From contig JAODTK010002666.1 of the NCBI GenBank assembly GCA_026419785.1, forward strand, positions 62,001 through 126,000: a stretch of 64,000 bases of DNA, read 5' to 3'. Positions 1-64,000 of the stretch are shown piece after piece (position 1 is the stretch's first letter; every line of letters starts with the position of its first letter). Origin of the DNA: Sclerodactyla briareus. Taxonomy: Eukaryota; Echinodermata; Holothuroidea; Dendrochirotida; Sclerodactylidae. The notes below the pieces were generated by a model that worked only from the letters and a program-made list of their open reading frames with translations, had not been told where the DNA came from and made no database searches. The translations under genes were made by a program, and so were the position numbers.

Positions 1-336
1 GAAATGGTTAAGTGGTGAGAGTGTGGAAAATGTTGGAGGGTTAGTGGACAGTGAGGAAGTGGGGGAGGGGTGGTTGATCTGTTCAATTGGGGGAGAGAGG
101 GGGTGTGCAGAGGGACAAGGGTAAGGTGAAGGCTGAAGGGGAGATTGAACAGATGATGGAGGGGGACAGGGGTTTTGAGGGAGAGTAAATATGGCCATCA
201 GAGCGTGAATGGGATGGGGAGAGAGTGGGGTATATGGTGAAGTGGGAGAGGTGAGGGAGTGGCTGGATGGGTTGGTAGTGAAGTGGCTACGAGGAAGTGA
301 AGAGGGGGGAGATTGAATGAGGGAGGGGGAGGATAG
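1..336. repeat. Purine-rich minisatellite arm (left half of head-to-head pair)
   Basis: The plus strand is strongly G/A-rich, with recurring GGGGGAG, GTGGGAGAG and GAAGTG blocks and almost no C runs. Its reverse complement has the same vocabulary as the adjacent pyrimidine-rich block (CTCTCCCC, CCACTTC, CCCTCC). The array probably continues upstream of the window. No coding is credible here; open frames only reflect low complexity. Confidence 0.7.
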
Positions 337-343
337 ATGGTGG

Positions 344-1015
344 TGTTCAGAGCGCCCCACCACTCCACTGTTCTCAATCCCCTGCATTCTCTCCCCATCA
401 ATCACACTCTCTCCCTTCACACTTCACTCTCTTTCCTCCCCACCCCTGCACTCACGCTCACAAATTTTGGTTTCCCCCCTCCCCCTTCACCCACTTCCCC
501 TTCATCTTCCCCCACCCCTTCATCATCTCCCCTTCATATGCCTCTCCCTCTCCACTCCACCATGTCCTCAATCCCCGCATTCTCTCTAAATCAATTCACT
601 CCTCTCGCCCACCCCTTCCCTCAACCCCCCCACTGATTGTTTCTTGCACTTCCCTCCACCCCCCCCATCTTCATTCTGCCTACCTCCTTCACCATCTTCC
701 ATTCCTACATCTCTCCCTCACCACTCCACGCTGTCCTCATCCACACTCTCTCTCCTCCCCACCGCCTGCCACTCACCCCACCATTTGGTTTGTCCCCCTC
801 CCCTCCACCCTCTTCCCCTCAGTCCGCCCCACCCCGTCACCATCTCCCATACACATTCCTAACCCCTCTCCCACCACTCCAGCACCAATTCCCTCCTCCC
901 CTGCACTCTCTCCCCATCAATTCACACTTCCCCCTCCCCTACACCATCTCCCCGTCATCATTGTTCCCCCTTCACCACCCTTCCACCACCCCCACACCCA
1001 TATCGCCAATTCTTA
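344..1015. repeat. Pyrimidine-rich minisatellite arm (right half)
   Basis: The strand is C/T-rich, with an internal diverged duplication. The block at about 427-540 (cctccccaccc, then ttttggtttccccc) recurs at about 742-850 with an offset near 318 bp. Composition switches strand sharply at about 336-344, next to GTTCAGAGCGCC. Proline/serine/leucine-rich open frames here are artefacts of the CT composition. Confidence 0.7.
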
Positions 1016-2555
1016 TTCTTATTTCTGAACATCGGTTTCCATCAAATGTTATATTAAATAAATTACCTATTGAGATGGGTCATCCCGATAATGAAGAGTG
1101 GTGGCCTATACTAAGTGGCTGAATATAATTATAGTGATACAAATGTACTGTTTGTAAATCTGGCCGTTGTAGACTTCAGAACATGGACAGAACAGGTAAA
1201 ACATTATCAACCTGGTTATAATTTCTTCTTTTAAGAGATCTCTAATGGTTTAGTTTTATAAGGAAGCTCATTAATGATTTAAAGTGACGGTGATAATATA
1301 CAGAACATGGAGCAGAACTACACATAACCAATCTCTTCGTATGTTGTGGAGCACAGCCTACTACTATATAGGCCATCTCCATGATGGGAGAGTCCTTTGG
1401 GACCCAGGATGTCGAAGACTTTGCTTCTACGACTCACAGTTTTTCAGTTATATCGGCCCTGCCTATAATCATAGCGGCCGATTTCTATCGTATTAGCGAT
1501 GAAACAAACGAATAGCGAATATTCGCCAACAGCCCCACATCACTAGATTATAATGTATCCCAAATCTGCAAACACGCTCAATCGCACGCTCCAATAAAAC
1601 ATTATTACACCGTTTCAGGGAAAATCCAATGTACTTTCTAGAGGAGATACATTTTGAATTTTATACATAATGGCCTACATGCCTCTTGACGGCAACAAAG
1701 GCAAACCTGTCCTCATGGGTCAATTAACATGGTGTCCAAGTTTTGTTGACACTGTCACACAAATGACGGTTTGGGGGTCCAAAAATAATTGCTGACACAC
1801 TGGATAGTAGATCTAGGCTGTAGGGCCCAATTGGTCCTTGGATCAAAATTCAATAGCCAATGGGTGTACTATTCCATCATTATGAATAAGCAGCAGCACG
1901 TAGGGGAGGAAACATTTTGCGTGAATGCCCATGATGGGCTTTCGGGCTCAAACTAGGCTTCGTTCCATATTCTTGAGAGCCCTGAAGGTTTGGCTACTAG
2001 GCTTTAATTATGACTGTATATCAGCACGGAGTTGTGCATCAAATGGTAGAGGCATTTTGCCATGAGTTACATGGTGGGCTCTCATTGGAAAACTCAGTTT
2101 TTGCCCAAATCCAAATGTCCAGAACCCTCTGGTTGACATTTATAAGCAATGTACTCAACTTTTATGATTGCAGTTCAACCGCCTACCAACAAGTCGGTAG
2201 GATCTGGAAGTGGGAAAGTGCGTATCTTTGTGCAATCATGGCTGCGTCAGAGCGGTTGGGCGACGTCCACTTTTTTACTTATAGATTTCCATCAGACGAT
2301 CAATTTTGGCCGATTTCATATGTACCTGATCAGGCCACTAGGGAGTTATTGTTATACACTATCAATTCAGTTCTGTTAAATCCACCAGATGGCTGTCCTG
2401 TAGAGTAGTGTTGGACGCCCCACATTCGTCTAACTCCTTCGAGATTTTGTGTAAGGCCGCACACGTTACTCAGACAACGAGAATGAAGCGTTGAATTCAC
2501 TTCCCCAATAGCATGTTTGGGCATTCCATAACTCCTTGCGAATAGTGCAATTTTA
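1016..2555. other. Unassigned intergenic DNA
   Basis: Mixed-composition single-copy-looking sequence. The longest open frame is 132 codons (2010-2408, plus). It has no motif I recognise, and its length is within what chance gives in a window this size. No splice-flanked exon was recognised. Confidence 0.5.
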
Positions 2556-2558
2556 CAC

Positions 2559-2660
2559 TGCATTGCACACTTTATCGCATCCAATAAATTTATGGTAGCG
2601 ATAAAAGTTAAAATAAAAACATCCGATAAATTTATCGCATCGTATTGCACAAGCGTGAAC
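2559..2660. repeat. Short MITE-like repeat with TTTATCGCATC motifs
   Basis: TTTATCGCATC occurs twice, at about 2571 and 2631. The palindrome CGATAAATTTATCG lies between TTGCACA-type ends: tgcattgcaca on the left and tattgcacaag on the right. This looks like a short non-autonomous element, but no target duplication could be identified. Confidence 0.3.
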
Positions 2661-3245
2661 AGCCCTTTAGGCCCCATTTCCATACTTCATTTGCTGGACC
2701 ATCTTTTAGCTGAGGCCGGCTACAGCTGTTTCACACGTCATACTTCCGTTTCGGTTGTTTACTGCATAACCTTCCAAGAATATTTCATTTGGCTGTTGAA
2801 ACAAGTTTGAAATTTTGTATCTTTCTCATTCAGCCTCAGTCATTCATTGTACGATAGAACTCCTAACCAATCGGTGTTCTCTATACGAACACTTTCTCGA
2901 TATCGTCTGCAATAGCAGGCTATTGTGTCCCATTCGGGATCTGTCGTTAATATTGTGTATCTTGACCAGTGAAATTTGCAGCAGTAAATTTTCTTTGCAT
3001 CCCACTATTTTAGCAATCGAATAATGCCCCACTCTATATCGCCACCCATGGCATGTAGCACTTGACTTTCTTCACCTATTCACCTCGTATCAGCCTATCG
3101 TTCCGCTCGCTGTCGAGCCGAATCATGGGCGGGACTAGTGGGCACGTCGATATTGATTGCAACCACCTTTTTTTTTTACTAAATTAGGGAACGGCCATGC
3201 CTGCTGGAGAGTTACTTGAATGATCTGATTTGGAATTGTTTAGAC
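2661..3245. other. Unassigned intergenic DNA
   Basis: Ordinary AT/GC-mixed sequence. Nothing recognisable apart from a T run at about 3169-3176. Confidence 0.4.
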
Positions 3246-3249
3246 AACC

Positions 3250-3895
3250 TCCATCCTAGTTTTGGCATACATTAGATGGATTCCCCTTCCGACGCATTCA
3301 AACTCGTGTGCGGGGAATACCGAACAGACCACAATACGCCTGTGCAGAGCCTAAAACAGTTGCTTCTGTGCATTATAGGCTTCAAATGTATAATTCTCAG
3401 ATAAATTCTCATTTTCAATGTTATGTTGATTAATAAAGGCCAATCTAGATCATATTTTCCTACTGGTAAAGGATGTGACTCTTCCAATTTAACGTCGATC
3501 TAAGTAAACTCCCAGATCTTTAACAGAAGTCCACCTTAGACAAGATATGATATCCCGTTTAAAGCAACATGGTCTACTAAGGTGAGACAGTTTATGAGAG
3601 GTACCAAAGACCATGACCTGGGTTTCAGTATGGTCCTAAAATCAGGTTTATGCTATAAACCCAGTCATTAATACCTAACAAAGATCCGCATAAGGACAGT
3701 TCAAGATCAGCGAGCCGACTTGGCACTGTAGAAAATGACAGTAAATCATCTGCAACATCATTAATGACTCCTATTGGTAACTGAAGGAAGGTCGTAACCA
3801 TAATAAGTCAAAAGGAGGGGCCTGAGTATGGACCCTTGTGGAACACCAGAACTAATAGTACCCCAAGGATGAATTTGTACCTACAACGATATCAC
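3250..3895 (-). mobile_element. LINE (CR1/Jockey-type) reverse transcriptase fragment
   Basis: Read on the minus strand, the segment near 3780-3885 encodes SGVPQGSILRPLL followed by YDLPS. This matches the canonical non-LTR RT block 4, SGVPQGSILGPLLFxxYINDLPS. The next block, near 3742-3765 in another frame, reads NDVADDLLSFS, the catalytic (Y/V)ADD site. It is followed by WVYSINL and TQVMVFGTS, and near 3492-3526 by VKDLGVYLD, a motif typical of CR1/Jockey/L2 RT thumbs. The blocks are in the right order but in at least three frames, so the copy is dead. The RT fingers upstream and the endonuclease domain were not seen. The region from 3250 to 3490 may be the degraded continuation. Confidence 0.8.
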
Positions 3896-6800
3896 TAACT
3901 CACCAACTTGACCACTCATTCGCAGATGAGTGGTCAAACGTGCACTATACAGTGCACATATTAGCTTTTCACTATTTGAAAGAGTGCTTAGAAAAATGTT
4001 TCCTCCAGGTAAGCTCCAATCAGCACTGGCATATGTGGGCAGGCCGGAACAGTGGCACCCACTGAGGTCCTTGCCTGATGCCTTTGTTGCTTTTTCCCAC
4101 TGATTAGTGAAACAGTGACAATCAATTTTACCTGGAGTTGTTGCACAAATCACCACAGCAATGCAAGCAATTTCAAAGTGTTTAGAATTGCCTGCAGGGG
4201 CTCCTTGCAAGTCCACCACGCTGATGAAAAACTAGCAGACATGTGAGGTGCGTTTTCACTGATGGTTTGAGGTTTAGACATCCTCACTATTGAACAACTG
4301 ATGTTGCACCGATATTACAAAACAACCTCCGTAACATTGTCATCGATGTTACAAAGACAACCCCTTGTCTCTTTCCACACTTTTATGACTTTATTGATAG
4401 TATTTTGGTACTGCTCGGTCTAATGGCATTTCCCTCCTCACATTGTTCATGAGTCACACTCTCTCGTGAATCTTACATATTATTCAGGTAATGGCGATCT
4501 ACCACATAACTAACTCAGGCAAACCAGGCCCAATTCAATTCCGAATCGAGAAATTGGGAAATTACTGTCCTTGAAGGATTCGAAGGTGTTACAAAGTTTA
4601 GGGAGTTATGCACTTCTGAGTTGTATGACACACCTTCTGTACCCAGTCAGGACAAGTCATTGTCAAAGCTGGGCCATACAATTCTTGTAGACGACTTACA
4701 ATTCCTTGAAAATGACCCACTAGTTGGTCAACTCTTCTGATTTTTCCTACATAATCTGAGTAAAATAACACTCCAAAGTGAGCTCTGTGTGACGACCATA
4801 TAGGGTCGATGACCCACACATTTGACTGACCGTGCCCAGGGTCACTGAGGGGTGCGCGTCATGCTAACGAGGAAGGCAATTCCAAGGACCTCGGGGTCCC
4901 ACTCACCTCATGAAGTATGACCATGTACGTGTAGGCGAAAGCTGACAGCACCAAAGCCAGAGAGCGAGGGCGATGAGCGGCACCCCTATGGACCCCCACA
5001 ACGCTGATGACCTGCTCGATGGACAGTATCCCTGTAAACCCAGGAAAAATTAAAAAACCCACAATGAGCAATATATGATGTGCACAGCGATGTTAATGTT
5101 TGAATGAAACACATTCGGTAGTTAGAGCTCCAGACTGAAGAATCGTGGTTTGCGAGTCTGAGCCCAACTGGAAGCCGGGGACTTCTTTGACAGTGCTGTT
5201 GGGACAAGGGCCTGTCTCCTTGAAGTGTCACAGTCACCCAACGTGCGAAGGAGATACCCTGTGAGAGGAATTGTGAGCGAAGCGGCGCCGTTAAGGGCAG
5301 CCCATGGGAAGTCCCCCAGGGGACACGTTGGTGCATCGGGTGGGATCATTGCAAGAGGTGCAGGCGTATGCACTGTGACTGATGGTCAGAGGTGATATCT
5401 GTGGAGTGCTTTTAGCATGTCTGCAATGTCGAAAAGAATTAGAATGCTGTATACAGTAAGGAACAAGGTATTATTATTTGAGTGCAATAGTTATAATATC
5501 GAAGACTTAAATTATATTTACCAAGGCGCATACAAGTTGATTGGAACAATTTTAATTTCTCAAGGAATGTAAAATAGTATTGATTATTGGAGAGCATGAA
5601 CGATCATTCTAAACTGTTTTATGGACATCAACAAATTTTTTTTGGGACTGTTCGATGGTTTTTATTTTGTTAGGTCTAGAAAAACTTGTTTGGGAAACAA
5701 TGTTGTTATAATATATAGGATGTTCATGAAGAGAACGGTGGCTTACGAGGAAAACCTGTGAAATATCAGAGATAACATACCTGTTATGTTGTGGTCATTG
5801 TCTTATGACATAACGATCTTATATACACAGCCAAAGGGCCATGCACCGGAGCAGCAATTAGTACCTTTTTATTGGAGCTTTCTGCACAAAGTCCTTTCTC
5901 TGAAGAATAAGGAGGGAAGGAGCGGAGACGGAAATGCAGGTATGTACGATGGATATTTAGTAGCAGAAAAGGTACAGGTTCTCTTTTTTTTCACCTACCC
6001 AAGAATGGTGAGGAATACGTGGTGTATTCTGCAACCCCCACCCCACGACTGACGGGGTGCCACAACCACATTACTGACAGAAACCACCAATAAATTTTTG
6101 TATCTGGTTTTTTCATTAGAATTTCCTGGTACAGGAAGCCAAGTTAGGCTTAATGAGGAACCCTGGTAGTATTGATAGTGGAATGAGCCGGCAAGAAACT
6201 CGCCCTCCTCTTCTCGGACGGTTGCTCAGATATATCAAGGGCAGGGGTGTAACCAATCCCAAACCTATCCCCGGAAGTCATTTACGAGATAACAATCAGT
6301 GAACTCCAGACCTGAACCTGGAGGAGCCGAATGTGATGCTCACAGCCAACAAACGAGACTTTTTACAAATATCTTGTAACAAAAAACCCCAGAGAAAAAC
6401 CATTGCATGGACAGGAAAACCATGAGTGAAGCCCAAGACTTCACCATTCACAACACGATGATAGCCGCGAAGGGAAAAAAAAAAGTCCTGTGACTGCTGG
6501 AATTCAAATCGGAAATGATTGCTTGGGGCAAAGCAGGATGATACCACTATATCAATCTTCTGACTGAGCTTCTTAGTGGAAAGATCTGGCTTTAGCAATA
6601 TGTAGAGCATTGTGATACCATGCAGCAGAAAACACTCTTCATTATTCTGGAAAAAACTTGGTTTAAGATCATCATGATGGTTAATTGACTCGCAGAGATG
6701 CGTCGTTCCAGAAAAACCACAGTGTCACAACTGGTTTGGACCCAGTGCAAAAGTGCCAGAAGAAGTATTATCGGAAACAAGTGGGAACTTGCATTCTCGT

Positions 6801-7060
6801 CCAGCCCTCCAAACAGTATCATAGGTCCCAGAAATGAGCAGGAATGAGAGATTTTCGATTCAGTCTGGAGAATATATGGTATGACACCTCTCGCGCCTTA
6901 ACAGTGCGTGCTGGATTGGTGATTAGACAATGTTCAAACAAATACATTTATATTACCAGAAGTTGAAGGACAACTGAGAAAATTATGAAGAGGTAATATA
7001 TTACCTAGTGACAAACTACTAAACGGGTTGCCTCAGTCCAAATCAAATAATCATATGTGG
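3896..7060. other. Unassigned DNA
   Basis: No recognisable coding or repeat structure. The minus-strand open frame at 3881-4219 (112 codons) abuts the LINE fragment but shows no RT or endonuclease motif. Other open frames are short and overlap one another on both strands. Confidence 0.4.
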
Positions 7061-7064
7061 ACAT

Positions 7065-7150
7065 TGCACATTCACAAGATAGGAAAAAGCATCCCATCAT
7101 GCAATAGTAATTGATGTCATACTTGCACGATACTCTCATTCGATACCTCA
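7065..7150. repeat. Interspersed repeat, copy 1
   Basis: The block GCATCCCATCATGCAA followed by TGATGTCATACTTGCAC recurs at about 61301-61390 in the same orientation, with similar flanking GCACA and ACAAGAT. Two separated copies in 64 kb imply an interspersed family. The element ends are not defined. Confidence 0.5.
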
Positions 7151-7586
7151 CACCTTTTGTTATCCGGACAACAATTCCGAATTATGGACATTTAAGAAAC
7201 ATTTAATACACATTTTCCGTTTATTCAAATCCTACAATGAGCATCCAGTGCAATGATCTACCATGTGTAGGACTCAGAATGGGGAATGGGATCACCCCTT
7301 CCAGAAAAAAAGTAGATGAAAATGGACCACGTGTAGTGGTCAACACCAGAGCGATTCTTTTGCTGGTCAAACTGTGGAGCGAACAAATTTACAATATCAC
7401 AATTCAGTTAAAAGTGGAAATGTAACAGCCCAGTTCACATAGGTCCAGAGGGGGTAGAATAATCCTGGGCTGATTGCTATCAGCTGGTAGGCTCTAGGTA
7501 ACCTCCAGATGTTAGGTCTATTTTGAAGGAAACGTACGACCAGAAGCATACTGTGATAACGTCAGTTGTTGTAGCGCGAACGCCGC

Positions 7587-7680
7587 ACCGAGGCCAAGGC
7601 CAAGGCTGCACCCCTCGAGGCCGAGGCCGGCAACATTGAGGCCGAGGTCGAGGCCACACCTTCCAAGGTCGAGGCCGGGC
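7587..7680. repeat. GAGGCC minisatellite
   Basis: Degenerate tandem repeat of a 6-12 bp unit, GAGGCCGAGGTC or AAGGCC, in a GC-rich patch within AT-rich surroundings. It would encode Gly/Arg/Gln repeats, but there is no open frame around it. Confidence 0.75.
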
Positions 7681-7689
7681 AATTAAATA

Positions 7690-10600
7690 TTATCCAACAC
7701 TGATACAGTTTTTAGGAAGCTTCAATTATTTAAATTTAGGAGAGTTATTAACTTTACATGTTGCTTGCCTTCAGTTATTAGTACATAGTAAGGTGGGAAG
7801 CCTGCTGCCTGCTACATTTAAAATTTCGTTTTCCCAATACTTGTAGTATTTATAGTCATGGCAAGGGGCACACACTAATCAAGCTGATCAACATAAGTCA
7901 TAGTAATATTGGCAAATAGGGTGTGCGCAACCAGCAACTAATTAGAGAGGTATAGATGCGTCTTTTGCTTTGCCCAGGTCTATTCTAAACTTGTCAATGT
8001 GTTTTGTTGGAATAAGTATGTGTGTGGCCAGAACATAATAGTTTTGTTTTGTAGTTTGTACTTTGTCTCATGATTCGTACTATTTACATTGTATATAGAC
8101 GTATATATATAATTTAAGATATATATATAATATATATCTATATATACATAGAATATATATATTATATATTATATAATATATATATATCTGTATTCTTAAA
8201 CTGTTTATGTATGAGAAGAAGTTGAAGTTTAAATTTCTTTCTATGGTCAATAAGATTCTTCATTATTTATATATCTTAGATATACTAGTTCATTTTTTGT
8301 TGTCTTTTTTCATGTACATATTTGAGTATCTGGGTTGATACAGCACTGTTGTTATTTATCGTTTTGACGGGAGTACATACTACTCTGTTAAGCCCCTTGG
8401 TTTAGGTGTACTTCATATCGCACCATACTTACTTGCCTATGTTGTTTGTTTTAATTGTTCCTTGTCAACAATTAATGTACGCATTGCGATGATGGATGTG
8501 AAACCATTGAATGAATGAACATGATAGAAATATTTCAGCATGGAGCAAGCACTGGAATAATTTACCACTTTTAGGAGCGGAAAGTATGGATGTTGACCTT
8601 TCAATTAAATTAAATAAACCCAACCAGACCACCCATACTAAAAAAAAACCTGTGACTGCAGTCAACGGGCCAAATAGTGACTCTGTAACTGGGCAATTCC
8701 ATGAAAACAGGGACAAAACCCCCCAAACGGGAAATCCAGCCAATACTTGCAAAGTTACATGACAAACAAAGACTGAATGGTATTGATTGAAGGGCTATCC
8801 AGATTTCCGTTGCAGTTTAAACTGTTTTCAGCTGGATTGGAATTGTTGGGTATGATATTTCCTGAAAACCCCACTTTTTGCTTAGATTTCTACATTTTTT
8901 TTGTTCAGGTTAAAAGAGTGACAATAGCTCAATTATCATGTACACTCACTCAATATCTTCTTGATTTCACATATTACTGTGTATTTTTTTTGCGTCCCCA
9001 ATGTTGATTTTTGACTAATTTGACAATTTGTCCGCATCAGTGCCTAGATATCAAACACACTGGATGGGGGGCCAATTGGCGGGTTAAATTTGACTGGGGC
9101 ATAATATAGCTAGTAGGCTTGCAACTGCAGATGTCCAGTGGTAAAAGGTAAGTGACATCTGCACAAGAATTATAACATTTCTACAAAACTAAATCCAAAT
9201 TTCTCATATGCAAGTTAATCTAGAATGGATGCAAAGAAGGATGAACAATAAACATTGTCCACATTTTCTGTGAACTACAATAACAAATTGAACCATAGAA
9301 TCGCCTTCCCAAGAGAACGTCTTTCAAAATTATTGAGAGAGTGAGAATACTTTACGACATACCAAACCTCAAATTGCTTGACAGAGAAATCTGCCAATTG
9401 TTAAATGGGGGATGACGATCAACGTAACAGGATAGCGTTACAGGTCCAGCTTCCAGTGAAGAATATATTGTGTGAGCTGTGATGGAAACCAAGAAAAAAC
9501 ACAAATCTTAGGAAATCTGTCAAATGGGAGGCCCTGTAGCTCACTCGCCTTCAATCATCTTGAGACTTGCCAGCAGTCATACCAACTCACAACAATACAT
9601 CCTATTGTTGCTCTTGATATGAAGCTATGGATTCTCCAAGGGCGAGCAACAACACAAAAACACAAACAACCAAAATTACCTGGTTGGATTATCCCAATAT
9701 TGCGATTAGTATACACTCTCCGTGTAATTGAATTGCAAAAAATTTGCCTGGTAGTTTTTGGCTTTGATTATAGAAGGCAAGTAATCGGTGCATAACCACT
9801 CTTATGTGGATCTAATTGAACTCATCTGTAAAACTCACACATTGTTGGTTAAAAAATGTTGTTATTGGATTTCTCTGAAGATGACTTGGCTAATTTAAAA
9901 TGCGGTTTCGACCTGGTCAGGTGAAAATTCCACTCACAGTTGGACTCAGAAGTAGGGAGAGAAACAGCTAGCAATTATTTAAATACAAACATTATAGAAA
10001 GCTTCCATATTTTCACAGAAGTTTCTAAAGTCACTGTTAGCTGGGGTTATTGGCTTCTTGCCCTTGAAAAAACTTTCATCTGCCCCCCCCTTTAAAAAGG
10101 ACCATGGGATGCATGGGGAAATTGCCCCAAAATAGACAATGACTTTCTCGGCTTTTTACGGTGATCGGAAGGCCCCTGCCCCCAAATATAGTCAAATTTT
10201 ATTTATGCCGCCAGCTTGATGGTGGGCTCTTCCTGTTGGTCCACAGCCCCCTCATCAAACCGCTCCTGGCCAACGTTTGTCAGCTAAGATTTTCCCTCGC
10301 AAAAAATGGAACAGGCAATGAATGATCCTCCATGGAGATGGAGAATGTCTTTGCTGGTGATCTGAGAGGCACTTTCCGAAACGAAATGTTCATGTACTTA
10401 CGTGCCAACTAATCGTGGTACTTACACTTATCCTAATCCATATGCATCCATCATTCAATGTCACTCTTACACCCATGGAAGGCCTCTCCAAAAGCTCCTA
10501 CAGTCAGTTAGATTTTTTTTCTCATCCAGTTGACTTTTGAAAGCTTTCACTACTATCTTTCGATCCTAGCTAGATCCATGAGTAGAGTTACAGGGTCCAT

Positions 10601-13050
10601 TAATTATACTGGGTTCAGCACACATCATCAGTAACTCCATCATAAGCTAAGATCCAACAAAAGGAGTTAGGAAATTATTTTGTTTGTAAAAGTGATCAGG
10701 AAACAGAAGAAATGGCAATGATCAGAGTCCTTATAATTTTGTCCGAAGATAACGTTAGCAATATTCAGATTTTTTTTAATCCCTGTTCAGAGCATAGTAA
10801 TTAGTAATATTGTAGGAGTATTATTAGTTATATCGTTTATCAAACAAAGGTGTTGAAATGTAAAAGACGAATGGGGTGTTGGTAAGATGGTCAGATGCCC
10901 TGTTTTTGAGAAACACACGGTATTCATTGATTCTTGGAGGGAATACAAGGGAGCATCGACAAATCAATATTATCCAGATGAGAAGAAAATACTGAAGACA
11001 AGTTGGTATCATTTAATAGAGACGTTTATCTGTGGATCTAGTATGTTCGACTGAAGTATAGAAAATGTGAAAATACCATTAATAAATGTATACCTGTGAC
11101 TCAGCACCCCAAGAATCTCAAAGATGATCAGCTCAAACACATGTACATGAGAGCGGCAAAGTGATGGAGAGATAGGGCGAGCCAGCAAGCCCCAACCACA
11201 TGGTGGACCGGGGAGAGAAAAGAAGATACTGTACAGTATAACAAAACAAGGCGGGCCAGCCCCCCCATGTTGGTTGCATGATCACTGGTTTCTCTCAGTC
11301 ACATGCCAAACAAATATAAGTCAGCCCCATGTGCTGCTTTCAGATTTGGTTATTAGCATTAAAACAGAAACTAAATATCTAGGACCAATGGGGGGACATC
11401 TAATGTTTCAGGAATCCAATTTACAAACTTAACTTTTGCATGAATGACAGCAATTATACACACTGAATAAAAGTTTTGGGACTGAGGTAGACCATTGACC
11501 ACAAAAGTTCGGGGAAATCCGACAAATTTTTGCATGAATTATGCAATTAGGACAACGTAGTTAGCATATTTTATGCTGGGAAATCTAATCAAGCCACTCC
11601 CTCATAATTCCTGCCACTATGTGCCAAACAAGTCACCCATAGCACCTACGGCTCATCTTAATTTTGCTACGAGCAAAAACATACATACATAAAAGAGGCT
11701 AACATAACCTACTGAATTAGTGACTTTAGGACCCAAAATCAAGTTCTTGACATAACAAAGGGGCGATAGGCACGAAGCTTCGGCGAATCTCGCCTCCGTC
11801 AATCAGTGACTGGGCCCATTGATCACGCAAAGCTGACTATGCCTTTTGTCAGTTTGAAGAACTGCCGTTAGAAATAAACTAGTGTTTCGAGCGGGCAGTT
11901 AACAAGGTGGCTAGCAGTGAGGGTATTGAAATTGTAGCGCTGGGGGGAGGGAACAGGTGGATGCAAAGCGATGTTTGGACAAGTCTTAGCAGCTGTTCTG
12001 GTAATTTATTGTCTGATGAAGGAGGAGGTTTTGAATGAAAATATGCAATGAATCGGAACATGGAAAATATTGTTGATTGGAGAGATTCTATACTTTCTCA
12101 CAACAGGCCCAAGCGTCAGCTTTTTTTCACCGTATCTAGCGACTGGGTATAGGCGGGCGATCACCAGTTAGATTTACTGGGCTACATTTCGCCCGGCCAT
12201 CTATCTGCTTCGCGGTCTAAGACACAGTTTCTCTATGAGAGAAGATATATATACTTCGTCCTAATATTTTACGAATGCGGAGCACACGGTAAAATATGTA
12301 TTGCACAAGATTTGATATCGAAATTACATTGTGGCAGAAATCATCGAAATGTCGAGTGTTTTAGTATTCGAAGGCTATTGTTTGTAGTCCCCCCTACGGG
12401 GCGCGACGAACACGAGGCTGAGCCGATTTAGGAGGTGAAGAGAGCAATCGAGTTACATTGTACATGTCCGGAGGGCGAAAAAGATACCCGATCTCCCGGA
12501 AATCGTTTATTAAAGAATTCAATTGGTTATCTTTGGTCTACATCAGGTGAAGGAATTGAGATTTCGTACCAAATACTGATCGCCAATGCATTTTGTGAGA
12601 GCGCTTTTTCAGCCAAATGTCCGCCCGTAGGAGAAAAATGTTCTTGACAGCACAGTGAGGCTCCACGACGGTTCAGTACAAAATGTATGCGATCAGTTGA
12701 ATCTATTTCTGAAAGCCTTCAGAGTTGCAGAGCTACTCAACTCGCTAGTATATATGAAGTTACAGGAAAGTTAACTGAATAATAATAATTAAACTAAAAG
12801 AAAGTTGTCTGTCCTTTCTTTTCTGTATTTATTAACTTGCGAAACATTTTTCAGTAAGAATGCTTCCCCATCGCTAAGTATCGTACAACCCAGGTATTGT
12901 TTTTTTTTTGTAACCATATCATGAATCAACTAGACATGTGTATGGCGGGTAACCGCCCACGTGTATATACCCCTTTTTGAGCAATCATTGGGAAGAAGTA
13001 TTCTAACCACCCCATAAAGACCTCTATATGGGTCAGAAACCAAGACAAAA
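7690..13050. other. Unassigned DNA with scattered diverged repeats
   Basis: Mostly AT-rich and non-coding. An 83-codon frame (8511-8762, plus) has unremarkable composition and no recognised domain. The stretch 9107-9180 (gcagatgtc, gtggtaaaaggtaagtga) recurs at about 43000-43075. The stretch 11520-11580, with TTAGCATATTTTATGCTG, matches 38370-38420, with TTAGCATATTTTAGGCTG. No gene was recognised. Confidence 0.4.
8095..8190. repeat. AT dinucleotide microsatellite
   Basis: Interrupted (TA)n run of about 95 bp. Confidence 0.9.
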
Positions 13051-13054
13051 CTTC

Positions 13055-13330
13055 ATCACCAAGTTTTGTTGTAATCCAAGGCGTGTTTGATAGGCACATG
13101 AAATGCGGAATTGCACATGATGGCTTTGAATGGCTTCTAACTTGCTGAGGCGAACAAAGTAGCCCCCCCATCAACCAAGTTTCGTTCAATCTGACAAAAG
13201 TTTGGAAAATACCATAATTTTGCAAATTTGACCTTGATGACCTTGAAAGACCCCAAATTTTTCGGGGATCACCTATAGTCCCTACCCACCAAGTTTTTGT
13301 TTCAAATACGACTAACTTGAAAAATTGTGT
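13055..13330. repeat. Degenerate ~113-bp tandem family (CACCAAGTTTTGTT...)
   Basis: Three diverged units start at about 13059 (caccaagttttgttgtaatc), 13170 (caaccaagtttcgttcaat) and 13286 (caccaagtttttgtttcaa), a spacing near 113 bp. Their ends contain GACCTTGATGACCTTGAAAG. Confidence 0.6.
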
Positions 13331-13339
13331 GAAAAATTA

Positions 13340-13560
13340 TGAAAAATTTAGCGGCCCCCAGCATTGCAGCGATGCCCACTTCCGAACTCATCCGAGATTC
13401 ACTAGGGCGGAACAGTGTGTGCCCCAAGTTATGGCCAAACGGAGACAAAGTGTTTTGCGAGATGTTATTGCGCTAACAAGAAACGCGGCGGCGGACGCGG
13501 AACGCGGGAGACGGCGAAGCCAAAACCATAAATCCCCGAAGTGGGGATACTAATTACCAT
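13340..13560. repeat. GC-rich patch linked to the preceding tandem repeat
   Basis: Contains cgcggcggcggacgcggaa followed by ccaaaaccataaatccccg. I know this arrangement as the distal part of interspersed repeats in marine invertebrates, so it probably belongs to the same element as the units at 13055-13330. A 78-codon frame crosses it but has no domain. Confidence 0.4.
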
Positions 13561-16500
13561 TTATGAAATCACTCATGTAGTGGGCAACAAACTCAGGAAG
13601 AGGCGTTTTTTATGAAAAAAAAAAATAGTACGCAGAGCTCCCGGACCCCGCAAAATGAATTGATTGCGCAAGTAGCCAAATTATGTCCCAATTATTTTGC
13701 AAGACAAAATCTTCACACCCAGGTATGGGCAATTATTAATTATATGTACTCCAGCTTTGCACTGGATGGCTGCCTGGCCTCGTTCCACGGTTGCCGCGAC
13801 CACGTGTCGATCAAATCAAACCGTGCGATGTCTGTAACTCTCTCTGGATGTTTCCGATCCGACCACAAGCTGGGCCAACGGGCGGAGCCGACGACTATCC
13901 CTTACAGGCTGATATTCAACAGTTCAACGCAGGAGCATATAAACACATACCATACTATACCTTAGATACCTTTGTTTGTTACCGAGTCAAATTAATTCCC
14001 CCCATGAACATCAGCAGCCATATATTATTACGCATCATCCAAACTGTGGATAAATCTTGGGAATTGGCATTGCATTTTTCTCTTTTCAGTATAACATTAA
14101 TATTGCTTATTTTTGTTCTGCTTTGGATTTTTTCACTGCATCTAACATCATCATATTTGTATAATTGTTCTTCATATTGATTGCCTATGATGAAATGAGG
14201 CTGTACAACCGAATAATCCTCCATATGTGTCTACCAGAGTGCATGCAATCACTATGTTGAGTTTGGGCGGCGGGCGGGGTGGGGGCGGAGGTCCAGGTCA
14301 ACGCATTCCAAAGTCGATATGAGACGGTTGCCCATGTACGTGTAAAACATGTTAATGCAGTGTTTTATAAAAGTGGGGGGTAAAGAACAGCCGGTGTGTG
14401 CTCCTTGATAACCGATTGTACATTGCAGGTAACCAAGCAGTTTGTATTTCCATTCCGGAATGCATTCCAGGGCTAAGTGACCTAGAGGGTTCTCACGCTA
14501 GAATACAGAAAAAATAGAGTACGAAATAAAACAGGTTTGGAGAATAAACGCCCAACATGCCTTCAAAATCCATGCAATTACCAACTGTTCAGCCCCGTTT
14601 ACAATGTTGCACTGTGTTATTAACAAAGGTTAGTATATTTTCCGTTTAACTAACGATCAAGAAAAAAATTCATTCGCAAGCCCGCTGAAGAAGGCCTCTC
14701 CCCTGCCGGACCCAACGTTACATGGCTACATGCATGCAAAAAGTGTAAAGCTTGATCGCGATGTCCGACAAGGTAAATTGCAAGCGGCCGTGAATTCGAA
14801 GCACTGATGAATACTGGCCGATGGGGCGTTGCATTTGCACTACGAGGCCTATACTGTAATGAAAGTAATAATTTATTCGACCGTATTCTAACATAAATCT
14901 ATTACTTGTATGTTCTCTACTCTCAGGGGTGTGATACAATGACGCCTGCATTACGCTCACGTCTGAAGTCGCTGTTTTACACGCAACGTTTATTTGTCGC
15001 AGTATGTCACGGAGTTGCTGATGATTTCCTTCTCCGGAATGATACACCCTATTGTGCAGATTTATTTAACCTATTGTGTATCGTTGTGTGCTTCTCAATC
15101 TGAGTGACAGGAGCAAACTTTCGCTGATTTTCGCGATAATAAAAGCCTATTGATTTGAGCACATGCCAGTTTTTATGAGCTAGGGTTTGTGGACACAAAA
15201 TATTCGCGAGCGCTCGCGGCTTATTTTCGCGCGAACCTCTCGCATGGGACGGAAGTTCTCGTAATCTCGTAAAACGGTTGGCTACTTGCCCTTACATGTA
15301 TGTCTAGTTTATAACTGACGGTCACAGCAGCATCACTGGTAACTCGTGTTGACCGTGGGGGTCGGTCACATGAGCTAAGATGACACCTGAAGGGTGCCCT
15401 TTACCTCTTATGGGGTCCTTGAAGAGCTCTTCATGAAGACCACCCATCCTCCAAGAAGAAGAGGATCTGACATGATAGAAAGAAAGAAGCTGTGATAGCA
15501 AATACAATAGTTGCTACCATGCTAATAAGCGACATTCTCGTTGCTATCAAATTAGAGATTTAACACATGAATGTAGAACAGGAATGTACTTTTCCCCCTA
15601 GGCCTGTAATAGGGGTTCCCATCCAATTCGAATTGGCTTTTCTGATGCCGTACATGTATCATCTACCACTAGTAATGTCCCTCAAGAGTGTTTGATTTTG
15701 TGGATTATGCCACCACAACTCAATACAACAAATTTGCACCTAAAATCAATAAGAATAGGAATTACGTTTCTTATGTATGCTGCTTGCACCCTGTTTATAT
15801 TGTGAAAAGTCTTGTACTTTAGGTGTTGCCAGAATACAGTAACAACAATGATATGCATGATTAAATACTCCCTACTACTATTCCAAAAAAAACGTGTGTA
15901 TACCATTCAAATCGTCAAACGTTTGTGTATGAATATAGTAACTCCCACGACTGATGAAGTGTCGTCTTGACGTCCATATTTTTGTTTGATAGGGGGCTGA
16001 GATGACTTCATTAATCCCTCACTGAGGAAAAATTGATTACCAAAGCAAATTGGTCACATTTAATGCCCTTTGGTGACTTGTCCCTACTGTAAAAATTTAT
16101 ATCAGGACTGCTTTTTTTCATCTTCCTTCCTTTTTTCCTATTTCTGAGGACGATTGCATGGAACGCCTTCAGATTTTTGGGGTACACATGTGGACATTGA
16201 GGCCATTGCATATTTGTTTGTGAGAGTTTGTGTTGTGTTCAGTCGGCTTTTAAATACAGTATAGCGCCATCACTGAAAACTTTATGACCCCTCCTTCCGC
16301 AAGTCAGCTAGATGTCAACAGGCATCACAGGTGCCTCCATAGATGCCGAGGGAATGAAGTCATAGAATACCGTCCTGCTTCTTTTGAGCTTTTTTTTTTC
16401 ATTAACTGAAGGAATAGCAAACTTTTTGATGCGAGGGTTTGACGGACTCAATAACCAACCACGCTGTGTGAGTGTTTCCATAAAAAGAGTTGTGAGTATA

Positions 16501-16600
16501 GCAGCTGTCGATTCAATTTTGGGATTTACCGTGGAATTAATTGGTTTTAGGTGGCTGAACTTCGGGTTTAGTGAGGAACCGCTCTGGGTTTTTCTTGCCA
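13561..16600. other. Unassigned DNA
   Basis: No gene recognised. At 15198-15212 there is a self-complementary CGCGAGCGCTCGCGG close to further TTTTCGCGCG motifs. Open frames at 13612-14180 (plus) and 14718-15047 (minus) are 109-129 codons long and have no recognisable motif. Confidence 0.4.
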
Positions 16601-16624
16601 AATCCCGATTCCCATTTTTTAACA

Positions 16625-16672
16625 AAAAATGTCTCCGATCCATCCCGCTCCGATCCGATCCCGATCTTCTGT
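16625..16672. repeat. GATCGG/CCGATC cluster
   Basis: Short run of CCGATCC and CTCCGATCCGATCCCGATC. It shares its vocabulary with the larger cluster at 18550-18672 and lies on the other side of the fold-back element at 17391-18289. Confidence 0.5.
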
Positions 16673-17383
16673 CTGTGCCTGTATCATGCATCGTGTATGC
16701 GACCACGTCAAAGCCCCCAGGCTCTCTGTAGGCGAGATCTGGGAACTCCTATTTTAAATATGAATGGAACTGTTTTGGAACATTATCTCTTTGTTTTGTG
16801 TTTCAAAAATCCAATCACGAATGAAAATATGTAGAACAATATGACTTTTTTATTAACAACAACTTTCACTTGAAACCGAAAGACAAACATTGTAAACGTT
16901 TAACTATCAGCATTCATCATCCGTACCGGCTTGCGATATGTTGGTACGGCCCAGCCAGGTATTAAACAGAGCACTTTGCTACGCTAGCGTTTCATATATT
17001 CATACATGCATACAGTGTCAGGTACCGATAATCCGCCAGAGCTTATGGAATTCGTAAACTGATATACAGAGCACCAATCTGATTGGCAGTTAACGTGAAC
17101 AGCTGGAATGTCTAGTGCTAACACTGTGGGTGAGTCTCAGTAAGTACTTTCCTTGACTGCCCCACTGATTCGACTCGCGCGGTCTCCGTATTATTTGGGA
17201 ATTGAAACTTTTTATAAACAGTGATTATTGGATACCGGCTGCGAAAGCAGACAAGTGTATCATACTGTATTACTCTGAACCTTCATTCTTCCCATGTGCA
17301 AAACTAATTTTCCCAGTTTGTGTTTGTAGGGGCGAAGAATTCACAATTTAAAAATCGCACGAAAATCCTAATTCCTGAACGTG

Positions 17384-17390
17384 ACTTGCA
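17384..17390. repeat. Target-site duplication, left copy (ACTTGCA)
   Basis: Exact 7-bp ACTTGCA immediately left of the fold-back element, matching the copy at 18290-18296. Confidence 0.8.
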
Positions 17391-18289
17391 GGGGTAACGT
17401 CTATAGACCCCCGTCTCATTGGTCCCCCGTCTCATTAGACCCCCGTCTCATTGGTCCCCCGTCTCATTGGTCCCCCCGTCCATCATTCCGTCTCATTGGT
17501 CCCCCGTCTCATTGGTCCCCCATCTCATTAGACCCCCGTCTCATTGGTCCCCCGTCTCATTGGTCCCCCCCTTCATTATTCCGTCTCATTGGTCCCCCGT
17601 CTCATTGGTCCCCCCGTCCATCATTCCGTCTCATTGGTCCCCCATCTCATTAGACCCCCGTCTAATTGGTCCCTCGTCTCAATAGTCCGTTGTGGCATAT
17701 ACAAATCGTGATAAATTGGCCTACTATGTATAAATGTTCACACAAACGCCTCCAGTAAAAGATAATAATTCATTACCAAATCCTCATTCATTCTCTAAAA
17801 AAAACTTTTCAGAGCTATATGAAGAGTTAAGTCTGGTTGACAAGATCAACTCGACTCCGGCATGAATCCCTGCCTTTGGATGTTCTGATATTTTAAATCC
17901 ATGTTAGTACATTTCGTGACGGTCGGTCTATTATTTAGGCATACGAGGTTTGGAGGAGGGCACCCCCCCCCCTAGTTCGGGCAAAATCCGTTTGATCTAT
18001 TTCCCTGCATGTCTCGGGGACCAATGGACGGAATAGTGAACGGGGAGACCAATGATACGAATAATAACGGGGGGACCAATGAACGGGACCATGACGATGA
18101 TGGACGGGTGCCAATGAGACGGGGACCATGAACGATAGTACGGGGGTCGGGGACCAATGAGACGGGGGACAATGAGAACGGAATGATGGACGACGGGACC
18201 ATGAGACGGGGGACCAATGAGATTTGTGGTGTCAATAAGGGGACCAATGAGACGGGGGACCATAGACGGGGGACTATAGGGCGGACCCC
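17391..18289. mobile_element. Fold-back (Galileo-like) non-autonomous element, 899 bp
   Basis: The left end reads GGGGTAACGTCTATAG and the inverse of the right end reads GGGGTCCGCCCTATAG. Each arm is an array of the 17-mer CCCGTCTCATTGGTCCC, forward at 17405-17695 and inverted (GGGACCAATGAGACGGG) at about 18013-18275. There is a higher-order insert, CCGTCCATCATTCCGTCTC, about every 105 bp. The centre, about 17700-18000, is unrelated AT-richer DNA with no transposase. A perfect 7-bp duplication, ACTTGCA, flanks both ends. Long arms made of tandem subrepeats define fold-back elements, and a 7-bp duplication is what the P-superfamily element Galileo makes, so Galileo-like is an inference from structure alone. 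The left array is much cleaner than the right. Confidence 0.8.
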
Positions 18290-18296
18290 ACTTGCA
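18290..18296. repeat. Target-site duplication, right copy (ACTTGCA)
   Basis: Exact match to 17384-17390, directly after the terminal ACCCC of the element. Confidence 0.8.
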
Positions 18297-18549
18297 GAGA
18301 CGCTGATTGTGATATGCTGTGGTGCAATGTTGCGTGCATATGTGTGGAACAAGATCAATGTATTCGACGTCGCCTGTGTCTCGACTGTCTGATTTGTTTA
18401 CGTATTGTCATGCTCATTTCCTCCGCCTGCTGGCCTCAGAGATTACAGAAATAACTGAAGTTATTTTGCATTTCGTGACCTCAGTGATTGATAGCTCTGT
18501 TTCAGAAACAGCCGGAAACTGATTTTCTACGCCTAACTCACAAACAGTG

Positions 18550-18672
18550 CAGGATCGGAATAGGCAATCGGTACACTGGAACTTTTTTTCCCCGATCTCC
18601 GATTCCGATCCGATTATTGGTGAAAATCGCCCCGATTCCGATCTTCAAGATCGGAATCGGATTCTACACTAA
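18550..18672. repeat. GATCGGAATCGG self-complementary cluster
   Basis: About eight copies of GATCGG, CCGATC or their near relatives lie in both orientations, giving an imperfect hairpin: GATCGGAATAGGCAATCGG on the left and AAGATCGGAATCGGATTC on the right. I take it for a small non-autonomous element. No target duplication was seen. Confidence 0.5.
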
Positions 18673-18925
18673 CGTCGTCCCACCACATTCATAGTACTGA
18701 CACGACAGTCCTTAACCCTCTAGTGCTCGACTATGTTCTTATACTAAGCCTAGCAATCATATAAACAATTAACATAGCCTAAGCTATAACTTTTCTTGTT
18801 CAAATACTCCATGTGCGCCCTCAACAGGCATTCGATGGAGGATAGTGGGTGTGCAGAAAACTATTGATGCCGACACCAGTTGGAAATTGCCCGTTGAAGG
18901 TGTTTCATTATCCAATGGGCTCAAA

Positions 18926-19058
18926 TTTAGAATCAGTGCCCACAGTGACATACCGATCTCGTCTTTGTCATTTTTCCCATTTCTGCACGTGACAGGGTTA
19001 CTTATCCACAAAGTTAGGGTCAGTGGACACCTTGGTACTTCCGGGCACTGATTTTAAA
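18926..19058. mobile_element. MITE with TTTAGAATCAGTGCCC termini, copy 1
   Basis: 133-bp segment with inverted ends: TTTAGAATCAGTGCCC and, at the right, GGGCACTGATTTTAAA. The interior shares GTTAGGGTC..GGACACC..TGGTACT with the copy at 29696-29826. Flanks also match between copies (GGGCTC to the left, CGTACC to the right), so the true element may be slightly longer. Confidence 0.7.
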
Positions 19059-19559
19059 TTCGTACCTCCACTTGGCGCGATGTCCGGGGGACTTGTTCCA
19101 CGGAAATGTTCTCGGGGCAGTATGAGTTGCCAGCAGCACCAACTGCAGGTAGGCCTAACATTGTTTGAACGACTGAGTGTAGTTTCTAGTACGACTATGG
19201 TGTTGAACAAAATGTTTTTGAGAATGAACTACAGGTTTGTCTGGAATGATTTTATGACAAGTATAAAGATCAGTAATAATACGTCGACATTTCAGCGATG
19301 GCCCCCAAGTTGACATAATGTCATTAAGACTTTCAGACGCTTGTGACGGCCAGTAACAAACCCTCCAGCCCTAGGCCTAGGCTAGACTGGATTGCCTCAA
19401 GTTTTCTTTTGCCAGTATAGTTTGGGGAACCAACTTTGGTAGGCATACTCCAACTGACATGGGAAATAATAAGATATGCTTTCCCTTAATTTGGGGAGGG
19501 CAGTTTACACCCAATTACGAAAAGACAAATCAGGGACCTATGCCTAGGCCTAGGCCTAG

Positions 19560-19840
19560 TGCCTGTGCTGCAATGTGACTTATATGAGGAGACCACAAAA
19601 GCTCAGAATCCAGAGTACAACACCAAGGTAACTGGGGAAGATTTCACAGACTCAAGATTATACTCAACAAAATTATAAGCAAATCTGTAAGGTTTACTTT
19701 TCAAATTTGTAGTGAGACATAACACTTATTTGGATTGAATTCCATACACCATTCACAAGACCATTTGGCTAAACATTAAGATCCGATTGCAAGAGATTTT
19801 GATCATTGGAATCATGTTGCCGATAAAAGCAAGGCAACTG
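19560..19840 (-). mobile_element. LINE (CR1/Jockey-type) RT thumb fragment
   Basis: Read on the minus strand, about 19722-19755 encodes CEWCMEFNPNKCYV, the W.M.FNP.KC motif of non-LTR RT palm/thumb regions. Downstream, in other frames, come KPYRFAYNF..YNLESV and then ELLWSPHISHI, the counterpart of the DSxLxWSxHI block. Upstream LLQSDLN can be read in another frame. Order and spacing are right but at least two frame changes are visible, so this is a dead fragment. It contains a run of AGGCCT repeats near 19541-19560. It shares no obvious sequence with the fragment at 3250-3895, because different RT blocks survive. Confidence 0.7.
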
Positions 19841-19844
19841 CAGA

Positions 19845-20730
19845 ATGTCACAAGTCTACTTTGGGCCGAGCCTATGCCTACTGAATACCACACCTGGGTG
19901 CTGAACATCCGAAAGAGTCAAGAAAACGACATATTAATTTCATTTATTTGCGCCGTCGAAGGGAGGATTCGAAGAATTTCCTCATCATCTTGAGTAGTCT
20001 TGACGTGTAACTGACGGATTCTACAGCTCGCCTCGGTGTGCCACTAACTGTGAAGCAGTGAAATTTAGGCAGCACTTTTTCAGTATGATAAGAGCATAAA
20101 AGATTATTATGAATATCGCATTCCCGGTTCCATGTCCTTCCTGAAGAATCACCGGATCGCCACATTATTTGATATTCCTATGATGGAATGCACGGAATCT
20201 GGGGTTGTCATAGTACATCTGATATATGTTAATATCCTGCTATTAGCACTTTGTTTTTTTCATTCATAGGTCGATAACGTACCATTTATCACTCAGGAAT
20301 AAAAATTATTTCTGAGAGCTACTGTACAAGCAAGCCATATAGGCGCACGAAGATTATACTTCCTCCGCGCGCTAAAGATTCTTTACTAGCAAATACGTCT
20401 ACCAGGCATATGGCGACCGCCGTGATCTCTGTCGTATTGTACAGCAATCAATTGTGGCTATTGTTATGATTAGATATTAGGGTAGGTATTAGATTCACCG
20501 ATATGGAAAACTTGTTAAAATCTGCGATTGACCTCAAGCATTTTCTTCACATTAGGCTAGCCGCTAGTGCAATTGCTGAAATTCTGCGTGGATTCACAGG
20601 GAAATTCTACTCTATGTATGTACTCTATGTTAGATTCGCATTTCCCTATTCAATTACAATATCCGTCCCTTTATATTTCATCTGAGGCGTGGACATACGC
20701 GGATGGAAGCACCCGTCTTCCCGTTCCCAG
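19845..20730. other. Unassigned DNA
   Basis: No recognisable gene or repeat. The sequence may hold further decayed LINE DNA upstream (minus strand) of the RT fragment, but no motif supports that. Confidence 0.35.
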
Positions 20731-20734
20731 CCAT

Positions 20735-21090
20735 CATCCCCACTGGTCCCACGCGGTGCCACTAGGCCCACATGGGCCCACATGGGTGGCCCGTTTGGAC
20801 CCCACCTCGATTTGTCCGCGGTTTCCACGTCGTGCCCACGTGGGCCAACCGCTGGTGCTGGGACCCGTGTGGGACCGTCCGTGGGGCCCACGAACATCTA
20901 CTCATACAATCCCCATACCTGCCATTGCCCCCATGTGGGTCTGACGTGGGCGCCCTTTCCCTTGTGGTCCGGACTGTGAACCCATTTATCCACTGGGCCC
21001 CATTTGGCCCTGACGTGGGCCAGCCCTAGCCCCCTTGACCCCCTAACCGGCCTGCCCATGTGGGCCCCAGATGGGCTCGCGGCTGGGTTA
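20735..21090. repeat. Palindrome-rich GC block, CCCAnnTGGG motifs
   Basis: Many copies of CCCACATGGG, CCCACGTGGG and CCCATGTGGG, often fused as GGGCCCACATGGGCCC, in a 350-bp island much richer in GC than its flanks. Because the unit is its own reverse complement, either strand can fold into many alternative hairpins. Open frames on both strands follow from the low stop density and are not genes. Confidence 0.7.
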
Positions 21091-21239
21091 CACCTCCAAT
21101 TCGGACAAGAGAAACTTACCGTGGTCGAAAAATGGGATAGCCGGGATGTCAATGGAACATGAGGGATAATATTGAGGCAGGATTGATATAAAAAAAAAAT
21201 ATAAAAAATGACACAATGCGACATTTCAGGAAAAGATGA

Positions 21240-21610
21240 GGCGAAAGATTTTTGAGATCAAATATCAACAAATTGTCAAAAGGTTTCGGCGCGCTTCGCA
21301 CGCATATCTTCGGTGTATTTCACGCACCCATCATCTTGAAGTTGTGAACTCCTGAAATTCGCGAAACTCCATGATATTCGTTTCCATCTTTTCTGAGATT
21401 TACGACGGAAGAAACGGGGATGTGGGACGGGGAACATGCCCCCAATATTTTTAAGGGGACATGATATCAAATTTCTACAATCAAGATTCCTACATCTACG
21501 ACCACAGGCGTAAATCGCGAGGGGAGGTACACGCCCATATTTATGTTGGGGGTGGCTGGGGGACCCCCCCCCCCCCCTCAATGATCCATGATCCAGCAGA
21601 GCCAATTTGA
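21240..21610. repeat. Interspersed repeat with GCGCGCTTCGC motif and poly-C end
   Basis: Contains GGCGCGCTTCGCACGC (about 21288-21303), then a GGGGGTGGCTGGGGG tract and a run of about 14 C. The same pairing of a CGCGCTTCGCGCG hairpin with poly-C/poly-G recurs at 23.6-24.9 kb. A 109-codon minus-strand frame crosses it; I do not recognise a product. Confidence 0.5.
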
Positions 21611-21909
21611 CTCCCGACGGATAGTGTTGAACCCCTGTAGCCAGAATCCTTGCCGGTAGGAGCGTCGGTAACTTCTCGTACTCGTCTCTCCCAACCTAGC
21701 GTGCCGAGGTCACACTATGGTCCCCCTTCTTATGGAGAGCCTCGACTGAAGGCCGTTGGGCTTATTAGAGCGGGAGCCCGCCCCCTCTTGGTCTTTTCTC
21801 TAGTATCGTGGACCAACCTCCGGCCTCGCCGCTGATTCGCGCGATGGACGCTGGATATTCAGGACGACTCGGGTAAGGATCGAAGTGGGTGAAAAGTCAT
21901 CTCTTGTTC

Positions 21910-21936
21910 GATATATATATTATATATATATATATG
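21910..21936. repeat. TA microsatellite
   Basis: (TA)n run just left of the large fold-back structure. Confidence 0.85.
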
Positions 21937-21976
21937 GGGGTGCTTATCGCTCTCATTTTCTGACATTTCCCCTCCT

Positions 21977-23644
21977 TGCGAAAATTTTACACGTTTGACA
22001 TTCCATCGAAAAGTCATGCCCATCTTCGGTGCTACTAGATTCCCTGTTCGGTATAAACTTATCTTCACCTGATTTTCTTGTCAGATCTTTGCACGAATTT
22101 GTGGCGTTCCCTGGCCGAATCTTCGACGGCTATTTTATGGGGTTTCTACCGCACCGTGTGTCTGGCCCCTTAGTAGTGCACCGTGCACGCACCCAGCTTT
22201 CACAAGTGTTCGCACCCTAATTGATTGCTGAATACTCACAATAGTCACAGGACCCGCCAGGTGTTAGACCCCCTGTCGCCTCAACCTCCTTAAGCCTTCC
22301 CTTGAAAACAACAACAGTTTAAACCTCTGGGTATTCCATCGAAAATCCAGGCAATATTTGTACTTAGACTAATTTTCTTCACTTGAGTTTTGAATCATTC
22401 ATGCCTTTTTGACACGCAATTTGTGGCGTTCCCTGGCCGCATTTCGTGCGCACGTGTGTCCTCATAGCATGTGCACCGTGCCACCGGCCTTTCAACAGTG
22501 GTTCGCACCATGACTCCAAAAAAGAATAAAAACTCACAGATCCCGCCAGTGTTTAGACATACCGCCGTCGCCTCAACCCCCCCTCACATCGAGATAGCGA
22601 TTTCTATGTTTGTTTGTTTGTTTATTTGACTATTAACTGGTCCCCTAGCAGGAATCGACAACGTTCAATGAAGGAGCAACACACCAAGCTGGTAAAGCAG
22701 TCTTATGCAAATGATAAGGATTGAAGGAGAAAGAAAGGGGGGGGGGGGAAATACTTTTTTTTCTCTATCTTTCTATTTAACTATCTATCTGTCTATTTCG
22801 CTGACACTGTATCCGACATATCCAACATTCAAACCGTGTTTAAACAAATGCATAAGTTACCTAAATAATCATTTGATTGATTCGTTTGCGCCATTCGAAT
22901 TTGCGCGCTTCGTTCGCGGTTATTGCATGAGCCGGTAGTGTTCAGACATATGATGTGCCTTGTGCAGACATATGATGTTCCTTAACAAACAGTGCCTGAA
23001 ATATACTCTTGGTTGTTGGGTTCCCCTTCATCCCTATCGTTGCCTAAGACGGCTTTACCAGCTCGGTGTGTTGTTTCTCAATTCATTGGACGCAGTCGAT
23101 TTCCTGCTAGGGAACCAGTTAGTAAATGAACATACAAATCGCTTTCTTGAGGTGAAGGTGGTTGAGGCATCAAAAATGTGGCCAGGGAACGCCACAAATT
23201 GCGTTGTCAAAAAGACATGATTCAAAATTCAATTGAAGAAAAGGCCACGGTCCAGAAATCGCCTGAATTTTCGATGGAATGCGCCCCTAAGTGTAAACTT
23301 TTTGGTTTTTGAAGGAAGAAGGTTGAGGCGACGGGGGTAAGTCTAACACCTGGCGGGACCTGTGCTTTTTTGCAGGATATGGTCTATTTGCAAACTTAAA
23401 TAGAGTTTCAGCAAGCCATTTATGGTGCGACCACTTCTTGAAAGTTGGGTGCGTGTACGGTGCACATACTGAGGGGACACGGTGCGGGTGGGGACCCCTC
23501 AAAATAGCCGTCGAACATTCGGCCAGGTGACGCCACGAATTCGTGCAAAGACATGATTAAAAATTCAGGTGAAGATCCGTTTTTAATATCCCCAAGCCAT
23601 TGCCTGACTTTTCAATGGAATGTCCAAGAGCGCAAAATTTTCGC
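21977..23644. mobile_element. Large composite fold-back element
   Basis: The left arm holds two tandem units, about 21977-22300 and 22310-22590. Each contains CATTCCATCGAAAA, TTTGTGGCGTTCCCTGGCCG, GTGCACCGTG, CCCGCCAG.TGTTAGAC and GTCGCCTCAACC. The right arm holds the same two units in reverse complement, about 23160-23325 and 23330-23644. Inner shorter arms also match in inverted orientation: actggtcccctagcaggaa near 22640 and ttcctgctagggaaccagt near 23100, plus the ctggtaaagc blocks. The spacer is about 22740-23010. Arms are thus 600-750 bp with moderate divergence. There is no transposase, and no clear target duplication was found. Confidence 0.75.
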
Positions 23645-24130
23645 GCGCGCTTCGCGCGCAGTTGCGGTTCTACCTCTGGTTTATGCTCATTTGGCCATCT
23701 GTCTAGCCCCCAATTAGGAGTGTCCTTCCCATGCGCTTGTGGTCCGCATCTCCACAAGGAAGATAACCAGAAAGCCAAAAAGGCTTAGTTGATTAGCTTT
23801 GACCCATGTCGACAAACCTACAGCCAGACACTAGGACAAATGGGAAATTGTACCAGCTCATCAGGGCAACATAACATCGACAAATTTCCCAGTTTGCCAA
23901 CCAACCAATAGGGTTCCTGTACTCTTGATAAGGAAGCTATAACATCAAATTTCAACTTGATCGGGCCAACCATACTGGACTAAACGTGTTTACGAGGTTT
24001 TTCAGACTTTGACCTCTGGTGACCACATATGACCTCTGACCTGACCCCAAAACAATAGTGTTCATGTACTCATCATGGGGAGCACTCATACCAAGTATGA
24101 TCATGTTTACGAGCTGGACGTCCACCCACG
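23645..24130. repeat. Tandem family 'TGATGAGTACATGAAC', minus orientation
   Basis: After a CGCGCGCTTCGCGCGC hairpin, about 23820-24130 is the reverse complement of the family at 43640-44060. It shares GAGTACAGGAACCCTAT, TGATGAGTACATGAACACTA, GGTCAGGTCAGAGGTCAT and ATACTTGGTATG. Two units of roughly 150-190 bp are visible. Confidence 0.6.
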
Positions 24131-24990
24131 CACTATCGTTGCGCCGCGCAGGACTACAGACTTCTCTGACTTCGTCAAGGATAAATGGGGTCCGTTATTT
24201 TGAGTAGAAACTCAGGCCTATCTAAGTGATAGGGGTCAGTGCAATGTCGTTGGTCACATTGGATCCTGCATGATCTCGCGCTTCGCGCGAATGTAGTGGT
24301 TGTTGCCACTGCCCATTTCCATTGCTCCTCTCATGACCGTAACCTCAACTTGCATCGTATTCAGAATGTCACAACACCAAACGCAAAACCTTGAAATTTA
24401 TCCCTAAGGCGAAAAGGTTCTGGAGAACCTTTCCTGAAATAAAATTTGTATCAATTTTAGGAATGCTGCTTACTGTCCCCTGAGGCACGAAGTGCCGTCT
24501 CCTGCAATCTAGGGGTCTATCAAACGAGCATTTGTCTTGTACTCTTACGCGCCAACCTGTGGTGGCGCTCCGCTTAGATAGTATTCACTCGTCCTCCCCC
24601 CCCCCCCCCCTCACCAACACAAATCGCCGCCCCCTTGCACGAAGGCACATCATATGTCGGAAACACTTCCGAGACACATGAAATACCCGCGCGCGTATCG
24701 CGCAAAATATCGATTCATCGACAGTTTTTACAGCAAAATTCACTCAACTTGATCATTTAATCATTATGCATTCGTTAAACACGGTTACTGCTGGTTATGT
24801 CGGATACAGTTCAGCGAAAATCATCGGGCCAAATCTTGGGGGGGGGGGGACAAAATGCATTGCGTCCCCTTCACCAAATATTAGGGGGCCGGGACGCCGT
24901 CCCCCCCCCGCCCCCCCCCCCCCTCATGATCGCCGCCCATGTGAATTGTTTGGCACATAGAGGAGGAATATGAGGTAGACGAACTGATTA
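24131..24990. repeat. CGCGC-hairpin and poly-C repeat cluster
   Basis: Contains CTCGCGCTTCGCGCGAA (about 24275-24291), CCGCGCGCGTATCGCGC (about 24688-24704), and three poly-C or poly-G tracts (near 24596-24611, 24838-24849 and 24899-24923). The GGCGCTCCGCTTAGATAG piece near 24565 resembles the inner part of the element at 29958-32127 in reverse orientation. This looks like overlapping remnants of one interspersed family. Confidence 0.5.
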
Positions 24991-24999
24991 GATTTTCAG

Positions 25000-25345
25000 C
25001 GTGGAATAGGCATAGTTTATGCGGAATTTCAAAGTTTGACGGATTTCCACTAAACTTGGTGAATGTGGTCTACCTTCTTCAATCTCAAGACTTTTCAACA
25101 AAGATTCGAGGTCGATGGATGTCCATTCATGTGTTCTATTTTGGCATAATTCATGCGAAATCTTGAAGTTTTTTAGATTTTCATGAAACCTGGTGGGTAG
25201 GTTTACCTTTGTTTGCGACTTATAGCGAAGGTATAGCTTCGTTCACTCTTCAACTTTTCTAACTTTGACCTGAGGTCAATAGAAGGTCATTCAGTGTGTG
25301 CATTTTGCATAGTTTATCCAAAATTTACTGGATTAATTTCCGATG
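25000..25345. repeat. ~125-bp tandem family 'GCATAATTCATGCAAAATTT', locus 1
   Basis: Two to three diverged units with CATAATTCATGCGAAATCTT, GATTTTCATGAAACCTGGTG and GTCTACCTTC, matching the arrays at 47820-48480, 49870-50480 and, more weakly, 44240-44540. Confidence 0.6.
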
Positions 25346-25827
25346 ATTGATCTTATAAATTGGGAAAAGTCCCTAAAAGTTGTCTATAATTGTTTTCTAT
25401 ATAAATCGTTCCGGCACCTAACACTGGAAATACTGAAGGTTGAATTTTTCAAGAATGGTTAGCTAGACTGGCAGGATTTTGAGTAACAGCACGCACCACG
25501 TTTTTTAAGTTTATATTTAGTTGGATGTTCACTAATTAGCTTTATAACATATCAGTAAAAGTATTTTCCTGGTAGGCGTAAGGATTGACGTTAATTCCAG
25601 AAAGAAAAACTGTTCGATTGCTCGATATTTTTTAGGCTTTCGTATTGTGCAGGCAGAAATTATAACCTCTCTGTGGTATTCAAGTAAATATAGCATTTAG
25701 TGCTTTCGCTATTGTGGTCCATATGGACTCGGCTTCCAGGATTCACTAAAGTTCATGTATCGGTCGGTATCTGCGTTACTTTAGATATCACATTGACAAC
25801 CTTTAAAGGTGAAACAGCCTCTCACCT
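25346..25827. other. Unassigned DNA
   Basis: AT-rich; no recognisable feature. Confidence 0.35.
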
Positions 25828-28085
25828 AGCTGAAAATTCAGTTAATCCAGTTGCACTGGACCCAATTGGTCCAGTTTAACTAGACCAACTGGTCCAGTTC
25901 AACTGGACTGCTCTGAATTTGGTCCAAGTCCAGTTGGGTCCAGTTCACTGGACATTTCAACTGGACCCAACCGGACTTTCTAACTGGACTTTCCAATTAC
26001 GGGACTTCCGTTCGCCTCTGAATGGTAGCCTAGTTCATGTCTGCATGCAGAAATGACTTTTCATACCATTTGCTTCCAAGATAAAGCGAGGCTGAAGTGC
26101 ACAGAATGTGAGATTCATGAGGCACTCAGGAATAGAATGGGTGTTAATCTAGATGGCAGAACCACAATATTACTGTGTGTACCATTAAGTATTAGGCGAC
26201 TGCTTAGATTTAATTGTATTAGATACCCATGTTTGAGATGATATTGTTGAAAGTAAACTCTCTTCTAACCTACTTGCATGTGTTATTGACACATGTACTG
26301 ACTACTAATTACAAAACAAAATCTTATGAAAACATTATATACCATTTCCATGTTCAACAAAATACGTTAAAGCCAGGATGATATCCCAACAAACACAAAA
26401 CGTTTTAAAACGTTTTCAAAACAGCTCTAAATATGTTTCGTTCGGCCATGTTTCCTGAAAAACTTTTTTTGTTGAGTAACATGTAATGTTTGCAAAAACT
26501 TTATGAAACGTTTTAAAAACTTTTGAGAGAAAATGTTTTATAACATTTTTGTTTTATTTGATATTTATGGTAACATCGGCACCAATAGAAGTCCCCCCGA
26601 GCGATATCTAACAAACTCCGACATCACTAGCTACCTAACCTGTTTGTAGTAACGACTGTTTTGTCGCTAAAGGTTTATGGGCAATTTTAAAAACAAATTT
26701 TTTAATTTGAAAGTTTCCAAAGTTTTATTAAACGTTTTGTGAAACGTTTCAAAAACCTTTTCCTAACATCTATGTTACATCAACAAAAAAACATTTTAAA
26801 AACATTTGTTTGAAAATGTTTTTGAAACGTTGCTTGTGTTTGTTAATAGAGGCAAATGAGATTAGTTATAGGACCTAACTGGACCATCCAACTGGACTTC
26901 TCGGACTAGTTTAAACTGGAACTTTTCTGGACCAGTTTTCAACTGGACTTTACTGGACCCAGTTCCACTGACTTCTCTGGACCAGTTCAACTGGACTTCT
27001 CTGGACCTCCAACCCCGCCGGACTTCTCTGGAACGAGTTCAACTGACTATACGGACTATTCAACTGACTTCTCTGTACCAGTTTAACAGGACTTCTCTGG
27101 ACTGGTTCAAACTGGGACTTCTCTGGACAGTTTTTTTTCAACTAGATCTCCTCGGACCAGTTCCAACTGGACTATACCGGAAGAGTTTCCTACTGGCCGT
27201 TACTGGACCAGTCATCTACTGGACTTTTACAGACTGGTTTAAAAATATTACAGGACGCATTAAACTTACTCCCTTTAGTACCAGCTCATTTTCATTCATA
27301 TCACTGCACCGTTCAACAAGACTACTAGACCGGTTTGACAGTTTCAACATCACAGAATGCATTTGGACAGTTCCACTAACGAATTATGGGTGCCGGGTAA
27401 CAGGGCAAATGCTCTCCACCCCCTCCTCTTCTTCTCTTATTCCCCACAGTTAGTTTTCTCCTAAAATGGACCATCCCGGACACTGACGGACTAGGTTTAG
27501 TTCTTCCGGACTACTGAAGCAGTTCCACAGGACTACCGACGAGATCACAGGATTACCGGTACCATTCAATGGGAACATTAATTAGATCATTCAGCCATAC
27601 TAGTGCTTGACCATTCGAACTGACATTACTGACCAAGCAGCTTAAGTAACCTGAATCAGCTTATCAACTGTGTCCAAAATGCAGCCTGTGAGTTCGCCGA
27701 ACTGTGGAATTAAAGGCCATATTATAAGCTCCCTCAGCGGTGCAAAATTATGGAAGGTCCTATTAATAGGGACTAGTTCCCAGCTAGGTCAATTAGCGAT
27801 TCTATTGAGTCCAGTTTGGAACTGTATTTCCAGCTGGGACTGTCCCAGAGTGAAACCAATTGAGAGTCCATTTGGTCCCAGTTGGAATCCGTTAGATCCC
27901 TTGAGCCCGGATTAGTTCCATATTAATTAGGTCCACTTCAGTCCTGATATCTTTAATACTCCGCACTGGTTTTCAAATAAGTCCAGTTGAACCAACTGGT
28001 TCCCTTGAATCCAGTTGGGTTCCCTTGGGTCCGCTGCAGTTCAGTCCATTACAAAATTTCACTGGAACACAACTGAATTTCAGCT
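25828..28085. mobile_element. CCAGTT/AACTGG palindromic-repeat element
   Basis: The ends are inverted: AGCTGAAAATTCAGTT at the left and AACTGAATTTCAGCT at the right. Between them, at 25845-26020, 26870-27250 and 27770-28070, the self-complementary motif TCCAGTTCAACTGGA and its variants (CTGGACTTCTCTGGACCAG, CCAACTGGTCCAG) occurs dozens of times. The repeats start as a dense block, are interrupted by unique DNA and by a nested MITE, and thin out to the right. No transposase frame was found. Superfamily is unknown; the target duplication could not be read. Confidence 0.6.
26387..26844. mobile_element. MITE with CAACAAACACAAAACGTTTT termini, nested
   Basis: The left end reads CAACAAACACAAAACGTTTT, and the inverse of the right end reads AACAAACACAAGCAACGTTT. 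The interior is AT-rich with repeated AAACGTTTTAAAAAC and AAAACGTTTTGTGAAACG motifs in both orientations. It lies inside the CCAGTT-rich element, so it inserted later. A CCC precedes the left end without a matching GGG at the right, and the target duplication is unclear. Confidence 0.7.
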
Positions 28086-29690
28086 GGAAAACACGGTGAA
28101 GTTACAAATCGTCATATTCCTTTTTGCAACGGAAACAGTTAGGGGTTTGGTGTAATTAGTGACTTTTTGTCATCTGTGCAAACTACATTTGGTGACCTAC
28201 TTTGACTTCATTTGCCTTTTTGACCTCATTTGACCTAATTATCATATGGACTTCTTTGTCAGTTCGTATCTTCCTCATGACCAAAACAATCCTCGTCGTC
28301 CGTGTCGCAACAACCACCACATTCGATTTACAAACTGTCATACTAAAACATCTTATCATCACACGCTGTCTCCAGTTATGTCTCTGTAAAAGTGGCACTG
28401 ACAATTTCATGTTCGAATTGAACTTCTCCTCGGCAACTGAAACTCTCAGGTGTATCGCCTAAAGGAAATTTTGCATTCGTCTGTTTGGTACCACACTGGA
28501 CCCACTTTTTCATCATATCCCTTCAATGGGCTTGACATTGACACTGTCCATATGTTGCTCAATCCTGGAGTAAACAACTTATGATAATACACATATCCAA
28601 CATGTATGCCTGCACATCTAGCATCACTTAGCTAAATACACACCCCTATCATTTCGGGAAAGAATAATTTAGGCACATGGTATTATTCGCATGTAAATAT
28701 GATAAAGGAAGAGAATGTTCCTCGAAATTCAATTGTGACAAGCAATTCGACGTGATGGTGTGTCGGTGATTCTTAATCTTCAATTGGCCAGCTTAGGATA
28801 GATATTTCATTCGATTTCTGGTGATCTGGAAAGTCCTTCTATTGAGTTGGGCTATTCGACAGGAATCACTAAACTACGCATAGATTGTTCCCCTTAATTT
28901 TTTTTACTGTCGGGATATGAGTGAGTTGCTCTCAACCATGTCATTTGGGGGTAGCGACATTTCTGAATACTCTCTACCAAACACACTCATCAGAGTGGTT
29001 GCATGTTTTGAATTCGCGAGATGTGATATATGCCCGAGTTATTTCTCTGCTGCGTTTACTTCCAATGTTTGTTGATGTTTTGTTACTACTACTACTCTCT
29101 GCTCTTGCGTTGATGCTGATGAAACCTTTCGAATTCCTCAACTCGCAGGAAATAAAAAGTGCCATTGTGTTGTTATTACGGTCAACAACTAACATGACCA
29201 ATTTTTCCCCTAAAAAGACTGCTATTTAAACACCCTAGAAAACCTGGTACAGGTATTCCTGATTTAGTGTGGTAATCATTTATAACAGTTTTCTTTTTCC
29301 CTCTTTTTTAATCAAACGCGCTATTGTCAGGGATGAATCATCGACAGGGCACATAGGCCTCGGTGTTAGTATCTGAGGCGTATCACGTTGGACTTTCCTC
29401 AGCGAAATTCATGTTTCTTCCATTACACGCTGAGGGGCTCTTATAGTCTTACCTTCGGCATTCAAGGCTGTGGCCCCCGAAATTTATGACATTGACAATG
29501 TACCTGTAGCTACCCGAGTATGACGTTTGCAAACTGATTCATTGGCGTGCTAGGCTAGCCTTACATCTTTTACATTCCGTTAACACTGCATACTAACCAG
29601 ATCTAAGGCCGGGCCTATACGCCCAGCTGGGTCCCAATCATCAGTGGCTACTTCTAGCTAGGCATGTCGTAATACGCATGGAAATTGTGG
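28086..29690. other. Unassigned DNA
   Basis: No gene recognised. A 102-codon plus-strand frame (28921-29229) has a leucine-rich stretch that could be read as one membrane segment, but it overlaps a minus-strand frame, has no recognised homologue, and may be chance. Confidence 0.35.
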
Positions 29691-29695
29691 GCTCT

Positions 29696-29826
29696 ATTAG
29701 AATCAGTGCCCGAAAGTGTAGTAACCGTTCTCCCTCATTGTTACATTCTCCACATACGGTTATTTTATCATCACAAGGTTAGGGTCCAGGTTGGACACCT
29801 GGTACTGTCTGGGCACTGATTCTAAA
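29696..29826. mobile_element. MITE with TAGAATCAGTGCCC termini, copy 2
   Basis: 131-bp copy of the element at 18926-19058: inverted ends ATTAGAATCAGTGCCC and GGGCACTGATTCTAAA, with a shared interior GTTAGGGTC..GGACACC. Confidence 0.7.
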
Positions 29827-29949
29827 TCGTACCGAATTGTGGTACAAAAGCTGCTAGATGGGTGAAACTGACACATGTGCCTGCACCATACTAGGCCTAT
29901 TGATTACCAGTCAATCACATAACGAGTAACAAATATTTTTATTCCCTTT

Positions 29950-29957
29950 CTTTATAC
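29950..29957. repeat. 8-bp target-site duplication, left (CTTTATAC)
   Basis: Exact match to 32128-32135. Confidence 0.85.
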
Positions 29958-30394
29958 CAGTGGCGTAGCCAGGATTTTTCCAGTGGGGGGGCACTGAGGG
30001 GCTGAAATTTTTTCGGGGGGGCGCCAAGTGCCTATCTAAGCGGAGCGCCCCACTGTTGGCCGCGGACGCGTACAGAAATTTTGTTGAAAATGAGGAGCCC
30101 CCTAGAGGCAGGAAATGGGCACGTCCCTCGACCTATTCTAGGAGTTCACTCCTGGCATGCCAACTTTGTGTAGAGTCGTTGCATCAAAATGGCGGGCTTG
30201 GCGGTATAAAATAAAATTCCCGAATCTCCAAAGTTGCCTAACTTTTATGCAAATCATGTACAGTAAAGCCTACTGATCACGAAACTTGACTATTGCGTGC
30301 GAGCGCGCAATTTTATTTTTTTCGCACATTTTGTGTCATTCAAATAAAAAAATTTGGGCACTATTTGGTAAAATATGTTGGGTCATCCTTTCTT

Positions 30395-30429
<35 letters not shown>

Positions 30430-32127
30430 CGTTCTATTTTGCTTCAATCCCCCGCTCGAATTTCTCCCATTATTCGCCCGAAATATGGTCACCACGAGTT
30501 TGCGCCCAGCGTACAGGAAAATTTTCGTTTCACAAACCCTCACAGATGGCCGGACACGGCACACTTCTGAGTTTCTTGAATACCTGTACCCATGTGGTGT
30601 TTCTAGTGAGGTGTCTGAGAAAATTTTGCTCTCTGGACGTGGACGTGGCGTCAGAAAGCAAAAAACAATTGAAAAAATCCACCAATTATTCATGTCATGC
30701 CTCTATGATCGGTATCCGACTACATGACAAGTTCATCTACATAACATCCATTCACCTGCTGCTCAAGGTCATGCTGTCACCAGTCATTTGGTCCATTCTC
30801 CCTCGAATAATATTGAGTGCCTTGGGCAGTGGCAGTGGCGCCACCAGACTGTTCATTCTGGGGCACAATGGGGGGGTCACAGACATATTGACGGGGCCGG
30901 CACCAAATGATCATCTACGCGGAGCGCCACCATCGTTTTGGCGTCGTAGCGTACTCGAAATTTTTGGGTTTTGCACCCCCGATTGCCGGAAATTAACCCT
31001 TCCCGGGTGATTAGGCGCGGGCTCCTGTCGAGGCTTAACTTAAAACGTCTCACGAAGCCGTTAATTTTTTTTCTCTTTTTTTTTTCTTGGGCCAAAAATC
31101 CTCACACGCGCCGTTGCTCCCCCCCCCCCTCAATCTCACCTCGAATATGCGTTGCCCCGGTGACTAAGATAATGGGTTTGCCCTAACTTGGAAATTTCTT
31201 CTGCCACCTGACTGTATTATCTGACTCAATAACTGGGGCAGAGTACTTAGACCCAATTTGGGAAAATATTTTTTCCCATCTGTAGTGAAATTGCCAAGTT
31301 TGTGTGAAAGTTTTCCCCATGGCTGGTATTATTCGTTATACCAGGCTATATGGGCTAACTGTAAACATGGGCGCACATTACGTTTTAAAAGGTTAGGCGA
31401 GTTTCCTCGGTAGAGAGAAATTCCACCGTTTCCATACCGCCTAGATCATCAGAAATTACAATTGCGGAGCTTAGTTGCAACCCAGCTGGATGTGCCATTT
31501 TAGCAATTTTCGTGTAAAGAAACACTCTGATTTTCCTTGACGCCGCTGCCTACTCAGGTGGGCGTTCACGGTGGCACTGTAGATGGGGGTTACGCTGTTT
31601 ACTTCAATTTTGAGACTTTTCACGTGGGAAGTTATAAAGAAATATCACCTGATGAATGTTTCAACGCAGCACCCAACGCGCGCGTCAGCGCTCGAATTTT
31701 GTTCGAGGAAATGTTTCATGGTCATCAGTCCATGAGGAGGTGACCCGGTGAATAAACAAGTTCCATATGAACCACTTGAGTCACGTAATAGACATCACAG
31801 CACGCGCAGTGCACGGACCGATCCATTTTTCCGGCAAGGCCAAGGCTATAGGCCTTCCCCAATGTCGGGTTATGCCATTAGGCCAGCACACGTACTCTTG
31901 CCTCGCTGCAGCGCGCCGAAAAAAAAAATTTCACAATTTTGAGCAAAATGTAAATTTAGTATACCCTAAGTTATAACCTTGGTCGTTGATGCACAAAAGC
32001 TAAGCTAAGCCTATATATATTTTTTTCAGCCAGACTTCCAGTGGGGGGCTCACTAGGGGGGGGGGTGCCGGACCCTTTCATGGGGGGGTGTGGCGCCCCA
32101 CCCACCGCTCCCCTTGCTACGCCACTG
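29958..32127. mobile_element. hAT-type non-autonomous element (GTGGCGTAGC family), 2170 bp
   Basis: The left end is CAGTGGCGTAGCCAGG and the inverse of the right end is CAGTGGCGTAGCAAGG, agreeing at 15 of 16 bases. A perfect 8-bp duplication, CTTTATAC, flanks it; together with CAGTG termini this is the hAT signature. Subterminal DNA is G-rich at the left (GTGGGGGGGCA) and carries GCGGAGCGCC twice (about 30040 and 30920). This suggests an internal duplication or a related element nested at about 30830-31190. A 31-base C run lies at 30396-30426. No hAT transposase motif was found in the open frames inside (up to 211 codons, mostly poly-C driven). Confidence 0.8.
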
Positions 32128-32135
32128 CTTTATAC
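32128..32135. repeat. 8-bp target-site duplication, right (CTTTATAC)
   Basis: Exact match to 29950-29957. Confidence 0.85.
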
Positions 32136-35100
32136 TGAAAATTATCAAAGAAGTATCACAGAATTTGGAAGCATCTTTTATAAGATCACACAAGTCTTCA
32201 GATTACCAATTTGTAGTGTTTTTCCTGGAATGAATTACTGAGGATGGGATGCCTGAATGTCCAACTATTTAAAACAGCTCAGCAATATTCAATATTTGTT
32301 ACATACGCTGTGGCATGATTGCATTGTATACCCATGTGTACCACAGACATATAGGCTATACGTAGACTTAACATCGCCCATATGTATGTGCACAGTTTGC
32401 AGCCAATTTGAACGCGCGGGGGATCCTGGGAAATGCACCCAAAAAGGAACCGTTCGCGCAAATGTTACATGTAGGAAACCAACGAGTTCCGGCGGCGAGC
32501 AGTGATACGCCGTTTTGTGGTAAACTCATTCAATATTGAAGCATGTATGGTGCAATATACGAATAAATTTCTGTGAAGAATTAATTATTTCTGAGAATTT
32601 GAGAATAGTTCTTCGCATTTGCTGTTAGATTTTGCAGGATGTAGACATCTGGTTTATACACTTCCACACTGATAATGGAAAGATGTCGTACCGTACTAGA
32701 GCAGGGCCTTCGCCAAGAGGGGCGTCTCACCGTCATTGAGACTGGCCAGGACACTGATGGGGACGGCCGATTTACTGTAGACAGCTTGAGACGGCCACTA
32801 AAAAAAAAAAAAAAAAAGATGCCTTTTGAAGTGCAGGGACATAAAGTATGACATGCACAAGTTGCTTCTTGATCACCAAAAAATGGCGGTCTTCGGTACG
32901 CGCTCCGGCACCGGGCCGCGATGCAAGTGATTTGTGCTACAGTGTTTTATCGTTCACCGAGTGAGACACCATATTTCAAATTTCTGGCTAACCGCCCCCG
33001 TACTAGAGGCATCGCTAGGCTTGCATTAGGCTACATGGCTTGCGAGTTGGCCCGATGTGAAGAACTATATAGGCAGGCATACTCAACAACTTTAGGTGAA
33101 TGATTATGGACATGACCAACTTCCTTGCAACAGGGTAGCCATTACCTAGCACAGACCGATTCAAGTCAGGGATCTCGCTAGCCTTGTGAAAGATGTATTG
33201 CCACACAATGGAGTGAGTGACCAAATAGTTCTAGCGAGCAAAATTGCATAAACCATTTGGTATGAACTGCGAATATACTCAGCCAAGAAGTAGTGCGGTG
33301 GCAAAACATGAAGTCCTGCTATTCCTAGTCTACTCCATGGGTGAGTGCACCCAAAAGGAAGGCCGCTTACAAAACTACAAAACTAAAACTTAGAGGCGCA
33401 GCGGCGACTACAGTGAGACTGGCTGTGGGCCGGGAAAGGAGGTCATTTACAGGAGACTGCAACACCATGTGTACTTTAGATCTACCTCTCATCCCCACCC
33501 CCCTCCCTCCCCCAATTTGTCATAATTGCTAATGAGTACGTTTAAAAACCACAGGCAGAAAATAAATGAAAGTGGCGGGACAGAGAAAGTTAACAGGCCA
33601 AAAAAAATGCTGTTGGATGGTCATGCAGGGGTCAGGGACCATCAAGTGAGGTTTAGTGTCAGGCATCCGGTGATGCTGAACTCTGACCTCCATCGGGCCA
33701 AATGAATGGTGCTTTGAGATCTTATGTCTTTATCCTACCTTTTAGGGGTCTATGTTTTGGAGGTTCAGGATCATGCGTCTTCCTTCGGGAGTCTAAGTCT
33801 TTAGCAACCAGTCCTTCACACCGTCGCAGCAGAGTGCCTGATTTTTTTTTTCAAATGGTCATACTTGCCGAGCAGAGGATCAATTCTATCCAAGGCCCAG
33901 CAAGGGTGCAGACCTGGATGCTGCACCTAATTGTCAGCAGCGAATCTAACTCAGAGGCTAAATCATTCGAAGGTTAATTGGGGAAGATTTAGAAATTGAT
34001 TGTAATTCAGAAAGTTTATTGGCTGCACAACAATAAATGTGAGGTACAACATCTGGTGAAACCAAAGTGTTACAGGCAAGGCGTCATGTAAATTGATAAT
34101 GCTAATATTTTTAATTCATTTCATTGGTCAGGTGATTTTAAGGAATAAATTCGGCTGGGTGAGCATTATCTCAGTGGGACAGCCACTGTACAAATCAGAG
34201 GTTGCCCCTGACTTCGAGTCGAGAAAAAACTAATGCATTGTTTCAATGACGCGCGTCTGCCTATGAGTGAATAATCAGGCTGAATGATAGTCTAAACAGG
34301 CTGCAAGGGGGTATAGGCTAGAAACATGCAAAAAAATCCCATACAATTGATCCATCAAAACTTGAGCAGAGTGGGTAAGCTGTGCTGTAAGGCTTGCAAC
34401 GTTTGCAAGCACTCTCTGGGTTGGACTCTTCTGCTGCCTTCTCTACTTACTTCTTTAATCAGTCAGTAAATGTTAATTTACCTCGTGCCAACTTGTCTGA
34501 AACTATGGAACTTGTGAGCAGTGCTGGGGGGGCCTCTAGAAAACACTAAAACAGGATGAAGCTTTTCAGGCATTTAGTGTCCTTTTATATTGGGGATGTA
34601 GATATAGATAACACACCACTTCTCGGATTATAAAAACAGGAAATGCCAAATTAATTTAGACACTGTTGGATTCTGGCTACAGTGTATTTTAACATCGTTC
34701 TCAGAGAGGAGATAGAACTAAAATATATAGATTACATGTGCATGTTATACATATTAAAGAGATGGATTAGCATAGTGGTGGTACAGTGGATATCATAACC
34801 ACTACGTTTATGCAGGACATTTCACTGCTGGAATTATACAGTGGGGAAATTACAATGGAGAAACAGATCTAAGGTCTCTAGAGGGTAAGTCTTGACGAAA
34901 CAAAATATGGTGCAAGTCAGCAGAACAATCAAAACATGTGTGCATAGAGGTCATCAAAGACCCTTTTGCTGCAGTCTCCTCAAGACAAGTAAAAGGGAAT
35001 AGGGCTGATGCAAGTGACTGGAGCATGAGGAGGCTGCCTCATGTGGAGGCGAGCCATATTCTGCGAACACATTTCTCTGTTGTAATATACATACTGACAC

Positions 35101-35235
35101 AAACATAATCGAAGGTCTTGATCAGTCCACCTCTAATATACTTAATATTCAGCTAATAGGCTATACCTAGGCCCTGTATTATTTGGTAAACAGCCCGCTA
35201 TCATTGTCCACAGATAGGCCTCTAGCTTTGTCACT
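32136..35235. other. Unassigned DNA
   Basis: Mixed composition. Includes a run of 18 A at about 32801-32818 and small GC-richer stretches near 32400-32510, 32880-32930 and 33340-33430. No exon with convincing splice sites or a known domain was seen. Confidence 0.35.
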
Positions 35236-35239
35236 AACT

Positions 35240-36235
35240 TACCGGCGAAAAATCAACCGCATTTTGTTACCAGGTGTTGTTTCTGCAGTTTGGCTGAAGC
35301 AGCCAGGCATCTACTGTTCGAGTTATGCAAAAGTTTCCCGTCAACGGTGTCGATATATGTTTACCACCTGATTCATAGTACGCATAGCACAGTCAGGCAG
35401 TTGCACATTACGTTAGTGCTAGTGAGGCATACGTACAGGGCTCATTGCCGTAGGGTATGTTACGTGCCCATCTCGCGCAACTGGTTTTGTCATTTAAATA
35501 ATTTCACTCTGAATTTGCCGTCCAAAAGCCTACTATCGCATTGTTAAGGTCATTTCCATATTTTTCAAGCTAGAAGGTATTTCTATCACTACGAGTGTCC
35601 CGAGATAACGATGATAAAATTGACCGTCGTGTCAACGTACACAGTCAAATGGTGATCTTTCGAGTGATTTCCAGCATTCACCGCAAGTTTCAATTGGCTG
35701 CAAAGATGCAGAGGGCCGACTTCAGTCTATTCTATGTCGTGGCTACGTAGGAGCTTTGGCTAGGCTCAGTACAATAACTGTAGACTCAATGAGCCTAATT
35801 AGGCCGATAGCTACTTTAATATTTTGGAAACGCTGGCTTATCAGCGGTTTCAGCAGAGAGACTGTAACTACCTATGGAAAATCAACCCATTTTCGGTACC
35901 GGGTGTTGTTTGTGCAGTTAGACGCGTGCGCAGCTAGCATCGTTGTTTGAATGATGCGCAAGTTTTCTCAGTCGCTCAGCCGAAATTCGGCCATCGAAAA
36001 GGGCCTACTGCCGTTATTCCTTAGATTTTGATTTTGTCGAGCAGAATGTATGTTCTATTGCTACGAGTTGCTTTGCAATAACGATGATAAACATGACCAG
36101 TAGTTGCCAACGTACACTGTCAATGGTAATTGCTTGTGGCTTCGATCTTTTGGGTGCACTTCCCACCATGCACCGCGCATTCAATTGGTTGCAAAATACA
36201 GAGCCGACCTCACTCTAGCTATCTAATATCTCTAT
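35240..36235. repeat. Old direct duplication (two ~450-500 bp units)
   Basis: Unit 1 (about 35240-35740) and unit 2 (about 35870-36235) share, in order, AAATCAACC.CATTTT, ACC.GGTGTTGTTT.TGCAGTT, CAAAAGCCTACT or its variant, ACGAGT, ATAACGATGATAAA, CAACGTACAC.GTCAA and a final TTCAATTGG.TGCAAA followed by AGAG.GCCGAC. They differ by many substitutions and indels, so the event is old. No coding was recognised. Confidence 0.6.
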
Positions 36236-36549
36236 ATTATGCGGTACGGTGGTTAGTGTAAGATTCCCAAATACAGATGGAATCCCCAAATCTCCACATT
36301 AACAAAACCACCCACACCTATGGTAACCCCTAACCATAATAACACCACCCTGATCCCTAAAACCCGAACACCATGCTATAAAGTACACCGACGTACATGT
36401 GGGCCAGATCCAAAACCTCGTGAATGTTATGGGCGGAATTCAGATAAACAATGCCTCTACAAAAAAATGTGTGAGATGTCATGGGTGCGGGCATCCATAT
36501 GTGAGCAGATGGGGAACCCTCTACAATATGACCAGAAAAAAATTATGAG

Positions 36550-36660
36550 TTCGTTGTTTTTTCGTTTTGTTTGGTTTTTTTTGTTTGTTTTTTTTTTTTT
36601 GTTTTTTTTTTTTTGTTTTTTTTTTTGTTTTTTTTTTTTTTTTTTTTTGTTTTTTTTTTT
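36550..36660. repeat. Poly-T with interspersed G
   Basis: About 100 bp of T runs broken by single G. Open frames of poly-Phe (plus) or poly-Lys (minus) are artefacts. Confidence 0.9.
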
Positions 36661-38612
36661 ACGCATAATTGTTTGAATATGCAAAATAGGTGATTGTTAT
36701 GGACGGAATCAGAAAAATCAGAATTCTCCGAGACTTTTGTAGGTCATTTTTATGTGAAGTGTTCTGGAATTCAAGATGAAAAGTACCTTGCATCAGAGGC
36801 TGGTAGTTGGCTTTACCAGGCCATGGGGTAAACCCTGCATGCACTTGCAGTAACCCACCACCACGATCTAGACTCAGCGTACTGGACGAACGTAATCACG
36901 TATGGACGGAAGTTTTGTCCCCAATTTGGGAAAGAATTGTCGAATTGGTAAAAATAATTGTGATAGGCACTAAATGGACCAATATGATATATGGCACTCA
37001 AAATTGGATTCAATATTATAAGGGAAACAGCTGGAACCCAAAACAATAGTATGGACGGAATTTATGGACGGAATGCATGGTTACATAGACTTGTGGATTG
37101 AATTTCTTCCGCAACATAGTTTTTTGCAACAAGAGAGCGTGCAAGCGTTTTCACACCAGATAAGTAGATCTTCACAGGACTACACCCAGGTCCATTTGTT
37201 GTAACAAACCAGAACAAATATCCCCAGATTCATTCTGTCAGTAATGCATATTTTGATATAGAGAACATAACAGTGTAACATTATATGCCAAACTTCATCA
37301 TGAACAAGTTCAACTTCAGTGAAATTTTAAATCAAAGAACCTTAAAAGCTTGTTCACAATTGAGTGTAAAATTATTAACAAGCACAAAGGGAAATAATTC
37401 TACCTCACTGTGAACAATTTGGGAAACATTTGGCCGTTGAATGATGAGTTAATAACAGCCTGTTATTAGGTTCTGGTTGAAATCATCTCATTAAAAATGA
37501 TGTTGAGGCAATGTTATGATTTCTTGGGTCACACCATGTTAAACTTAACTCATCATGCAATTAATCTGCATATATAGTATCTGGAAATTAGATTTGTGGT
37601 ACTTTTTTGGGCAAACGTAGCACGAAAAATGAGGGATAGAAATCCAAATTAGATTCGAGCAATCAACATTTACATCAAACCAGAAACAGTAGGCCTAACA
37701 TCAATTCCCAAACATGGCCGGTTATTTCCTCTGTGAGAACCGTCACCAATACATTTCACCTTCCTGGCTGTGATACCCACTTTGCTGCTTGAGATGGGAA
37801 TTATGGCGGCCTCCAGTTTCCTAAGATGTCTCCAGGGGATCCAGCATTAGTTTCTTTGATGGCCAGAAAAAAAGTGCTGTATTCTAACAGAAGCTATTAT
37901 AGATGGAATTCAATCAAAATCATGAACATCAAAAAATCAGATCAGAAAATGTTAACAGGACCGTACCTACTGAGTTTGGGGGGGCGGGGGGGGGGAATTC
38001 GCACCAATTGGAAATGGGAATAAAATATGTAAATGGCCATCAATGAAGCTCATAACAGCAGTAAAATTGTCCCAGAGCTATGGCACTCGGTCCTCAGTGC
38101 TTATTCTAACAGATGCATTATATGATGGAATTCAATTCGATCAATTCCGACATCAAAACATTCGCCGAGATGGTAATGGGACATATACCTATAAGAAGTT
38201 TGGCAAATCTTACCCAGTGGGGAAATTGGAATATATTATGCAAATTGAACACCTTGAATGACCTCTGCTGACCCAGCGTACCTTCAAATGATCAGGATCA
38301 AAGTGGATCACATCTACCAAATATTTTTGAAAATCCAACGAACTTTCAAAAAACAAACTTGGAAAAATTCGCACAAATTATGCAAATTTAGACACCTTAA
38401 TTAGCATATTTTAGGCTGAAAACAATTTGAACAGTTCATCTACCTGTCATCCAGGTCCTACAGGCCAAACTACATCACTGTAGCGCATGCGGTTCTTTCG
38501 TAATCGCTAAACGAGCTTACACAATAAATTACTTAGAATAAGCTAATAATTACCCAACTTCTAATGACTTTGCTGACCAAAATTCAATCAGATCGTGTAC
38601 ACCCATCCCAGG

Positions 38613-38620
38613 TGCTACAC
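38613..38620. repeat. Target-site duplication, left (TGCTACAC)
   Basis: Matches TGCTAAAC at 38840-38847 in 7 of 8 bases. Confidence 0.7.
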
Positions 38621-38839
38621 CAGGGCTCGAAAAATGTACATGACCTCAACTAGCCAATCAGGGCTATGAAAATTGCTATCCAGTAGCCCAAACAAGATTC
38701 TGACTAGCCGTGCATATACTGCAACACAATTCCATCGAGTTGACACTAGCCCGAAGGGCATCTCCAACCAATTTCCTCCTAGCCCGAATTCAGTCTCAAG
38801 TAGCCCCGGCTACCGGGCTTATGTATTTTTCGAGCCCTG
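38621..38839. mobile_element. hAT-type MITE, CAGGGCTCGAAAAAT termini, 219 bp
   Basis: The left end is CAGGGCTCGAAAAATGTACAT, and the right end ATGTATTTTTCGAGCCCTG is its near-perfect inverse. The 8-bp duplication TGCTACAC/TGCTAAAC flanks it. The interior repeats CTAGCC or TAGCCC motifs (ACTAGCC, CAGTAGCCC, CTAGCCCGAA, AGTAGCCCCGGCTACCGGG). The short intact termini and clear duplication suggest a fairly young insertion. Confidence 0.85.
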
Positions 38840-38847
38840 TGCTAAAC
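38840..38847. repeat. Target-site duplication, right (TGCTAAAC)
   Basis: One mismatch to 38613-38620. Confidence 0.7.
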
Positions 38848-38971
38848 AAAAAAATTTGTCATGATCGGCTTCACGGTTTGTGAGAAATCCTGCTAACGAG
38901 AAAGGTGACATACACACGACACACAGACACCAAGTGACCACTAAGTCTCTTCCTGAATTTCATTCAGGCGA

Positions 38972-39312
38972 GACAAAAAAATGATGGTTGCCATGGGAAC
39001 AAATGACCTACTACAAGAAAAATTTCTGTTGTTTCACGGATTGTGTTCATTCCTCATATCATTGGGTAGTCATTTACAGCCTCAAAATAGTCAATGACAG
39101 AACATGCCACACTGTTCCTCTCCAAATACACTGGATTCAGGCCAGACAAAAAAATGATGGTTGCCATGGGAACAAATGACCTACTACAAGAAAAATTTCT
39201 GTTGTTTCACTGATTGTGTTCATTCCTCATATCATTGGGTAGTCATTTACAGCCTCAAAATAGTCAATGACAAAACATGCCACACTGTTCCTCTCCAAAT
39301 ACACTGATTCCA
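38972..39312. repeat. Recent 173-bp tandem duplication
   Basis: Unit 1 is 38972-39144 and unit 2 is 39145-39312; both begin GACAAAAAAATGATGG and are preceded by TTCAGGC. Only about two to three base differences are visible (for example cacgg/cactg and gacag/gacaa), much less than in the other duplications of the window. Units include AGTCATTTACAGCCTC and ACATGCCACACTGTTCC. Confidence 0.9.
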
Positions 39313-39709
39313 TCCATTACATTCGTTTCCGTCCATACCGTTATCCATATTCCGTCCATAACACACATTTTCGTTGCACATCACCTGACATATGGGCAAA
39401 AATTTGGTGTTTTGTCACATTATCCTTCATGGCACTGATAACCTTCAGAAGATCCACGCTGAGTTCCATCTCTCAGTTGAACTTTGTAAATGCCACGAGA
39501 TTAACAAATTGGTAGCGTTATGTACGGAATTTCACATATTTTCAACTAATTAGCATATGAATTAGGGAAGCAGTTATTACATCTCCCACAAACTGTAATG
39601 TGAAGACCAATATTCTAAATAATATGACAGGCAAAGATTCCTATAAAAAAAAAAGAAACTCTTCATTCCTAAAAGGAGTGCCATAATATGACGTTTTCCG
39701 TCCATAACG

Positions 39710-41755
39710 TTGGTTTTGAGACACTGTCCCTTTAACTAGCCAAAACTCATTAACGAATGGACATAACAATTTGAAAAATTGGCTCAGGTAGCCTGAACTG
39801 GTATATTTTTGTGCAAAACTATCACACTTGATGAATATCTACATCTGAATGTTAGTGATCAGTTGACAGGTTTGACAGGTTTTGGAAATCTGACCCACAT
39901 GGGTATACAATTAGCAATTCATGCCTACATGTATGCTGTTAGAAAACATGAACGAAACTTGACAAGTGACAAAATGGAAATATGTCTAAATATGTTCTTT
40001 TGACATGATAGTGAGAAGGAAAATCAGAGAAGTAATTAGTATCTGTCATTTGGTCATTTTGGTGGCCATTTGAAAAAATGCTTCGTCCATGTTCACCTCA
40101 AATTCGAGTAAAATCGCAATTGGCTCTTTCTAGTGAAAATAAAGTAATTGGAAAAGAGGCACTTCATAACACCGATACATTGTAACAAATGATTGTGCAC
40201 CTATATAGCTTAATTTGCATTGCCTGATCGTGGATGATACTGACTGACTTGTGGTGATGTGACTATAGGCAATGTGTCAAAAAGTAGAATGCCAAGAACA
40301 AAATATCAGGATTCGGTGGCAGTATATACACTCACAAATGATGAAATATTGTTATTTTTCTGGCCTGCTCCATTGACTGCAAACACGAGGTGCCCCTATG
40401 AAATGAGTTTCGCACGTTGCCTATATGATTGTGACTCTGATGATTAGGCTGTTTGTTTTTCTGCGATACTTCAGTGACTCACGACTGCTTGACAAATTTT
40501 GGAGATCAATATTTCCAGTAGTTTTTTATTTTGTTCCAGCCTACTTTTTGGCCCCCCCAAGCCAGAGGCGATTCTGTCTAGGATAACTGTGAGGGGTATG
40601 GGCCAGCGTTTTGTAGGAGACTTGGTTTATTGTATTGAGTAGATGTTAGATTTTATTGGTTATCATTCCTGTGTGTATCCATGTGATGGGTTGGTTGCAT
40701 GTTGGGAGAAAGTTATCCGATGATGACGGAGGGAAGAGACGATGCAGGAGAACTCCAGTGTATACACTTGTTCTGTTTCATGTGTTGCCACTTTCCTAAG
40801 TTAAGCACTACTCTGCTCTTCATCAGGTGTAGGGGGTGGGGCAGAGGAATACTTCCTGTCATTGGGGGGGTTTTTTGCTGCATTGGGTCATGGCCCTCCC
40901 AATTCACTGTACCATGTTCACAGCAGTGGCCTACCACGAGATTTGTCTGGGGGGGGTGGGTAGGACCCAATCCCCTCATCAAAGCTTTGAAACCTACTGA
41001 TCAGTGAAAATACGTGGTTTTTTGGTGTTGTGTTGTGTAAAAATCCATATGTCCATGGTCCAAAGAGAGGGGGCGGGTGGGGTTCTGACCCCTAAACCGT
41101 CCCTGCTGCAGATCAAGTTCAAATGATATTTTTCATCAGCCACACGGCTAATCAACAATCGTTCCTGATAATTCGGCCAAATTTCATGACATTCAATTCT
41201 TGTAGGGAAAGCATTTTGGCATTTTTCAAAATTTTGTCAAACTGTAAAGTCTGGATACAGTGTGGCTAATATTTATTCTCTTTATTAGACAACGAGACAT
41301 GGCATAATCACACACAATCAGTGCTCACCCAGCCGTATATGGCTGAATTGCAGATAAATCCGAGCCAGTTTTGAGATGATACATATTAATTGAAGGTTGG
41401 GGCCCTGCCTTCAAGCAACCAAATAAAGTTCCAAAGGCTGCTTCACAACTGCAAAAAAGGTTTTGAGGGTGTCATTAATCTCACCAGAAATCTAAAAATT
41501 CACAATCTCTTGTTTTGCAGCAAGAATTTCTAGACGAATAACAGAATCATTTCTCTAGAGACGGTCAACCAATGCAAATATCAGCCATAATGATACGTCC
41601 TGGATTGGGGCTTTGACCTGACTGCCTTGGAGCTGCTGCTGCGAAAATCAGCGATGGGTACTGAACCTTCAGGTTATATTGGGCTATATCTATTTAACTG
41701 TTTCTATAGATCTATCAATCTGGATCTTACGATTAATCCCTGCCACTACCAGCCT
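39710..41755. other. Unassigned DNA
   Basis: No recognised gene. Plus-strand frames 39809-40003 and 40259-40447 have ordinary composition but no known motif and no convincing splice sites. GC/G-rich patches occur near 40540-41100. Confidence 0.35.
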
Positions 41756-41762
41756 ATCTTAC

Positions 41763-41795
41763 TGTCTGTCTGTCTGTCTGTCTGTCAGTCTGTGC
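41763..41795. repeat. (GTCT)n microsatellite
   Basis: About seven copies of TGTC/GTCT with one CAG interruption. Confidence 0.9.
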
Positions 41796-42469
41796 TATTT
41801 TGGCCCTAAAAAATTTTTGTTCTTCATGGATGTTGACCAAACCTGGACGTGACAGGTGTTGTGTCTTTGTGTCACCCTCCACCTTGATCACTCACAGGTA
41901 AAAAGCATCTCCTGTAGATTAAATTGTATCAGGGTATACTTCATCGGTGTCACCATTAACTAGATGCACAGTGGTAGATCAAGAACCACCATTTGGAGCT
42001 CAGTATTCCATACCAAATTTGAGGCAGATTTGAGCAGGCCGATAAGGCGCAATAGCTAGTGAATAAGTGGCCTATGACATCACATGGAAACAACAGTATC
42101 TCCTGTAATAAAAAGTCAATGTAAAAACATGACTTTGAGAAACCTGGATGAAGACCTTATAGATGGGATCTGAAAGAAAATTGCAACAAAATGTTGAAGA
42201 ATGAACTATCCATTTCTAAATGAATTTATTTATTTTGATAGTTCTGTTATCATGGTCGCAAAGAAGCAGCATTCACTGTGGCACATCTGTGGGCAGCCTT
42301 GAATCGTCCTCCGTGATGTCATCGACACCTCGAATTCCTTAAAAGGGCAAATGCTAGAACCTCCAAATTGGGTTGTTGGGGGGGGTAAGGTTTTTGAAAT
42401 GTCTTTTTTACCTGTGCTATTTGAAACATAACATGTACATAAATATTGGGCTTTTAATACATTGAACAT

Positions 42470-42778
42470 ATAATGGGAGCTATATGTGGACATTTCAAAT
42501 ATTTGCACAAAAAAAACAATCGAATCTAATGATGACAATCTGATCTAAAAGATAACAATCCAATCTAAAAGAGGATCAATATAATCTAATCTCCGGATTA
42601 GGTTGGATTGTCACGTACTGTGGGTCATAATGGGAGCGGCATCATGTGGGAAATTTGCCAATATTTCACAAAGAAACAATCTACAATCTAATGATGCAAT
42701 CTGATCTAAAGATTAACAATCCAATAAAAAGAGACAGTCATCTAATTCTACGGATTAGATTGGATTGTCGTGGACTTG
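42470..42778. repeat. ~157-bp tandem pair with ATCTAATC/GATTAGAT motifs
   Basis: Unit 1 (42470-42623) and unit 2 (42627-42778) both start ATAATGGGAGC and run through AATCTAATGATG, AATCTGATCTAAA, AACAATCCAAT to the inverted GGATTAG.TTGGATTGTC. Each unit can fold on itself (ATCTAAT against ATTAGAT, around CCGG or ACGG). They differ mainly by small indels. Confidence 0.75.
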
Positions 42779-42999
42779 GTCAAGTTGAATGTTGTCAGTG
42801 TCCAGTGGTATCTATGAGTATGAGCCTGAGGTGGCCAGAAATTTAGGGGCAGATGTTATTGAAGAGGCAATGGGCTATCATGTGGGAACAGCGCAAAATG
42901 CATGTCCTGAGGGAATTATCAAGTTTTTGTTCAGCTATCCGGATCAATGATTAGTGTTACCTGAAGCTGTGCTTAAAAGAACATGCAGATTCCGGTAGC

Positions 43000-43560
43000 G
43001 AGTAGCTAGCGTACTGCAGATGTCAGTGGTTAAAAGGTAAGTGAATCGCCTATGAATTGCCATAACAGGGGGTTCGACTTGTGAAGATGAGCTTCTGCAA
43101 TAATGTACTCTGGTATCTGTGTCTTGTTGTCTGAGCTGGACAAAGTTAAGAAAGAACCGTCCTACTTTCTCTTCAACAGTATTCTCCAGATTAGTAGGCC
43201 CAAATTTTATGGAGTTTTGTATGTAGTGCCATAGTAGGGTCAAACCAAATGACCGATGAAATAGATGATCATAAAAGTTGGTAATTAAGTGGGGGGACTC
43301 AGCCATTGTTATGTATTTCCTTGTTTGAGCTTGTTGCAAGATTCTGATGAACGGTAGGTGTTATGGAATTTGGTTTGCATTAGAGACAGTACAGCAGGGA
43401 GATGAATTTTTCAGCATGAAATATGTTGATCAAGTAGGAATAATCTGAATTGCGAAATTTTTAAGTCTGTTCCACTTTCCCCAGGGAAAATTGGGGTAGA
43501 TGAGCTGCCTTCAATCTGAATCGAATAAAAAACAATTGGGTCACTGGAGGTGGTTGCACA
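43000..43560. repeat. Interspersed repeat related to 9107-9180
   Basis: The stretch 43000-43075 matches 9107-9180 (GCAGATGTC..GTGGT.AAAAGGTAAGTGA). The part GACAAAGTT.AGAAAG near 43138-43155 resembles GAACAAAGTTGAGAAAGGGACTC near 47622. A 131-codon minus frame crosses it without a recognised domain. Confidence 0.45.
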
Positions 43561-43639
43561 TGTTTTTGATCCTTGACGAGTCGAGGAATCTATGCATCAG
43601 ACAGTGTTGCGGTGTTTGTGTGTATGTATGTAACGTTGG

Positions 43640-44095
43640 CTTGTGAACACAATCACTCGACCCAACCGGATGGATGAAGCTCAACTGGTATGTTTGTTCC
43701 CCTGATGAGTACATGAACCTATCGTTTTGGTGTCAGGTCAGAGGTCATCTGCGGTCACCAGCTGGTACAGTCTGAAAACCTTGTGAACACGAAAGTTCAG
43801 AATGGTGGTTTGATCGCGTCAATTTGGTGTGTGGCTTTTTTATGGGGAGTACAGGAACCCTATTGTTTTTGAATAGGTCAGGGTGAATTTTGGTCAAAAA
43901 TAGTAAAACTTTGAAAGTAAATAGTTTGGCCAATTTTGCTGTAACATGATAACTCGACCCCACCTTGATGGATGAAGCCATACTTGGTATGTGGTGTTCC
44001 CGGATGATGAGTACTGAACCCTATGTTTTTGAGGGCCCAAGGTCAAAGTCTGAAATCCTGAAATTAGTGTGTAGCTAATTATCAAGAGTACAGAG
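43640..44095. repeat. Tandem family 'TGATGAGTACATGAAC', plus orientation
   Basis: About three diverged units of about 150 bp begin near 43640, 43780 and 43940. Shared blocks are CTCGACCC.ACC..GATGGATGAAGC, TTGGTATGT, TTCCC.GATGAGTAC, AACCCTAT.GTTTT and a closing AAAGTCTGAAA. The same family lies inverted at 23820-24130. Confidence 0.65.
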
Positions 44096-44239
44096 GTTTG
44101 TTGGGAAAAATTGGGAAATTGTCAGTTGTTATGCTGCCCATTGTTATCTGGTACAATCTCCCATTTGTCCGTTGTCTGGCTATTGGTTGTCAGAGAGTCA
44201 AGGAATCCCGAAGTCCTTTGCTTTCTGGTTTTTTTAGTT

Positions 44240-44540
44240 TGCATGATTCTACAAAATTTGCATAAGTTTGTCAGATTTCATAAACGTGATGAGGTTTACC
44301 ATCCAGTCTACAAATATTTTCAGCGTAGATAATGGCAGTTACCAGTGGTCATTTTATGTGCCTAATTTGCTTGCTTTTTGCAAATATTGTTGATTCCCAT
44401 GAAATTATTGAGTGTGGGGGTCTGAATACTTAAAATTATAAAAGATTGGGTCACTTCACTGGAAGCCAAGTAATGTTTCTGATTTGCATAATTCATCCAT
44501 TTTCACAGTCGCATTTCCTAAAAACTGGTACTCCATTGCA
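44240..44540. repeat. ~125-bp tandem family, locus 2 (diverged)
   Basis: Units with AAATTTGCATAAGTTTGTCAG, GTTTACCATCCAGTC and TTTGCATAATTCATCCATTTT resemble the arrays at 25000-25345 and 47820-48480. Confidence 0.45.
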
Positions 44541-44947
44541 GAAAAATTAGTAGTATATGAAATGACCCACTTTCCTCTTCACTATTTGTAGTTGATGAGA
44601 TTATAACGGGAGTCCGTTTCCTTCCACATATATATATATCTCAGCTTTCTCTCCAGTCTGGAAAGATTCTGTTGTGGATTTGTCTTCCAACTTTGAGAGG
44701 ATTTGCTTACAAGCCTCCACACAACTCTTTGTGGGCCTTGATTATAAGCTATCTTCTCACTTCAGAAACCGAATTATGATTTTAATGCTGCAGAATTAAT
44801 TATACTTTCCAGTATTTGGTTCTCAGTAGAGTTCTGATTGCGTTACTTTTTACTTCTATTCTTTGTATTGGATATTGAGAGCAAATGACTGTTTATGATG
44901 AATAATAAGAAATCTTCAAGATTCTTGTCTTCTCAAAGGGAAGTAAC

Positions 44948-45877
44948 CAGTGCTTGGAGGACTCGAGTCCGTTCTCGAGACCGATTTTGAATGACTCGGT
45001 CTCGGCCCGCTGACTCATCCTTGATGACCCGGACTCGGGACTCGGCTGTTGGGACTCGGTCCGAGTCCAGGTTCAAGACCGCTCATAAAAAAATCCACAG
45101 GGAAATCCCGAAACTTAGGTGCTATACTGCAGACATTTTTGACATCGACATTGACAATCATAAATGCGATGTACTGTCTTGTTGTCAATGTCTCATGAAT
45201 TCACTCGAATTAAATCTGAATTTATGGCCAATTGTGCATTTCATTGACTAACTGCGCTTGTAGGAATGGCTGTTAGCAGGTGAAACCCTCATGAGGTAAT
45301 ACACTATGGACGTCTGTTTATAAAGATGGATATGTTGATGTTCTTGGAATGCAATAAAAAAAATACTTCAAAGAGATAACGGCTCTCTGGAAAGCTATTA
45401 TTGTCCTAGAGTTTGCAAACTGTGAGAGGTGGGGATCAGGTGAAGTTAGATCACATGAGTTGTTGTACGGGCATTTATTTTGTTAGTTTCGGCACTGCTG
45501 TAATGCAAATTGCATCTACATGGCTATTGTTATGAACTCCCCCAATGATGACTCAAACTGTAAAACAGGAACGGGGCAACTCCAATTTTGTGATGGATGA
45601 ATAGTCAACATTACAACATACCCTGTTTTGTCAGTGTGTGGGGGATGATTGCAACAAACTAACTGCAATAACTTCTTCTTTGAACCTGATACCATCTATT
45701 TCTGCTGAATGGCCAGTTGTAATAGGGACTCGTGGACTCGGACTCGGGACTCGGACACAAGGACTCGGACTTGACTCGGCTCGGAATTTGGGATCGGTCT
45801 TGAACTCGGACTCGGATGGTGAGGACCTCTGTCTTGGAACATCGGACTCGGATTGTCTGGACTTGACTCCAACACTG
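44948..45877. mobile_element. hAT-like MITE with GGACTCGAGTCC ends, ~930 bp
   Basis: The left end is CAGTGCTTGGAGGACTCGAG and the inverse of the right end is CAGTGTTGGAGTCAAGTCC. Both flanks are dense in GACTCGG/CCGAGTC (about 44960-45075 and 45725-45865), while the middle 45090-45720 is unrelated AT-rich DNA. Flanking 8-mers gaagtaac and aatgttac agree at only 5 positions, so the target duplication is weak. CAGTG termini suggest hAT. It ends 90 bp before the methyltransferase exon, i.e. in the presumed intron. Confidence 0.65.
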
Positions 45878-45967
45878 AATGTTACAGAGCTCCACCACCC
45901 CTTGATGTATCGGGGGCCACTGATGTTAACTCATCTTGAAACTTCCACTTTCCACTTATTTTGACAG

Positions 45968-46515
45968 GAGACGGTAAACTCTTTGGGATCGACTTCTCCC
46001 CTCCGATGATGACGGAAGCTATGAGGCTCACGGCGCATCCCATCCACTCCGGTAAAGCCCAGCTCACGATTGGGGATGTCGCGGATCTCCCGTACAGGGA
46101 TGCCAGCATCGACATCGTGTTCCACTGCAACTGCTATTACTTTTGGGAGGATCCCTCAAAGGTCCTACAGGGCATCCATAGGGTTCTGAAGCCACGAGGT
46201 AGGATGTTAACTGGTCTGCCTCTTTCCGGCCTGGAGAGAGCCGAGAGGAATGGTGTCCTCATGAGAGGAATGTTTAATGTGGACCAGTACCTGGAGCGAC
46301 TCAGGTCGAACAACTTCAAGGCTGAAATGAAGGAATTCCCCATCGAGGGTTCTGATGAAAAGTATGGTATCGTTACTGCCACAAGAGTTAGACCATGTAC
46401 CAGTTTAACCATATATTATCATTTCCATATTAGTAACATCCATACATCTGTTATACATGTTGACTTGGTTGGATTTGACATAGCTGATTCCGTTTCCAAT
46501 ATATCCCGTCCTTAA
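45968..46515 (+). CDS. SAM-dependent methyltransferase, 3' exon (Methyltransf_11, YdaC-like)
   Basis: This encodes the C-terminal two thirds of a class I methyltransferase; the substrate is unknown. A good acceptor (ACTTATTTTGACAG, polypyrimidine before it) gives a phase-1 start at 45968. The reading then runs GDGKLFGIDFSPPM (end of the SAM loop and the acidic residue after strand 2), GDVADLPYRDASIDIVF (post-II block), YYFWEDP, LQGIHRVLKPRGRML (the conserved RVLKPGG helix/strand block) and YGIVTATR (last strand). Order and spacing match the Methyltransf_11 family, and resemblance to YdaC-like proteins is from memory. The 5' exon carrying the GxGxG loop was not found upstream; a hAT-like MITE occupies the adjoining intron. 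The frame ends at 46513-46515, about 40 codons past the last conserved strand. A donor near 46387 is possible instead, so the true 3' end is uncertain. Confidence 0.75.
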
Positions 46516-46590
46516 TATAAAGAGATAACACATGATTGGAAGGCACCTAGTCACATTCACTCGCCACTTACGGACTCCCTGCTGGGGGAG

Positions 46591-48639
46591 GCAACCAGGC
46601 CTGGGCCCAGCCTGCTCCCCCCCCCCCCCCTACTCCCTGACGTACCCACGAACTGCACCAACTACGAGCTGTGAGGGCGTTCTGTTGGTCAACCCCACCC
46701 ATCAGATCATGTTCACACAGGAGATGGTGGGCAGGATTTTCTGCTGGCAGATCTTGCAATCTCTGGCAGCTATCCTTTACCATCCCCGCCATATATCCCA
46801 GAGTATCCTGGCATTGGATACTTAATCCTACCACAGTGACCAAGGATGCATCAAAGTGAGGTAGTCAAGATGGTATCCATTGCTATCCCAAGCCCAACAA
46901 TGAGTTTCTAAAGCCTCACTAGGTTATAGCAAAACTAGAAGCACAACAGAACTAAAACACAGAGTTTTGGTCCTTTTGCTCAGATATCGTGACTGCCACA
47001 CACTAGTAGTAAATGACACAGTTGTTCAAAGCATTTGGATGTCGCAAATGGGAGCGAAGCAGTCTTTACAGCCTGGTGTCATTCCTGTTGTCCACCCACA
47101 ATAAATACGGTGGTTATAACTTGATTGACCGACTTCTGACTGCCTAAATACCTGGGTAAGAGTACTTCACCTGCCTGTGAGGCCACAGCTATACCCATCA
47201 GTGGTACCAAACTGGTATCCCAAGGGCTTTGCAGAGGAAGTTGATAACTGAGGTATCCCTCTTTCAGAACCCCTCTCTGTACAAGAACCCCTGTCCCTCC
47301 ACTCTATTGTTGCATTGCATGGAATGCATGCGGAAAAATGTTAAATCACTTGAAGTGCATACAAGTGGGTTCTCGAACCGCTTGTCCCGCGCCTATTTCA
47401 TGATCGGAGGTTTTCATCTTGTTACAGTATTCATGAAGTTTCAATCACCTTGTTCTGATGGGTCCGGCTATCGAGGGGATTTTCTTGTGTCTGCCTTATA
47501 AGAAAACCAACTGCAGTTGTGGATTGCCACACTATGAGATGACTTACACTAGCTCATTTTGGGCACATATGTACTATTTTCTCAAATTTTTCATTTTCTC
47601 TCACTCAATTCCTTGTCTTGCCTGAACAAAGTTGAGAAAGGGACTCAGTGATCACTTTGTCATGTGTATGTGTGTGTGTAATGTATGTATGTTGTCCCAC
47701 TTTCTCCCCTCGTTAGCAATATTTCTCTGGAACTGTAAGGGCTGATTTTGATGAAGTTTCGTATGTAGTACATGGGTTGGGTGAACATGATCTGATCAGT
47801 TTACGGATGAACCAAAGTTCTATGTCATCTAATTGCATAATTTATGCAAAATTTCAAAGTTCGTCTGATTTTCCTGAAACTTGGTGAATATGGTCTACCT
47901 TCAGATCTAAAACTTTTTAACATAGATTTGGCGTCAATGGAGGTCATTCAAGCTGTCGAATTTGCCTAATTCATGCAAATCTTGAACTTAGTTGGATTTT
48001 CATGAAACCTGTGGGTGATTTGACCTCCAGTTCCGACCTTTATTATCATGGATTCAGGGTCACTGGAGGTCATTCAACATTCTAATTTGCATAAATTATG
48101 CATAATTTCCAAAGTTTCTTTCTGAATATTCACATTGAACTTATGGCTTACCTTTACTCTCACATTTTTAATTTAGGCCCTGCAGGTTCATCGGAGGTCA
48201 TAGTGTGTCTATTTTCATAATTATTTATGTTCCAAATTCCCAAATGTTTTGTGTTCGATTATTATGGAGCTCGATTAGTATGGTCTACCTTTCGTCCCCA
48301 AACATTTTTAACATTGACTCGAGTTACTGGGGATTATTCATGTGTAGACTTTGCTTCATTTCATGCAATTTCAAGTTTGCTGGATTCCTATGAAATATTC
48401 AAATGAGAAAATTGGTCAATGGAAGTTGAATATTGTGTCTAAGTTGCATGATTAGTCATATTTCCACAAAACGTATACTCCTATGGTAGTACGTGGTCAA
48501 TAATTAGTCCTTATGAATTTGGAATTGGTCACTGATTAGTAAAAAAGTAAATGCTATGTATACAAAAATCTGAAAGCGCATCACATGGAATGCCTCGTAA
48601 TTGTTTGCATGGTGACTAATAGAAGAAACCACTGATCGT
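46591..48639. repeat. 2.05-kb tandem duplication, copy 1
   Basis: Direct repeat of 48640-50708. It begins at GCAACCAGGCCTGGGCCCAG, includes a poly-C run, an interspersed segment with GAGAAAGGGACTC and TGTATGTG repeats, and the ~125-bp tandem family at 47820-48480. A MGGVDQQN motif can be read on the minus strand near 46690-46710, but it stands alone and supports no gene. The boundary heptamer GCAACCA occurs at the start, the junction and the end of the pair. Confidence 0.9.
47820..48480. repeat. ~125-bp tandem family, locus 3
   Basis: About five diverged units starting near 47824, 47958, 48082, 48211 and 48340. The consensus reads roughly TTTGCATAATTCATGCAAAA, then GGATTTTCATGAAAC.TGGTG, GGTCTACCTT, TTTTTAACATTGA and GGAGGTCATTCA. 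Confidence 0.75.
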
Positions 48640-50708
48640 GCAACCAGGCCTGGGCCCAGCCTTCTCCCACCCCCCCCCCCTACGCCTACGTCCCCACGGA
48701 CGCTTCACAACTAGAGCTTTGAGGGAGCGTCTGTTGGTCAACCCCAAACCCATCAATCATGTTTCACACAGGATATGGTGGGCATGATATTTCTTGCTGG
48801 CAGGATCGCAATCTGGCAGCTTCCTTTACCATCCCCGCATAGATCCCGAGTTCCTGGCTTGGAGTTACTTTAATCCTACCAACATTGACCAAGGATGCAT
48901 CAAAAGTGAGGTAGTCAAGATGGTATCCATTGCTATCGCACCCAACATGATTTCTAAGCCACACTAGTTTATAGCCAAAGCTAGAAGCACAACAGAACTA
49001 AAACACAGAGTTTTGGTCCCTTTTGCTCGATATCTTGACGTTGCCACACACTATAGTAAATGACACAGTTTTTCAAAAAGCATTGGATTGCAAAATGGGA
49101 GCGAAGCAGAGTTCTTACAGCCCGGGTGTCATTCCTGTTGTCACCCCACACGAAATACGGTGGTTATAACATTAGATTGACCGACTTCTGACTGCCTACA
49201 TACCTGGGTAAGAGTACTTTCAACCTGCCTTGAGGCACAGCTAATAACCCATCCTTGGTACAAAACTGGTATCCAAGGGCTTTGCAGAGGAAGTTGATAA
49301 TGAGGTCTCCCTCTTTCAAACCCCTCTCTGTAACAAGAACCCCTGTCCCCTCCACTCTAATTGTTGGCATTGCATGGAATGCATGCGGAAAAATGTTAAA
49401 TCACCTTGAAGTGCATACAAGTTGGTCTCGAACCGCTTGTTCCCCGCGCCTATTTCATGATCGGAGGTTTCATCTTGTTACAAGTATTCATGAATGTTTC
49501 ATCCCTTTTCGATGGGTCGGCTTCGAGGGATTTTCTTGTGGCGTGCCTTATAGAAAACCACTCTGCAGTTGTGGATTGCCAACACTGAGATATGACTTAC
49601 TAGCTCTTTGTGGGCAAACATATGTACTATTTTCTCAAATTTGTCATTTCCTTCTCTCAGCAATTCTGTCTTGGCCTGAACAAATTTGAGAAAGGGACTC
49701 ATTGCTCACTTTGTCATGTGTATGTGGTGTGTGTAGGTGTTGTGTACCCACTGTCTCGTTAGCAAGATTTCTCTGGAAACGGTAAGGCTGATTTTGATGA
49801 AGTTCTATGAGTACATAGGTTGGGTGACATGATCTGATCAGTTTTAACGGGAGGAACCAAACGTGCTATTGCATCAATTTTGATAATTTTAAGCAAAATT
49901 TAAAAGTTTTCGTCTGATTTTTTTTTTTCCTGAAACTTGGTGACTAATGGTCTACCTTCATTCTAAAACTTTTTAATAACATAGATTTTTGCGTCCAATG
50001 GAGGTCATTCAAGCTGGTCGAATTTCATAATTCATGCAAAATCTTGACTTAGTTGGATTTTCATGAAACCTTGTGGGTATGATTGACCCTCTTTCGACCT
50101 TATTATCATGGATTCAGGGTCACTATGGAGGTCATTGCAACATGTGTAATATGCATACATTAGCATATTTAAAGATTTTTTCTGGATATTCATTGAACTT
50201 ATGGGCTTACCTTATCCCTCTCACCATTTTTATTAGGCTGCAGTCTCGGCGGTCTTCAGTTTGTCTATTTTGCATAATTTTTCCATTCCAAAGTTGTTCG
50301 ATTATTATGAGCCGAGTTAGTATGGTCCCTAACCTTCAATCCCCAAACCATTTACATTGACTCGAGTTTACTGGGGGTATATTCCATGTGTATAATTGCT
50401 TCATTCATGCAATGTTCAAGGTTTTGCTGGATTCCTATGAAATATTCCAATGAAAATATTGGTCAATGGAAGTTGAATTTGTGTGGCGGGGGAGGATCTA
50501 AATTTGCATGAGTCAGTCATATTCCCACACAACTATACTCGCTATTGTGACGTGGTCAATACTTCGTCCTTAAGAATTTGAATTGGTCACTGATTTAGTA
50601 AAAAAGTAATGCTATGTAGCAAAAAGCTGAAAGCAACACATGGGAATCCTCGTAATTGTTTTGCATGGGGAACGTAATATAATAAACGCACTGATCGTCG
50701 TGCAACCA
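48640..50708. repeat. 2.05-kb tandem duplication, copy 2
   Basis: Collinear with copy 1 throughout. The differences I could read (for example across 49255-49640 against 47215-47600) are overwhelmingly one-base gains or losses, many in homopolymers, with few substitutions. It includes the second copy of the ~125-bp family at about 49870-50480. Open frames differ between the copies for that reason and are not genes. Confidence 0.9.
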
Positions 50709-51239
50709 CCATGGCGAGACACTTGGGGCATCGCCTTGTTTATGAGAATATGACACTAAAAATCACATGAATTAATTCCAACTTCAATGAAATCATACTA
50801 GTTTATATACCGCCCTATTTTGTTTCTAAAAATCCAATAGGTTTATTTACAAGCCATCATGTGTCCTTCATGGCGGAGCATCACTCACTGTTGTTCATAT
50901 AGTTTGTGCATAGTCTCAATTATGCTTTCTGTGTGCCAAAATTTCTATCAGATCATCTATTAAGTTTTTTTCTTTCTTCTTTTCAACGAGCGGGTGGGTG
51001 GGCAAATTACTTTACATGTTTTTTCTAGGGTAATTTACATGGGCAAAAGATGTTCATTTGTATTATACTGAAGGCTACCGCACACTTTCCTGTCCCAGCC
51101 CCACAGCGAGCAGGGAGTTGTTTCCAGGGTTTATTTTCAGTTCCAAATTGTATTATACGGCTTTCACAAATTCTTTCCTTACACACATCTATTTCACACC
51201 TACTCTACTTCCCCCTTACCGACCATGCACCCCCCCTCA
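50709..51239. other. Unassigned AT-rich DNA
   Basis: Separates the tandem duplication from the GC-rich island; no feature recognised. Confidence 0.4.
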
Positions 51240-54200
51240 ATATGCTACTCGAGTGGCTGGCATCTTAACAGCGTACTCGTTGGCCCCGCCCATCGCCCTT
51301 TTCTTTTTGCCAGACTATTCGTCTGCAACGAGTGTTTTTGGCCTGGAAAAAGTTTTCAAAAATTTTCACCAAGGAAGTGGTTACGGTTTGGTTAACCGTT
51401 TTTTGGAGATGGAGACCGAAGCTTACTCATCAGCTTCGTGGAGAAGCAATTTTTGAAAGAGATTGTTCGTTTTCGCGATGTTTGGGTCGTTTTTGTTTCT
51501 CTCTTTGTCGCGGTCGCGCGTGTAAGTGCGTTTCTAACAGCCTAGGCTGCGCATAACGTAGGGAGTGTGTGAGTGTACCTCCCGTTGCCTGACAGTCACT
51601 TGGTGTGGTTCACACTTTGGGGTGTCTCTCACCTCTGCGGAGTTCGCTGTTGGGCTTTGGCGTTGTTTTTGGGTTTTTGGGTCGTATGTTGGTCAGTAAC
51701 CGGATTCCCTACCCCCAACCCCTAACCCACCCCTCCCTCGGGTCGCCCTACTCCACCAGTCCCGTTCCGGGGGGTCCCCGTCCCCCTTCTCCCGTCCCCT
51801 TTCCGGGCCCGGGGTGGTGGTTTGTTGCTGTCGCGTGTTGCGCGTGGGAAGTTTTTTTCGCGTGGCGGCTGCGACGAAGGGAGAGAGCGAGAGAGACGGA
51901 GAGATAGATAGTGGAGGTTTTAATAGGATTCGGCTGTTCACATCCTGCGGGAGGAGCATAAGAGACAGGGAGACCATCGGTTTGCGGCAGACACCCGCTG
52001 CTCAGCAAGCAGTGGACTCCGTTCCGGAACGACTTTCGGCCCGGGCAAGGTTGTTCCACGCAGGCAGTTACGACCCATCCTTGGGAAGCCGCCTGACTGT
52101 GTACCGTATCGCGGGACTCCCCATGGTCTGACCCGTGGCCTGGGAGTTCCGCTAGGTGCAGGGTGGTTTCATTCACGGTCCGAACACCCTCAGTTTTCAT
52201 CGGGGAGACCGCCGAAACCCTGCAGTGCATCGGGGAGACAGCCGAAAGAAGCCAAGGGAGCCAAGGTAGGCAGGTTCAAACCTGCGTGGGGACTAGCTCC
52301 CTCCTGGCGGTTCTCGGGGTTGACTCAGGTGATCGACCATGCAGTGTCCGAGTTCACCTCCGCCGGGAAAGAAACCTGGGATCGTCACAACGCGGCTCTG
52401 GTTGGGCGGTGCGGTCCCGAAAACCCCAGGCGCAAATTGGATCGCCAGTCCGGCGAAAACCGGCCGAACCGACCGTCACGATCGGGTGGCTCCGGACCGG
52501 TCGGATCCAGGGAGGGGCATCAGTAGGGCGTCCCGGCTGCTCCGGCCGGTCCGAAGCGACCAGCCGGTTGCCGGGGGCCCCCCAAACAAAAACCGTGGTC
52601 GGATACCGAGGTCCGGACTCTTGAGAGGGTCTACGGCTCGCGGGCGCCGGCGGAAGCGGGGCCCGCTTCGGCCGACTGAACCTGACCACCGGATCTCGGG
52701 GGCTCTGGTGGGTCTGATACCGAGGTCCGGACTCCGATGAGAAAAAAAAGTCTACGGCTCGGGCGTCGGGGGGGGCCGGCGGAGCACCCGGCCGGCTTTT
52801 CCCGGCCGAACCGACCACCGGATCCGGGGGCCTGGTTGGTCGGACACCGAACCCAGGTCCGGACCCCCGATGGGTCGACGGCTCGGTTAGGGTCGCCGGC
52901 GGGGGCGCCGGGTGCCAAACAACTCACAAGGGAACCCGTGGTGCTCCCGGTGGGTTGACTTCCGAGTCCGGAATCCAGGGGGGGTCGACGGCTCGTTTAG
53001 AGGCGGCCGGCAGAGCGCCGGTCTGCTCGGACCGGCCGAACTGACCATTCTGGCGCATGAGGCTCCGGTGGTGGTAGAAACCGATATTTCCCGGAACTCC
53101 GGGATAGGGGGGTCGACGGCTCGTTTAGGGCGCGGCGGAGCGCCCTTTCGGCTTTTGCCCGGCCTGAACAAGCCACTGGAGCAGGAGCTCCGGTGGTGTC
53201 GGACACCAAAGTCCGGACTCCGAGGTTGTCGACTGCTCGGTTCGGGCGCCTGCGGAGCGCCCGGTCGGCTACACACCGCTGACAAGCCTCCGGAGCAGGT
53301 GGCTCCGGTGACCCAGACACCGAATCCGTACCCTGAGCAGGGCGCCGGCGGGGCGCCAGATCGCTTCGTGCCGGCCGAACCGCCACCGCGACGCGGCGGT
53401 CCTGACACCGACGTCGGTCTGTCGTAGAGGGGTCCAACTCGGGTTGGGGGCGGGCCTGTTGGCAGAGAGCCGGCCGGTGGAGCAGACTCAGCATTCCAGA
53501 GAAGGTTTGTGCACGGGGCGGCTGGGTCAGCTGGGGGGCGCGAGGACGCCAGGCTGGCTTCAAAGGGACGGGTCGGATCTAGGACCCAAAATACAGGCAT
53601 TGCAGGGCTATCGCGGTCGGACTCGGTAGACTGGGGCAACCACCGAGGGCCAGGACTTCCGTTGGCCCGGTAGGGTCGGGCACCTAGATACGGACCCTGT
53701 CATAAACGGCCGACGCCTGAGGTTGGTCCGGCGAATGAGAGCGCCAGTTGTTTTTCCATCCTGCCGAACCGACCGTCGCTCCGGTTCGAATCCTGGGGCG
53801 CTTGGTCCGCTTCGGTCGCGAGGCGCCGAGGCATCGGCTGGGGGCCCGGCGCCTGAGAGCCCAGACCGTAGTTTTTTTTTCAGCCTACGCATATCGATTA
53901 ATTACCTGGGGCACGGCATAACGCAAAATACTGCCGAATGGCAAAGAAATCGAAACTGAGACCAACGCGAGCTCACAAACGTCGTGCGGGGGGCTTCGCC
54001 ACGGAAGCGGCATCTCGAGTGCCTGTGAAGGCCAGATTTCGAGACACCCACGGGGCGCTCGGCGGTTGGCTCCGGTCTTCCGGCTGGCCGAACCACCCAC
54101 TAGGAGCCGGGCTCCGGTGTTTTTACGACCCCGAGGTCAGACTCCTGAGATGACCACGCTCGTTTGGGTTTGGCGCAGGAGATCCGTCGGTTGCTCCAAC

Positions 54201-57200
54201 TGGCCGAACCGACGGCATCCCAGACAGAGTTTGCCCGTTTGGCCCGTCCGTCACCGGTGCGGGGGGTTCCGCCGGGGCAAGCCCATTCCGCCAGCTCGGG
54301 GAGGAGCCGGTGGGGTTCTTCTAACCGCACGAACCCCCGGAGGTGGAGGGGCGTCCGGCCCAGAAGCTACTGTTTACTATCCCTCGCAGCACGAAGATAA
54401 CGCGACAAGGTTTTGCGACCCGGGCGACCAGTTATTTGTTTGGGTCTCTTCGCCAACCGCCTCCCGCTCCCTCAGGACCCAGTTTTTGAGTGCCCTGAAA
54501 ACCAGTTTCTGTGGCATTCTCGGTTCCCTTGGAGCAGGTGTCTCGCAACCGGCGTCACCCGTCCCTGTAGATGCCGCCTTTGTTTCTGGTCGTTCACGTC
54601 GTCCTCGAGACCCAGGGTTTTTCTCGGGCTCCGATCGGGGGTTGTTTCCTTGGCACGGACATTCCCGTTGACGCTCCGGAATGGCGGGGTCGCCACATCC
54701 AACGTGGACTAGGGCTCCACAGAGCCGTCCGTCGGAACATCCCACCCGCCGTACCGTCCCGCCTATCCTCCTTGTGCCGTGCGGTAACAACCACCCTGTT
54801 GGGGCCTGATCGATGGCGAGGGGTTTCCCCCGCGCTTCGATTCCATCGCCCGGGGGCCTCCACAAAGAGGGATGTCTCGAAAACCCTCTGAGGCGGCTAA
54901 AATGAACTCAGGGACCTCGACTCGTCGGTTCGCACATGTTACGCATGTGCTTACCGGCTCTTCCGAGGAAATCGTGGTTCCGGCTTTTCCACGGCGTAGA
55001 AGGAGTGCAGGCTCTCAGGCGGGACAACCCGGAAATGGTGATCCGGAGGGGCCACGGGCGCGTGGCGCGACATCGGTCCTCGAGTCGGTGTCATAACCTA
55101 CGGAGGGCCATAAAGCTGCTTCGTGCGGACTTGCCCTCCTGGGCGTAGACCCCTTTTTGTGGACGCTTCAATGGGCCGCCCGGCAAGTCGATAACCGGCA
55201 GGAGGCCGGCATCCTGTCCATCGCCAGCGCCTCCGACCTCGACCTCTAAGCTGAAGGGGAGGCCAACGACGTAGTCGACAAGCGGTTCTTTTATACCCCC
55301 CCCCGCATCATCGTTTTCTTCTCGCGGAAGCCCACCGCGGGAGGGTATCGCGCCCGTCCTCCAAGTAATTCCGGGTGGGGTCCCTTGCTACCGCCATCCC
55401 CGATCCTTCCTCTCGAGAGAGGGCGGGGCGACGTCGAGAGACCTATGGGACGCTCATCTGCCCACGCACCCGCCCTTCAGGGCCGATTCCTAGCGTTCCG
55501 CTCAGGGGCAGGACTACCGCTTGTGGTCCTTTCCATTCGGCCTCGCCGACGACGGCCCGACTCTTCACCTGGGTCCGCAGCCCCATCTATTCTACGCTTT
55601 CTGTGCGGCAGGAGGGTCATCACGGGTCGTCCGCTCACAACCGACGATTGGCCCGGGTGGCCGCCCCGTCGAAAGCGGGGCCGATTGCTCATACCGCGGA
55701 TCTCAGCGCGTCTCGACGTTGCCGCGGCTGCACGTTCATCCTGCCCTCCGAGTCCAACCCGCCAGGGCCGGGACTCGGCCCCTTGGTTCCTCCGTCCGGG
55801 GCGGCCACTATGAGCGATTTCTCGAATCTTTCCGCACGCTCTCGTCGCCGCTGCGGGCGCAGTCTTTGTGGTCGATCCGCCCAAGCCTATCCCTCTTCGT
55901 GGGGTTCTCGGGCTCTTCCTGTCCTCATGGACGGAGCCACATAGGTGTCTGCGGTGAACAGAGCCACATGGGTGGCCGCGGTATAGCGCTTTTGCGACTT
56001 TTTTCCCCTGTCCCATTGCGACAGTGACACAGACGTGTCGCTCTCGGGTGAGGGGCCAGCTTAGGACGGAACGGCCCCCCTTTGGTCGTATCAGCGGCAA
56101 GGCACGCAGTGAACTTCCCCGATCGCCGAACCGTTCGTCTGATCTCTTCGTGTCGTCCTACATGCGCGACTTTTCCAAGACCCTGCGCCTTCCGGATCTT
56201 TTTCCGGCTCGGGCAGATGGGTTGGCTGTGGTACCACGGCACGTGCGCCCTGTGTCTCTTCTGCCGGGAGACGACGAGCCAACAGTGCTTCCGAACAAGC
56301 GGCGTTCTGGACCGCGGTTTTGGCGTACGTCGCAACATCCTCGGGTGTCACCCCGTGTTTGCCCCGGTAGGCCGGCGATGTCATTCGTCTTGGCCCTCGT
56401 CTCCAGGGGAAAGCAGGCTCGACGATCGGCTTCCGTTCCGCCCTTGCGGCGATACATCGCGGTTTTTCTCCGGATGGTCCTCATGGTCGAGGAGGTCACT
56501 GACAGCCAGCTCCTAGGCGACGTTAGCGAGCGTCTCCTGCCGCTCTTTTTGGCTCCGCATGTTTCCTCGCCACATCCTCGAAACGCCCTTAGAGCGCTGG
56601 AGTCCTCAACCTCAACGGCCGTTTTGTTGGGTGGCAGTGTCCTCCGCGGAAAGCACGCAGGAGCCTTCTTGAGGCGCTTTACTATAAGCCGTCCTTCCCT
56701 GTCACGGTCCAGACGGGATCCGTTCCCTCTCGGGTCCGGCTTTTCTTGGCAAAGAGTCAGTCGTTGGCGTTCGCGCCGGAGATTGATCTCCCCTCGATCG
56801 GTCGCTCTCGTGAAAAACCGAGGACAACCTGGTGCCTGTCCAGCCATGGCTTGGTTTCGAGGGGACTCGTTTGAATGCCGTCACCTGCGTCAATGTTGGC
56901 TTCCCGCATCCGCCGCCAGCGTGGCTTCTTCGAGCCCGGCTAGACCGAAGTCGTGAGGAAAGCGTCGGCGTGGTGGAAACTCTTAACAACACCTTTGTCG
57001 CGTGCTATGTGACGGACGCGGTGTACAAGGAAAGGGCATTTGCCATAGCGGCTCTGCAAACTCCACTACTCAGCATCCGCCTGCACTGCACGCGACGGCA
57101 CGGGACCACCACCAAGCGCCCTGTGCTAGACTGTTCATTGTCGATAATGGGTCAGTAGAATAGTGAAAATGATTCTCCCACAAACAGTAACGGGGTTTGT

Positions 57201-57480
57201 GATCGGAGACTACTATACTTCACCCCTTTATACGACCGCCCACCATCCATCCCCTCTCTCCGGGCCGTCGCATGCGGTCCCACACAACATTCGCTTCCGG
57301 GTAAAAACCCCTTCGAGAATCAGGACGCCTCAAGCCTGGAAAAAGAGAAGGGCGATGGAGTGCCAACCCTGTACTATTAAAATGCCAGCACTCTGTCCAG
57401 CAAAAATAGTGAGGGTGCATGGTCGATACGGGTACAGTATTCGTATTCTCAACAGATTCACAAACCCGTCCTGTTTTGTA
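51240..57480 (+). mobile_element. Fossil retroelement, probably DIRS-like (tyrosine-recombinase type)
   Basis: This is a GC-rich island with dense long overlapping frames in AT-rich surroundings. Near 55515-55610 the plus strand shows short RT signatures: YRLWSFPFGLA, the PFGL block shared by LTR-type and DIRS reverse transcriptases, and FTWVRSPI. The flavour is closer to DIRS than to Gypsy, but that is judged by eye. Upstream are a GC-rich leader (51300-52260) and an internal ~115-bp tandem array (52490-54170); downstream is a long GC-rich segment (56020-56960). Near 57160-57480 are short inverted and direct repeats (for example ACAAACCCGT and its inverse), compatible with the terminal/internal repeats known in DIRS. 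The element is broken, with many breaks. I could not confirm a recombinase domain or both ends. It looks old, or else poorly assembled. Confidence 0.45.
52490..54170. repeat. GC-rich ~115-bp tandem array inside the retroelement
   Basis: About a dozen diverged units. Each carries, in order, GTCGACGGCTCG, GGCGCCGGCGGAGCGCCC, CGGCCGAACCGACCA, GGCTCCGGTGG and ACACCGA.GTCCGGACTCC. Unit starts (CGGCTCG) lie near 52632, 52754, 52877, 52989, 53117 and 53233, giving spacings of 112-123 bp; later units decay towards 54170. Confidence 0.8.
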
Positions 57481-57819
57481 GATTACTGATTCCTTACTAA
57501 CTGTCGCAACTGCAATTGGGCCTACTCTTCTGTCTTGGGGGGTGGAAACGCATATCGAACAACATTTTTAATACTTATAACTTGCACTTCATTTGAAATA
57601 GTTTTTAATATTCATATTGGACATAATTCTATAAAAATCAAGCATTAAGGTGTCATAAGATTGCACAACAAAAACTCCACTACATATTTTTTTTTAACCA
57701 GGAAGGGTGTTGTCTTTTTTCTCAACCCGCCTCCTCCTACTCTGTAACACACAATGGTTTATTTTTCCTGATTAATTCTAGAATTCCTCACATGCTAAGC
57801 GAGAACCCATCAACAAGCA
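55903..57819. repeat. 1.9-kb tandem duplication, copy 1
   Basis: Starts at GGTTCTCGGGCTCTTCC, covers the 3' part of the retroelement and about 330 bp of AT-rich flank, and joins copy 2 at 57820. Because the flank is included, the duplication is not an element terminal repeat. Confidence 0.85.
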
Positions 57820-59777
57820 GGCTCGGGCTCTTCGTCACTGATGACGGAGCCACATAGGTGCGGCGGTGGACAGAGCCACCGGGGTGGCTGCGGTTGTCAG
57901 CTTTTTTGCGACTCCCTTCCGGCGACAGTGCCCACAACGGGTGCTCTCGGGTAGGCCAGCTGGGTATGACGACGGCCCCCTTTGGGCGGATCAGCGGCAA
58001 GGGCACGCATTGAACGGTCCCGATCTACGACCGTTCTCGATCTCTTCGCCTCACTCTTCGTGGGCGGCTTACAATGCGCGACTTCAGACACTCTGCTTCC
58101 GGATCCTTTCCCGCTCGGGCAGATGGTTAGCCTGTGGTACCACGGCATTTGCGCCCTGTGTCTCTTGTGCGGGGAGACGAGCCAACAATGCTTCCGAACA
58201 AGCGGGCGTTTCCGGACCGGTTTGCGGACGTCGGCAACATCCTCGGTGTCACCACCTCCGTGGTTGCCTCGGTAGGGGCCGGCGAGTTCATTCGTCCTTG
58301 GGCCCTCTTCTCCCGGGGAAGCAGGGTCGACGATCCGGGCGCCTTCCGTTTCCGCCCTTCGGCGATACATCGCGGTTTTTTTCTCCCGGATGGTCCTCAT
58401 GGTCGGAAGTAGGTCATGACACCAGCTCTTACGAAACGTTAGCGAGCGTCTCCGCCGCTCTTTTTGGCTCCGCAAAGTTTCCCCCTCGCCACATCCGCGA
58501 AACGCCTTACGATCGCTGAGCCTCCTCAACCTCAACGCCGTTTTGTTGGGGGTGGCCGTGGCCTCCCGAGGGGGTCTGCGTTGCGGAGGAGCTTTCTTGA
58601 GGCGCTTAACTCCGACTACCGTCCTTCCCTGGCACGGTCCAGACGGGATCCGTTCCCTCTCGGGTCCGGCTTTTCTTGGCAAATAGTCAGTCGGTGGCGT
58701 TCGCACCGGAGATTGATCTCCTCCCCGCTAATCGGTTCTTTCTCGGGAAAACCCAAGACAAGCACTGGTGCCTTCAGGAGCCATGGGCTTGGTTATCGAG
58801 GGGACGCGTTTTGATCCGTCACGGCGGTCAATTTGGCTGCCCCGCATCCCCCGCCGGCAGCGTGGCTTCTCGAGCCCGGCTAGACAGAAGTTCGTGAGGA
58901 AAGCGGGCGGTGTGGAAGACTCTGACCACCTTTGTCGCGGTGCTATGGGTCCGACGCGGTGTACAAGGAAGGGCAGTTGCCTAGCGGCTCTGCAACCTCC
59001 ACCTCCGACTTACTCCATCAGCCTCCTGCCAACGGCGTCGACGCGAACGGCACGTCCCCACCACCCAGCGCCCTGTGCTAGACTGGTGCATGGTCGATGA
59101 GGAGTAAGTAGTAGTAGTAAATAGATTCCTACAAAACAGTACGGTGTTTGTGAATCTGTGGACACGAAATACTTACCCGTATCGACAGTCCCACCCATCC
59201 ATCCTCTCTCTCGGGCCGTCGCAGGCGTCCACACATTCTCTTCCGGGTAAACCCTCGAGAACTGCAGGACGTCCTAGCCTGGAAAAAAGAGAAGGGCGAT
59301 GGGGTGGCCAACCCGGTACTAGGTAAAATGCCAGACCCCCCCACCCCCCCCCCCCCCCCCCCCCCCAGGACCACTCGGTAGGCATCATTGAGGGTGCCAT
59401 GGTCGATAAGGGGTAAGTATCTAGTATAACAGATTCACAAACCCGTAATGTTTTGTAGTTACTGATTACTTTCGCAACTGCACTTGGGCCTACTGCATTC
59501 TGTCTTGGGGGTTGGAAAAAGCAGATCGGACACATTTTTAGACTTTATAATTGCACTTCATTTGAATAGGTGTAATATCATATGGAATAATTTATGAAAA
59601 TCATCATATAAGGTGTCATAATATTGCACTCACTGAAATATTTTTTTAACAAAGGAAAAGGGTGTTGTCTTTTCTCACCCCCTCCTCCTACTCTGTACAC
59701 ACAATGGTGTATTTTCCTGATTAAAATTCTAGAATTCTCACATGCTGAAGCTATTAACCCACACTCAGCAGGGTTCT
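57820..59777. repeat. 1.9-kb tandem duplication, copy 2
   Basis: Collinear with copy 1 (offset about 1915 bp), ending at GGGTTCTTTC. GGTTCT stands at both outer breakpoints and in shortened form at the junction. In this copy the inverted pair around 59130-59186 and 59401-59458 (CTACAAAAC.GTACGG..TTTGTGAATCTG and its inverse) is clearest. A run of 23 C lies at 59344-59366. Copies differ largely by one-base indels, as in the other 2-kb pair. Confidence 0.85.
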
Positions 59778-61295
59778 TTCAGATACAGCTATATACAGAC
59801 CTCCAGTGGGGGCATTGTCTAGTAATGGCAGACATTGTGACGCGATACATAATGACCTGTGACAGGTTGCCAAAAAATCACGGTTAGGAATCATTGAAAG
59901 GAAGGGGAAACAGTAAGCAATGGTGGATTAGTGAGTGGACGGAAGTTGCTTGAGATTTGAATTGCCTGGGGCACCAAGTGTTGCTTTTACCGCATTTGCC
60001 TTATGTTCCCTTTAGATATAGGAGATGAAAAAGCAGGAGTATTTTTAATTTTGTATTTAATTTGAAAAAAAAAAAAAACACAGAATCCCCTTGAGATTAG
60101 GTAGAAAGTGCTTGATGGTATAGCTAAATGGTTTGAAAATGAAAATAAAATGGAAAGTAGGAAAATCATGTGTTGAATATATAAACAACTAGTTGACAAA
60201 CAATAGTTGCATGAGTTGGCGAGGAAATGGGCAACAACACTGAGTGGAAAAATTACTTGATAAACTTGGAAATTGGGATGATAGCTGAATGAATGAAAAT
60301 TCGAACAAGGAGTAATGAGTATTCTAATATAAAATGTCGTTGAATGTGTTGAAACAATGAAAAAACTAAACACTTGCGCAAGATTGGTGAGGAAACCTTG
60401 ACACCGATGGGTAGTATAAAATGAATGAAGAAAAAAAAAATTTAAAAAAGAGATAAAATGTTGTTAAATGATGTAAACATAACAGAACAAGAATTGAACA
60501 TGACTGGGCGATGAAATTTTACAACTCGTGAAATGAGGATTGCCCATCTCTCTCTGCCAGGTGTAGGGCTTCCTTTCCCCCAAATTAATGATTATGTGGT
60601 GAGTGCTATGTGCAAAGGCAGAGGTTCAGGTATTTGGAGTCTCTGTAATTATGATTTGATCAGGAATAGACCCTGGTTGTTGAAAGGTGGGATACCCAAC
60701 TACAACCATCCTGACTAGCGTAACAAATGTCAAATACATGCTAGTAGTGGCTGTCCAAGGGTATTCTCACCAACGATTCGGTCTCAAAAAGGTCAAAGCA
60801 TCGTCAAGGACAGAATATGGAAATTCTCAACAAACCAGCTATAAATAAAAACATGTCGCGATTACTGATCACTCAAATTTATTTGCATTTCATTTTCATT
60901 CCATATAATCCCATTGTTTGCTCTCCATAAATAGCTCATTCAAATTTCATTTATTATATTTTAGTAATTTGTTTTCAAACTATTGCCAATTGTATATAAT
61001 AGTATATCTCATACAAATTTAATGCGAATATGCAACATCACTATGCTAAATCTCATTGTAAGCTCCAATTAGGTAGAACACTGATATATGTTCCTGAAAC
61101 TCAAACCTCCAATATATTCTGCACTGGATGGGGTACGAAATCTGTGGGCACAAAAATGATACTTGCACTTGATATCCAATTTCATTTGGAGAGACCATAA
61201 ATCGAACAAATCACCTAAGAAAATAGAATACACTCACTATTGCGAGCCCATATGAGGTATGCATATCTTATCATGGAGTTACAGTCCTTTGAAGT
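59778..61295. other. Unassigned AT-rich DNA
   Basis: AT-rich with A runs at about 60065-60078 and 60430-60440. The 128-codon minus frame at 59987-60373 is Phe/Ser/Ile-rich from composition and shows no recognised motif. Confidence 0.4.
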
Positions 61296-61300
61296 TTGTG

Positions 61301-61390
61301 CACATGTATTGCACAAGATCAAAAAGCATCCCATCATGCAAAATAAATGATGTCATACTTGCACACCCTATTGTAATTCACACATTATTT
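61301..61390. repeat. Interspersed repeat, copy 2 (see 7065-7150)
   Basis: Shares GCATCCCATCATGCAA and GATGTCATACTTGCAC with 7065-7150 in the same orientation. Confidence 0.5.
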
Positions 61391-62000
61391 TTCAATTCGA
61401 AAAGCATTCATTCTCTGGGAGATGTCGCTTTTTTTGTAGTGGGTTGGAGAGGGTTGATGATGGTTACTTTGGTGAGAGAAGACAACAGAACATCTGTAAA
61501 TGTTGACCTATTCAAGGAAATGAAACAATGAAATACATGACATAACTTCCCGGGTTGTCCAAGTGTGACGTCATGCGTTATTGTGCAATGAGATGCTCCA
61601 CAATTCTCGGCAAATGGCCAAACTTTGAAGGCTAGTAACTCCACATAGGAACATGGTATTGAAATGGGGTTTGGATCCATGAATACAGTTTTCCATTCTC
61701 CACAATAAACTTCTGTTGTATCCAAGATTGCAGTTGTCCGTAATAACAACTTGCCCCTCTTCGCACATTTAATCACAATGTCAACCCTGAGCCCTTGGAG
61801 GACACATAACTGAACAACTTTCATAGTCCATATTACACAAATAAGCATGAATATATAGCCCAGAAACTGCTCTGTTATGAATTACAAAACCCCATCACCA
61901 ACTTAACTTTATAGGCTTAAAATTCAGCGGAAAATATGAGCTTAACAACTGCACTGACTGCACAAAATTGTCAATAAAACGTGTGGGTGGCGCCCCACCA
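61391..62000. other. Unassigned DNA with one long minus-strand frame
   Basis: A 146-codon minus frame (61408-61848) is the longest in this AT-rich tract. It has several cysteines and no motif I recognise. Chance alone can give a few frames of this length in 64 kb, so it is not called as a gene. Confidence 0.3.
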
Positions 62001-62008
62001 AAACCGCG

Positions 62009-62604
62009 ACGAAGTTGGTCCTGATAGCATCTTCTGGCTTTGCAGTGTGGTTTCACATATTTCTTATCTTCACAAACACTACTCCCAATGACCCTGCCTG
62101 GTAGCAATGATCTCATCAGATGATTTCACCCCTTCATCTCTGGCGGCTAACTTCTCAACTCAAAGAGATGGATTTTTGAGGTGCAGAAATTGTCATTTTT
62201 AGTTCCTCCTCTGGTTACTGGCTGGGTGATGTGTCATTGGTTGACTGATGGATTCATCGTTATCACCTCGTATAGACAGATCATCTTCATGGACTTTAAG
62301 TGCAAAACGTGAGTAGCAGCGCCCCACAAAAACAGAAAATATCGAAAACAGCAACACTCATGTTGCAATCTCCTCTCACGACGCTCAATGATCAAGTTCT
62401 CAAGACCTTCGTAGAATGCTCTCTTTGATTTCAAGAGTACACTGGCAGTAGTCTTCTATGTTGGGATGGGTCCAGCTACATCTGCCACTTTTTTTTTCAA
62501 ACATGGACACACTCTTCTTTTGACATCAACCTCTATGGACAATCTTTCTTCGAGTTGATCTTGATAGCATCTTCTGACTTTGCAGCGGTGGTTTCATATG
62601 TTTA
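62009..62604. repeat. Diverged repeat pair (GATAGCATCTTCTGRCTTTGCAG)
   Basis: The stretch 62009-62055 and the stretch 62559-62603 share TGATAGCATCTTCTG.CTTTGCAG and GTGGTTTCA.AT.TTT at an offset near 550 bp. GCGCCCCAC.AAAAC occurs upstream of the first and again near 62318. This may be an old duplication; minus-strand readings are similar but show no known domain. Confidence 0.5.
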
Positions 62605-62618
62605 GGTCCCATTGTTAC

Positions 62619-62700
62619 CAGTGGCGTAGCCAGAGCGGGGGGGGGGGGGGGCAGGGGGGCAGACTCCCCCACAAAATTTTTGGGACGCAGTGGAAGTCGG
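62619..62700. mobile_element. 5' end of a GTGGCGTAGC-family (hAT-type) element, partial
   Basis: CAGTGGCGTAGCCAGAGCGG followed by a long G run matches the left end of the element at 29958. ATTGTTAC precedes it as a candidate target duplication. No matching right end (GCTACGCCACTG) lies between here and 64000, so the copy is truncated or ends outside the window. Confidence 0.65.
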
Positions 62701-62899
62701 AAGAAAAAAAAAGAGAGAAGCTTTTTTTTTGTGTGAGGGTGGGGATGGGATCGGAGGGCAAGATATCATAATCACACTCAAGCAATATATCATAATGCAC
62801 ACTTTTGAAAACCCTGTAACATACAAAAATTATCCACTAGAATGATGAAAAAAGAACTTTGTGGAAAAAAAAAACGGGACTATTGCCCGCCGCGTATGA

Positions 62900-63225
62900 C
62901 AGTGCGAGGGGAACGTGACAGACAAGTTAGTGTGAGTGCGTCTTATTCATCCACATGTTGCCCCACCCCCAGGGATGATAGAATCAGATGAAATTTATTC
63001 ACATATCGGTAAATTAAAACAACTCGACGAACCAATATGCCAGGGGAGCGTAAATGCTCATTTCATCTGTGCTAGTTCTGAGAAAATTTGTTACATGATC
63101 TAATTTTGAACCAAAATTCAAATGCACCCAAAATTATGTCCTTTTATCTGATCAAGTTCATACGGGAGTAAGAAGCATCGAACATAAGTGCTCACATTGC
63201 CTTAAAGTTAACTGATAATTCTTTA
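62900..63225. other. Unassigned DNA
   Basis: No recognisable feature. Confidence 0.35.
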
Positions 63226-63228
63226 TAC

Positions 63229-63375
63229 AGGCTCGAATTAACCGACGGCACCGACGGCAATCGCCGTCGGTGCCTTGTCAATTTGCCGTGATGCCCTTAC
63301 ATTTCATGCTTCACCGACAGCAGTGCCTGCCGTGCCCTAATGGCTCATTGCAGATCGGTGCCCTTCCCCTCTCAA
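63229..63375. repeat. CCGACGGC repeat with a perfect 12-bp hairpin
   Basis: CAGGCTCGAATTAACCGACG resembles the CAGGGCTCGAAA end of the MITE at 38621. It is followed by GGCACCGACGGC (63247-63258), the 4-base loop AATC, and GCCGTCGGTGCC (63263-63274), a perfect 12-bp stem. Weaker copies (GCCGTG, CACCGACAGCAG, CTGCCGTGCC) continue to about 63375. It may be the left end of another MITE; the right end was not found. Confidence 0.5.
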
Positions 63376-64000
63376 AACTAACGATGTACCCTACAACAAA
63401 TTTGAAAGTTTCCATTGAATCATTAGGCCCATTACATGTAAAAGTTTCATGATTTTCCGCATTTCATGTTATCAATCCGGCATTGGATACTCTTTCAGAG
63501 GTATGTATTGTTGTGCCCATACATCTGTATATCCGTGTATGTCCCATGGTACCGTACTATATGCGTAGTGAGAGTAAAAACTTCTGACGTACGAAACCAT
63601 GGAGCTATATTAACCGCAACCGTACTGTACATTCATCGAGTAGGCTATTGAATCTCGCTCCGCATCGCGCATTATTCGGATTATCCTTCAACCATCATGT
63701 ACTACACTTCTGTCGTAGGAATGGTAGTGGGAATCAATAGATAAAGTGTATAATTAAAGTTAACCCAGGCCTGGCCGTCCCGCCTGCCAACACATTACAT
63801 AATAATTAACGGCGGTATGAAGCACCGCGGGCCTACGTAAGTCACTGTTTGTACATTCACTTCTGAGTAATTTAGAATGCTAGTTGCATTGCCTGCTGCG
63901 CACATGGTGTGAACTGGTCGAACCGGTTCGCGGCAGAATGCAGGACAGCGCTAGCTGCCAGCGATGGGCGGCGGGTCGGCTAGCGCTACAAGAAGTACGC
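63376..64000. other. Unassigned DNA
   Basis: No recognisable gene. The last 200 bp turn GC-richer (GGTCGAACCGGTTCGCGG and GCGATGGGCGGCGGG), which may mark another repeat or a promoter region beyond the window. Confidence 0.3.

Follow-up and report, generated by a model that had tools for sequence, protein, structure and literature searches.

Within the window, by which we mean the whole 64-kb stretch of DNA analyzed here, two mirror-image arrays of a short unit face each other across a non-repeated middle, and the question is what kind of element this is and which transposase would have moved it. Its inverted arms, its common ends, the common order of unit variants in the two arms and a target-site duplication of 7 or 8 bp can all be read directly from the letters. 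We consider it highly probable that this is a non-autonomous cut-and-paste DNA transposon of the fold-back type, ~0.9 kb long and moved in the manner proposed below. Fold-back elements are already known, and this one adds a further example to that class. A sequence-only reading of the same DNA had proposed a fold-back element with mirror-image arrays at this place, and alignment confirmed both its coordinates and the inverted arms.

Anatomy of the fold-back element, in window positions
Feature	Position	Strand	Remark
Whole fold-back element including target-site duplications	17384-18296		~0.9 kb
Left target-site duplication ACTTGCA	17384..17390	+	8-bp reading ACTTGCAG runs to 17391
Left terminal segment GGGGTAACGTCTATAGA, not part of the array	17391..17407	+	
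Left array of 16-bp units CCCCCGTCTCATTGGT, plus 13-bp and CCATCATT-type variants	17408..17688	+	
Central non-repeated stretch between the arrays	17689..18015	none	Aligned arms stop at 17690 and 18004
Right array, left-array unit types in similar order	18016..18268	-	
Right terminal segment, reverse complement of GGGGTCCGCCCTATAGTCCCC	18269..18289	-	
Right target-site duplication ACTTGCA	18290..18296	+	8-bp reading ACTTGCAG runs to 18297

We found long inverted arms with tandem repeats around a middle, which is the layout of a fold-back transposon: the arms (17391-17690, 300 bp, and 18004-18289, 286 bp) enclose 313 bp of unique DNA. Global alignment of one arm with the inverse of the other gave 238 matches, 24 substitutions and 32 gap runs, and the local arm-arm score was 253, compared to a maximum of 32 among random window pairs (n = 300). 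Folded as single-stranded DNA, the element formed a long hairpin at -251 kcal/mol (mean of shuffled sequences -127, n = 20). Tandem Repeats Finder assigned the left array a period of 16 bp, together with a higher-order period of 93 bp, such that the arrays of the sequence-only reading are present but their unit is 16 bp rather than 17 bp long. The element ends in GGGGTAACGTCTATAG on the left and, reverse-complemented, in GGGGTCCGCCCTATAG on the right. These ends follow the common pattern GGGGT-N5-CTATAG and agree at 16 of the outermost 22 positions, which bears out the matching termini (GGGGT..CTATAG) that had been described.

The element occurs once in the 64-kb window, and this lone copy, with neither an empty site nor a transposase found for it, weighs against the transposon reading. 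A search of the window with the 22-bp end (up to 6 mismatches) returned the right end as the sole other copy, and the 16-bp unit had no match outside the element in the window at up to 2 mismatches. No coding match was detected in the central stretch, and the six longest open reading frames (ORFs) overlapping the element, which were those included in the scan (six listed ORFs of 40-62 aa were left out), had no Pfam family at E 0.01. Exact two-unit patterns of the array had 0 matches in viral contigs and 0 in prokaryote genome contigs. A looser spaced unit pattern matched 1 viral and 31 prokaryote stretches, which we judged to be unrelated: an array was present in 0 of these 32 loci, and none had more than 3 matches to the unit at up to 3 mismatches, the maximum being reached in one locus (L005) at a spacing of 18 bp.

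The heptamer ACTTGCA is exact at both borders, and the target-site duplication at the ends of a fold-back transposon is seen here as ACTTGCA(G). A G follows the heptamer at each border, such that ACTTGCAG begins at 17384 and at 18290 and the length of the duplication can be read as either 7 or 8 bp; the exact 7-bp duplication claimed earlier thus holds as an exact ACTTGCA at both ends, but its length is not fixed at 7, since 8 fits too. Ungapped pairing of the ends (GGGGT-N5-CTATAG) favors 7 bp, with the difference between the two lengths hanging on that of one G run. Among random placements of a 900-bp interval, a direct repeat of at least 7 bp within 3 nt of both ends was obtained in 955 of 200,000 (0.5%), and at exact borders fixed by matching ends about 4^-7 is expected by arithmetic. 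A hAT reading, with CAGGGGT as the left end and an 8-bp duplication, was rejected because the flanks it would need, GTGACTTG and CAGAGACG, mismatch by eye.

For an element of this build, a DDE-type transposase encoded elsewhere in the genome would bind the 16-bp units, with many sites per arm, and would then pair both ends and excise the element. Insertion through a staggered cut of 7 or 8 bp, followed by fill-in, would yield the target duplication. Array length may change in both directions through unequal exchange, and the order of units would be kept alike by common descent or by exchange between the arms. Transposase binding to the 16-bp units is what we infer by analogy; in Galileo, footprinting and binding tests show that the THAP domain of the transposase binds sites within the repetitive arms (PMC3688188).

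The arms are not equally preserved. With five unit types used to parse both arrays alike, the 281 bp of the left array resolved into 18 full units that carry 7 substitutions and no indel, while 24 bases were substituted, 20 deleted and 5 inserted in the 253 bp of the right array. The contrast between a clean left and an eroded right array that had been remarked on is thus present in the given sequence, and we put about equal weight on uncorrected sequencing error and on true decay as its cause. If decay is real, to which we give an even chance, the right arm is truly less homogenized or more decayed and the left array was recently re-homogenized by unequal exchange, which is compatible with the transposon reading. 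The placement of 19 of the 23 inter-arm gaps on the right arm and the absence of any indel along the left array agree with decay, as does the richness in short gaps of old dispersed repeats in the window, which an indel-rich genome would give; against it, the ratio of gaps to substitutions was 0.85-0.91 in the arms and up to 1.75 in several other pairs, which would fit uncorrected long reads. Such ratios are high for ordinary divergence. Nanopore reads of inverted duplicates are also described as showing miscalled or missed bases after the junction (PMC7229812), such that one arm would come out worse.

How far gaps are peculiar to the arms was assessed across repeat pairs of the window. In a first comparison of 8 chosen pairs, gaps of 1-2 bp were counted per 100 aligned bp: 8.5 in the arms, 8.0 and 7.7 in the long repeats at 46.6/48.6 kb and 55.9/57.8 kb, 3.0-5.7 in four less similar pairs, and 0 in the tandem at 39 kb. 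The pattern in these pairs, that only the most similar repeats are gap-rich, failed in a fuller comparison of 20 of the 26 repeat pairs (the 6 left out were alternative alignments within arrays). Here the density of short gaps (1-2 bp, per 100 bp) was 7.8 in the arms, 7.2-11.2 in 9 of the 19 other pairs and 0-5.7 in the remaining 10, with several older dispersed pairs as gap-rich as the arms (8.6-11.2 per 100 bp). Because several older pairs are equally gap-rich, we no longer hold an artefact to be probable and give it about an even chance; short gaps throughout the window would be expected from noisy sequencing and from an indel-rich genome alike.

A tandem duplication of ~2.05 kb at 46591-50708 has copies that differ by 96 substitutions and 168 gaps, 156 of them of 1-2 bp, and the excess of gaps may be uncorrected long-read error. 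A piece related to this duplication lies at ~25.0-25.2 kb. Three-way polarization of the 46.6/48.6-kb repeat against this relative, over ~150 bp, assigned 7 inserted and 2 deleted unique columns to the 49.9-kb copy and 2 inserted and 2 deleted to the 47.9-kb copy, a span too short to decide. A GC-rich block at 52000-59761 (54-66% per 2 kb, compared to 35-48% elsewhere) holds a repeat of ~1.9 kb, at 55907-57809 and 57822-59761, that is full of short gaps. In contrast to the gap-rich repeats, a 173-bp tandem duplication at 38962-39310 is almost clean.

Overall, the window has the look of repeat-rich animal DNA, and motifs resembling its own occur in marine invertebrates. An Rfam search of the window returned nothing at gathering scores. 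A second element with long inverted repeats, of other sequence, occupies 21978-23644; its arms (21978-22559 and 23041-23644) align inverted, ATTCCATCGAAAA-like motifs recur inside it, and no convincing target duplication was found for it. At 25846-27132, two blocks of partly self-complementary arrays with a 23-24-bp unit (e.g., CTGGACCAGTTCAACTGGACTTCT) are separated by ~0.9 kb rich in AAACGTTTT words, which is possibly another fold-back-like element.

Coding capacity was assessed on stop-to-stop ORFs of at least 60 aa, of which there are 347 in the window; the 264 with a start outside 51.7-59.6 kb include 185 that are at least 68 aa long. The Pfam scan covered 158 of these 185 (148 + 10, with the six longest ORFs that overlap the element among the 10) and left out the other 27, together with ORFs of 60-67 aa and those starting in 51.7-59.6 kb; ten ORFs, largely overlapping the 158, were also scanned singly. 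One scanned ORF only had a convincing family, a methyltransferase domain (Methyltransf_11, E 8e-16, at 45940-46512), and this ORF is probably a gene or an exon of the host. Chance was taken to explain the weak Vp20_capsid and DUF4381 matches, as well as the sub-threshold ones of a poly-T-derived ORF. Neither a P nor a THAP match was found in the 158 of 185 window ORFs of at least 68 aa outside the GC-rich block, and the 158 scanned ORFs likewise gave no FLYWCH or MULE match.

The sequence-only reading had placed the element in the P/Galileo group, on which the target motif, the palindrome and the ends all disagree. For a Galileo-like fold-back of the P superfamily, the mover would be a transposase with THAP plus RNase-H-like domains that leaves 7-bp duplications, and we regard this as unlikely. 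P elements generally begin with CA and have a duplication of 8 bp. No P-like terminal sequence (CA...) was found here, where the element ends in GGGGT. The duplication can be read as 7 bp, as in most Galileo copies of D. willistoni (PMC4168063), and Galileo arms are described as long, with internal repeats that carry extra THAP sites (PMC3688188), but an 8-bp duplication fits as well. The Galileo target is given as a 15-bp palindrome with the consensus GTANTAC (PMC4168063). On neither strand does ACTTGCA agree with any of the 6 fixed positions of that consensus, and of the 7 position pairs in the 15-bp target CGTG-ACTTGCA-GAGA only 1 is complementary, such that this target is not palindromic (both compared by hand at a single site). 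The GGGGT ends are also unlike the zebrafish Pdre2 end CATACCTGTCAAC, with its CATACC start; THAP9 genes, according to the same source, occur from sea urchins to humans (PMC10983969). Membership of the P/Galileo group is therefore not supported, because the match to GTANTAC is 0 of 6, the target is non-palindromic, the ends are unlike zebrafish P ends, and P or THAP matches are absent from the scanned ORFs.

Galileo, a P-superfamily element of Drosophila, as described in PMC3688188, PMC3573991 and PMC4168063, resembles the present element in its long arms with internal repeats and its mostly 7-bp duplications and differs from it in arms of 0.5-1.2 kb, the GTANTAC motif, the 15-bp palindromic target and the THAP transposase, none of which was seen at the element. 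Long terminal inverted repeats (TIRs) are described as a trait of different superfamilies (PMC3688188), and fold-back arms occur in several superfamilies; such arms together with a 7-bp duplication do not identify P/Galileo. More doubtful still is the reading that the P superfamily has a fold-back lineage beyond Drosophila, with Mutator-style arrays of 16-bp binding sites acquired while the 7-bp duplication was kept; if true, fold-back arms would have evolved convergently in an animal with no earlier description of such a case.

We also weighed whether the arms are two independent satellite arrays, inverted by coincidence and with no transposon involved. Each arm is indeed an array of a simple short unit, but the order of unit variants common to the arms scored 208.5, above the maximum of 191 (mean 141.3) obtained when the 21 pieces into which the left array was cut were shuffled (n = 1000, 0 reaching the observed score), which points to one ancestral arm or to exchange between the arms and not to two independent satellites. 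The non-array ends match at 16 of 22 positions, the target duplication sits exactly at these matched ends, and the unit goes without a match (up to 2 mismatches) elsewhere in the 64 kb, making coincidence very improbable. Independent satellites without shared termini were what the sequence-only reading had itself named as a finding that would overturn it; the termini match, and unit order is common to the arms. Equally improbable is a long-read fold-back chimera with the second, inverted arm as a sequencing artefact: such artefacts are described (PMC12870357), but arms that do not merge and instead flank unique DNA with sharp ends, a duplication at the borders, and outer flanks that differ from each other are not what a chimera would be expected to leave.

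A fold-back transposon thus remains the preferred reading, and the element is a clear anatomical example of the short-unit kind. It also carries two cautions: a 7-bp duplication plus fold-back arms is not diagnostic of P/Galileo, and uneven 'erosion' between inverted arms is not necessarily biological. Should copies of the family turn up across the genome, the common unit order would let the upkeep of arm likeness be tested.

Among superfamilies, our first choice for the source of the transposase is a Mutator-like (or sea-urchin-TU-like) one, tentatively and at somewhat less than an even chance, while the P superfamily is an improbable source. In Mutator-like elements of the Muta1/Tm1 type, arms exceed 100 bp and carry subterminal tandem repeats that are short, and the ~300-bp arms of 16-bp units seen here agree with this. 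Against a Mutator-like source, a 7-bp duplication would be short compared to 8-10 bp; the 8-bp reading fits that range, and ungapped end pairing favors 7. A terminal palindrome as in Muta1 was considered and rejected: GTCTATAGAC is a perfect palindrome confined to the left end, and hairpins of the 33-bp ends were no better than shuffles (z 0.05 and 0.39), such that no Muta1-like palindrome was clearly seen at the ends.

In the purple sea urchin, TU elements have long inverted arms with outer domains of tandem units of ~15 bp, and their duplication measures 8 bp. By this description, as opposed to a comparison of sequences, they come near the present element in form. Sea urchin is named among the organisms with fold-backs in the paper on Tetris (PMC4079207), and a literature search for fold-back elements of echinoderms, molluscs or amphioxus gave no related title among the matches listed. 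Tetris, from Drosophila virilis, is likewise a non-coding fold-back with tandem repeats in its arms, although its units are 220 bp long and its duplications 8-10 bp (PMC4079207).

Closer in unit length are the Mutator-type fold-backs. In mosquitoes (Aedes), subterminal tandem repeats of 9-15 bp are described in 10 of 12 Mutator-like families with long TIRs (PMC5225508). Muta1 of Aedes aegypti (Mutator-like, type-2 Foldback) has 12-bp units with a 3-4-bp spacer, compared to 16 bp here, in long inverted arms whose short terminal segment lies beyond the array, and its derivatives, with variable unit number and non-coding, unrelated middles, are likened to the present element; compared by description, Muta1 differs in its 8-9-bp duplications, 145-bp arms and 10-bp imperfect terminal palindrome (PMC5225508). 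Tm1, a Mutator/Phantom fold-back of root-knot nematodes whose Tm1/Phantom transposase combines FLYWCH and MULE domains, has arms of 13-15-bp tandem units, mostly 14, asymmetric terminal motifs and short non-autonomous copies, and differs in its mostly 9-bp duplications, its other unit and its terminal motifs CGGTTAA / CCTACCC (PMC3169594). Judged by such analogies, the short-unit Mutator-type fold-backs Muta1 and Tm1 look more like the present element than Galileo does.
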